From positions 1-35,668 of IMG/VR virus record IMGVR_UViG_3300035099_000663: a DNA stretch of 35,668 bases, one strand, 5' to 3'. Below the pieces are notes generated by a model. That model was given only the letters and a program-made list of their open reading frames with translations, searched no databases and was not told the origin of the DNA. Position numbers and translations under genes: made by a program. Shown in pieces: positions 1 through 35,668 of the stretch. The number at the start of each line of letters is the position of its first letter. Within the stretch, counting starts at the first letter, position 1. The DNA is from a virus.

Positions 1-58
1 CCACCAGCGCGTCCCCCGGCAGGTCCGCCAGACTCGTCACCACTCCACGAGCGTTCAT
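1..58 (-). CDS. Excisionase-like HTH protein, N-terminal fragment (cut by window edge)
   Basis: The first 19 codons of the gene that is complete at 35021-35287, read from an ATG at 58. The sequence is identical to that copy, so this is the same gene seen again through the terminal redundancy, not a second gene. Its start overlaps the stop of the upstream 35-residue fusion frame as ATGA. Confidence 0.85.
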   Translation of the reverse strand, partial: MNARGVVTSLADLPGDALV

Positions 59-162
59 CCTTTCGGCTCCTTCAGTCCATTCAACGCCGCTTGCTGGCGT
101 TGCCGCAAGTGCTCTTTGACGGCGCCGCAGCAGAGATCGATGGCCCTGATGGGTTTAGCCAC
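55..162 (-). pseudogene. 35-aa fusion of a C5-methyltransferase stub with the tail of an HTH gene
   Basis: A GTG-started frame of 35 residues directly after gp37. Residues 1-14 read MAKPIRAIDLCCGA, the N-terminus and part of motif I of a cytosine-C5 methyltransferase. The remaining residues, from VKEHLRQRQQ on, are the C-terminus of the excisionase-like gene that is intact at 35284-35466. The join falls exactly on the GGCGCCG repeat where 139 bp are missing relative to the right end. The frame has neither methyltransferase catalytic motifs nor an HTH, so no activity is expected. It still ends in an ATGA overlap with the next gene, so it could serve to couple translation of the downstream HTH gene. 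Confidence 0.6.
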
Positions 163-165
163 CCT

Positions 166-876
166 CTAGGTCTCCGGCATTTCATTCCACTTGCGGCCGT
201 CCAGCAGCCGGCCGCCGGCGCGGACCGTTCGGCCGCCCCAGCCCTTGAAGAAGAAAGGGACTTTGGCGTCAAGGCACTGTTGGCGAATCTCTCTAACCCA
301 CGTGGGGTCCATAGGCCGGGCACCCGGACCCGACTCACCACCGACGATAACCCAGTGGATGCCTTCAACCTGGAGGTGGGGAATAGGTCCCAGCAGTGGC
401 TCTAGCGACAGGAATCTGATGGCGGCGTGTGTCCGCAACAGGTCGTCGATGCGGTGCGTATAGTCTGCGTTTTCGACTGTGACACCCATCCACACGTGGG
501 GCGCCCAAGGCAGGACAGAGTCCAGTTCGAGCAGCCGTGCCGACCTCTTGGTCAGTATCTGGTAGGTGTGACCATCGGCTTGGCGCATCACCTCGAAGAC
601 CCGCTGGGTGAAGGAAAGCGGCACCTGTTCGTGGAAGAGGTCGCTCATGGAATTCACGAAGACCATCCGAGGCTTTTTCCAGGACAGCGGCAGGTGCAGC
701 AGGTGAGGATGGAGGGTCAGCTTGAAGCCGCGGGCGTAAGTACGGCGGCCCATGGCCTTCAGTCGCAGAGCCATGCGTTCGGCGTAGCACCGCTGGCAGC
801 CGGCGCTCACCTTGGTGCATCCGGTGACGGGGTTCCAGCTCGCGTCCGTCCACTCGATCTTCGAGCGTTGGGTCAC
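166..876 (-). CDS. Phage Gp37/Gp68 family protein (DUF5131, three-Cys motif)
   Basis: A 236-residue, full-length member of the Gp37/Gp68 (DUF5131) family. The hallmark block SWNPVTGC is followed by three cysteines (C20, C27, C30) and CYAER. NSMSDLF (75-81) and GGESGPGAR (179-187) are also conserved, as is the C-terminal FFFKGWGG. The family is related to radical-SAM-type Cys motifs, but its reaction is not established. The GTG start at 876 is chosen because GGAGGT lies just upstream and the previous gene stops two bases before it. Codon 229 is AAG (Lys) here and GAG (Glu) in the right-end copy. The family often sits next to DNA methyltransferases, and a methyltransferase stub follows here. 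Confidence 0.88.
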   Translation of the reverse strand: MTQRSKIEWTDASWNPVTGCTKVSAGCQRCYAERMALRLKAMGRRTYARGFKLTLHPHLLHLPLSWKKPRMVFVNSMSDLFHEQVPLSFTQRVFEVMRQADGHTYQILTKRSARLLELDSVLPWAPHVWMGVTVENADYTHRIDDLLRTHAAIRFLSLEPLLGPIPHLQVEGIHWVIVGGESGPGARPMDPTWVREIRQQCLDAKVPFFFKGWGGRTVRAGGRLLDGRKWNEMPET

Positions 877-877
877 G

Positions 878-1558
878 TCATACCTCCGCGAGACCCGGCA
901 CGGGAGCGCCTGTTCCGCCTTCGATCCGCCAGAGACCGCAATCCACAATGTTTGCCGGCGTCACGATGTCGGGAGTGGCATTCCAGGAGCGACCGCTGGG
1001 CGCGATTGGGAAGGATAGAAAAGGCCCGTAGGCGCGAGCCACAAGTTCCGAACAGGTGAGCGCGCCGGTAGTCCGGGGATGAGCCCAGAGCCAGAAACGT
1101 TCGAGCCAATGCACCGGATGCCACCAGTGGTAGAGCGCGCCCAAGCGCAGAATCGTGACGTAGTCGTACGAGCACCCGAGGAACTGCGCCGCGCATTCGG
1201 CGATTGCACCTCGGATCTCCCGAGGGAGGCCGGGGCAGCGCAGCAAGAGAACCCAGTCCCCGCGGCCGGCGTCGATGGCCGCCAACCAATCCACGACGGC
1301 AGTCATCGAGACCCCGGTCTCGATGGCCTCGATAACGTAAGCGGAGTCCACGGATAGTACCGCGCAGTGATTCACCCTGGCCCCGAGGGTATCCCCGGTC
1401 ATCATCCGCTGGCACCGCTGTATCTCGCGCGCGATCCACGAGCGCGACGAATGCCGCACGAGCACGTCACCCGGAAAAAGCGCGGGAAACACGACTGGAT
1501 CAGCGCAGGACCACGATCCGGGCCCAACGGGCGGCGCGACGGTGATCTCGCGCGCCAT
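878..1558 (-). CDS. YiiX/YebB-type permuted NlpC/P60-like cysteine peptidase
   Basis: 226 residues. The GD at 30-31 (PGDVLVRHSS), His64 in RVNHCAVLS, acidic Glu77 in YVIEAIE and Cys169 in ALTCSELVARAYG appear in the order His then Cys. That order is typical of circularly permuted NlpC/P60 (YiiX-like) enzymes, which are papain-fold amidases or peptidases. It lies beside a membrane lipoprotein gene, so it could be this phage's cell-wall lytic enzyme; no classical endolysin is visible elsewhere. This role is inferred from context. The ATG at 1558 is preferred over 1567 because AGGA lies 8 nt upstream. Its start overlaps the DUF1508 gene by 59 bp. Confidence 0.72.
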   Translation of the reverse strand: MAREITVAPPVGPGSWSCADPVVFPALFPGDVLVRHSSRSWIAREIQRCQRMMTGDTLGARVNHCAVLSVDSAYVIEAIETGVSMTAVVDWLAAIDAGRGDWVLLLRCPGLPREIRGAIAECAAQFLGCSYDYVTILRLGALYHWWHPVHWLERFWLWAHPRTTGALTCSELVARAYGPFLSFPIAPSGRSWNATPDIVTPANIVDCGLWRIEGGTGAPVPGLAEV

Positions 1559-1682
1559 GGATCGCATCCTGCTTGCGCGTGTAGCCCTCCGACGGGCCGA
1601 CTACCCGGCTGTTCCGCGCCCGGAGCCGGTAGTACCACTGCCCATCGTGTCCCTGGAACACTTCGAATCTTGACCACAGCAT
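1500..1682 (-). CDS. DUF1508 (YegP-like) small protein
   Basis: 60 residues with one DUF1508 repeat: a beta-strand pattern FEVFQGHDGQWYYRLRA, then a gap, then GYTRKQDAIHGARDH. YegP-like proteins usually carry one or two such repeats, and this one has a single copy. The function is unknown; the family occurs in bacteria and phages. The start at 1682 has AAGGAG 8 nt upstream. It sits between the lipoprotein and the cysteine peptidase and overlaps the latter. Confidence 0.72.
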   Translation of the reverse strand: MLWSRFEVFQGHDGQWYYRLRARNSRVVGPSEGYTRKQDAIHGARDHRRAARWARIVVLR

Positions 1683-1711
1683 GATCGCGTCTCCTTCTGC
1701 CCTCTCGGGAT

Positions 1712-2314
1712 TCAACCCTTGAACGCGGCCTTGATCGCGGGCCAGAAATCCAGGTCGCGCCAGTGAACCATCACCGTCACCAACCCAAACACCACTACCG
1801 CGCCCGCGCCCACAGCGAACACCCAGGGCGCCACACCGAGGATCAGGCCGACCAGTTGGGCGCTCATAGGCAAACTCAGGCCAGTGAGACCGATGCGCAA
1901 CCACATCGCGGCCTTCGCAAAGAGTATGAACACCGCGAAGCCGATGCCCGCGACGGCGGCGATCTTAGAGATCCGCCGGAGCCAATCGTCCTGCCCGGCG
2001 AGGCGCTTCTCCAACTTGGCGATGCTATCGTTCGCGGTGCGGAGGGCGTCGCGCACGTCGGCCAGACCTTCGCCCGCGCTCTTCAGTTCCGGTACGGCCG
2101 CCGTGAGTTTCCCATGGACGGCGGCGACTTCCTCAGCCGTACGAGGTCCGGGCTTCGCCATCAGCGCCTCAGCCTCGCCTATCAATCTGACGGCCGAGGT
2201 CAGATGCGCGTCCACGGTCTCCACGGAGGCTGGAACCGCCCCGGGCTTGCGGGCCACAAGAGAACACCCGACCGCAGTCAGGAGCACGAGGATCACGAGC
2301 CCGCGTCTCCACAT
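1712..2314 (-). CDS. Putative lipoprotein with coiled coil and membrane segments (holin/spanin candidate)
   Basis: 200 residues. An N-terminal signal sequence ends in a lipobox-like TAVGC (Cys17). Residues about 30-112 are Ala/Glu/Leu-rich and probably coiled. Hydrophobic stretches at about 116-138 and 153-183 look membrane-spanning. A lipid-anchored coiled protein with C-terminal membrane helices next to a probable wall hydrolase suggests a role in the envelope or lysis, as holin or spanin. I do not recognise a specific family. A GGAGAAAGG ribosome binding site precedes the ATG. Confidence 0.7.
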   Translation of the reverse strand: MWRRGLVILVLLTAVGCSLVARKPGAVPASVETVDAHLTSAVRLIGEAEALMAKPGPRTAEEVAAVHGKLTAAVPELKSAGEGLADVRDALRTANDSIAKLEKRLAGQDDWLRRISKIAAVAGIGFAVFILFAKAAMWLRIGLTGLSLPMSAQLVGLILGVAPWVFAVGAGAVVVFGLVTVMVHWRDLDFWPAIKAAFKG

Positions 2315-2342
2315 GCCCTTTCTCCTTCGCCTGCCCGCGGCC

Positions 2343-3179
2343 CTACTTGACGATGGCCCAGTCGACGTAATCCGGCCGGCCGTGGGCGAGGACCATCTTC
2401 ATCTCGTCGACGAAGCCCATTTCGAGTGCGAGAACCTCGTTGTCGAAGGCCTCCTGGCAGGCGGCCTCGAAATCAGCCGAGACGAGCGCCGCGGTGACGC
2501 CTTGGCCGAGACCGGGCGAGGAGATCACGAGATCGAGTTCCACGGTGACCGGCGCACCACCCACGAAGAGCGGCAGGCGCAGCCCGACGACGTCCGGCAG
2601 GTCAATCTCATCCGACTGCTGCTGGCCCTGGATCATGGTCTTGACAAGGACGCCATTGATCGTTGTCCGGCCTGAACCCTCGAGGACCGTCACTTCCTGG
2701 GCCATCTTGATCTGGCTCAAGAGTAGGACGAACTCCCGGCCCGGCGGCGAAATGATGGCTCGGCGGTGGGCCCGCAGGAAGTCCACGAAGTCCTTGATGG
2801 GGAGGGGCGGCTTCTGCATCAGGTCCATCCAGGGCTGCGCCAGGGGATGGGGCATCAGTTCCAGGACGACGGTCTCCACTCCGCGCTCAGCCTTCTCGTT
2901 GAGCACGGCATGGACGGTGCGCGTGAGGCCGTCGGCGTAGAGGACGGTCTGGTCGCTGCCGTAGCGCCGGAGGTAGGCCACGAACCCGTCTATCGCGTAG
3001 AAGACGTGGCGCCGCGCCGGGGTCAAGGCCCGCTGCGGCTCCTTGGGTTGTTCGGGCTGGAGTTTCCGCCGCTCGATGGTTAGGCTCCCCGGTGCGCCCT
3101 CCACGTCCCGTGTGACCTTGAAGATGGTCTGCTCGCCCTCGAGCACAGTCGTAACCAGGTCCTTAAGTGTATCACCCAT
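2343..3179 (-). CDS. DUF2303 (YfdQ-like) family protein
   Basis: 278 residues resembling the DUF2303/YfdQ phage family: an N-terminal DLVTTVLEGEQTIF, a central FVAYLRRYGSDQTVLYAD, then DFVDFLRAHRRAI and a beta-rich C-terminal half with paired strands. Family members are common in early regions of temperate phages and their function is unknown. GAGGAGAGAGAA precedes the ATG at 3179. It follows the 140-aa gene with a 67-bp gap in which I see no feature. Confidence 0.7.
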   Translation of the reverse strand: MGDTLKDLVTTVLEGEQTIFKVTRDVEGAPGSLTIERRKLQPEQPKEPQRALTPARRHVFYAIDGFVAYLRRYGSDQTVLYADGLTRTVHAVLNEKAERGVETVVLELMPHPLAQPWMDLMQKPPLPIKDFVDFLRAHRRAIISPPGREFVLLLSQIKMAQEVTVLEGSGRTTINGVLVKTMIQGQQQSDEIDLPDVVGLRLPLFVGGAPVTVELDLVISSPGLGQGVTAALVSADFEAACQEAFDNEVLALEMGFVDEMKMVLAHGRPDYVDWAIVK

Positions 3180-3246
3180 TTCTCTCTCCTCTCTCGCGTC
3201 TTGGTTCTCTTGGAATCAGGCGTTACAGATCGGCGCCGAATCGGCA

Positions 3247-3669
3247 CTATGCCGGTGCGGCCTTCTCCTTGGGTTCGCCAGACTCCTGGTCGATTGCCCG
3301 CCCATCCTGCGTGAAGAGGCGTCGCTGGCAGGGATTGTCGTTCGCCGTGCCTGAGGCGCGGCACATCAGCACCTCCTCGCCGCCCTCGCCGGCGGCCGAA
3401 ATGGCGCTCGTCACATGTGCCGGCCGGGACGGAACCCGCGCCACCGTCTCTCCTCGCACACTGAACATGCCCTCAGTTGGATCCTCCACTTTCACCGTGA
3501 GTTTAAGTGTGAGTGTGGCCTTGGCACCCCTCGCGGCATCGCGCCAGAGTCGGGCATATCCGGCCATCCGCCGTTGAAGCGAGGCAAACTGTTCCTCCGC
3601 CTCAGCGAGAAGTTCGCCCTCGTCGATGAGCGCCAGGGTCGCCTCTCTGAACGTCTTGGGTCTCGCCAT
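3247..3669 (-). CDS. Hypothetical early phage protein
   Basis: 140 residues, family not recognised. The first 55 residues look helical (ALIDEGELLAEAEEQFASLQRRM). They are followed by a beta-strand rich block (ATLTLKLTVKVED) ending in a region with two Cys (C103, C115). Its ATG overlaps the stop of the DUF1937 gene as TGATG, so the two are probably translationally coupled. It precedes the DUF2303 gene; it may work with it, but nothing in the sequence says how. Confidence 0.72.
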   Translation of the reverse strand: MARPKTFREATLALIDEGELLAEAEEQFASLQRRMAGYARLWRDAARGAKATLTLKLTVKVEDPTEGMFSVRGETVARVPSRPAHVTSAISAAGEGGEEVLMCRASGTANDNPCQRRLFTQDGRAIDQESGEPKEKAAPA

Positions 3670-4229
3670 CAATCTCCCTCCTTTCTTCTCTCCCGCGAAT
3701 CGCCGGTCAGCCGCAGAACAGCCTCGCACAGGAGGCCCGACCAATACCGCAGCGCCTGCTCGCTCAATGGCCTGCCGCTCCTGAGATCCCAAGCGAGATT
3801 CCCCGCCCGGCTCGCGTACTCGCGCACATCCTCGGGCCGGAGCTGTTTCGCGTCGGCGCCCGGAAACGGCCAGGGGTTCGCAGCCCACACTTGCTCCGCC
3901 TTGCCGCCGTCGGGTTCCACCAGGACCACGGCCTTGCCGGCGCCCCGCGCAATCTCTATTCCCGCCTGGACGCCGACCGATTTCTTCCATCCCTCGAGCG
4001 TCAGGACCCACATTTCAGACGAAACCAGGATCATGGCCTCATCCATCGCCCGCCAGAACTTCCACTCCACGGGCAACCCGTGCTCCGCGAGGACGTGGCT
4101 ATAGACCACGGGTGAGAACGTGGGGATCCCGCAGAACAGCATCTCGGCGACTTGCGCGCAGGCGGCCTCGAACCGCGCCTGGCGGACGGTCGGGTCATCG
4201 TGGCTGTACGGGCTGGCCAGGTAGATCAC
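3669..4229 (-). CDS. DUF1937 protein, nucleoside 2-deoxyribosyltransferase-like fold
   Basis: 186 residues. It begins MIYLASPYSHDDPTVRQARF, the start typical of DUF1937, a family related to nucleoside 2-deoxyribosyltransferases. FSPVVYSHVLAEHGLP, WVLTLEGWKKSVGVQAGIE and GKAVVLVEP follow in order and match the Rossmann-like core. A C-terminal extension of about 70 residues (from EDVREYASRAG) is rich in helices. In phages the family might act on nucleotides, but its substrate is unknown. The start overlaps the stop of the wHTH gene as ATGA. Confidence 0.78.
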   Translation of the reverse strand: MIYLASPYSHDDPTVRQARFEAACAQVAEMLFCGIPTFSPVVYSHVLAEHGLPVEWKFWRAMDEAMILVSSEMWVLTLEGWKKSVGVQAGIEIARGAGKAVVLVEPDGGKAEQVWAANPWPFPGADAKQLRPEDVREYASRAGNLAWDLRSGRPLSEQALRYWSGLLCEAVLRLTGDSRERRKEGD

Positions 4230-4597
4230 GAAAGCGCTCCGTCAGGTTCGGCCTTCACTACCGGCCACCAGGTCACCATCCAGCGCCCGCGAACCTTGAT
4301 GGGCTCGCCTTTCATGACCAGGCCATCGGCCTCGAGTTCCGGCAGGCGCCGCGCCGCCTGATAACGATCCAGTCCCGCAAAGACAGCGCACTCGAACGAA
4401 GTGCGACCAGGATGCGATCTCACCGCGTCGAGACACTTAGCCCGCTGGTTCTGCGCCGCGCCTTGTTGCTCGACCTCGCGCGCCGCCGCGTGGCTGGTCC
4501 ACGGGTCGGCGTTCCGGGCCCTGGCCACGGGCGGGTACGGCGCCAGCGCCGGGCCGGTGGGGAAGAGGCCGGGAAGTATGGGAGCGCGCTCAGCCAT
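4226..4597 (-). CDS. Winged-helix phage protein
   Basis: 123 residues. After a Pro-rich N-terminus the protein reads ARNADPWTSHAAAREVE, a block common in phage winged-helix proteins. A compact HTH/wing follows: CLDAVRSHPGRTSFECAVFAGLDRYQAARRLPELEADGLV. DNA binding is likely; the target is unknown. The ATG at 4597 is chosen because it overlaps the upstream stop as TGATG. It lies in a run of coupled early genes behind the replication initiator. Confidence 0.72.
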   Translation of the reverse strand: MAERAPILPGLFPTGPALAPYPPVARARNADPWTSHAAAREVEQQGAAQNQRAKCLDAVRSHPGRTSFECAVFAGLDRYQAARRLPELEADGLVMKGEPIKVRGRWMVTWWPVVKAEPDGALS

Positions 4598-4959
4598 CAC
4601 ACGAACACCTTGGGGGGCAGGGGAATCCGCTCTCGCTGCGGCCGCCAGAGGTGGAGGCAGAAGGGATGCACGTTGACCTTGAGCGTCTCCGGCACGTGCA
4701 ACTGCATCACCACCTCGTGCTCGGACCAGAAGAGGCTCTTCACGGCGTCCATTTCAGTCCAGGTCAGACAACGAGTCGGGGTCGAGGCCGATACGTGGTC
4801 CCAGCCGCCGCCCCATGAGGCGCGGAGCATAATCTTGCTGCCGCCAGGGATCGTAATTATCCACTGGCCGCCGTTTTCGCCCTCGCCCATGAGGCGCACC
4901 TGCGCCCCTTTGGCCGCGATGGCCTCCAGGCCCTGCTTGATGGCCGCCATCGTCTTCAT
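4597..4959 (-). CDS. DUF7694-like phage protein
   Basis: 120 residues. The central block RASWGGGWDHVSASTPTRC, then LTWTEMDAVKSLFW, VVMQLHVPE and HPFCLHLWRPQ, matches what I recall of the DUF7694 family found in many phages. The function is unknown. The start overlaps the stop of the replication gene as ATGA, and its stop overlaps the next start as TGATG, so it is part of the coupled early operon. Confidence 0.72.
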   Translation of the reverse strand: MKTMAAIKQGLEAIAAKGAQVRLMGEGENGGQWIITIPGGSKIMLRASWGGGWDHVSASTPTRCLTWTEMDAVKSLFWSEHEVVMQLHVPETLKVNVHPFCLHLWRPQRERIPLPPKVFV

Positions 4960-5756
4960 CCCGCGCTTGCTTTCTCGGGCTCGGGTTTGAGTGGCCAGTC
5001 GATCCCGCGCCGGCGGCACTGGCGCTTGACCTGGCCGGTGAAGTACGCGAACCAATTGCGGACGAAGCGTTTGCCGGTTGGGGCCTGGGCCTTGGCGTCA
5101 GCGGCGGTGTCGGTGATGGCGGTCTCGACCAGGCCCTCGGGGAGATCGCCGACCGCGACGGCCTGGGCCAGGGCCATCAGGTTCGGCCGGTGAGCGGCTA
5201 CGTCTTCCGCGGAGACGCCCGTGCGCCGGATCCTGTCGGCCCAATCCTCGTGTCGGGCCCGCGCCGCCCCGGCGTCGCCCTCGCGCGCGCGCGCGCGTCG
5301 GGCTTCTAGAGAAGCATGTATAACTCCGGACTCCGGAAGTTCCGTTCGGTTCCGTTCCGTTCCGTTCCGAGGGAACTTCCCGGAATCTCCCGGAACCTCC
5401 GGGAAACGACTGCGCGTGCGCTTGTGGAGGCCGCTTTGGTGTTCTTCCCACGCCACCACCTGGAGATACATCCGCCCGTCGATCTGATACCGGAGCAAGA
5501 GACCGACGTCGTGGAGCGCTTGCAGTGCCCACTCGACATCGTCGATATCCCTGGTCGAGTTCGGCATCACCGTACCTTTGACCGTCGCCGCATCGCCCTC
5601 CATCCGGCCGAAGTCGTCCGCGTGCGGCAGGATCCATGTGTAGAGCAACTGGACAAACTCCAACTTCGACCGGACATTCTTGAGCCGCGCCTTGAGTTCC
5701 ACGGTCACCTTGCGACTCGTGGAGATCGACCGCGAGAGCATCCTGCCCCTGGCCAT
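4956..5756 (-). CDS. Replication initiator / replisome-organiser-like protein
   Basis: 266 residues. The N-terminal 125 residues (ARGRMLSRSISTSRK ... YTWILPHADDFGRMEGD ... WALQALHDVGLLLRYQIDG ... LQVVAWEEHQSG) resemble the winged-helix DNA-binding domain of phage replication proteins. A low-complexity linker rich in Arg, Glu and Ala follows (about 126-165), then a helical C-terminal part (about 166-255). The linker is encoded by an iteron-like repeat array, as in lambda O, where the origin lies inside the initiator gene. No helicase motif is seen, so it would recruit a host helicase. AGGAG lies 9 nt before the ATG. Confidence 0.72.
   Translation of the reverse strand: MARGRMLSRSISTSRKVTVELKARLKNVRSKLEFVQLLYTWILPHADDFGRMEGDAATVKGTVMPNSTRDIDDVEWALQALHDVGLLLRYQIDGRMYLQVVAWEEHQSGLHKRTRSRFPEVPGDSGKFPRNGTERNRTELPESGVIHASLEARRARAREGDAGAARARHEDWADRIRRTGVSAEDVAAHRPNLMALAQAVAVGDLPEGLVETAITDTAADAKAQAPTGKRFVRNWFAYFTGQVKRQCRRRGIDWPLKPEPEKASAG
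5323..5410. other. Iteron-like repeat array, candidate replication origin inside the rep gene
   Basis: Plus strand: ACTCCGG occurs twice in tandem (5323-5336). The pentamer GTTCC is then repeated six times with one change (5339-5368), followed by GGGAACTTCC and two 10-bp near-identical units, CGGAATCTCC and CGGAACCTCC (5381-5400), then GGGAA. The repeats sit in the linker-coding part of the replication gene and share the GGAA/TTCC core in both orientations. An alternating (CG) run lies beside them at 5281-5297. The position parallels lambda-type origins; origin function is inferred. Confidence 0.55.
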
Positions 5757-5768
5757 TCCCGACGACTC

Positions 5769-6749
5769 CTATGCCTGGCGTCTGGTGTGCTCTTGGAGCC
5801 ACGCCCAGCCATCTTCAAGTTCTTTGACCGTCGTCCTGCCCTTCTGCATCCCCGGGAAGGCCTTGAAGAGACCCGGGAGGAGATTCGCAGTGCGCGCGTC
5901 GGTGATGAGGATGCCGACCTCGCGGATGTCCGCGGGATCGTCCGGCGCCTTGGCCTGTGGTCCTTCGGATCTCTCGGGCTCCGCCGGCGCTTCGGTTTCC
6001 TCCTCCTCCGGCTCCTGCCCGAAGAGCCCGCTCGAGGCCGTGGCCGCCTTGACGGCCGCCAGGAAGGCGCGCTTGGCCGACATCCGGACGATGGTGTTGT
6101 AGGTGTCGTGGGGGTCGGGATTGATGATGTCCCCGAGTTTCTGCTTCATCGCCGGGTCATCGGGCGCGATCTCGGCGCCGCAGCCGCCTTTGGCCTTGTA
6201 GCAGAGCCATCCCGCATTGAACTTCGACCTGATGACCGCGCCGAGGTTTCCGCAGGCGGGGCAGGCGTGGTCTGCGCGGCGGTAGCGGTATCGGCGCTCC
6301 CAGTTCGTGCAGCCGGCGGTCGCCTGGGCGACGAGCGGGCCCAGTTCCGAGCCGCGCCTCAGCGTGCACGTGGTCGTGACGCGGATCTCCGGAGCGCTCT
6401 TGCCGTCGCCGAAGGCCTCGACCCGCTCGTAGATGGGCACGAGACCGTAGAAGTGGGCCAGTTTCTCGCCGCCTGGCTGGAACAGGGTCGGCCGCGGCGT
6501 GCCGGGGATGGTGCCGAAGTCCACCCCGGGCAGGAGCAACTCACGTTGGATGCGACGGAGCCGCTCCTGTCCCATCTTGAGGAGCGCCAAGCGGTGCTTG
6601 AACTCATCTTCCGTGAGTGCCGCCAGCATCCCCACCGGGTCGGTGCGGAGCGCCAACCCGGCGCCGGCCGCCGGCGGGGCGGACTCAACCCGTCCGTTCG
6701 CATCGTTCATCGGGGGACCTTGGACCTTCTCGATTTCCGGGTTTCCCAT
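5769..6749 (-). CDS. Phage zinc-ribbon protein of a recombination-associated family
   Basis: 326 residues. GVDFGTIPGTPRPTLFQPGG (75-94) with EKLAHFYGL is the signature of a common phage family. It is followed by a zinc ribbon (C163, C166, C183, C190) and the helix NTIVRMSAKRAFLAAVKAAT, after which comes an acidic linker (EPEEEETEAPAEPE). I know the family from phage recombination and replication modules, where it is sometimes linked to single-strand annealing. Its biochemical role is not certain. AAGGAG lies 6 nt upstream of the ATG. It precedes the replication initiator in the early operon. Confidence 0.66.
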   Translation of the reverse strand: MGNPEIEKVQGPPMNDANGRVESAPPAAGAGLALRTDPVGMLAALTEDEFKHRLALLKMGQERLRRIQRELLLPGVDFGTIPGTPRPTLFQPGGEKLAHFYGLVPIYERVEAFGDGKSAPEIRVTTTCTLRRGSELGPLVAQATAGCTNWERRYRYRRADHACPACGNLGAVIRSKFNAGWLCYKAKGGCGAEIAPDDPAMKQKLGDIINPDPHDTYNTIVRMSAKRAFLAAVKAATASSGLFGQEPEEEETEAPAEPERSEGPQAKAPDDPADIREVGILITDARTANLLPGLFKAFPGMQKGRTTVKELEDGWAWLQEHTRRQA

Positions 6750-6773
6750 CCTGTTCTCCTTGTCTTAAGCGCA

Positions 6774-7016
6774 CTACCTGGGACGCATTCTCCGGGGTCG
6801 CAGACCTTTGAGTGCGCGGACGAACCGGGCTTGTGCCAGGACGTCCGCGCGGACGGCCTGGGCATAGACGACACTGAGCGGCAGCCGATACCACTTCCGC
6901 GTGCGTTCCGGCCGGATGGCCATGACGTCGCCCGGCTCGAGGGCCACGACCAGCCGCCGGCCGGCGTCCTTCGCCACGCACGTCCGCCGCCTCACTCTGT
7001 GCCTGAGATCGGTCAT
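6774..7016 (-). CDS. Small basic early protein
   Basis: 80 residues and very basic. The middle part, RRLVVALEPGDVMAIRPER then KWYRLPLSVVYAQAVRADV, suggests a small beta-barrel or swapped-hairpin fold. I recall similar small genes in phage contigs but know no function. The ATG at 7016 has GATGAGGA just upstream, and the stop lies 25 bp before the next gene. It may be a nucleic-acid-binding accessory, judging only from its charge. Confidence 0.62.
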   Translation of the reverse strand: MTDLRHRVRRRTCVAKDAGRRLVVALEPGDVMAIRPERTRKWYRLPLSVVYAQAVRADVLAQARFVRALKGLRPRRMRPR

Positions 7017-7023
7017 GTCGTCC

Positions 7024-7917
7024 TCATCGGGCAACGGGCGCCTCGCCTCTGTTCCCGTACACGCCGCGCAGACTGCGAATCGACTCACCGGCGCGGAGCG
7101 CGTTCCAAGCGTTAATGCACCAAGCGTACATGTCAGGCCCAGACGTTAATTGCCCGCTGGCCCGCCCCTTGGTCGTAGCCAGGGTCGATCTTAGCAGACG
7201 CTCCCGCAAAGTGTGCGCAGGATGGCCCCTACGAAGGTTCTCGCCATTCTTCACCTGTTCGCCGAACTCGACTGCGGCCTTTGCGTCCTTGCGGTACATT
7301 TCGAGAAACGCCGCCACGACGGGCGTACGCGCGATGTGGGGAGCGCTGCCCTGCGGGGCCAGAAAGTCATAGAGAACGGTTGCCTCAGTCGCGTATCTAT
7401 TCAAGAGAAGCATCCGATCTTCACGTTTGATGTCGCTACTGTAGGACCACTTGCGTCCGAGTTCGTGGAAGGCCAAAGCACCCACCACCATTCCGCCCAG
7501 TTTGGTCGTCCAACTCTTCCGTCCGGTGCTGTCCAGGAATGGCCGCAGGATTTCGTTCTGCTTGCGGGTACTTTCGATGCGGTCGAAATTGGCGTACAAC
7601 ATGGCCGCCAAGGGCAAGGCATTGACCTCGTAGTGCGTCCACAAGACGGGGATGCGCAGATCTTTGGGACAAAGTTGTAATGCCGCCATGGTGTGTTGGC
7701 CGTTCAGCCTGTACTCCTTCTTCTGTTCCTTGACGAAGACGCTGGCGATTATGGTTTCGAGCCACTGACCTGCGATCATCTGGTTTTTGTAGAATTCCAC
7801 GCGGTCCGCGTGGAGCCTCCTTTCCCCCGGCAGGCTCGCCAGTTTGAGGTATTCGGCCGCCGTCGCCGGACTCGCGACAATTCTGTGGCTTCCTTGGACT
7901 CGGAAATTCAACTTCAT
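7024..7917 (-). CDS. ParB/DGQHR-like domain protein
   Basis: 297 residues. Residues 35-80 contain LHADRVEFYKNQMIAGQW followed by RLNGQHTMAALQL. This corresponds to the ParB-like DGQHRLxA motif that binds nucleotide in this superfamily, with Asn-Gly-Gln-His here. The C-terminal 200 residues are helical and unfamiliar. It may bind DNA or act as a nuclease-like ParB relative. The ATG at 7917 overlaps the stop of the upstream ParB gene as ATGA, so the two ParB-like proteins are made as a coupled pair. Confidence 0.66.
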   Translation of the reverse strand: MKLNFRVQGSHRIVASPATAAEYLKLASLPGERRLHADRVEFYKNQMIAGQWLETIIASVFVKEQKKEYRLNGQHTMAALQLCPKDLRIPVLWTHYEVNALPLAAMLYANFDRIESTRKQNEILRPFLDSTGRKSWTTKLGGMVVGALAFHELGRKWSYSSDIKREDRMLLLNRYATEATVLYDFLAPQGSAPHIARTPVVAAFLEMYRKDAKAAVEFGEQVKNGENLRRGHPAHTLRERLLRSTLATTKGRASGQLTSGPDMYAWCINAWNALRAGESIRSLRGVYGNRGEAPVAR

Positions 7918-8720
7918 GGCTGCGTTCTCCCTCCTTTCAGCGGGCGACGGGCTATCGCGTAGGCGAGGGCCGTACAGGCAAGTACCGCCTCGCGGCTTGT
8001 CTTCTGGAACTTGTCGGCCCAAGCCGCTTCCACTTCGCTCAGGAAATCGTCGAAGGCATTCTTGAAGTCGGGAGACATCTGCTTCGCGCGCCTCAAGCGC
8101 TCCTTAGGAGACGGTCCCTCCGGGGCTTTGGTTCCCGCCTTGAGTTCCCTCACCTTGCGGAAGGCCGGTTCGACCTTGCCGGTCCGGTCCATCTCTTCGA
8201 CGACAGGCCCGAACTTCTCCGGTTCCTCTTTGGCCGCCTCGACCACCTCCTTCAACTTCTCGTAGGTCCGGCCACTCACCCCCAGGGCATCGCCCACGGC
8301 GTCGCGGACGCGACCTTTCTGACCCTGGGGAAATTTTCCCGAGGGTCCGACCTTCTTCCCGACCTTCTCGCGTTCCTTCGCCGCCGGCCGCTCCAGCGCC
8401 TCCAGGGCCGCGCCGAGCCGTGCGGCCTCACTCGGCAGCAGGTCTTCCCGGCAGGTGTTCTCATCGCGTTCAGCCAAGAGGGCCAGGCGGGCATCCTCCA
8501 GTGCGCCCACGACGTTCACCGGGACCTCAGTTCTCCCCAACTGCTTCATGGCTTCAAGCCGGCGAAGTCCGGCGATCAGAGTTCCATCCGGCACGACTAC
8601 CAGCGGGTGGAGGAGACCGATCTCGGCGATGCTCTTTGCCAGGCCCTCGATGTCCCCGACTTCTTCACGGTATCGCTCGCCAATGCTGATCCGCGTGATT
8701 GGCCAAGTCTCAATGGGCAT
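7914..8720 (-). CDS. ParB-like nuclease/partition domain protein
   Basis: 268 residues. The N-terminal ParB domain reads ISIGERYREEVGDIEGLAKS, then IGLLHPLVV (about 34-42) and TLIAGLRRLEAMKQLG (47-62), where AGLRRLEA is the ParB box. LAERDENTCREDLLPSEAAR is the following ParB helix. The middle is a KorB-like helical part (GDALGVSGRTYEKLKEVV, an HTH) and the C-terminus is basic. No ParA is encoded, so a regulatory or nuclease role is as likely as partition. AGGAGGAACAGA precedes the ATG. Confidence 0.8.
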   Translation of the reverse strand: MPIETWPITRISIGERYREEVGDIEGLAKSIAEIGLLHPLVVVPDGTLIAGLRRLEAMKQLGRTEVPVNVVGALEDARLALLAERDENTCREDLLPSEAARLGAALEALERPAAKEREKVGKKVGPSGKFPQGQKGRVRDAVGDALGVSGRTYEKLKEVVEAAKEEPEKFGPVVEEMDRTGKVEPAFRKVRELKAGTKAPEGPSPKERLRRAKQMSPDFKNAFDDFLSEVEAAWADKFQKTSREAVLACTALAYAIARRPLKGGRTQP

Positions 8721-8773
8721 TCTGTTCCTCCTGGTTCGGTTTTCCGCTGATCAGCCGCCAGGCTGCGCCAGGT

Positions 8774-8980
8774 TCAACGCGGAGCCTTCTCCCCGGCTTT
8801 GGGGGCGTCGGCGCCGCTCGGTTTCACGCCACGGGGCGGGGAGCGGCGTTCCCGGCGTATCGGAATCTCCCTCGCAGCCGCAATCCCGAGGGTTGCCCGC
8901 CTGCCCTCCACGTGGACGACCAGCACCCTGACCTCGCCTATGGTCACGCTCTCGTCACATCGCAACGTCAATATGAGCAT
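8774..8980 (-). CDS. csrA: Phage-encoded CsrA-like RNA-binding regulator
   Basis: 68 residues. MLILTLRCDESVTIGEVRV, then LGIAAAREIPIRRER, aligns along its whole length with CsrA/RsmA (about 61 residues). The N-terminal strand, the ESxxIG turn, the LGI strand and the Arg (R43) equivalent to RNA-contacting Arg44 are present. Two features are unusual: Leu replaces Arg6, and the C-terminus is a Pro/Arg/Lys-rich tail. CsrA dimers bind GGA motifs in mRNA leaders and alter translation. GGAGG lies 9 nt before the ATG, with a second GGA nearby. It probably affects phage or host mRNAs. Confidence 0.82.
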   Translation of the reverse strand: MLILTLRCDESVTIGEVRVLVVHVEGRRATLGIAAAREIPIRRERRSPPRGVKPSGADAPKAGEKAPR

Positions 8981-9014
8981 TGGAAGGGCCTCCGAGTCCT
9001 GCCTTGAACGCGAC

Positions 9015-9221
9015 TCACTTCGCGTAGGGGACGACACGCCCGTCCGGCAGGCGGACGTAGTGGGGCGGGGACTCGGAGGCCGGAGCGGGATTCGGCGGGG
9101 CGTGGGCGGCGCAGACGCAGCCGCCACGCTCAATGTCGATGCGGGTCGCAGGCCGGTGACAGAGCCGGCCATTGTCGAGGTAGGCGCAGCAGAGCCCGAA
9201 CGCAAGCGTCATCGTCCCCAT
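9015..9221 (-). CDS. Small Cys-rich, probably metal-binding protein
   Basis: 68 residues. Cysteines at 11, 12, 21, 35 and 37 and His40 (FGLCCAYLDNGRLCHRP ... GGCVCAAHA) suggest a small zinc site. The C-terminal 28 residues are Pro-rich and end in LPDGRVVPYAK. Family and role are unknown. AGGAGGT with good spacing decides the ATG at 9221; this site lies just before the stop of the repressor gene, so the two genes are probably co-transcribed. Confidence 0.65.
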   Translation of the reverse strand: MGTMTLAFGLCCAYLDNGRLCHRPATRIDIERGGCVCAAHAPPNPAPASESPPHYVRLPDGRVVPYAK

Positions 9222-9222
9222 A

Positions 9223-9615
9223 TCAGACCTCCTGTCCTGTGCTAGTCTCGGGAGCAGCGGGGCTGCTCCGCTCCGAAGCCCGCGTCGCGGCGCCAGCGCG
9301 GCGCCATTCGTTCCGAAATGAGGGCCCCCGCCGCCGCTGGTTGCCGGGCATTCCGGGAGGAACGCCACGTGGGGGGTGACGGCGGGGGCTGCTGAGAGGT
9401 TTGGAGACCAGGATGAGCCGCCGCAGATCCTCGGGTTCCATCCCGAAGTAGTCGGCCATGCGGTTAAGCAGCGGCCGGCCAGGCACGATACCGTGGCGCT
9501 TCATCTCGCTGATGTACGTCGAGCAGATGCCGAGATCGCCAGCGACGGCAATCTGGGTCTTGATCCTCGCCAGAGGATGCCGGTTCAAGAGGTCCGCGAA
9601 CGAAGTGTAGACCAC
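9223..9615 (-). CDS. Cro/CI-type HTH repressor
   Basis: About 130 residues from a GTG at 9615 (VVYTSFADLLNRHP). The HTH is RIKTQIAVAGDLGICSTYISEMKRH, followed by GRPLLNRMADYFGMEPEDLRRLI, as in XRE-type phage regulators. A Pro/Arg-rich tail lacks a visible protease domain. The open frame continues to an ATG at 9768. The later start is preferred because a promoter lies at 9665-9692, inside that extension, and GAGGTG precedes the GTG. It probably controls the early genes downstream, which are on the same strand. Confidence 0.68.
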   Translation of the reverse strand: MVYTSFADLLNRHPLARIKTQIAVAGDLGICSTYISEMKRHGIVPGRPLLNRMADYFGMEPEDLRRLILVSKPLSSPRRHPPRGVPPGMPGNQRRRGPSFRNEWRRAGAATRASERSSPAAPETSTGQEV

Positions 9616-9664
9616 GACTTGCACCTCACTTCTGGCCGATTCGCATCGCTCCCCGACCTCACTC

Positions 9665-9692
9665 ACTTTAGCCCGCTTCGGGGCGTCGTCAA
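9665..9692 (-). promoter_or_regulatory. Sigma70-type promoter of the repressor/early operon
   Basis: Minus strand: TTGACG (9692-9687), 16-bp spacer, TAAAGT (9670-9665). Upstream are two A-tracts (9711-9705 and 9723-9716 region) like an UP element. The spacer contains the palindrome CCCG-CTT-CGGG (9672-9682), a possible operator. Expected transcription begins near 9658, upstream of the repressor GTG. Confidence 0.55.
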
Positions 9693-9731
9693 TCGAAATC
9701 CTGGCTTTTTTTGAGATTTTTTCAGGGCGGG

Positions 9732-9760
9732 TTGCCGATGACTGGCAGTGGAGGTAGAGT
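9732..9760 (+). promoter_or_regulatory. Possible divergent plus-strand promoter
   Basis: TTGCCG (9732-9737), 17-bp spacer, TAGAGT (9755-9760), each 4 of 6 to consensus. It could drive the plus-strand BamE-like gene. It is weaker than the opposing repressor promoter, and A/T tracts lie between the two. Confidence 0.3.
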
Positions 9761-9867
9761 CTAGACATGGCGACCACCGCAACATCCTGGCCATCCTGGA
9801 AGGCCGCTTGACGCCGGACGAGCGCGACGAGAGACTGAAGACGATCCGGCTGAAGTTGATCGGTTAG
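9748..9867 (+). CDS. Possible 39-aa small protein
   Basis: A GTG-started frame whose latter part, HRNILAILEGRLTPDERDER then LKTIRLKLIG, has the composition and helix pattern of a real protein. It lies 29 bp upstream of the BamE-like gene on the same strand and is antisense to the N-terminal extension of the repressor frame. There is no clear ribosome binding site. It is supported only by sequence character. Confidence 0.28.
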   Translation: MEVESRHGDHRNILAILEGRLTPDERDERLKTIRLKLIG

Positions 9868-9896
9868 CAGGTTCGAGAACAGAATGGGGGTGGCTT

Positions 9897-10376
9897 ATGC
9901 GGTGGATGGCGCTTGCGGCGGTCCTGGGCCTCGCCGGGATCCTGATGGCGGATGAGTTCACCAACAAGACCACAGGGGAACGGTTCACGGGCGCGCTCAT
10001 CGGCCGCGTGAACGACATCCTGGTGGTCCAGACGGATACGGGAGAGAGATTGCGCTTGTCGGCGTCCCGCTGGCAAGTGGCATTAATGACAAGGCCTTCG
10101 GCTACACGACCTATGCGACGCAACAAGTTGTCCAGCGGCCGCGAAGTCGTTAAGACGGGACCCGTGACGAAGCTTCCCCAACAACCGAAACCCACACTTC
10201 GACTCGGGATGACCGCGGATGAAGTCCTCGGTTCCTGGGGACGGCCAGATTCAACTAATGTACTGGTAACCGAATGGGGAAGACACGAGCAATGGATCTA
10301 TGGGGGTCCGCTACGGACGGCTCTCTATGTTTATCTCGATGATGGGTTGGTTACGGCCTGGCAAGTGAGCCGCTGA
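9897..10376 (+). CDS. Secreted BamE/SmpA-like protein
   Basis: 159 residues. A signal peptide (MRWMALAAVLGLAGILMA, probable cleavage after A18) is followed by a small beta domain (TGERFTGALIGRVNDILVV). The C-terminal part matches the SmpA/OmlA (BamE-like) pattern: LRLGMTADEVLGSWGRPD, then WIYG and a hydrophobic strand plus DDGLVTAW. It has no lipobox. It is one of only four well-supported genes on the plus strand, so it looks like an independently expressed lysogenic (moron) gene acting in the periplasm of the host. It ends 3 bp from a convergent gene, with no terminator seen. Confidence 0.7.
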   Translation: MRWMALAAVLGLAGILMADEFTNKTTGERFTGALIGRVNDILVVQTDTGERLRLSASRWQVALMTRPSATRPMRRNKLSSGREVVKTGPVTKLPQQPKPTLRLGMTADEVLGSWGRPDSTNVLVTEWGRHEQWIYGGPLRTALYVYLDDGLVTAWQVSR

Positions 10377-10379
10377 GCC

Positions 10380-10739
10380 TCATTCGGTCGCAGGGATGGC
10401 TGTCGGCTGCGCTGCCGGCGCGATGAAGTGCTCCGCCAGGAGCGCGGCCGCGGCGGGGTCCACGCGGTAGATGGTGCGGATCGACCGGGCCAGGTCCGCC
10501 GCCTGCGAGTCTCCGGTGTGCATCGCCACGAGCACGACGTTGTCCAGGGCCTCCTTCGGTTTCCCGCGCGTGGCCCTGGCGAAGGCCAGGGCGGCCACGG
10601 GACCGAACGGCCGCGCCTTCAGGCGCTCCGGGACTTCGTCCGGCGACTCAAGGCCGGGTTCCCCAGGGAACCGGGCCAGCCGGGCCAGGACCGCACGCGC
10701 CAGCGTGGCGACCTCGACGACGAATGATTCGTCGCTCAT
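10380..10739 (-). CDS. Hypothetical protein at the end of the virion operon
   Basis: 119 residues, mostly helical (VEVATLARAVLARLARF ... VAALAFARATRGK ... AADLARSIRTIYRVDPAAAALLAEH). No family is recognised. AGGAGGAG precedes the ATG at 10739. It is the last minus-strand gene of the structural block and abuts the end of the convergent BamE-like gene. Confidence 0.65.
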   Translation of the reverse strand: MSDESFVVEVATLARAVLARLARFPGEPGLESPDEVPERLKARPFGPVAALAFARATRGKPKEALDNVVLVAMHTGDSQAADLARSIRTIYRVDPAAAALLAEHFIAPAAQPTAIPATE

Positions 10740-10781
10740 CTTACTCCTCCTCGAGTTCGATCTGCCACCAGGTCCAGACGG

Positions 10782-11051
10782 TTATCGGGTCGCCGGCGCT
10801 TTTGGGTCCGGCGCCACGGCCGCGGCCCAGCCGGCGAGGCGCACGTGGTCGTGGAATCCGCATGCCGGCGCCGGGCAGACGAGGCTCGGGCTCACGGTTC
10901 CATCGGCTGAGATCGTGTGACTCGAGAGACTCGCCCACTGCCGGCACCAGGGGCAGCAGACGAGCGCCGTCGGCGCGCCCGAACGGGCCGACAGTTCCCA
11001 GGTGCCGGGCTCGCTCAGACCCGGCGCGCTTGCACGTCTAAGATCCAGCAT
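10782..11051 (-). CDS. Small zinc-ribbon-like protein
   Basis: 89 residues. LVCCPWCRQW gives Cys33 and Cys36, and LVCPAPACGFHDH gives Cys59, Cys64, His67 and His69, a likely zinc-binding knuckle pair. The rest is Ala/Pro-rich. Role unknown. Its start overlaps the preceding gene by 14 bp. The 42 bp after its stop hold only the ribosome binding site of the next gene. Confidence 0.62.
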   Translation of the reverse strand: MLDLRRASAPGLSEPGTWELSARSGAPTALVCCPWCRQWASLSSHTISADGTVSPSLVCPAPACGFHDHVRLAGWAAAVAPDPKAPATR

Positions 11052-11406
11052 CTGGCAATCCCCCTTCCATGGCGCGCACGACCACCGAGCCGTGCACGGC
11101 CGGGTACGCGCGCGGATCCCTGCTGTCGTCGATAGCGACGCATTCGACGAAGTAAGTGCCCGCTTCCAGATCCGCCGTCTCCTCGGCGGAGGCCTCGACG
11201 ACCAGGGTCAGGACCTTGCCTGAGGAGCCTTTAGACGCGGAGGCGGCGGCGAACGAGGCCGCCAATTCCGAGCGGTCGTCCGGGGCGGAGAGGCGGAGCG
11301 ACCAGGACCAGCCATCAGCGCCGTCGGGCCAGACGTCGAAGGACCTCAGCGTGACGACCCAGGAGGCGGCCGCGCCGGCGACGATCTCTTCGTAGGTGAC
11401 CATCAT
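11038..11406 (-). CDS. Hypothetical tail-tip accessory protein
   Basis: 122 residues. It has alternating strands (ASWVVTLRSFDVWPDGADG, KVLTLVVEASAEETADLEAG, TYFVECVAIDD, HGSVVVRAME), a beta-sandwich-like pattern seen in small phage baseplate or adaptor proteins, but I cannot name a family. The start overlaps the stop of the LamG gene as TGATG. Being downstream of it, it may assemble with that protein. Confidence 0.66.
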   Translation of the reverse strand: MMVTYEEIVAGAAASWVVTLRSFDVWPDGADGWSWSLRLSAPDDRSELAASFAAASASKGSSGKVLTLVVEASAEETADLEAGTYFVECVAIDDSRDPRAYPAVHGSVVVRAMEGGLPDAGS

Positions 11407-12797
11407 TCGACCCTCCCGGTGATTCGGGGAAAGACCCGGCCTGCGGATATGAGACCGCGGACGGCGCCGGTGGTGAACGGCAGGACCTGGCCCCCGACGC
11501 GGCGCACGATGGTCACCGCGCCGGCCACAAGGCGAGCGGTCATCGACGAGACGGCCGAGACTGTGGCTGAAAGGGCACGCGCGACCGTGAGAGCCGCCCC
11601 AAGCGACGCGGCAGCGGAGGCCTCCGCCGCCAGCGGCACGGCTCTCACAAGACCACCGGACATCGATGACGTGATGGCGGCCGCCGCTCCGAGCGGGACC
11701 GCGCGCACGAGAGAGCCAGCGAAGAACGAAAAGTCCTCCGCCAGTGCGGCCAGTTCTTGCGGCGTCCCACCTCCGCCGCTCGCCTCGCCGGCGACGCTCA
11801 GAGTCAGGAGTCTCGGCGTCTCGGTGCGATTTGTGTCTGCCTTCGGTGCCAGCGCGAATTCGACTTGCAGGTATCGCCCGGTCACGTCGATGTCTTCTGA
11901 GACGGCCGGGGTCGCCACCGTGGTCCAGTCACCCGTCGGCGGGTTCGTCGCGCCTGCACGGTAGCGGAGTTGGCTTATTGAGCCCTCGTAGTCGCCTGCG
12001 ACCGTGCGCGTGTGGCTGATGTTGGACCAGTCCTGCGAAACACCGCCGTCGATGACGCCCGTGAGTGTGCCGGAGGCAGGGAAGCGGTGGGGCGTGAAAG
12101 GTTCAGTATAACGGCCGACCTTTGCCGCAGCAACTTCATCAACGATACCATCGAGACAGCGATTTCCAGCAGCCACGTTCCCGATGTAGAGGTTGTTCGC
12201 TCCAGCGGCAGCGTTCGTACTGGCGGTTGTGCCCTTAGCGCCGCCCTGGCCCCAGAACCTCACAAGGTCGCCAGCGACGTGACTTGCAGCAACGTGTTGA
12301 TACGAGCCGGTGGCATATGCGCTGGCGCTCGAATCCCGGCTGGTGTTACCAATTGTAGCATTCAGCATCCCCGTCGTCTTGAAGGCAAGAGAATACTCGG
12401 CGTTGGCCTTGCTGATGACCTTACTTTGGCTGTTCACGCCGACACTGTTGAGGAAGACCCACGCCTCCAGACACCAATCATTGGTCAGGTCCAATGTATC
12501 GTCATCCGGAGCCCTCAGGTAGTCATCGAGATTGTCGAATCTATAGCCGTTCTCCCCCAGGATAGCGCCGCTCACTGTCGTAATGTCGTTCCCGTTAGGT
12601 CCTTGATCCAGATAGCCTTGAGTAGCGCCGAACTCGAAGAGAAACACGGTGTTTGCATCATTAGGAAGGGCCTGTTGTCGAATCAGTATGTCGTCGCCAC
12701 CGCCCGCGTCGGCGCGCAGCACAGCATTGACCAGTGCCAGACCGAGCATGTCGGCGAACTTGTGATCAGCGTCAGTACCGAAGTTCCACGTGGTCAC
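11403..12797 (-). CDS. LamG-domain tail fibre / receptor-binding protein candidate
   Basis: 464 residues. Residues about 50-235 form a concanavalin-like LamG domain (GYRFDNLDDYLRAPDDDTLD, LEAWVFLN, YSLAFKTTGMLNATIGN, NLYIGNVAAGNRCLDGIVDEV). About 245-335 is a second beta domain (ISQLRYRAGAT, YLQVEFALAPK). The C-terminal 115 residues are Ala/Val/Leu-rich with repeated LVRAVPLxAxA-like units. Such jelly-roll domains bind glycans or host surface structures. Its place at the distal end of the tail operon fits receptor binding, which is inferred. Confidence 0.75.
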   Translation of the reverse strand: MTTWNFGTDADHKFADMLGLALVNAVLRADAGGGDDILIRQQALPNDANTVFLFEFGATQGYLDQGPNGNDITTVSGAILGENGYRFDNLDDYLRAPDDDTLDLTNDWCLEAWVFLNSVGVNSQSKVISKANAEYSLAFKTTGMLNATIGNTSRDSSASAYATGSYQHVAASHVAGDLVRFWGQGGAKGTTASTNAAAGANNLYIGNVAAGNRCLDGIVDEVAAAKVGRYTEPFTPHRFPASGTLTGVIDGGVSQDWSNISHTRTVAGDYEGSISQLRYRAGATNPPTGDWTTVATPAVSEDIDVTGRYLQVEFALAPKADTNRTETPRLLTLSVAGEASGGGGTPQELAALAEDFSFFAGSLVRAVPLGAAAAITSSMSGGLVRAVPLAAEASAAASLGAALTVARALSATVSAVSSMTARLVAGAVTIVRRVGGQVLPFTTGAVRGLISAGRVFPRITGRVE

Positions 12798-13186
12798 TTA
12801 ATCGCCTTTGCCCCAACCGCCTCAGCGCCCACCACGGGCTTCTCAGCCTCTATCGCGGCCGCGATGTCGGCCGCCGCCCGGTCGAGCACAGCCCGCACCC
12901 TTGCCGCGCACGCCTTCGCCGCCGGGAGGTCGCCTTTCTCCTCCGCGGTCAGCGCGTCGGCGCTCTGGGCCAGGATGCCGTCCACGTTGGCGAATTCGGT
13001 GGCCACCTGCAACGAGGCATTCTGCATCGCCGTCGGCAGGTTCAGCATCGACCGGCGGAACGACGCGAGGTGCGCAATGGCCCGCGCGCGCCACTCCTCG
13101 CGCGTCATTGGCAGAGCGTCCACCGCCGCCTGCGTCTCGCCGAACTTCATCTCAATGTCCGCCAGGAGCCGAATCGCATCAGGCAT
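12794..13186 (-). CDS. Hypothetical helical tail-module protein
   Basis: 130 residues, almost entirely helical (IEMKFGETQAAVDALPMTRE, RARAIAHLASFRRSM, KACAARVRAVLDRAAADIAA). Family unknown. GGAG lies 8 nt before the ATG at 13186; a longer frame to 13237 has no better signal. It overlaps the start of the LamG gene as ATGA and could be a chaperone or small structural protein for it. Confidence 0.65.
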   Translation of the reverse strand: MPDAIRLLADIEMKFGETQAAVDALPMTREEWRARAIAHLASFRRSMLNLPTAMQNASLQVATEFANVDGILAQSADALTAEEKGDLPAAKACAARVRAVLDRAAADIAAAIEAEKPVVGAEAVGAKAIK

Positions 13187-13197
13187 CGCACTGTCTC

Positions 13198-13383
13198 CTA
13201 TCCCCCGATCAGGGCCCGGGTTTCTCGCTCGTAGCACGCCGAGCAGCGACTCGGCGGCACCGTGCCGTTCTTCAGATTGCAGAACACCTCACGCTTGTAG
13301 CCCACCAGCCGCTCGCCGTCGTACAGCGGTATCTCCGCCACGCGCAGGGCGTGCCGGCAATCGGGTAAATCAGCAGCACCCAT
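13198..13383 (-). CDS. Small four-Cys protein
   Basis: 61 residues with Cys9, Cys35, Cys47 and Cys50 (DCRHALRV, VFCNLKNG, SRCSACYERE), so probably a small zinc-binding fold. No function is known. It lies between a tail-fibre-like gene and a helical protein gene, 12 bp from each. Confidence 0.55.
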   Translation of the reverse strand: MGAADLPDCRHALRVAEIPLYDGERLVGYKREVFCNLKNGTVPPSRCSACYERETRALIGG

Positions 13384-13395
13384 CGGGCTCGGTCC

Positions 13396-13791
13396 TCAGT
13401 CCAGGGTTATCACGAGCGAGCCCACCGGGAAGTAGACCGGGTCGTCTTCGCCGGGGCTTTTCTCCGCAGTCAGCAGCGACCATCCCAGCATGTTGCCGTC
13501 TTCCGCGGCGTCAAACAGGGCAAACGCCTTGAGCGTCCCCCAGTCAGCCGCATCGGGCGTGGGGAAGTCGATCTGGGCCGCGTTCTGAATCTGGCCCTCG
13601 TCAGCAGGATTCCAGTCGGCCTCGGCCGTCTCCACTCGCTCGTAGTTGGCACCGGGACACTCCGTGCCGCCTCCGGCGTCGCTCGGGGCGACCGTGAACA
13701 GAGCCACGAACGCCGTCAGCTTGGCGAAGGCCGTCTTGCCGACCAGGTGCTCAAGTATCTTCTTCTCCGCGTAATCGCTCAGTGAACCCAT
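13396..13791 (-). CDS. Phage tail-fibre-like small protein
   Basis: 131 residues. LSDYAEKKILEHLVGKTAF, VALFTVAPSDAGGGTE, YERVETAEADWNP, GQIQNAAQIDFPTPDAADWG, FALFDAAEDGNMLGW and a final FPVGSLVITLD follow the order of a widespread small phage protein often annotated as tail fibre. The ATG at 13791 has AAGGAG 8 nt upstream; the GTG at 13800 lies inside that site. It probably decorates the tail tip or fibre. Confidence 0.74.
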   Translation of the reverse strand: MGSLSDYAEKKILEHLVGKTAFAKLTAFVALFTVAPSDAGGGTECPGANYERVETAEADWNPADEGQIQNAAQIDFPTPDAADWGTLKAFALFDAAEDGNMLGWSLLTAEKSPGEDDPVYFPVGSLVITLD

Positions 13792-13845
13792 TGCCGTCAC
13801 TCCTTTCGCGCGAGTTGTTTAAGCGGACTCTTTCTCATCGGGACA

Positions 13846-14166
13846 TCACGCGTCGACGAGCACCGCGTAATGACGCCCGCGTTCCACCGGGACCTTGAGG
13901 ACCGGGATCTCCCCCAGATTCATCGAGAAGCCGTAGATATGCCCCAGGGCCCGGATCAATTGCCACAGTTTCTCCACGCTCAAGCGGGGAAGCACCATCG
14001 CGCTAGGGTCGCTCCCAAAGAGAGTCTCCAGAGCAAGGTCTTCACCGCGGGCGACGTCCTCGCCCATGTGGAGCGCAAGGTTCACGCCTTCGAGCCCGGT
14101 GCGAATCTGCTGTTGGCTCATGAGGATCAATCGAGCCATTCGTTCCCGATCTTTGCTCATACCCAT
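13846..14166 (-). CDS. Hypothetical tail-module protein
   Basis: 106 residues. It has a helical N-terminus (MGMSKDRERMARLILMSQQQ, GVNLALHMGEDVARG), a middle LSVEKLWQLIRALGHIYGF and a short beta end (GRHYAVLVDA). Family not recognised. AAGGAG 6 nt before the ATG decides the start; the open frame runs further upstream only because it crosses the repeat of the previous gene. Confidence 0.64.
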   Translation of the reverse strand: MGMSKDRERMARLILMSQQQIRTGLEGVNLALHMGEDVARGEDLALETLFGSDPSAMVLPRLSVEKLWQLIRALGHIYGFSMNLGEIPVLKVPVERGRHYAVLVDA

Positions 14167-14183
14167 GTCCAACTCCTTCTCGA

Positions 14184-15839
14184 TCAGTTCTGCTGCCAGT
14201 AGGGCACGATCGTATCGTGCATCAGGGTGGCCGGCCACGGCGGGCACGGCAACACCTGCGGATAGCCGTCGCCATCCGTGTAGACGATTGTGCCGGGGCT
14301 CATCTGCAGCCAGTAGGGCACGATCGTATCGTGCATCAGGGTGGCCGGCCACGGCGGGCACGGCAACACCTGCGGATAGCCGTCGCCATCCGTGTAGACG
14401 ATTGTGCCGGGGCTCATCTGCAGCCAGTAGATGTGGCCTATCGGATCGAACGCCAGAAAACCGGCTATTGTCGGCGCACTCAAGGCGGTCGGCAGGCCCC
14501 CGGTCCCGCCGACGATGATGTCGTCCACCGCCTCCATCGGGTTCGTCATGACTCCCGCGTACCCGAGCGTTCCGGCAGTCACGACCGGGGCTTCGCCCTC
14601 TTCTCCGATGGGCAGCACGGAGACCACGCCGGCGGTCGCAGTGCCCACGATGAGGTCGCCGAGCGCCGTGGTGGGCCACGCGCTCCCGAGATCGTTATGG
14701 GTGAGTTCGCTCAGGTCCACGCTCAGGGTATAATTGCCGCCGGCGCCGCCGTCCACGGCATCGAGTCCGTCTCCGAGGACCAGGCAGCGTTCATTGGTGA
14801 GCGTCGCATCGAGCGCCAGGACGAGGTAGGCGGCGTCCTCCGGCGCTCCCTGGACATGCGGCACATACTTGAGGCCCGCCGCCTCCCCCAGGGCCACGAC
14901 GAGCATGTCGCCCTCGTTGCCGGGGGCCAACGTATCCCAGTTGTTCCCGGCACCGCGGCCCGTCCAGAGCGCCCCAAGCGTCGGATCGTACTGGCGGAAA
15001 ATATCCCAGGGCTTCGTCCAGGTCACGCCCTTGAAGCGGATGTCGTCGTTGGGCGTCAGCACGCAGAGGTCGTCGGTCGCGGGGTTGTAAGACAGTTGAT
15101 GCCACCCGCCCGTGAGGTTGCCGGTGATGAGGGCGCCGAACATCTCGGAGGGCGGGAGGTCGAGGATCACCGAATTGGGATAGGTCTCCAGGTCCTCGTA
15201 GAGGTGAACGAAACCGCCGGCGACGACCCTGAGATGGACGGCATCTGAGAACGGCCCGCCCGAATCGGGCGTGTTTTCATCATCCCAGTAGATCTCCGTG
15301 GCGCCGCCGGCTTCAGTCACGCCGCCCAGCCGCACGAGGGCCCATTGCTGGCCCGTGCCGCCCTCACGCCAAAGGACCGTCGCGGAGCCGCTGGAGGCCG
15401 CGGCCAACTGGCTCAGGTCCTCGTCGATGATCTCGGCGTTGGTAGCAGCCTCTTCGTCCGCAACGGTGAGGAGAACCGGGGTCACGCCGGCGATCACGGC
15501 GGGCCCGACGGCGCCGACGGCGAGCGGTTCCTGGATGACTGCGAACCGGCCCTCGTGCGTGCCCGCAGCCGGCTCGACGCAGGAAAGAGCCACTTGCGAC
15601 TTGAACTCCGCCTCGTCGTCGGCCGGGAGGATGAGCGGCTGATCGACCCCCAGGACGGCGAACGCGGGCAGGTCGGAGGCGCTGTCGTTTCTGACCAGGA
15701 CCGCGGTCGTCTGGGCCCGCGGTCTTGAACCAAATCGGTCGAGGCGGCCGGTCTTGAACGCCTTGGCGACGTCCAGGAGGGCGTTCCATTCTGAGGCCCG
15801 GAAGCGCACCTTCTGTCCTGCGCCGACGTGCTCGAGCAT
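14184..15839 (-). CDS. Fibre-like tail protein with duplicated C-terminus
   Basis: 551 residues. Residues 1-160 look like a base domain (RASEWNALLDVAKAFKTG, then beta strands). The middle is beta-rich with an Asp/Gly-rich central part (DGLDAVDGGAGGNYTLSVDL). The C-terminus consists of two identical 38-residue units starting YWLQMSPGTIVYTDGDGYPQ and then YWQQN. Its location after the tape measure suggests a tail-tip or fibre protein. The start follows the previous stop by one base. The exact duplication points to a recent event. Confidence 0.68.
   Translation of the reverse strand: MLEHVGAGQKVRFRASEWNALLDVAKAFKTGRLDRFGSRPRAQTTAVLVRNDSASDLPAFAVLGVDQPLILPADDEAEFKSQVALSCVEPAAGTHEGRFAVIQEPLAVGAVGPAVIAGVTPVLLTVADEEAATNAEIIDEDLSQLAAASSGSATVLWREGGTGQQWALVRLGGVTEAGGATEIYWDDENTPDSGGPFSDAVHLRVVAGGFVHLYEDLETYPNSVILDLPPSEMFGALITGNLTGGWHQLSYNPATDDLCVLTPNDDIRFKGVTWTKPWDIFRQYDPTLGALWTGRGAGNNWDTLAPGNEGDMLVVALGEAAGLKYVPHVQGAPEDAAYLVLALDATLTNERCLVLGDGLDAVDGGAGGNYTLSVDLSELTHNDLGSAWPTTALGDLIVGTATAGVVSVLPIGEEGEAPVVTAGTLGYAGVMTNPMEAVDDIIVGGTGGLPTALSAPTIAGFLAFDPIGHIYWLQMSPGTIVYTDGDGYPQVLPCPPWPATLMHDTIVPYWLQMSPGTIVYTDGDGYPQVLPCPPWPATLMHDTIVPYWQQN
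14195..14422. repeat. Perfect 114-bp tandem duplication
   Basis: Two head-to-tail copies (14195-14308 and 14309-14422) with no difference that I can see, followed by the first 8 bases of a third. 114 bp is 38 codons, so the frame is kept. Each copy holds the inverted repeat GCACGAT-CGT-ATCGTGC. It encodes the C-terminal repeat of the fibre-like protein. Confidence 0.95.
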
Positions 15840-15840
15840 C

Positions 15841-16653
15841 TCAGGTTCCGATCCCGAGGAGGCTGAAATCGCCGCGCTCGTAGACCCGTTCCACGTAGAC
15901 GGCGACGGGGGTCTTCACCAAGGCGTGCGCTGTCTCGTCTTCGGCCTCAGAATAGAGCACCCAGAGATAATCCCAACCTTCCTTGTCCACGTCCTTGATG
16001 TCGCCGATGACGATCCCGGACTTGCTCGGTTGGTTGGCGAAGGTGAAGGTGAGTTCCCACTTGCCGTAGCCGCTCTTCGTGCCTGAGACGCCGAGGAGGA
16101 GGCACTCGCCGGCGCCGGCGCCCTTGAAGGCAGCATTGTTCACCTTGCCCGTGAGCCCGGCGACGATCACCTTAAATGCGGCCTCGTCGCCGATGATCAT
16201 GCTGTGGGTCTCGCTCCAGGAGTGATTGGGGACGGTGACCTCCGTTCCCTGGATCTCACCGCCGGCGAAACCGATGGCGCCCTTGAAGTTCGGCGCTGTC
16301 TTTCCAGGGAGCGCGTAACTGACCATCGTCTGAAGGCTTTGGGTAACGTGCGCGGTCGCGCCGGAGGTGTCGAACGTGAACCGGGGTTCCTCTTCGGTCA
16401 CGACCTCCCGAAGACCGTAGGTCACGCGGACGTACCATTGGCCGGTGTCTGCGTCCTCGTCGCACTCCAGGACTTCGGTCTCGATGTCCTCGAGGAAGAG
16501 GCCGCCATACGTCGCCGGCGCCGTGGCCGCCACTTGCTCCCGGATCTCGAGTTCGTCGGCGCTGCCCTTGGCGTAGTACTCGAGCACGCGGCTCTTAACC
16601 GAACCTTCGCGGCTCTTCATCAATTCGGTTACGGTGACGTTCGGCCCGGTCAT
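15841..16653 (-). CDS. Tail protein downstream of tape measure
   Basis: 270 residues, mostly beta (WYVRVTYGLREV, FTFDTSGATAHVTQSLQTM, GGEIQGTEVTVPNHSWSE, KWELTFTFANQ, DYLWVLYSEAED). The first 45 residues look helical and charged. No named family is recognised. Its position directly after the tape measure, with an ATGA overlap, is that of a distal tail or tail-tip component. Confidence 0.66.
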   Translation of the reverse strand: MTGPNVTVTELMKSREGSVKSRVLEYYAKGSADELEIREQVAATAPATYGGLFLEDIETEVLECDEDADTGQWYVRVTYGLREVVTEEEPRFTFDTSGATAHVTQSLQTMVSYALPGKTAPNFKGAIGFAGGEIQGTEVTVPNHSWSETHSMIIGDEAAFKVIVAGLTGKVNNAAFKGAGAGECLLLGVSGTKSGYGKWELTFTFANQPSKSGIVIGDIKDVDKEGWDYLWVLYSEAEDETAHALVKTPVAVYVERVYERGDFSLLGIGT

Positions 16654-18650
16654 GGTTCAAACTCCGCCGCGAGACCGCCCTCGCGGAGTTCGCGTTCGAT
16701 GCGTTCAGTGTTTCGCGCGGTCTTCTCCGTAGCCGCGGCCGTGCGTTCGGCCGGCCCCATCATCCCCAGGCGTCCGGCGACGGCCGCCGAGAACGTTCCC
16801 AGAGCAGCAGTCTCGAGGATTCGAGGTTCCAGTCTCGGGATCTCTGGTTTGCCTTTCTTCGGCGCCTCGCCCTTTCCGGCAAGTCCGGGAACCGCCGCCT
16901 CGGCTTCCTCGCGGGCTCGCGTGATGGCTTGGCCGTATTGACCCCGTAATTCAATCAGTTGTTTCTCCATTGCGGTGTGTTCCTGGGCCCGGGCGGCCTC
17001 GCGTGCTTCCTTCTCTTGCTGCGATTCCCTGGCGATGTTCCGCATCCTGGTTTCGTACCGTTTGTTTTCGGCATCCAGGGTGGCGCGGCGCTCGCGTTCA
17101 ATCATCCCGAGAGTATCTTTGAGCGTCTGCTCGGCTCCCTGGGCTTTCGCGGCATGAGCCTGTTCCGCCTCGAACTGTTTAACGGCATTGCGAAGGGGAC
17201 TTCCACCGCCCGGCAAGTTGCCGCTCAACAATCCTTTAAGACCGCCGAGAAGTTGTTCATCTGTGGGAACCCAGGTCGGCAGGCCCTTGCTCCGCAGTGC
17301 TTCGAGTCTCGCCATCTGCCTTTCAGCCCAGGCGCCTACTTCTTCCCATCCGACCATGAGGCTATGCCGTACCACTTCGGCGGCGGCGCTGATCGCCTCC
17401 CAGATGCCTGTCGCAAAGTTCTTAAGGCGTACGAGGGCGTCTTGCACCGCATCGACGCCTTGGTTCCACCAGATTTGGATTTGGAGCCAGGCGATCCGCA
17501 CAGCAAGGGAGAGGTCACCGGCGGCGAGGGCCTGGCCGATGGCCTTGAGCGACGTGCCGGCCTCTTCCCTCAGGCCCTTGAACTTCTGCCCCAACCATTT
17601 GGCAGCCTGCCCCGCCTTGCCGCTGGCCACGAGCCAGTAGCCGGCGAAGAGGGCGACGGCGCCGCCAACCGGCCCGAGAAAGGCGGCGAGGCCACCGAGG
17701 GCCGCAATGACCAGATGGACGGTCCGGAGGCCTACGCTCAACCCGAAGGCCAGGATATTGAGGGCGGTGCCGAGGCCACGGAGCGCGGTTCCGAGGATCA
17801 CGGCAGCGAGGCCAGCGCCGATGAGGCCCGCCGCGACTTTGGCCACGAGGATGATCACGCCCTGGTGCGTGCGGATCCAGGCCATCATCGGTCTGGCCGC
17901 CGCAGAGATGCGATTGGCCAGATCGGTGAGTGCTGGGGCGAGGGCCGCGCCGACCTGGAAACGCACGATTCTAAGGACTTCGCCCAGACGTACCATGGCT
18001 TTGTGAAACTCGGAGGCCGCGACGACGTCACGACCGCTGACAATGAGGCCAAACCGCTCGGCCTCTAGGCGCCAGGCCTCGAGACCCGCACGTCCGTTCT
18101 CCAGCATTGGAATGACGGCCGTTCCTGTCCGACCGAAGACCTGGATGGCCGCGGCCGCACGCACGGTCGGATCCGGGAGGAGCGAGATCCGGTCGGCAAT
18201 CAGACCGAAGAGGCGCTCCGGGGCAAGGCCCGCAAGTTGCTGCGTGCTCAGTCCTAGCATTAGAAATGCGCGTTGTGCACCGCCGAGACCGGCGCGGGCA
18301 TCGACCGCATGCCGTTCCATCATCCGCAGAGCGACCTCGAGATCCTCCATGTCGAGGCGATTCATCTTGGCGGCGTAGCCCAGGGCAGACAAGGCTTCTA
18401 CTCCGATCCCCGTCCGCCGGCTGACGATGTCGAGTTGCTCACCATAAGTGGCGAAGGTGCGCACGGCGAAGACTAGAGGGGCCGCCAGGGCGTTCCCGGC
18501 GAGCATCATGCGCAGGCCCTGGGCCCGGAGCGTGCTGCCGAATTGCTGAAGTTTGCCCGCCACGGCCCTCATCCCACGTGGGATGAGAGAATCGTCGAGG
18601 AAGACTTCGATGAACGCGCGGCCTGCGCGGATCGCACCGCTCGTGGCCAT
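16650..18650 (-). CDS. Tail tape measure protein
   Basis: 666 residues. The N-terminus (AFIEVFLDDSLIPRGMRAVA, GIGVEALSALGYAAKM) is of the TP901-type tape measure pattern. Hydrophobic segments occupy about 270-350 (ILVAKVAAGLIGAGLAAVIL, FLGPVGGAVALFAGYWLV). A long charged coiled coil lies at about 500-620 (TLDAENKRYETRMRNIA, EKEAREAARAQEH), with a helical end. The protein would set tail length and cross the host membrane during DNA entry. The ATG abuts the TAG of the assembly chaperone extension. Confidence 0.85.
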   Translation of the reverse strand: MATSGAIRAGRAFIEVFLDDSLIPRGMRAVAGKLQQFGSTLRAQGLRMMLAGNALAAPLVFAVRTFATYGEQLDIVSRRTGIGVEALSALGYAAKMNRLDMEDLEVALRMMERHAVDARAGLGGAQRAFLMLGLSTQQLAGLAPERLFGLIADRISLLPDPTVRAAAAIQVFGRTGTAVIPMLENGRAGLEAWRLEAERFGLIVSGRDVVAASEFHKAMVRLGEVLRIVRFQVGAALAPALTDLANRISAAARPMMAWIRTHQGVIILVAKVAAGLIGAGLAAVILGTALRGLGTALNILAFGLSVGLRTVHLVIAALGGLAAFLGPVGGAVALFAGYWLVASGKAGQAAKWLGQKFKGLREEAGTSLKAIGQALAAGDLSLAVRIAWLQIQIWWNQGVDAVQDALVRLKNFATGIWEAISAAAEVVRHSLMVGWEEVGAWAERQMARLEALRSKGLPTWVPTDEQLLGGLKGLLSGNLPGGGSPLRNAVKQFEAEQAHAAKAQGAEQTLKDTLGMIERERRATLDAENKRYETRMRNIARESQQEKEAREAARAQEHTAMEKQLIELRGQYGQAITRAREEAEAAVPGLAGKGEAPKKGKPEIPRLEPRILETAALGTFSAAVAGRLGMMGPAERTAAATEKTARNTERIERELREGGLAAEFEP

Positions 18651-18935
18651 CTATCGTTTCCTCCCCGGTCGCACGAAGAGACCCTTGAGTTCAGCCACAG
18701 AAATCACCTTCTCATCGCTCCGGCCCCGGTAGGGATCGAAGTCCGCCGGCTTGAAAGCCGGGGTCTGTTTGGGATCTCGATTCACGTTGGCGATGAGGGC
18801 CAGGATCGCTGAGGTATGTCCCCAGCGCTCCCGGCCCGCGCCCTCTGCCATGAGGAGGAGTTGTCTCAGGCTGAGCGGCCGGGGGTCGAGGCCGACGATG
18901 CCGCCGATGCGCCAGACATCGTTCCACGGATCACC
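18651..18935 (-). CDS. Tail assembly chaperone extension, likely made by -1 frameshift
   Basis: This frame reads GDPWNDVWRIGGIVGLDPRP, then LSLRQLLLMAEG, WGHTSAILALIANVNRDPKQ and KPADFDPYRG. That is the sequence type of the second tail chaperone gene (gpT/TAC2) in many siphophages. The conserved part begins at about 18935, inside the previous gene and in its -1 frame. No ATG, GTG or TTG precedes it; the first ATG (18851) lies after the conserved start and has no ribosome binding site. A lambda G/GT-like frameshift fits. The slip site is not certain. Confidence 0.66.
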   Translation of the reverse strand, partial: GDPWNDVWRIGGIVGLDPRPLSLRQLLLMAEGAGRERWGHTSAILALIANVNRDPKQTPAFKPADFDPYRGRSDEKVISVAELKGLFVRPGRKR

Positions 18936-19342
18936 TGGTCGACGTCGATCCCGTCGATCTCTTTCTCCGCCGCGGCTATGAAGGCGGTCATGACGCGAGT
19001 CTGCGCCTTGATCGCCTTGGCCTGCTCCGGGCGGCCGCGGCTCTGGGAAAAATCCGCCAGTTCATCCCAGAAGGCCGTCTGCGAGGCAAGCAGCGTCGGA
19101 CCGTCGAAGGCCTCCCGGATGTCCTTGTCCGTGACGCCGTGCTTCTCGAACTGCGGTTCCAGGAGGACGACGATCACGTTCGCCAGGAGATACGGATCCG
19201 TGCCCAGGCGGGTGATGAGCGGCGGCTCGCCTTCCTCGAGCGCGAAGAGATCGACCTTGAGCCGATCCTTCACGCCGAGGACCGTCCCGAGATTGAGGAC
19301 CAAGTTCCACCGCCGGCCGGCGGCGTCGACGAATTCCTTCAA
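18866..19342 (-). CDS. Tail assembly chaperone (gpG-like)
   Basis: 158 residues. KEFVDAAGRRWNLVLNLGTV, LKVDLFALEEGEPPLITRLG, DPYLLANVIVVLLEPQFEKHG and FDGPTLLASQTAFWDELADF are of the type of the first tail assembly chaperone, located as expected between tube and tape measure. The TTG at 19342 is chosen because AAGGAG lies 7 nt upstream; the longer frame enters the tube gene. The C-terminal 30 residues (GTMSGASAASSAST) are low-complexity, as expected when the alternative -1 frame carries the conserved part. Confidence 0.74.
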   Translation of the reverse strand: MKEFVDAAGRRWNLVLNLGTVLGVKDRLKVDLFALEEGEPPLITRLGTDPYLLANVIVVLLEPQFEKHGVTDKDIREAFDGPTLLASQTAFWDELADFSQSRGRPEQAKAIKAQTRVMTAFIAAAEKEIDGIDVDQVIRGTMSGASAASSASTPGRSA

Positions 19343-19385
19343 GCCTGAACTCCTTGACTTGCGAGCCGAACGCGCGGTCCGGAAC

Positions 19386-19835
19386 TCACGTGCCTTCGTT
19401 CTCGTACCACTCGTCGAACTCGCGGACCTTGACGCTGATCTCGGCGACCTGGATGTTCTCGTCATCCTGGGTGGGAGCGAACTTGATGACCGAGAAGGTC
19501 GCCTTGGGACCGCGGGCGCCGACGAGCGCCTTGTCCCGGTCCAGGACGGCGAGTTCGATACCGGTGCTCGCCTGAAAGGCCGCCTCGAATGCCAGGAAGG
19601 CCTCGTCGGCTTCGTCCCAGGCCATCTCGAATTCGTAGCCCAGGCTCAAGAGCACCGGCACGACGCCTTTGACGCCCTGGTTGCTTCTGAAGGTGGCGTC
19701 GCTCTCGCCCTTCTCAGACGTCACCCGCACGTTGCGGATTCTGTCCAGTTCCTCCATTTCCGCGAGTTCCGTTCCCGGCTCGCCGTAGTACATTTTCGCG
19801 TCGGGGCCGAGCAGATAGGTATGGGGGGTTCCCAT
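19386..19835 (-). CDS. Major tail tube protein
   Basis: 149 residues. GPDAKMYYGEPGTELAEMEE, a central beta core (VRVTSEKGESDATFRSNQG, YEFEMAWDEADEAFLAFEAA) and a strand ending in AEISVKVREFDEWYENEG match phage tail tube proteins in size and pattern. Many copies would stack into the tail tube. It sits between the gp10-like tail completion gene and the chaperones, the usual order. Confidence 0.82.
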   Translation of the reverse strand: MGTPHTYLLGPDAKMYYGEPGTELAEMEELDRIRNVRVTSEKGESDATFRSNQGVKGVVPVLLSLGYEFEMAWDEADEAFLAFEAAFQASTGIELAVLDRDKALVGARGPKATFSVIKFAPTQDDENIQVAEISVKVREFDEWYENEGT

Positions 19836-19847
19836 CGTGCGATCTCC

Positions 19848-20456
19848 TTACTGTGATGGTTTGACACTATCGCGCCACATGGCAGGAAGCGCGCTCCGGT
19901 TCTTGATGAAGGCCGGCCACATATAGGGCCGGGCGGCGACGTTGACGACCTCGCCCTTTCGCGGCCCGCGGCTCCGCCTGACGGCGCCGCCGTACTCCAG
20001 GGCGTCGGCGGTCCGCGGGCCTTTGGCCTCCGGTCCGATGACCACGCTCCGGCGCCAGGGATCGTAGGCGAAGTAGATGAAACGCTTGAGAAGCCCGGTG
20101 ACGTTGTGCGGCGGCTCGCCGGGCGCGCTCTCGCGGCGTGCCAACCGGGGCTTGCCGCGCCGGCCGCGCCGCCAGTACTCCTGTTGGATGCGGTATGACT
20201 GCCGCTCCGCGGGGGTGAGTTCCGCCAAGGTCTTTCTGCGGCCGGCCTTGATGCTCGCCCGGGCGGACCGCATCACGCGCCACCCGAAGTGGGCGAAGAT
20301 GCCTCGCGCCGCCGCGTTCACCGCCCGCCTCACGGCCGGCTGATCGAAGAAGAAACGCCGGATGTTCGCGCGGACGCGGACGACGGACGACAGGTCCATG
20401 CCGGCGATCCTTATGCCGCCGGGGCCTGCCACGATGGAATTCAGTAATCGGCTCAC
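19848..20456 (-). CDS. HK97 gp10-like tail completion / neck protein
   Basis: 202 residues from a GTG at 20456 that overlaps the upstream stop as GTGA. VRANIRRFFFDQPAVRRAVN, FAHFGWRVMRSARASIKAG and then SAPGEPPHNVTGLLKRFIYF, ALEYGGAVRR and ARPYMWPAF are the pattern of gp10-like neck proteins (the APGxPPxxxTGxLxxxI and RPFxxPAF blocks). The insert between them is unusually basic (RRGRRGKPRLARRE). An internal ATG (GMDLSSV) is an alternative start. Confidence 0.76.
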   Translation of the reverse strand: MSRLLNSIVAGPGGIRIAGMDLSSVVRVRANIRRFFFDQPAVRRAVNAAARGIFAHFGWRVMRSARASIKAGRRKTLAELTPAERQSYRIQQEYWRRGRRGKPRLARRESAPGEPPHNVTGLLKRFIYFAYDPWRRSVVIGPEAKGPRTADALEYGGAVRRSRGPRKGEVVNVAARPYMWPAFIKNRSALPAMWRDSVKPSQ

Positions 20457-20902
20457 TTGGTCACCACGCGATAGGTGATAGTCAGGAGGCTCAGGAAGAG
20501 CCCCCGTTCCTTCAGTTCCTCTAGAGAATAGACCGGATCGTTCGTCGCCTTGATCCAGTTCGCCCAGGAGGCCGCGTCGAGTTTGCGGCGGTGGAGGTGA
20601 TCGGCGATGTCGTCGACCAGCGCCAGGAGCACGGGCACCTCGACCTCGATCTCCTCCTGGACGGGATGGATCCGCTTCTGCACGGCCACGTCGATGTCGA
20701 AATCGTGCTGGACCTCGCCGCGCGTGAAAGTCCCGAGAACATCGGCTTTGGGGACCACGCTGATGTGGAGTGCGCTCATCTCGGCGAGTTCGAATCGAGG
20801 CAGGATCAGCCGCGCGGCCACGGCGCAACGGACGTCCGGCATCCTGACGATCTCGGCCGCCACGGCGTCGGCGAGTTCGACGATTAAGGCTTTCGCACCC
20901 AT
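20453..20902 (-). CDS. Tail terminator-like protein
   Basis: 149 residues. LIVELADAVAAEIVR, RFELAEMSALHISVVPK, HDFDIDVAVQKRI, LVDDIADHLHRRKLD, DPVYSLEELKERGLFLSLLT and a final ITYRV follow the order of phage tail terminator (neck hexamer) proteins. The ATG overlaps the previous stop as TGATG. It lies before the gp10-like gene, the usual place for a neck protein. Confidence 0.72.
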   Translation of the reverse strand: MGAKALIVELADAVAAEIVRMPDVRCAVAARLILPRFELAEMSALHISVVPKADVLGTFTRGEVQHDFDIDVAVQKRIHPVQEEIEVEVPVLLALVDDIADHLHRRKLDAASWANWIKATNDPVYSLEELKERGLFLSLLTITYRVVTK

Positions 20903-21216
20903 CAATGAACGCCTCTGGCGACAACGTAGGCGACGATGGCCACGATGGCCCAGCCGACAAGTCGTTCCAATCCGCTGAACGCGACGGCGCGCCAACTGCG
21001 CCGGATCTCGCTGTGATCGCCAATGTGGCGGTCCAGGCGACTGGCAATCTCCAGGTGCCGTTCCTGGAGGAGAATCAGATCGGGACAAGGGCGGACAGGA
21101 GGATGTTGGGCCGCGGCCGTCAAGGCGGCAAGCATCTCGCCGTGCTCGGATAGTCGCCTGTTCATGTCTTCGAGCGCCCGGTAGATGCGGTCTATGTCGT
21201 CAGGTGCCATCCTCAT
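20902..21216 (-). CDS. Small coiled-coil membrane protein
   Basis: 104 residues. An N-terminal coiled coil (IDRIYRALEDMNRRLSEHGE, then LILLQERHLEIASRL) is followed by one C-terminal transmembrane helix (LERLVGWAIVAIVAYVVA). It lies unexpectedly within the connector genes, with overlaps on both sides. Membrane proteins of this build in phages are often superinfection-exclusion or holin-like; a lysis role is also possible. No family is named. Confidence 0.66.
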   Translation of the reverse strand: MRMAPDDIDRIYRALEDMNRRLSEHGEMLAALTAAAQHPPVRPCPDLILLQERHLEIASRLDRHIGDHSEIRRSWRAVAFSGLERLVGWAIVAIVAYVVARGVH

Positions 21217-21565
21217 CCACCCCCACCTGTTTGGCGTGGATCCGCATTATGGTCCGGCGGGGATCGCTCCAGCGCCAATGGCCTTCGCTGGCGATGGGTT
21301 CGACTTCGTACGCCACGTCGTCCACGACGATCCGATCTCCGGGTTGCGGGTCACCCAGGGTGAGATCGGCGGCGAGGATCAGGAAATCGACGATGTGCGT
21401 GCCCACGGTCAGGCCGTACTCGTCGGTGGTCTCGTACTCCGTCTGGCCGAGGACGGCGTTCAACTGGACCTCGTCGTTTCCGCGCCGGTAGACGACGTTC
21501 CGACCGGCCACCTGCTGAAGCGCGGCCATGCCGGCGGCAATCGCGTCATCGAAGGTCCAGACCAC
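21200..21565 (-). CDS. Head-tail connector protein
   Basis: 121 residues. NVVYRRGNDEVQLNAVLGQ, VGTHIVDFLILAADLTLGDP and PGDRIVVDDVAYEVEPI show the small beta-barrel pattern of head-tail adaptor or stopper proteins. It starts with GTG (GGGAG upstream) and follows the major capsid gene, where adaptors are expected. Confidence 0.7.
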   Translation of the reverse strand: MVWTFDDAIAAGMAALQQVAGRNVVYRRGNDEVQLNAVLGQTEYETTDEYGLTVGTHIVDFLILAADLTLGDPQPGDRIVVDDVAYEVEPIASEGHWRWSDPRRTIMRIHAKQVGVDEDGT

Positions 21566-21583
21566 GTTAGAACTCCCGCGGCT

Positions 21584-21623
21584 CGGACCCGAGGCCCGCC
21601 AACAAGGCCGGGTCTCGGGTCCG
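21584..21623 (-). promoter_or_regulatory. Intercistronic stem-loop after the capsid gene
   Basis: CGGACCCGAG (21584-21593) pairs with CTCGGGTCCG (21614-21623), a perfect 10-bp GC-rich stem with a partly self-complementary 20-nt loop. No T-run follows on the minus strand, so it is not a typical terminator. It could protect the capsid mRNA end or reduce expression of the connector genes. Confidence 0.55.
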
Positions 21624-21634
21624 CGGTAGTGGGG

Positions 21635-22588
21635 TCAGGTTCCGCTCTCGGTGAGCAGCGCCTCGGTGCTGGCGATGGCCGCCGTCGGAATGATGGGGAT
21701 CCCGGCGACGTCCGTGGGAATCGGCGCCGGCGCGCCGGTCGCGTTGGTCGCGGTGCGGCTCTTGCGGAGTTGCTCGAGGCTGCGCCGGTTCATGGTGATC
21801 AAGTTGGGCTGCCGCGCCGCAGGGAACTTCGCCAGGAGCGCGAACAGCAGGTCGTCGGTCAGGCCCTTGCCGCTGTCCTCGGTCAGGTTGCAGATCCGGC
21901 CGACGCTGAAGTTGCCGCCGACCTGGAGGCCCAGCCACCCGCCGATAGGCGTGTAGTACGCCGCGAAGTGCTTGGCCGGATCGTCCGCGGTGAGGGCGTC
22001 GATCACGACGGTCTCGTCGACCTCGATCTGGCCGTTCTTGCCGACGATGAGACACGCGCCGGTCATGACGTCGGAACGCACCATGTAGACGCTCGAGGCC
22101 GTCTTGTCGGTGGTGCCCAAGGCATCGACGACCATCGCGTCGTCGTTGTGGTCGAGTACGTTGGCGAATCCAACGAACCCGTCGCCGTCGGCGTCGATGG
22201 TCCCGTTAAGGACCTGGTGCTCGAAGGCATAGAAGCCCGCGCGGAGGTGCCGGCTGATCTCGCGCGCCAGTTTCTCCTCCGCCGAGTACTTGCCCGGAGC
22301 GTCGATCCAGGCCTTGTCCGTCCGCGTGGCCGCGTCGAGGAACTTGAGGTCCGCGGTCACCAGTTCATCCGTGCTCTTCGAGAAGGCACGGCCGGCGTTC
22401 ACGGCCCGGAAACCGACCAGGGGCGCCTCGATCTCCTTCGTGTACTGGTGGGTGGTGCCGAGCGCGATGTCGGCCGCCATCCGCGCGATGAAGGGGGCGT
22501 CGTTCAAGAGGTCGCTGATCGCCCGTTCGGCGTTGTTCCGGTCGTTGATGACCAGAAGGTTAGCCAGGGTCAGGGGGTCGTCTGCCAT
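21635..22588 (-). CDS. Major capsid protein
   Basis: 317 residues. LLVINDRNNAERAISDLLND, LGTTHQYTKEIEAPLVGFRA, RTDKAWIDAPGKYSAEEKLA and a C-terminal region NLITMNRRSLEQLRKSR with PAPIPTDVAGIPIIPT match HK97-fold major capsid proteins of the GP7-like family, which lack a large cleaved delta domain. GGAGGAGTGAATC precedes the ATG. It follows the protease/scaffold gene as usual. Confidence 0.83.
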   Translation of the reverse strand: MADDPLTLANLLVINDRNNAERAISDLLNDAPFIARMAADIALGTTHQYTKEIEAPLVGFRAVNAGRAFSKSTDELVTADLKFLDAATRTDKAWIDAPGKYSAEEKLAREISRHLRAGFYAFEHQVLNGTIDADGDGFVGFANVLDHNDDAMVVDALGTTDKTASSVYMVRSDVMTGACLIVGKNGQIEVDETVVIDALTADDPAKHFAAYYTPIGGWLGLQVGGNFSVGRICNLTEDSGKGLTDDLLFALLAKFPAARQPNLITMNRRSLEQLRKSRTATNATGAPAPIPTDVAGIPIIPTAAIASTEALLTESGT

Positions 22589-22643
22589 GATTCACTCCTC
22601 CGGTTCTTTAAGAGGCGCGGTCCGCGAGGGCGCAAGGGGGCGC

Positions 22644-23993
22644 TCAGCGGCGGATGCACGTCACTGCCAGGATTTCACGTTCACCGGCGCTCAGGCCCTT
22701 GCCCGACGCCGCTCCGGCTTCAGGTCCCGAGGAGGCGGCCGCCGGGCTTGCGCTCACCGGGCCCGCCGCGCCGCCGCGGTCCACCGCGGCCAGACGCTTC
22801 TTCAGGTCCACGTTCTCGGCCGCGAGTTTCGCCGAGTGCGCGATCTGCGCGGCCTCGAAGGACGTGCCCGCCAGATAGTAGGCCGGGCCGTCTGTGGCAC
22901 CGAAGGCAGAGACAAACCGCTGGAGTTCCGCGCGCGGACCGTCCGCGGGCGGCGCCGGCGGGGCGGCCGGGGATCCCTGCCCGGCCTTCAGGGCCGTCTC
23001 GACGGCGGGCGTTCCCGCCTCCACGGCTTTGCCCGCGTCCACGGCCGGCGGCTTCGGCGCGGCCTCGGCGGGCGTATCGTTCTTGGCATCGACGGCCGCG
23101 GCCTTGACCGGGGCCTCCGCCGCATTCGTCTCTTCTCCCATCGTCTCTTCTCCTTGAGGGTTGAGGACCGTGACGCAGATCTCTTCGCCCGGTCCAAGTT
23201 GGGTCTTCGTATTCATGTCCGCCCCGTACGGGCACACCGCGACGCCGCGGAGCGGCCACTTCCTGATGACCGTGGCCGGGCCGGCCAACTTGTAGCCGTT
23301 CACCTCGACCTCGGCGCCTTCGCCCACCTCCTCGATGACCACGCCCTCGCCGCCCCAGTAGATCGAAGCCTCGTAGGGCACACCCGCCCGGGCCTTGTGA
23401 ATGATCTCCGTGGCCCGGTCGTCCCCTTTGTAGGGCACAAGTGCCCCGGAGCAGACCAGGTCCGGAACCGCATCTTCAGAGGCCTTCACCACATCGAAGC
23501 GGTTCAGGTATCCGATGACCTGGTTGGGGTCGTGGAGATAGTCGATAGGGAGATGGGATTTATGCCGGTGCACTCCCACGAGATCATGGACGAGTTTGCC
23601 CCAGTACCAGTGGCTGATGGGCTTTCCGGTTCGGGCGACGAGCCGCACCGGCGCGGTCTTGGCGTCCTCGCCGTTCTCGCCGAGTTCGAAGACTGTCGCC
23701 TCGCAGCAGAAGGCGTTGGCCGGAACGACGGTGTGTCCATGCTTGTCCTTCTTTCCGGTAGCGGGCTCGAACTGGATCGGCTTGTAGCCGTGCTCCTCGA
23801 GCCACTTCTTGGCGGCCTCGACGGTCCACTTCTCGGCATTGAAGCGGATCGCCTGTTCGACCGTGCCGCCGTTGGGCTTGGACTTCAAGGGTCCTCCCAG
23901 TCCCCGGATCCCCTCCTTGGCCCAGAGTTGGAGGATCCTCACGAAATCATCCGGGTCGCGGAGCCGGGCGGCGTGTTCGTTGGCGTAAGGCAT
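22644..23993 (-). CDS. Prohead maturation protease fused to scaffold
   Basis: 449 residues. An N-terminal region with AIRFNAEKWTVEAAKKWLEE precedes the protease: HLPIDYLHDPNQVIGYL has the catalytic-type His154 in a HDP motif, and GVPYEASIYWGG carries the candidate Ser210. From about 275 an Ala/Pro/Glu-rich linker leads to a scaffold-like end with a coiled coil (LAAENVDLKKRLAAVD). Such proteins scaffold the prohead and then digest the scaffold. AAGGAG lies upstream of the ATG. An internal start for a free scaffold is possible (ATG at about 23140, MGEETNAAEA). Confidence 0.78.
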   Translation of the reverse strand: MPYANEHAARLRDPDDFVRILQLWAKEGIRGLGGPLKSKPNGGTVEQAIRFNAEKWTVEAAKKWLEEHGYKPIQFEPATGKKDKHGHTVVPANAFCCEATVFELGENGEDAKTAPVRLVARTGKPISHWYWGKLVHDLVGVHRHKSHLPIDYLHDPNQVIGYLNRFDVVKASEDAVPDLVCSGALVPYKGDDRATEIIHKARAGVPYEASIYWGGEGVVIEEVGEGAEVEVNGYKLAGPATVIRKWPLRGVAVCPYGADMNTKTQLGPGEEICVTVLNPQGEETMGEETNAAEAPVKAAAVDAKNDTPAEAAPKPPAVDAGKAVEAGTPAVETALKAGQGSPAAPPAPPADGPRAELQRFVSAFGATDGPAYYLAGTSFEAAQIAHSAKLAAENVDLKKRLAAVDRGGAAGPVSASPAAASSGPEAGAASGKGLSAGEREILAVTCIRR

Positions 23994-23996
23994 GGA

Positions 23997-25457
23997 TCAC
24001 TCCTTGTCACCCCGCGCGTCCGGCGGCGGTGCGCTGGGATTCCCCGCCGCCACAGGGAGCGGCGGCAGGCCTTTCTCTTGCCGGTAGGCCAGATACTTGG
24101 CCTCTTCGTCCACGATGTCGTAGGCGTCGCGGCCCGCGGCCTTGCAGACGCCGGGCGTGCTCTCGAAACCTGATTGCACCGCCATCCGATTCGACGCGGC
24201 TTCCTTCAGGGGGTCAAACCACCGCAGGCCGACCGGAATCCATTCCCAGCGGAGATCCTCGAACGTGCTGGCAGGCGGGAGTCTGATTTGGCCGTCGGCG
24301 ATGAAGAGGCCCAGACGCCAGGCAGTCAACCAGTCGAGCATCTGCTGGCAGTCGCGCCGCTTCGGTTCCGTGGACGATTCGTACTGCAGCACCGCCTGGC
24401 GTTGGCCGGCCCAGTTGGTGAAGTTCTCGGCATAGAACGAATACGGGATGTCGAGACCCTTGAGGCCGGCAGCGATCATCTCCTGGAAGAAGGTCTGGAA
24501 CTGCATGGAGGGACTGTTGCTCTCGAGGAACTTTGCGTCATCGCCCGGGTCGAGGTCCAGTTGGACGGGGCCTTGCTTGAAGTCGGCCTTCGGTCCAGTG
24601 GTTGCTCCGCTCTCGGTCTCCTCAGCCTCCGTAATCTCGGCCACGGCTTCCTCGGCCTTGCGGAAGAACACCAGGCCGAAGTACTGCGAGACTTTCATCT
24701 TGGCGAGGGCATAATCGGCGCCCTCGTAGGCGTCGCGGAAAACGTTGATGGCGGCCGCCAGCGGCGAGATGCCGCGGACCTGGTCGAAGCGGTCGAAATA
24801 TCCGTGGAGATGGCACCAGGCGGCCGGAAGCGCGCGTTCGAATTCCAGCAATCCGCCCGTTGCCGCGCGTCTGGAGACGGCGTATTCAATCGGCCGGCCC
24901 TTATCGTCGAGATGGACTCCATGGGTCCACTTCCCCTGCTTGGCGGCAGGCGGCAGTTGGTGGAAACCGAATCCGACCCGGTCTCCCTCGATCCACTGCA
25001 CTTTGCCATAGTCCGGCCCCTGCGGATCGCCGGCGATCCGCAGGCACAGGATATCGCCGTCGAGCGTGCGGCACTCCTCGGCGAGGCGGATCTGCCGGGC
25101 CAAAGGATAGCGGCCGGTGACGTCACAGTTCTCGGCCCGGCTCCACCAGGCGATCTTCTCCTCGATCTCGGCATCGAGCTCCGGATTCCCGGTCTGCGAT
25201 TGGAAGGAGAAGGTCGCCACGTAGTCCAAATGCTTGCGTATGGCCCAGGAGACAGTCGAGAAGTTGCGGCGGAGGTCTCTCGCGGTGGCCGTGAGTTTCC
25301 GCCGCTGACCCGCGGTGAGAATGCGGTCCTCGCTATCCAGGTTAACGAGGGGGGCCTTGCGGCGCATGGTGGTATCGGCGGCGTCGTACGACAGCCCCAT
25401 GACCCGGCGAATGCCGTCCAGGAACCGAACTCTCCGAGGGGCCACAGGCGCGCTCAT
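23997..25457 (-). CDS. Portal protein (lambda gpB type)
   Basis: 486 residues. RRNFSTVSWAIRKHLDYVAT, CDVTGRYPLARQIRLAEECR, GDILCLRIAGDPQGPDYGKV, EYAVSRR, FDQVRGISPLAAAINVFRD and YSFYAENFTNWAGQRQAVLQ follow the lambda portal family in order. It forms the dodecameric ring through which DNA is packaged. The ATG at 25457 overlaps the stop of the gpW-like gene as ATGA; a longer open frame upstream is not coding. Confidence 0.88.
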   Translation of the reverse strand: MSAPVAPRRVRFLDGIRRVMGLSYDAADTTMRRKAPLVNLDSEDRILTAGQRRKLTATARDLRRNFSTVSWAIRKHLDYVATFSFQSQTGNPELDAEIEEKIAWWSRAENCDVTGRYPLARQIRLAEECRTLDGDILCLRIAGDPQGPDYGKVQWIEGDRVGFGFHQLPPAAKQGKWTHGVHLDDKGRPIEYAVSRRAATGGLLEFERALPAAWCHLHGYFDRFDQVRGISPLAAAINVFRDAYEGADYALAKMKVSQYFGLVFFRKAEEAVAEITEAEETESGATTGPKADFKQGPVQLDLDPGDDAKFLESNSPSMQFQTFFQEMIAAGLKGLDIPYSFYAENFTNWAGQRQAVLQYESSTEPKRRDCQQMLDWLTAWRLGLFIADGQIRLPPASTFEDLRWEWIPVGLRWFDPLKEAASNRMAVQSGFESTPGVCKAAGRDAYDIVDEEAKYLAYRQEKGLPPLPVAAGNPSAPPPDARGDKE

Positions 25458-25654
25458 GTGTTCCCCAGGTTGATCGTGGCGCTGCGCGGACGCGCGCCGC
25501 TCTCGATGGCCACGCGCTTCTTCCAGTGTTCGTATTGCTTGATGAGGTCGGCGAAGGCCATTGTCCGGCCGTCGACGATCACGGTCTCCACGCCCGGGTT
25601 GGCCTGCATCAAGCCTTCCAGGAGCGTAACCATCGTCTCGGCGTGCGTGGCCAT
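25454..25654 (-). CDS. gpW-like head-tail joining protein
   Basis: 66 residues, the size of lambda gpW. GLMQANPGVETVIVDGRTMA, FADLIKQYEHWKKRVA and a C-terminal strand pattern match gpW-family joiners, usually located just before the portal as here. The ATG at 25654 (MATHAETM) is chosen; the frame further upstream enters the terminator hairpin. Confidence 0.76.
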   Translation of the reverse strand: MATHAETMVTLLEGLMQANPGVETVIVDGRTMAFADLIKQYEHWKKRVAIESGARPRSATINLGNT

Positions 25655-25689
25655 CGTTCTCGACCTCGGGGTTTGCCGGACGCGCCACG

Positions 25690-25729
25690 AAAAAAAGGCC
25701 GCGCGGGGGCGTGGCCCCACGCGGCCTTT
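25690..25729 (-). terminator. Rho-independent terminator
   Basis: Minus strand: AAAGGCCGCG, a 16-nt loop, then CGCGGCCTTT, followed by further T's (A-run at 25690-25696 on the plus strand). The 10-bp perfect stem plus a 7-T tail is the clearest terminator in the window. It lies between the AT-hook/zinc-ribbon gene and the gpW gene, only 35 bp before the latter. Confidence 0.8.
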
Positions 25730-25833
25730 GAATTCCGGGATGCCGATGATCAGCCGGCTCCGTGGCGCGTCCTATGTCACGCCATCAGTCTAACCCACCC
25801 CAAGAAGAGAAAGATTGCCTGAAACCCCGATTT

Positions 25834-25850
25834 AATAGGTAATGCCTATT
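25834..25850. other. Short AT-rich inverted repeat
   Basis: AATAGG-TAATG-CCTATT in an unusually AT-rich 30-bp stretch, followed on the plus strand by CTTTTTT. It might be a regulator site. The stem is too weak for me to call a terminator, and no plus-strand gene precedes it. The rest of 25730-25870 shows nothing else. Confidence 0.3.
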
Positions 25851-25870
25851 CTTTTTTGCGGCCCGTCTGG

Positions 25871-26122
25871 TCACTCCCTGCGCAGGAGAGTATACCGCTG
25901 CGAGCAGTTTGTGCACCGGACGCGCTTATGGATCACGTGTGTGAAAGGGCGGCCGAGTGAATCGCTCCCGGAGATCGGTCGGTCTGAGATGGTGTGTTCG
26001 ACCTCGCGTTCCACGGATCCGCACCTGGGACACTTGGCCGGCACCTCGACGACCACTAACGGAGGCGCGGTCTTCGACCCCTTGGGGCGGCCGGGCCGGC
26101 GCTTGATCTTCCTCGAGGCCAT
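25871..26122 (-). CDS. AT-hook / zinc-ribbon protein
   Basis: 83 residues. The basic N-terminus KRRPGRPKGSKT is an AT-hook. Two Cys pairs follow (C31/C34 in CPRCGS and C70/C73 in CTNCSQRY), a zinc ribbon. It probably binds DNA; it may assist transcription or packaging. AAGGAGCCATAA precedes the ATG. It runs into the terminator at 25690 and is divergent from the glycosyltransferase genes. Confidence 0.75.
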   Translation of the reverse strand: MASRKIKRRPGRPKGSKTAPPLVVVEVPAKCPRCGSVEREVEHTISDRPISGSDSLGRPFTHVIHKRVRCTNCSQRYTLLRRE

Positions 26123-26149
26123 TTATGGCTCCTTCCTGCTGGACGTAGC

Positions 26150-26905
26150 GTGAACTCGATCATCATCCCTCATCGCGGACGCCTGCCCTTCCTGCGGCAA
26201 TGCCTCGCCTCCATCGAGTGGTGCGCGGAGGCCTGCGGACGCTCGGACTACGAGGTCCTGGTCTCGCACAACGGGCCCCCGCCCGAATCGCGCCCCGGAG
26301 GCCCGCGTGTCCGATGGCTCCTCGATGGCGGAGAGATGCCCATCTTCTGCAAGCCTCGACTCCTCAACCTCGGAATCCGGGAGGCCGCCGGAGACATTCT
26401 AACCTTCCTCGACGCAGACGCCATAGTGGGGCCATCCTGGCTGGCCGGGGTTTCCACTCTCGACGCCGACCGAGCCCTCACGCTCTTGGCGTATCGCGTG
26501 CGCTACCTGCCGGCGCGGGCGCGGATTACGGACCGGGCCACGTGGTTAAGACTCTTCCAGGCATACGACCGGTTTCCCCGCGGCTACGAAGCCTATGGCG
26601 GACCGGACGGCGGACAGAGGCTCCTCCGACCGCAGCCGGCGGCCCCTGTCGTCGGGAACTCCCAGTGCTCGATCCGGCGCCAGATCCTCGGCGATCTCCG
26701 TTGGGACGAACGCTACGTCGGCCGTGGCGCGGAGGACAGGGCCTTCCTGCGCGCGCTCCTGAGACGCGCGGGGACGCGGTTTCGGAGCGTCCTTCGAACG
26801 GAGCCACAGTTCTCTCTCTTCCATCTGCGCCACGATTACGCGCCGGACTGGCGGACCCGCGAGATTGAGAAAGCGAACCATCGGCTCTATCATTCGGAGG
26901 CCTGA
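26150..26905 (+). CDS. GT-A (family 2-like) glycosyltransferase
   Basis: 251 residues. It begins SIIIPHRGRLPFLRQCLASI, the nucleotide-binding start of GT-A enzymes. DAD at 88-90 (ILTFLDADAIVG) is the metal/nucleotide-sugar motif, and GRGAED (191-196) the galactosyltransferase-like C-terminal acceptor motif. It starts with GTG and has no strong ribosome binding site. First of three plus-strand genes, it would transfer a sugar in the cytoplasm to a virion part, DNA or host envelope precursor; the acceptor is unknown. Confidence 0.82.
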   Translation: MNSIIIPHRGRLPFLRQCLASIEWCAEACGRSDYEVLVSHNGPPPESRPGGPRVRWLLDGGEMPIFCKPRLLNLGIREAAGDILTFLDADAIVGPSWLAGVSTLDADRALTLLAYRVRYLPARARITDRATWLRLFQAYDRFPRGYEAYGGPDGGQRLLRPQPAAPVVGNSQCSIRRQILGDLRWDERYVGRGAEDRAFLRALLRRAGTRFRSVLRTEPQFSLFHLRHDYAPDWRTREIEKANHRLYHSEA

Positions 26906-26906
26906 G

Positions 26907-28163
26907 ATGCGCACGCCCGTGCTCACGTTCCATTCGGATCCGCCCGGCTCCTCGTACTTCCGTTCCTGCGCCGCGAGGCTCGTCGCCGACTGCCGGCGTC
27001 TGAGCCTGCCGGTCGTGACCCGCGAACTCCCATGGATCGAGGGAGGAACGTGGGCGGCGACGAACCGTCGGAAGGCCCGTGTCATCGCGGACTTCCTCGC
27101 CGAGCCCGGACGGCCGGTCCTCTGGGTGGACGCGGACAGTCGGATTCTCCGAGATCCAGGAGAAATCATCGACCGCCTGACTTGCGACTTCGCGGCCGTC
27201 AAGCAACAGTTGCCCGGACGTCCGGACATCCCCGTCCTGGCGACGGTTCTCTACTTCGGCTGTTCCGCCCGGGCGCGACAGTTCGCTCAGGAATGGGCGA
27301 GGGCGTGTGAACATAAGACGGCCGTCGGAAACGACCACGACGTCCTGGTGCGCGTCCTAGAACAGGCGCATGGGCTGAGTCACCAGGTGCTCGACGAGCG
27401 CTTGTGCGAAGTTCCCGGCCACGCGCCAGCGGGCCTCGCCCCGTATGTTCGTTTCGGTCTTTCGCATCCTCCCTGGCAGAAGCACGTCCGCACGGTCCCG
27501 CCGATCACGGCGACCATCACGACCTGCCGCCGGCTGAAGCACCTCGCGCGGCTCCTCGAGTCCGTAGAACGCCACGTCGTAGACCGCTATCTCGTGGACC
27601 GCTGGATTGTGGTGGATGACGGCTCCGAAGAGGCGGATCTCGTCGAGATGGCCGAGCGATGGCCATTCCTCGATATCGTCCGGAACGATCTCCGCGGCCA
27701 CGTCAATGCCGTCAACCTGCTCTATTCCCTCGTCGAGACGCCGCTGGTCCTGTACCTGGAGGACGACTGGGAGTTCACGCGCGCGGATCTTCTGATCCAC
27801 GACGCCTATTCGGTTCTGCTCGAGGACCGACACGTGAAATCGGTAGGATTCCGATCGTGGTCCTGTCCCCATCGTCGCACCGGCTCCGCCGTTACGTACC
27901 AGGAGCATTGTTACCTGCGGGGACGCGCCGGTCGGCGGTCCCCGGGAAGCGATGCATTCTGGCCTGGATTCACGTTGAACCCAAGCCTCCAGGTTATGGA
28001 GGCCGTCCGCCAAGTGCTCCCCGCGACGATGCCGGAGTTCGAGTTCCGGATGGCGCTCGCCTTCCATCGCAAGGGCTTCCGGTGCGCCCATCTGGATCCC
28101 GGCGCCGTGAAGCACACCGGAGATGGTCAGTCCGCGTACGCCCTGACGGGAGCATCTCGTTGA
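26907..28163 (+). CDS. Two-domain glycosyltransferase
   Basis: 418 residues. The N-terminal domain (about 1-190) has DAD at 75-77 (VLWVDADSRIL), as in nucleotide-diphospho-sugar transferases. From about 198 (ITATITTCRRLKHLARLLES) a second GT-A domain begins, with VDDGS (236-240) and LEDDW (284-288). The two halves could add different sugars. GGAGG 6 nt before the ATG at 26907 decides the start, one base after the previous stop. It overlaps the next gene by 4 bp. Confidence 0.82.
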   Translation: MRTPVLTFHSDPPGSSYFRSCAARLVADCRRLSLPVVTRELPWIEGGTWAATNRRKARVIADFLAEPGRPVLWVDADSRILRDPGEIIDRLTCDFAAVKQQLPGRPDIPVLATVLYFGCSARARQFAQEWARACEHKTAVGNDHDVLVRVLEQAHGLSHQVLDERLCEVPGHAPAGLAPYVRFGLSHPPWQKHVRTVPPITATITTCRRLKHLARLLESVERHVVDRYLVDRWIVVDDGSEEADLVEMAERWPFLDIVRNDLRGHVNAVNLLYSLVETPLVLYLEDDWEFTRADLLIHDAYSVLLEDRHVKSVGFRSWSCPHRRTGSAVTYQEHCYLRGRAGRRSPGSDAFWPGFTLNPSLQVMEAVRQVLPATMPEFEFRMALAFHRKGFRCAHLDPGAVKHTGDGQSAYALTGASR

Positions 28164-29146
28164 GGATCCGGCACTTCGTGAATCTCTGGTGGATCGGCGG
28201 AATTGAACACAACCTCCTGCGTCTCGTCGACGCCACCCCGGACTGGACCCACGAGATCGTCGTGAAGGCCCTCGGAGAACGTCGGACTGACGCAGTGGAT
28301 CCGGTCGCCGAGGGCCTTGCCGCCGCCCGCGGGACTGCACTCACGCCCTGGCGCACGTACGAGGCGAGCGGAGCCGATGCCGTCATCTACCACAATCAGT
28401 CGGGTGCGGCGCCGGGCTCTGCGGCACTTGGGCGACCGGTGGTCTCCGTCTGGCATGGCTGGGCCACGCGTGGCTACGTTCCCGATGCGCTCAACACCGG
28501 CGTGAACTCCCATACGGTCGAAATCCTGCGGATCCGCCAGGGCCTGGACCTGCTGCCCAGCCTGCATCCAGGGATCGGGGCTGTGCGACAGAAGGGTGGT
28601 TATGCTCTCCACGATCCTCCGATCATCGGCTTGATCGCCAGTCCGCGGCCGGAGAAGTTCTCGCCGATGCTCGTCGCGGCGCTCAACCGATTGGCCAGCA
28701 AGAGGCCATTCCAGTTCCGGGCCCTCGGGATGGCTCTCCTGGCGCGATTCTTCCGCCGGGCGCGGTTTGATCACGAACTCCTCGTCCCGGAGACGCGGTG
28801 GGAGGAGAAGGAGGGGTTTCTGCTCGGCCTCGATGTGGGCCTGCACCTCGTGGGCTGCATCGAAGGATTCGGGATCGCCTGCCAGGAAATGCTCGCCGCG
28901 GGGATCCCGGTGGTAGCCGATGACCGCGGCGGACCGAGGGATCAGATCACCCACGAGGTCAACGGGCTCCTGGTCGCCAATGTCACCGCCGCGGTGAATG
29001 CGCTCGAACTACTCCTCAGCGACGCCCCGCTCCGCCAGCGGCTGGGCAGGGCAGCGGCCGAAAGGGTCGCCATCCAGTACTCGCTCGCCGATTTCCGGGA
29101 GCGCTACGAGCGAGCAATCGCGTTGGCCTTGATCAGAGTGCAGTGA
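28160..29146 (+). CDS. GT-B (GT4-like) glycosyltransferase
   Basis: 328 residues from a TTG that overlaps the previous stop as TTGA, with GGGAG upstream. The N-terminus, RHFVNLWWIGGIEHNLLRLV, is a variant of the GT-B first-strand loop. EGFGIACQE (235-243) followed by AAGIPVVADDRGGPRDQI is the C-terminal donor-binding E-x7-E motif of GT4 enzymes. The short N-terminal domain suggests a compact form. The gene ends 14 bp into the terL gene, which is convergent. Confidence 0.8.
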   Translation: MRIRHFVNLWWIGGIEHNLLRLVDATPDWTHEIVVKALGERRTDAVDPVAEGLAAARGTALTPWRTYEASGADAVIYHNQSGAAPGSAALGRPVVSVWHGWATRGYVPDALNTGVNSHTVEILRIRQGLDLLPSLHPGIGAVRQKGGYALHDPPIIGLIASPRPEKFSPMLVAALNRLASKRPFQFRALGMALLARFFRRARFDHELLVPETRWEEKEGFLLGLDVGLHLVGCIEGFGIACQEMLAAGIPVVADDRGGPRDQITHEVNGLLVANVTAAVNALELLLSDAPLRQRLGRAAAERVAIQYSLADFRERYERAIALALIRVQ

Positions 29147-31217
29147 TCCGTGGCGGCCGCCGGCGCCGCGGGACGCTCGGTTTCTCCGCCGGCCCGCCGC
29201 AGCCGAGGATCGACGCGGCGACCGCGCAGTATTCCAGGCAATCGAACCAGTGGTTGTCCGGCCGATTCGGCAGTTGCCGCCATTGATGCACGGTCCGGCC
29301 GTGGCCGGTCGTCAGATCCCAGCGTTCAGATTCCGCAACGTGCGCCGCGAAGAGATCGTGCTCCGCGTTCGATTTACCCCACAGGGTGAAGGACCCACGT
29401 TCGCCTGGCCCGATCTCCAGGCGCTCGTGGACGAACGTCTTCCAGTAGTTCGTGTCCACGGCGACGTAACGGAACTCCCGCGTGCCCTTGAGCGACGGAG
29501 TATACCAGTGGTGCCCATGGCGTTCGCCAGGCCGCTGGCGATATGACGACATCGGCCGGTCGCCCGCCCCGATGCCGATACCGCGTGAGCCCTCGATCAG
29601 TCCGCCACCCATTCGATGTCTCACCGCCTCCACGATGCCGGGCTTCCAGGCGCTATCCACGAGACACTTGCCGATGGACGCCATCCCGGCCTTGCCGGCC
29701 CGCGCCCAACCCTTCGTCTGCAATCGGGTGAGCAGGACCTCGAGGCCGGCCTGAATCGCCCCGTCCTCGCCAAGCCCTGGATGCGCGCGGCCCAGCGTTC
29801 GCGTCGCTGTCGCTTCCGTGAAGTAGTAGCGGTCCTGCTGGGGATAGGTTCCGTAATCGACAACGTAGCCAGTCCAGTCCTGGGCGCAGGCCAGGACGAC
29901 GTAGAAGAGGAGCTTCTTGTGGAGGTCGACCCCGGCCGTCAGATACTGGCACTCAATGGGCACCTCGCCGCGCGACCGCCCGTTGAGCCGATCTGCGACG
30001 GCCTGGGCGGTGAGACGTCCAAGATCCGATTCCGGCACGAGCGGTTCGTTCTGCTGCTCGGCGGCAAAACTGCGCGGGTTCTCAATGAAGAGGTTCATGG
30101 CGTGTTGCACCGCGGAAATCTCGCCGGGATCAAACCGTTCCGGCCACGCGGGCTTCGCTCCTCGATCCATCGCGTGCTGATGGAGCCGATAGAAAGTTGT
30201 GGCCAGGCGGATGTCGTCATGCGTACCCAGGCTTTCGGCGCGCAAGCGCGCGTACTGATCCCAGAGTCGGCGGTTGGCCGGAAATCGGTATAGCGTCTTG
30301 GTGCGTTCACCCCGGAACTCCGGATGGAGTTTTCGGTCGAGAATCTGATCCGAGAGGTCTCCGCGCTCGATCACGGTGCACGGCACGAGCACGCCCAGGT
30401 TCCGGCCGGGTCCGGCCATCCCCTTCACGGCGCCGGTAAGGAGTTTCATCCGCTGATCGGTTTGCAGGGGACTCCTGGCCGATTCATCAGTCTGAGGGTC
30501 ATCGCAAAGCACGAGACTAGGCCGCACAGTCCGGCCGCCCGGCTGAACTCTGAGCGGCCCTCGGACATTTCCGGTCAAACCCGTTCCGCGAATGACGGCA
30601 CCGCTCGCCGCGCTTCCAGGGATCGCCGGCAGAACGATCTGTAGTTCTTCCCATTGTATGCGGGTCGGTTGGCCTTCGTAGCGCTGGCCCAGACACCGGC
30701 GGGGCTCGTTTTCGAGGGCGCGGATCGGATAGAGGATCTCGGGGAAGTCATCGAGGAGCGGTCCTTCGCTCTGCAGATTCGCCTTCAGATTGTCGATCAA
30801 CATCTCCTTGGCGGTCCGATCTGTTGCAGCCAGAAGGAACGCATACGGGTGTCCCCAACAGAAGGTCGCCCACTCGACCGCGGCTAGACAGAGGGACGTT
30901 TTGCCGCTGCCGCGCGGCATGGCGATGGCCAAGAATCCGCCGTGCCATACAACGATCTCGATCTTGGCGATCACGCGTTTGTGATCTTCCGACCATGGCA
31001 GGTAGAAGGTCGGTCGATGGTAGACCTCGCAGTAGGTTTGAAAGGAAGCCTTGGCGGCGGCGCGGCGTTCGGGATCCTTGACCGGCGGAAGCGGACCGAT
31101 TTCCTGGCCAGCGCGAACGGTCCGAGCGCTACGGGCCCGGGCGGCGGCTCTGTGCGCCTGATAGGTCTTCGCCTCGCGCGAAGAACTCGATGAGTTTCGT
31201 CGCGGCGACGCGGGCAT
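29133..31217 (-). CDS. terL: Terminase large subunit
   Basis: 694 residues. The Walker A is PRGSGKTS (101-108), the Walker B VLCDDPQ (236-242), and the nuclease domain begins GVDLHKKLLFYVV with Asp431. DNHWFDCLEYCAVAA near the end supplies further acidic residues. It would drive ATP-dependent packaging into the portal. It overlaps the small subunit by 254 bp if the first ATG is used; AGAGGAAC precedes that ATG. The Ser/Arg-rich N-terminus may be a TerS-contact region. Confidence 0.88.
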   Translation of the reverse strand: MPASPRRNSSSSSREAKTYQAHRAAARARSARTVRAGQEIGPLPPVKDPERRAAAKASFQTYCEVYHRPTFYLPWSEDHKRVIAKIEIVVWHGGFLAIAMPRGSGKTSLCLAAVEWATFCWGHPYAFLLAATDRTAKEMLIDNLKANLQSEGPLLDDFPEILYPIRALENEPRRCLGQRYEGQPTRIQWEELQIVLPAIPGSAASGAVIRGTGLTGNVRGPLRVQPGGRTVRPSLVLCDDPQTDESARSPLQTDQRMKLLTGAVKGMAGPGRNLGVLVPCTVIERGDLSDQILDRKLHPEFRGERTKTLYRFPANRRLWDQYARLRAESLGTHDDIRLATTFYRLHQHAMDRGAKPAWPERFDPGEISAVQHAMNLFIENPRSFAAEQQNEPLVPESDLGRLTAQAVADRLNGRSRGEVPIECQYLTAGVDLHKKLLFYVVLACAQDWTGYVVDYGTYPQQDRYYFTEATATRTLGRAHPGLGEDGAIQAGLEVLLTRLQTKGWARAGKAGMASIGKCLVDSAWKPGIVEAVRHRMGGGLIEGSRGIGIGAGDRPMSSYRQRPGERHGHHWYTPSLKGTREFRYVAVDTNYWKTFVHERLEIGPGERGSFTLWGKSNAEHDLFAAHVAESERWDLTTGHGRTVHQWRQLPNRPDNHWFDCLEYCAVAASILGCGGPAEKPSVPRRRRPPRITAL

Positions 31218-31470
31218 GTTCCTCTACCGGATAACGCTCGTCATCATTGAGCCGAAGCACCGCGGTGCCGACCTGCTCGGTGTGGACGATGTGGGCGGCG
31301 ACGGCGATCCGGCCGCGCGCCTCGGCGATGATTCTCGTCGCAACCTCGGGGCCGAGGCCGCGCTGGCCACATAGGTGTTCAACCGCGGCCAAGCTTGCGC
31401 TGTTGACGAGCAGTATGACCAAGTGATCTCGTAACTGGCGATACTCGGGCGTCTCCGCGGGGGCGGCCAT
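31129..31470 (-). CDS. terS: Probable terminase small subunit
   Basis: 113 residues. It is helical (YRQLRDHLVILLVNSASLAA, GPEVATRIIAEARGRIAVAA, HARVAATKLIEFFARG), with the size and position of a small terminase: directly before terL and after a structured non-coding stretch. A ribosome binding site, GGAGG, precedes the ATG at 31470. No classical HTH is obvious, so the assignment rests on context. Confidence 0.58.
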   Translation of the reverse strand: MAAPAETPEYRQLRDHLVILLVNSASLAAVEHLCGQRGLGPEVATRIIAEARGRIAVAAHIVHTEQVGTAVLRLNDDERYPVEEHARVAATKLIEFFARGEDLSGAQSRRPGP

Positions 31471-31609
31471 CGCGCTTCCTCCGCTTCCGCCGGATGGCTT
31501 CACGGATGATTCGAGCGCTCACGCTCTCGCGGCCGGCGACGGCCTCCGTCGCCCGCAACGCCTCGCGCAACTGTCTCAGCCCCATGTTGTCGATGCTGTT
31601 CGCGCCCAT
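31379..31609 (-). CDS. Small RHH/HTH-like protein upstream of terS
   Basis: 76 residues. GLRQLREALRATEAVAGRES and SARIIREAIRRKRRKRDGRP look like paired helices with a strongly basic end. I recall similar small genes before terminases in related contigs, but know no function. It overlaps terS by 92 bp in another frame. The ATG at 31609 has a weak ribosome binding site. Confidence 0.55.
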   Translation of the reverse strand: MGANSIDNMGLRQLREALRATEAVAGRESVSARIIREAIRRKRRKRDGRPRGDARVSPVTRSLGHTARQQRKLGRG

Positions 31610-31632
31610 CGCGCGACTATCCTAGAAGTGAC

Positions 31633-31753
31633 GAGAAACCCGTGTTGTCACGGGACGTGAGTGGGACGCGGGATTTTCGCGGAACGCCACCGTTTGGCAA
31701 ATGAAAGGCGTAGAGTGAGACTGGGTTTCTCATGAGGGACGCGAGTGGGACGC
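31633..31753. other. Repeat-rich non-coding region before terS, candidate packaging/regulatory site
   Basis: Within 31610-31765, the only long non-coding gap of the packaging region, are: GAGAAACCC (31633-31641) and its complement GGGTTTCTC (31723-31731); a hairpin CCCGTG-TTGT-CACGGG (31639-31654); and an 18-bp direct repeat with one mismatch, GGGACG(T/C)GAGTGGGACGC, at 31652-31669 and 31736-31753. Position and symmetry would suit a pac/cos or operator region. Confidence 0.5.
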
Positions 31754-31765
31754 CAGGCGGAAGGC

Positions 31766-32479
31766 TTACCGTGCGGCCGCGGTTCTGGTGTGTAGGTCTT
31801 TCAGGATGGGCAGGACCGCCCCATACCGATAGACGAAACCGGGCTGGTGCGCGCCACGATCTGATATCTCCTGCCAGCCGTCCAGGTGTTCCTTCCGGTA
31901 GCGCACCAGGCGCTTCTTCAAGGCCGGTAGGGGAACATTGAACCGTTTGGCCAGATCGGACGGTGCCAATAGCGCGTTGGCCTCTGTCCCGGCCCAATTC
32001 GGCTCCGCCGGCGTTTTCTGTTCCATGGCGCGGGTGAACCGTAAGCGCAGCGCCTGAAGGACGTCGTCGGGCGGAACGGGAACATCTTCGCTGCGCGGCT
32101 CTAGCGGCAGACCCTCGTGCATTAGCAGCCTTCGCCATTCCCCCCATGACCCCGGCCGCACGACGTCACCCATGACGGCCCGCCAGGCGGCGTCGGCGGC
32201 GGCGTGGGCCTTCCGATACCGGGCATCGTGTCGGGCTTGCTCTTGGCGCCATTGAGCGCGTTGTTGGGGACTGGCTCCCTTGAGCGCCTTAGGCACGGGG
32301 CGTTCGGCCCAAGAGCGGGCCTCGTGTTCTTCCAGGAGCGCCCTGACCAGTTCCGGGAACATGGATCCTACCCAAGGCGGGTGTGGTGCGATCCTGATCA
32401 CGGACCGGATTAATTGTTCGCCTGAAAGAGGGCGTCGAGGAGGGCGCACTTCACCGAGCGGACGTGTGCGGCGGGTCAT
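31766..32479 (-). CDS. Hypothetical HTH-containing protein
   Basis: 237 residues. The N-terminal part contains SGEQLIRSVIRIAPHPPWVG. The middle is helical and charged (QRAQWRQEQARHDARYRKAH). The C-terminus has LLAPSDLAKRFNVPLPALKK, an HTH of the kind used to read a helix-turn-helix DNA site, followed by a wing-like YRYGAVLPIL. It is probably a DNA-binding regulator or replication accessory. GAGGTG lies 7 nt before the ATG at 32479. Confidence 0.66.
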   Translation of the reverse strand: MTRRTRPLGEVRPPRRPLSGEQLIRSVIRIAPHPPWVGSMFPELVRALLEEHEARSWAERPVPKALKGASPQQRAQWRQEQARHDARYRKAHAAADAAWRAVMGDVVRPGSWGEWRRLLMHEGLPLEPRSEDVPVPPDDVLQALRLRFTRAMEQKTPAEPNWAGTEANALLAPSDLAKRFNVPLPALKKRLVRYRKEHLDGWQEISDRGAHQPGFVYRYGAVLPILKDLHTRTAAAR

Positions 32480-32550
32480 GGCGTGCACCTCGCGCGCACC
32501 AGGAAGGGCACGGGGGGAAGCCCGGCGGTGCCTCCGGGGGTTCGGGTGCT

Positions 32551-32578
32551 ACCCTATCCCCCCGCCTCAGTCTATCAA
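32551..32578 (-). promoter_or_regulatory. Possible promoter before the 237-aa gene
   Basis: Minus strand: TTGATA (32578-32573), 16-bp spacer, TAGGGT (32556-32551). The -35 element is 5 of 6 and the -10 only 3 of 6. It lies in the 113-bp gap 32480-32592, where I see no other feature. Confidence 0.3.
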
Positions 32579-32592
32579 TTTCCGCACCACCG

Positions 32593-32832
32593 TCAACGGC
32601 TTGCGCCGATGTTCTCGTTGGGGTCGGCTCTACGGCCGGCCCCCTCCACCGCCAGACGTTCGGCCAAGGCGGCAGTGCGCACGAGCCGCACGCGCACCCC
32701 AAGCCCCTCAAGAGCGGCAAGGTTCTGCCGGGCCTGAACGCGGTCCCCAGCCCGCACAGCATCAAGCCACATCAGGAAGTAAGCCGTGACCTGGCCAGAC
32801 GGCCTCAACTCCTTAATCGGCACGCTTCTCAT
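32593..32832 (-). CDS. Small hypothetical protein next to attP
   Basis: 79 residues: SVPIKELRPSGQVTAYFLMW, DAVRAGDRVQARQNLAALEG and an Ala/Glu/Arg-rich end. Family unknown; the order and size would suit a small regulator. GGAGGT 5 nt before the ATG at 32832 sets the start; the longer frame reaches back into the repeats of the att region. Confidence 0.6.
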   Translation of the reverse strand: MRSVPIKELRPSGQVTAYFLMWLDAVRAGDRVQARQNLAALEGLGVRVRLVRTAALAERLAVEGAGRRADPNENIGASR

Positions 32833-32855
32833 GTGACACCTCCACCCTGGGGCGG

Positions 32856-32963
32856 GTGTCGGCAAAGTGTCGGCAATAGGGAAAAGGGGGTTCTTCGTAA
32901 CTCTATGGGTGCCAAAGAGTTAAGCAGGCGGGGGTTTTGGGAGGTGTCGGGTTATCTGTCGGG
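32856..32963. other. attP: Candidate phage attachment site (attP)
   Basis: A perfect inverted repeat TAACTCT (32898-32904) / AGAGTTA (32916-32922) around an 11-bp centre could be the crossover core. It is flanked by two pairs of TGTCGG motifs one helical turn apart: 32857 and 32868 on one side, 32945 and 32957 on the other. This resembles the arm-core-arm layout of tyrosine-integrase attP sites. It lies 0.4 kb downstream of int, in a gap of about 120 bp. The inverted repeat and motif spacing are seen; att function is inferred. Confidence 0.58.
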
Positions 32964-33347
32964 TTGATTCAGCCCAGCGTCCCCGCGACGCCGCACGGAA
33001 CGGCGCCTTCGATGTTGAATCCCGGGTTCTTTCTGGACTGCCCGCGCGGCCTTGAATTGTGGCCAGTCATAGAGGGTGGTCCGCGAGACGCCGATTTCCT
33101 TGGCGATCTTCTCGTCGGTCCAGTCTGGGTGTTCGATCATTTTAACAACTGCCAGCGCTTCGCCGGTCGCTGTGACCTGGGCTTCGCCCTCTTTAGGCGC
33201 CCCATCGGCCCACTTGAGGACGTCGCAGATAGGCCGTTCGTCGCGTCCGGCATCGCGGCGCGCTCCGCAGAAAGAAAGAAAACACCTGCGTCGGATTTCG
33301 CTTGTCGACAGCACGCGGCACGTTGCCGCAGAAGTACCTACCAGCAC
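32952..33347 (-). CDS. HTH protein downstream of integrase
   Basis: 131 residues if started at the GTG at 33347, which overlaps the end of int. The recognisable part is in the middle: ALAVVKMIEHPDWTDEKIAK then EIGVSRTTLYDWPQFKAARA, an HTH of the type that pairs a DEKIAKEIGVSRTTLY recognition helix with DNA. The first 55 residues look poorly conserved, so the start may be later. It could be a recombination directionality factor or a regulator. The C-terminus is basic. Confidence 0.64.
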   Translation of the reverse strand: MLVGTSAATCRVLSTSEIRRRCFLSFCGARRDAGRDERPICDVLKWADGAPKEGEAQVTATGEALAVVKMIEHPDWTDEKIAKEIGVSRTTLYDWPQFKAARAVQKEPGIQHRRRRSVRRRGDAGLNQPDR

Positions 33348-34804
33348 CCGACTGCCTCCTCGACCAGCGCCGCCGCGACAGCCCCGGCCTCGACCGCCAG
33401 ACGTTCAACTATTGCGGGTGTGTTACCACCGGTGTACCATAGAGAACGGTCGGGGATGGGCGCGGGATGGGTTTTGGACGGTCTTGCGTGGCCGACGCGC
33501 AGGAGCACAGAATGGCCGCTTTCCCCGGTTTGCGACCACTTTAAGGTCGGCTTGTCCTTGGCTTGGTCGGGGGCTTCCGGTGGTTCCAATCCACTCGCCC
33601 CGACCATCGCCAACTCGCCCGAAGGTTCTGCCGCACAAGCGCTTGCGTCGTCGGCCGTTTCGGCCACTTGAGGCGAAATCACCACGGGTGTACCACAGCC
33701 AGGCTTGGCGGCCGGCCGGAGACGTTCAGCGGCCGCGCCTGCCGCGGCCCGCACCCGGCCGTCATCGGCCGTCGCGTAGGTGTGCATCGTGAGGTCCGCG
33801 GTCGAATGCCGCGCCAGGGTCATCGAGGTCTTGAGGTCCGCGCCGGCCGCTACCACGGCGTTGACGAAGGACTTCCGCAGACTGTGCCAGGACGCCTTGC
33901 CTTCGGTGGTGAGCGCCACGATCTCGGCGGCCTTGGCGTCGGCCTTGAACATCGACCACGCCTTCGACGCGGGAATCCCGAGCAACGGCGCATCCGGGGC
34001 CTTGCCGGCGGCCAGGGGCAGGAGCGCGGCGCATAGGTCAGTGCCGATAAACTGCCGCGCCGGCTTGCGGTCCTTCGTGTGTTGCCCGGCCAGGTTCAAG
34101 CACGGCGCGGTCGGGTCAAGACTGCCCACCGTGAGCGCCCGCAGCTCGCCCACGCGATAGCCCGTCTCAAGCGCCGTCGCGTACCACAACCGGCGGAGCG
34201 GCGGAGCTTTCTCCATCAGGGCGGCTATCTCTTCGGTCGTGAGCGGTCGGTGCGGCTTCTGGGCCCGTACGTCCATGTGGCCGAGGAGCCCCACCAGGGG
34301 ATTCGACGGCAGGAACCCACGCCCAACCGTCCAGGAGACGAACGCCTGGATGGCCTCGACGCGGAGCGCGATGCTCTTCCGGGCGTAATGGCCCGCGGCC
34401 AGGAGGCCGTCCACCTCCTGCTCGACGCCGGCGCGGCCGATGTCCCCCAGGACGTGCCAACTCAGGGTTGTGGCCCACCAGCGGAGATACCTTTCCCGCT
34501 TCCTGGCGTTCGGTTCGGGCCAGGGCAGTCCGCGCCGGCCGCCGCGCTCCCGGCCCCAGCGCATGTACCCCTCGATGAGTTCGGGGAGGGGGCGGAGATG
34601 TCCTTTGCTCCAATGCGAGGGTGCCGGCTTCTCGCCGCGCCGCACCGCCCCGTGCTCGGCCTCCACCGCCAGGGCGTGCGCCAACGTGTCCTCGCGGTTC
34701 GGCCATCCCCTGTGAACGCACCACCCGCCGGTCCGGTCCTTGAACTTGAAGTACCACACCTTGGACTTCTTCCCACGGATTGTGCGCCTGAAGACCGATG
34801 CCAT
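33338..34804 (-). CDS. int: Tyrosine-type integrase with long C-terminal extension
   Basis: 488 residues. The N-terminus (FRRTIRGKKSKVWYFKFKDR) is an arm-binding-type domain, followed by a SAM-like core-binding part (LVGLLGHMDVRAQKPHRPLT). Catalytic residues are Arg217 (TGYRVGELRAL), Lys244 (QHTKDRK), His307 and Arg310 (WHSLRKSF), His333 (LARHSTADLT) and nucleophile Tyr343 (MHTYA). After Tyr343 come about 145 further residues, including MVGASGLEPPEAPDQAKD, which most integrases lack. It would recombine attP with the host attB. Confidence 0.88.
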   Translation of the reverse strand: MASVFRRTIRGKKSKVWYFKFKDRTGGWCVHRGWPNREDTLAHALAVEAEHGAVRRGEKPAPSHWSKGHLRPLPELIEGYMRWGRERGGRRGLPWPEPNARKRERYLRWWATTLSWHVLGDIGRAGVEQEVDGLLAAGHYARKSIALRVEAIQAFVSWTVGRGFLPSNPLVGLLGHMDVRAQKPHRPLTTEEIAALMEKAPPLRRLWYATALETGYRVGELRALTVGSLDPTAPCLNLAGQHTKDRKPARQFIGTDLCAALLPLAAGKAPDAPLLGIPASKAWSMFKADAKAAEIVALTTEGKASWHSLRKSFVNAVVAAGADLKTSMTLARHSTADLTMHTYATADDGRVRAAAGAAAERLRPAAKPGCGTPVVISPQVAETADDASACAAEPSGELAMVGASGLEPPEAPDQAKDKPTLKWSQTGESGHSVLLRVGHARPSKTHPAPIPDRSLWYTGGNTPAIVERLAVEAGAVAAALVEEAVGCW

Positions 34805-34806
34805 GT

Positions 34807-34989
34807 CTACGACTCCAACTCCCGCGCCAGGGCATCGCGTATCACCACCGCGATCTTCACCCCGCGCCTCCGCGCCACGGCGCGCAGCCGAGCATCTTCC
34901 GCGACGGTCAGGCGCAACGTGAACCGCGGCCCGAGCCGCTTGTCCGCTGCCACGACCGGCCGCCCCATCTTTGCCTTCTTCTTGCTCAT
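34807..34989 (-). CDS. Ribbon-helix-helix regulator
   Basis: 60 residues. KKKAKMGRPVVAADKRLGPR, then the strand RFTLRLTVAEDARLRAVARR and the helix VAVVIRDALARELES-like end form an RHH (Arc/MetJ-type) pattern. The ATG at 34989 is chosen over a TTG at 35016 because a good promoter would begin transcription almost at this ATG. It stops 2 bp before int and is probably co-expressed with it, perhaps repressing its own promoter. Confidence 0.7.
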   Translation of the reverse strand: MSKKKAKMGRPVVAADKRLGPRFTLRLTVAEDARLRAVARRRGVKIAVVIRDALARELES

Positions 34990-34995
34990 GTCTCG

Positions 34996-35024
34996 ACCAT
35001 ACGCCCAGTCTGACAACTAGTCAA
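34996..35024 (-). promoter_or_regulatory. Strong promoter for the RHH-int transcript (leaderless)
   Basis: Minus strand: TTGACT (35024-35019), 17-bp spacer, TATGGT (35001-34996). The expected start is about 34989, the A of the RHH ATG, implying a leaderless mRNA. The -35 region includes TGAC-TAGTT-GTCA, a possible operator, and overlaps the TGA of the upstream HTH gene. Confidence 0.6.
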
Positions 35025-35287
35025 CGGAAATCCGCCGCCCTTTTTTCCTGCTGCTGTTCCGCCGCTCGGATCGCCGCCGCCTGGCGCTGGGCAAGATGGG
35101 CGCGGATCGCCCCGGCGATCCACATGGCCTTGCCACCCATCAGCATCGGCGCAGGCAGCTCTCCTTGGCGTACCCGCCGAAAGATGGTCTTGACCGACTT
35201 CTGAAAGAACGCCGCCAGGGCCGCCGCATCCACCAGCGCGTCCCCCGGCAGGTCCGCCAGACTCGTCACCACTCCACGAGCGTTCAT
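35021..35287 (-). CDS. Excisionase-like (MerR/HTH_17-type) HTH protein
   Basis: 88 residues. LPGDALVDAAALAAFFQKSV, then KTIFRRVRQGELPAPMLMGG and KAMWIAGAIRAHLAQRQAA form an HTH_17-type DNA-binding domain. It is close to the sequence pattern of the adjacent upstream gene, so the two are tandem paralogues. The start overlaps that gene's stop as ATGA. Next to integrase, an excisionase or lysogeny-control role is likely. Its first 19 codons recur at 58-1. Confidence 0.75.
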   Translation of the reverse strand: MNARGVVTSLADLPGDALVDAAALAAFFQKSVKTIFRRVRQGELPAPMLMGGKAMWIAGAIRAHLAQRQAAAIRAAEQQQEKRAADFR

Positions 35288-35466
35288 CCTTTCGGCTCCT
35301 TCAGTCCATTCAACGCCGCTTGCTGGCGTTGCCGCAAGTGCTCTTTGACGGCGCCGACCTGCCAACGGAGTCCCCGCCCGAGGCGGAAGCCCGGCGGTAG
35401 TTCGCCGCGGCGGACGCATCGGTGGATCGTTCTGGGCGACACCTGGAGGTAGGCCGCCAGGGCCAC
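35284..35466 (-). CDS. Excisionase-like HTH protein, upstream paralogue (lost in the left-end haplotype)
   Basis: 60 residues from a GTG at 35466: ALAAYLQVSPRTIHRCVRRG, then ELPPGFRLGRGLRWQVGAVK, an HTH_17-type domain ending in LNGLKEPKG. There is no clear ribosome binding site, and its start overlaps the out-of-frame methyltransferase stub, so it may depend on coupling. In the left-end copy 139 bp of this gene, including the HTH, are deleted. Confidence 0.66.
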   Translation of the reverse strand: MALAAYLQVSPRTIHRCVRRGELPPGFRLGRGLRWQVGAVKEHLRQRQQAALNGLKEPKG

Positions 35467-35495
35467 GGGCCGCGACGGCCCAACCGCCGGCGCCG
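35357..35495. other. 139-bp segment absent from the left-end copy
   Basis: Bounded by the 7-bp repeat GGCGCCG at 35350-35356 and 35489-35495. One repeat plus this segment is missing at position 121-127. Slippage or recombination between the short repeats would remove exactly it. Confidence 0.9.
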
Positions 35496-35530
35496 CAGCA
35501 GAGATCGATGGCCCTGATGGGTTTAGCCAC
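35462..35530 (-). pseudogene. Cytosine-C5 DNA methyltransferase, N-terminal stub
   Basis: A GTG-started frame just after gp37 reads MAKPIRAIDLCCGAGGWAVA then ARG. DLCCGAGG matches motif I (the SAM-binding loop, usually DxFxGxGG) of C5-methyltransferases. Afterwards the frame becomes arbitrary, and the HTH gene begins in another frame. No PCQ motif (IV) or later motifs exist, so only about 23 residues of a formerly longer gene remain, and no activity is expected. Confidence 0.55.
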
Positions 35531-35533
35531 CCT

Positions 35534-35668
35534 CTAGGTCTCCGGCATTTCATTCCACTCGCGGCCGTCCAGCAGCCGGCCGCCGGCGCGGACCGTTCGG
35601 CCGCCCCAGCCCTTGAAGAAGAAAGGGACTTTGGCGTCAAGGCACTGTTGGCGAATCTCTCTAACCCA
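35534..35668 (-). CDS. Gp37/Gp68 (DUF5131) protein, C-terminal part cut by window edge
   Basis: The last 44 codons of the gene that is complete at 166-876. It differs at codon 229 (GAG here, AAG there), Glu for Lys. It is the same gene seen again by the terminal redundancy. Confidence 0.85.

Follow-up and report, generated by a model that had tools for sequence, protein, structure and literature searches.

A three-glycosyltransferase cassette and related glycan islands between terL and portal in Planctomycetota-linked phages

What might three glycosyltransferase genes do that lie between the terminase and head genes of a tailed phage, on the strand opposite to both? The question is raised by a cassette (GT1, GT2 and GT3) in the DNA analysed here, hereafter the window, which is one IMG/VR virus record taken over its whole length of 35,668 bases. 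The original prediction had proposed two roles for the cassette, glycosylation of a virion protein or conversion of the host envelope. Both virion glycosylation and serotype conversion by phages are known.

Layout of the cassette and its surroundings

As predicted, three intact and tightly coupled glycosyltransferase reading frames were found on the plus-strand between terL and the head genes (Table 1). One base separates the GT1 stop codon from the GT2 ATG, and the TTG start of GT3 overlaps the GT2 stop codon as TTGA. The GTG start of GT1 lines up with the start of its relatives in the alignment. The genes for TerL, the zinc ribbon, the gpW-like protein, the portal, the protease and the major head protein all lie on the opposite strand, in agreement with what had been claimed for the neighbours, and the integrase and further tail genes of the window are minus-strand as well.

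Table 1. Features of the window around the glycosyltransferase cassette
Feature	Coordinates	Strand	Remarks
GT1	26150..26905	+	251 aa; GTG start; GT-A fold glycosyltransferase, Pfam Glycos_transf_2; DADA metal-binding motif and GRGxED motif
GT2	26907..28163	+	418 aa; ATG start; N-terminal GT-A-like half (VDADS motif), C-terminal Glycos_transf_2 half (LEDDW motif)
GT3	28160..29146	+	328 aa; TTG start; GT-B fold, GT4-like (PF00534/PF13692); EGFGIACQE motif
TerL, large terminase	29133..31217	-	GpA endonuclease domain
Small zinc-ribbon protein	25871..26122	-	kept between terL and portal in L018, L110 and L111; other forms in L117 and L103
Terminator-like hairpin	25694..25729	-	15 pairs, T tail; just upstream of gpW/portal genes
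gpW-like small gene	25454-25720	-	overlaps longest portal ORF
Portal protein, lambda-type	23997..25688	-	longest ORF runs into gpW-like gene
Head maturation protease/scaffold	22644..23993	-	
Major head protein	21635..22588	-	possible acceptor
Major tail protein (probable)	19386..19835	-	possible acceptor; assigned by position and resemblance only

GT3 overlaps the 3' end of terL by 14 nt, and 27 nt separate the head-to-head start codons of GT1 and the zinc-ribbon gene. Hardly any free DNA is thus left around the cassette, and a dedicated promoter would have to sit in or beyond the zinc-ribbon gene. A search for sigma-70-like promoters gave a single match, within the 3' end of GT1, with a consensus that is uninformative for Planctomycetota. 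We also observed a 103-aa plus-strand reading frame (25842-26153) antisense to the zinc-ribbon gene, overlapping the GT1 start as GTGA; it is probably due to chance, but it could couple GT1 translation. On the other side of the zinc ribbon, the true portal start is probably further inside than that of the longest reading frame. The hairpin suggests that terL and portal are separate transcription units, and similar hairpins border the slot on its portal side in four other loci (L057, L082, L109 and L111). A resemblance of the zinc ribbon to Mu Com was discarded as not significant (E 0.007 across 12 residues).

Codon usage, GC3 and base composition of the cassette fit the phage's other genes, and antisense reading frames across it scored worse in the comparison of codon usage and GC3. 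A lone foreign insertion was rejected because codon usage is phage-like and the gene order recurs in two other phages. End repeats were likewise dismissed as the cause of the inversion: the inverted and direct repeats found at the cassette ends are short and near chance, and one 16-nt repeat (I6; 25963-25978 and 29088-29103) is the only pair near both ends.

Identity of the three enzymes

GT1 matched PF00535 (3e-8, 34.1 bits against a cut-off of 23.3), as did the C-terminal half of GT2 (7e-8, 33.1 bits against 23.3). The N-terminal half of GT2 had no Pfam match. GT3 matched PF00534 (3e-15, 56.7 bits against a cut-off of 26.4) and PF13692 (5e-11). The catalytic motifs are intact and kept in relatives (DADA and GRG-ED in GT1, VDADS and EDDW in GT2, EGFGIA-QE in GT3).

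The structural model of GT1, built from a 12-sequence alignment (pLDDT 92), has a GT-A fold with chondroitin polymerase, AvpGT and TarP/TarS as nearest structures. The GT2 model is confident mainly in the N-terminal half; its best fold matches are tandem GT-A enzymes, with the A64R glycosyltransferase domain of PBCV-1 ranking lower, and its final 130 residues are poorly modelled and were left out of the interpretation. Pfam for the C-terminal half and the model for the N-terminal half together support the predicted GT-A/GT-A architecture of GT2. Among the island enzymes tested, none had a predicted membrane helix, and the maximum 19-residue hydropathy of GT1-GT3 was 1.33-1.59. At the sequence level, GT1 and GT2 matched no solved glycosyltransferase, tblastn with GT1, GT2 and GT3 gave no match in 50,697 phage records, and PHROG yielded only weak glycosyltransferase matches for GT3.

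A family of islands between terL and portal

Scans with the GT1 sequence and alignment gave 16 usable relatives, whose gene context was determined by tblastn of the window proteins. The search for the same three-gene order in other phages, suggested with the original prediction, was successful: a second IMG/VR record (L109) and a contig of a Planctomycetota metagenome-assembled genome (L117) likewise have GT1-GT2-GT3, in this sequence, in the interval from terL to portal, with identities to the window of 51% for GT1, 47% for GT2 and 49-52% for GT3. Conservation of the order at ~47-52% identity argues that the cassette is more than a chance arrangement. Frameshifted glycosyltransferase genes in relatives, named beforehand as a finding that would speak against the prediction, were not seen in L109 or L117. 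An FkbM methyltransferase gene sits between GT1 and GT2 in L109. The L117 contig also carries an integrase, a histidine kinase and a UVR-motif gene; it is accordingly a prophage within a bacterial contig. The full trio is rare, with three cases including the window; viral scans based on GT3 recovered only L109 and one weak fragment.

In nine of the 16 other GT1-family loci, the GT1 homologue lies in the slot between terL and portal. We define the island family by this position; orientation with terL is common among its members but not required. The family comprises the window, L100, L101, L103, L104, L105, L109, L110, L111 and L117, where the L110 stretch analysed does not include portal. The cassette is hence one member of a GT1-led island family rather than an isolated insertion. 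Seven members (L100, L101, L103, L104, L105, L110 and L111) have a GT1 homologue near terL that opens a larger co-directional island with radical-SAM proteins, sulfotransferases, FkbM and Methyltransf_24 methyltransferases and more glycosyltransferases, although most radical-SAM and several sulfotransferase assignments score below the Pfam cut-off. In every terL-linked GT1 island of the relatives, no glycosyltransferase lies closer to terL than GT1.

In the nine relatives the genes share the direction of terL, and the window cassette is inverted. Opposite orientation, stressed in the original prediction, does not characterize the group: the two trio relatives and all other glycan islands found between terL and portal run with both genes. 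The reversed orientation is peculiar to the window phage and has so far been seen only there.

GT1 homologues also occur elsewhere in phage genomes. By visual inspection, the structural operon of L098 contains a GT1-radical SAM-glycosyltransferase island, flanked by tail-connector genes on one side and by the probable major tail protein on the other, and in L106 GT1 comes after tail-fibre/LamG-like genes. The radical-SAM proteins of the islands align well among themselves, with their cysteines kept, and a scan with this alignment recovered more islands directly before portal (L180, L182 and L186; GT1 not detectable) and many relatives in other phages. This radical-SAM family, with conserved CxxxCxxC-type cysteines, was present in 118 viral-contig stretches, and another island enzyme was nearby in 30 of the 80 examined (L169-L248). 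A 72.8-kb phage contig (L102:2784-19763) holds an unusually large glycan island, a long run of glycosyltransferase genes with methyltransferase-like, sugar-epimerase-like and sulfotransferase-like genes, assigned by eye except for five PF00535 matches.

The slot itself is often empty or otherwise occupied. The closest terminase relative, L018 (54% identity in TerL, 44% in portal and 41% in the zinc ribbon), has a short terL-portal interval that holds the zinc ribbon, tens of bases away from terL, and lacks glycosyltransferase genes. None of the terminase relatives L018-L097 has an island enzyme in the slot, and PF00535 had no match in any of the 50 terminase relatives tested. One terminase relative carries a full catalase gene (PF00199, E 5e-188) antisense in the slot (L043:14150-15625), possibly a stress-protection gene for the lysogen. 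In another relative (L049:13157-15673), genes for a solute-binding-like protein, an ABC transporter ATPase (the one checked by Pfam) and a permease-like protein fill the slot. Vertical co-inheritance of GT1 and TerL found no support, since their divergences are uncorrelated among nine phages (Mantel r = -0.06, p = 0.55), a sign that the islands travel from phage to phage yet insert at a single slot. Taken together, empty slots, unrelated cargo and uncorrelated divergence identify the terL-portal interval as an accessory-gene site, which glycan islands have probably entered repeatedly.

TerL relatives were detected in 54 of 392 Planctomycetota genomes, some of them on megabase contigs. The GT1 family scored strongly in one of the 392, which is the L117 genome itself; the family therefore looks phage-borne rather than host-owned. 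L117 and the terL relatives, in a scan devoted to this phylum, suggest that the host of the window phage belongs to the Planctomycetota.

Virion, envelope or DNA as the target

The relatives' co-orientation with terL, the positions in structural operons, the soluble enzymes and the glycan-modifying partners point to the decoration of a virion protein in late infection. The prediction had left virion protein and host envelope as equal candidates. Both are still considered here, but the late-operon placement of the relatives tilts the balance towards the virion, short of proof, and the equal weighting was given up. We consider it rather probable that the cassette is a terL-linked modular island glycosylating a virion protein.

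We propose that the cassette belongs, as a compact and inverted form, to a group of glycan-decoration islands in the terL-portal interval of temperate Planctomycetota-linked tailed phages. The most plausible enzyme for the first step is GT1, the glycosyltransferase that the islands have in common; acting in the cytoplasm, it would put the first or core sugar on a structural protein of the phage. Both GT2 (two GT-A domains) and GT3 (a GT-B enzyme) would then lengthen it to a short glycan, using host sugar nucleotides. The sulfotransferases, the methyltransferases (FkbM and others) and the radical-SAM enzymes of related islands may further modify this glycan, and the slot would act as an exchangeable module of coat variation. 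The inverted copy in the window would have to use its own promoter or readthrough. We infer the virion-protein acceptor, the first action of GT1, the sugars used and late expression from these gene arrangements. Inspection of the major head and probable tail proteins as acceptors revealed no obvious glycosylation tail and nothing decisive. Counting against decoration of the virion, the window cassette is antisense to the late genes, as lysogenic-conversion genes often are, and island positions differ between phages. Soluble glycosyltransferases can also act on lipid-linked envelope precursors.

Known systems resemble the cassette in part. Mycobacteriophages carry glycans on the C-termini of capsid and tail-tube proteins, according to passages in PMC12619734 and PMC11256854, both citing Freeman 2023. 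In Che8 and its relatives (Freeman 2023, as cited there), phage-encoded glycosyltransferases are tied to a glycan on structural proteins, as is proposed here for the cassette. Unlike those systems, GT1-GT3 are without a detectable match in the 50,697 phage records and the host phylum is another one; in Maravista, the glycosyltransferase genes are described in these passages as near the 3' end of the genome and not in the terL-portal slot, and the passages mention no sulfotransferase or radical-SAM partners. The chlorovirus PBCV-1 also encodes glycosyltransferases and methyltransferase domains, proposed to decorate a capsid protein (PMC4691112), and the GT2 model matches A64R fold entries; however, PBCV-1 is a eukaryotic giant virus, and the similarity is at fold level only, with a GT2 model that is weak outside the N-terminal half. 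The gtrABC serotype-conversion clusters are likewise small glycosyltransferase operons of temperate phages, but the window cassette has no GtrA, membrane-anchored GtrB or multi-pass GtrC and lies in the head/packaging region. This difference had been predicted from the lack of a flippase and an acetyltransferase, and indeed neither the GtrA flippase (PF04138) nor an acyltransferase was found in the window, a record that may be incomplete. TarP, a prophage-encoded wall teichoic acid glycosyltransferase, is a phage-borne GT-A enzyme like GT1, whose model aligns with TarP/TarS folds; yet it is a single gene acting on teichoic acid, and at ~12% identity to GT1 the resemblance is one of fold.

These comparisons bear on lysogenic conversion, the main rival explanation, in which the inverted cassette would have a promoter of its own, active in the prophage, and would add sugars to a host envelope glycan, blocking superinfection like gtr clusters or altering the surface like TarP. 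An integrase in the window and the orientation opposite to the late operon are in line with it, as is the unrelated antisense cargo of relatives (the catalase of L043), which marks the slot as a general accessory-gene site. TarP, whose GT-A fold type the GT1 model shares, is prophage-encoded and glycosylates wall teichoic acid, as stated in a passage of PMC9650247. We nevertheless regard lysogenic conversion as unlikely, given the missing GtrA, acyltransferase and membrane helices and the location of sister islands in the tail module (L098) or next to tail-fibre-like genes (L106). Moreover, in L109 and L117 the trio shares the direction of the late genes, and a lysogen normally keeps such genes silent.

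Other conceivable targets during infection are a soluble small molecule or a host protein, and the genes might also be passengers without a selected role. The metabolic cargo of the slot elsewhere (ABC transporter in L049, catalase in L043) would fit, but motifs that stay intact at ~50% divergence in three phages, with the order kept, and the consistent pairing of glycosyltransferases with glycan-modifying enzymes make this reading quite improbable. Hypermodification of phage DNA, with a glycan built on a modified base of the packaged genome, is a highly improbable reading, even though the cassette adjoins the packaging terminase and multi-glycosyltransferase pathways on phage DNA are known (Pyle 2024, as cited in a passage of PMC12619734). 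The absence of DNA-modification precursor genes, already noted in the original prediction, was borne out by searches for thymidylate-synthase/hydroxymethylase-type genes (PF00303) in the window, with the reservation that the record may be incomplete, and for TET/JBP genes (PF12851) in the window and eight relatives, where the positive control was weak. The lack of a base-modifying partner in these searches argues against DNA glycosylation, and sulfotransferases and radical-SAM enzymes better fit glycan or protein decoration.

Returning to decoration of the virion, the phage records and literature searched did not yield the GT1 family, the recurrent terL-portal site, the mixture of enzymes or the host group. 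That search retrieved no literature on planctomycete phages or on phage radical-SAM/sulfotransferase islands, and no planctomycete phage with such genes. Tentatively, and with considerable doubt, we suggest that temperate Planctomycetota phages reserve a slot next to terL for exchangeable coat-modification modules. GT1 might start a virion-protein glycan there, and swapped sets of glycosyltransferases, sulfotransferases, methyltransferases and radical-SAM enzymes might produce chemically distinct, possibly sulfated and radical-modified surfaces; inversion might uncouple the module from late transcription. Few systems of virion glycosylation are known from tailed phages. A slot that recurs and holds modular glycan enzymes, with radical-SAM enzymes and sulfotransferases among them, offers a defined place to seek chemical diversity of phage coats, and comparison of phages that have the island with phages that lack it makes the question of the acceptor of phage-encoded glycosyltransferases directly testable.
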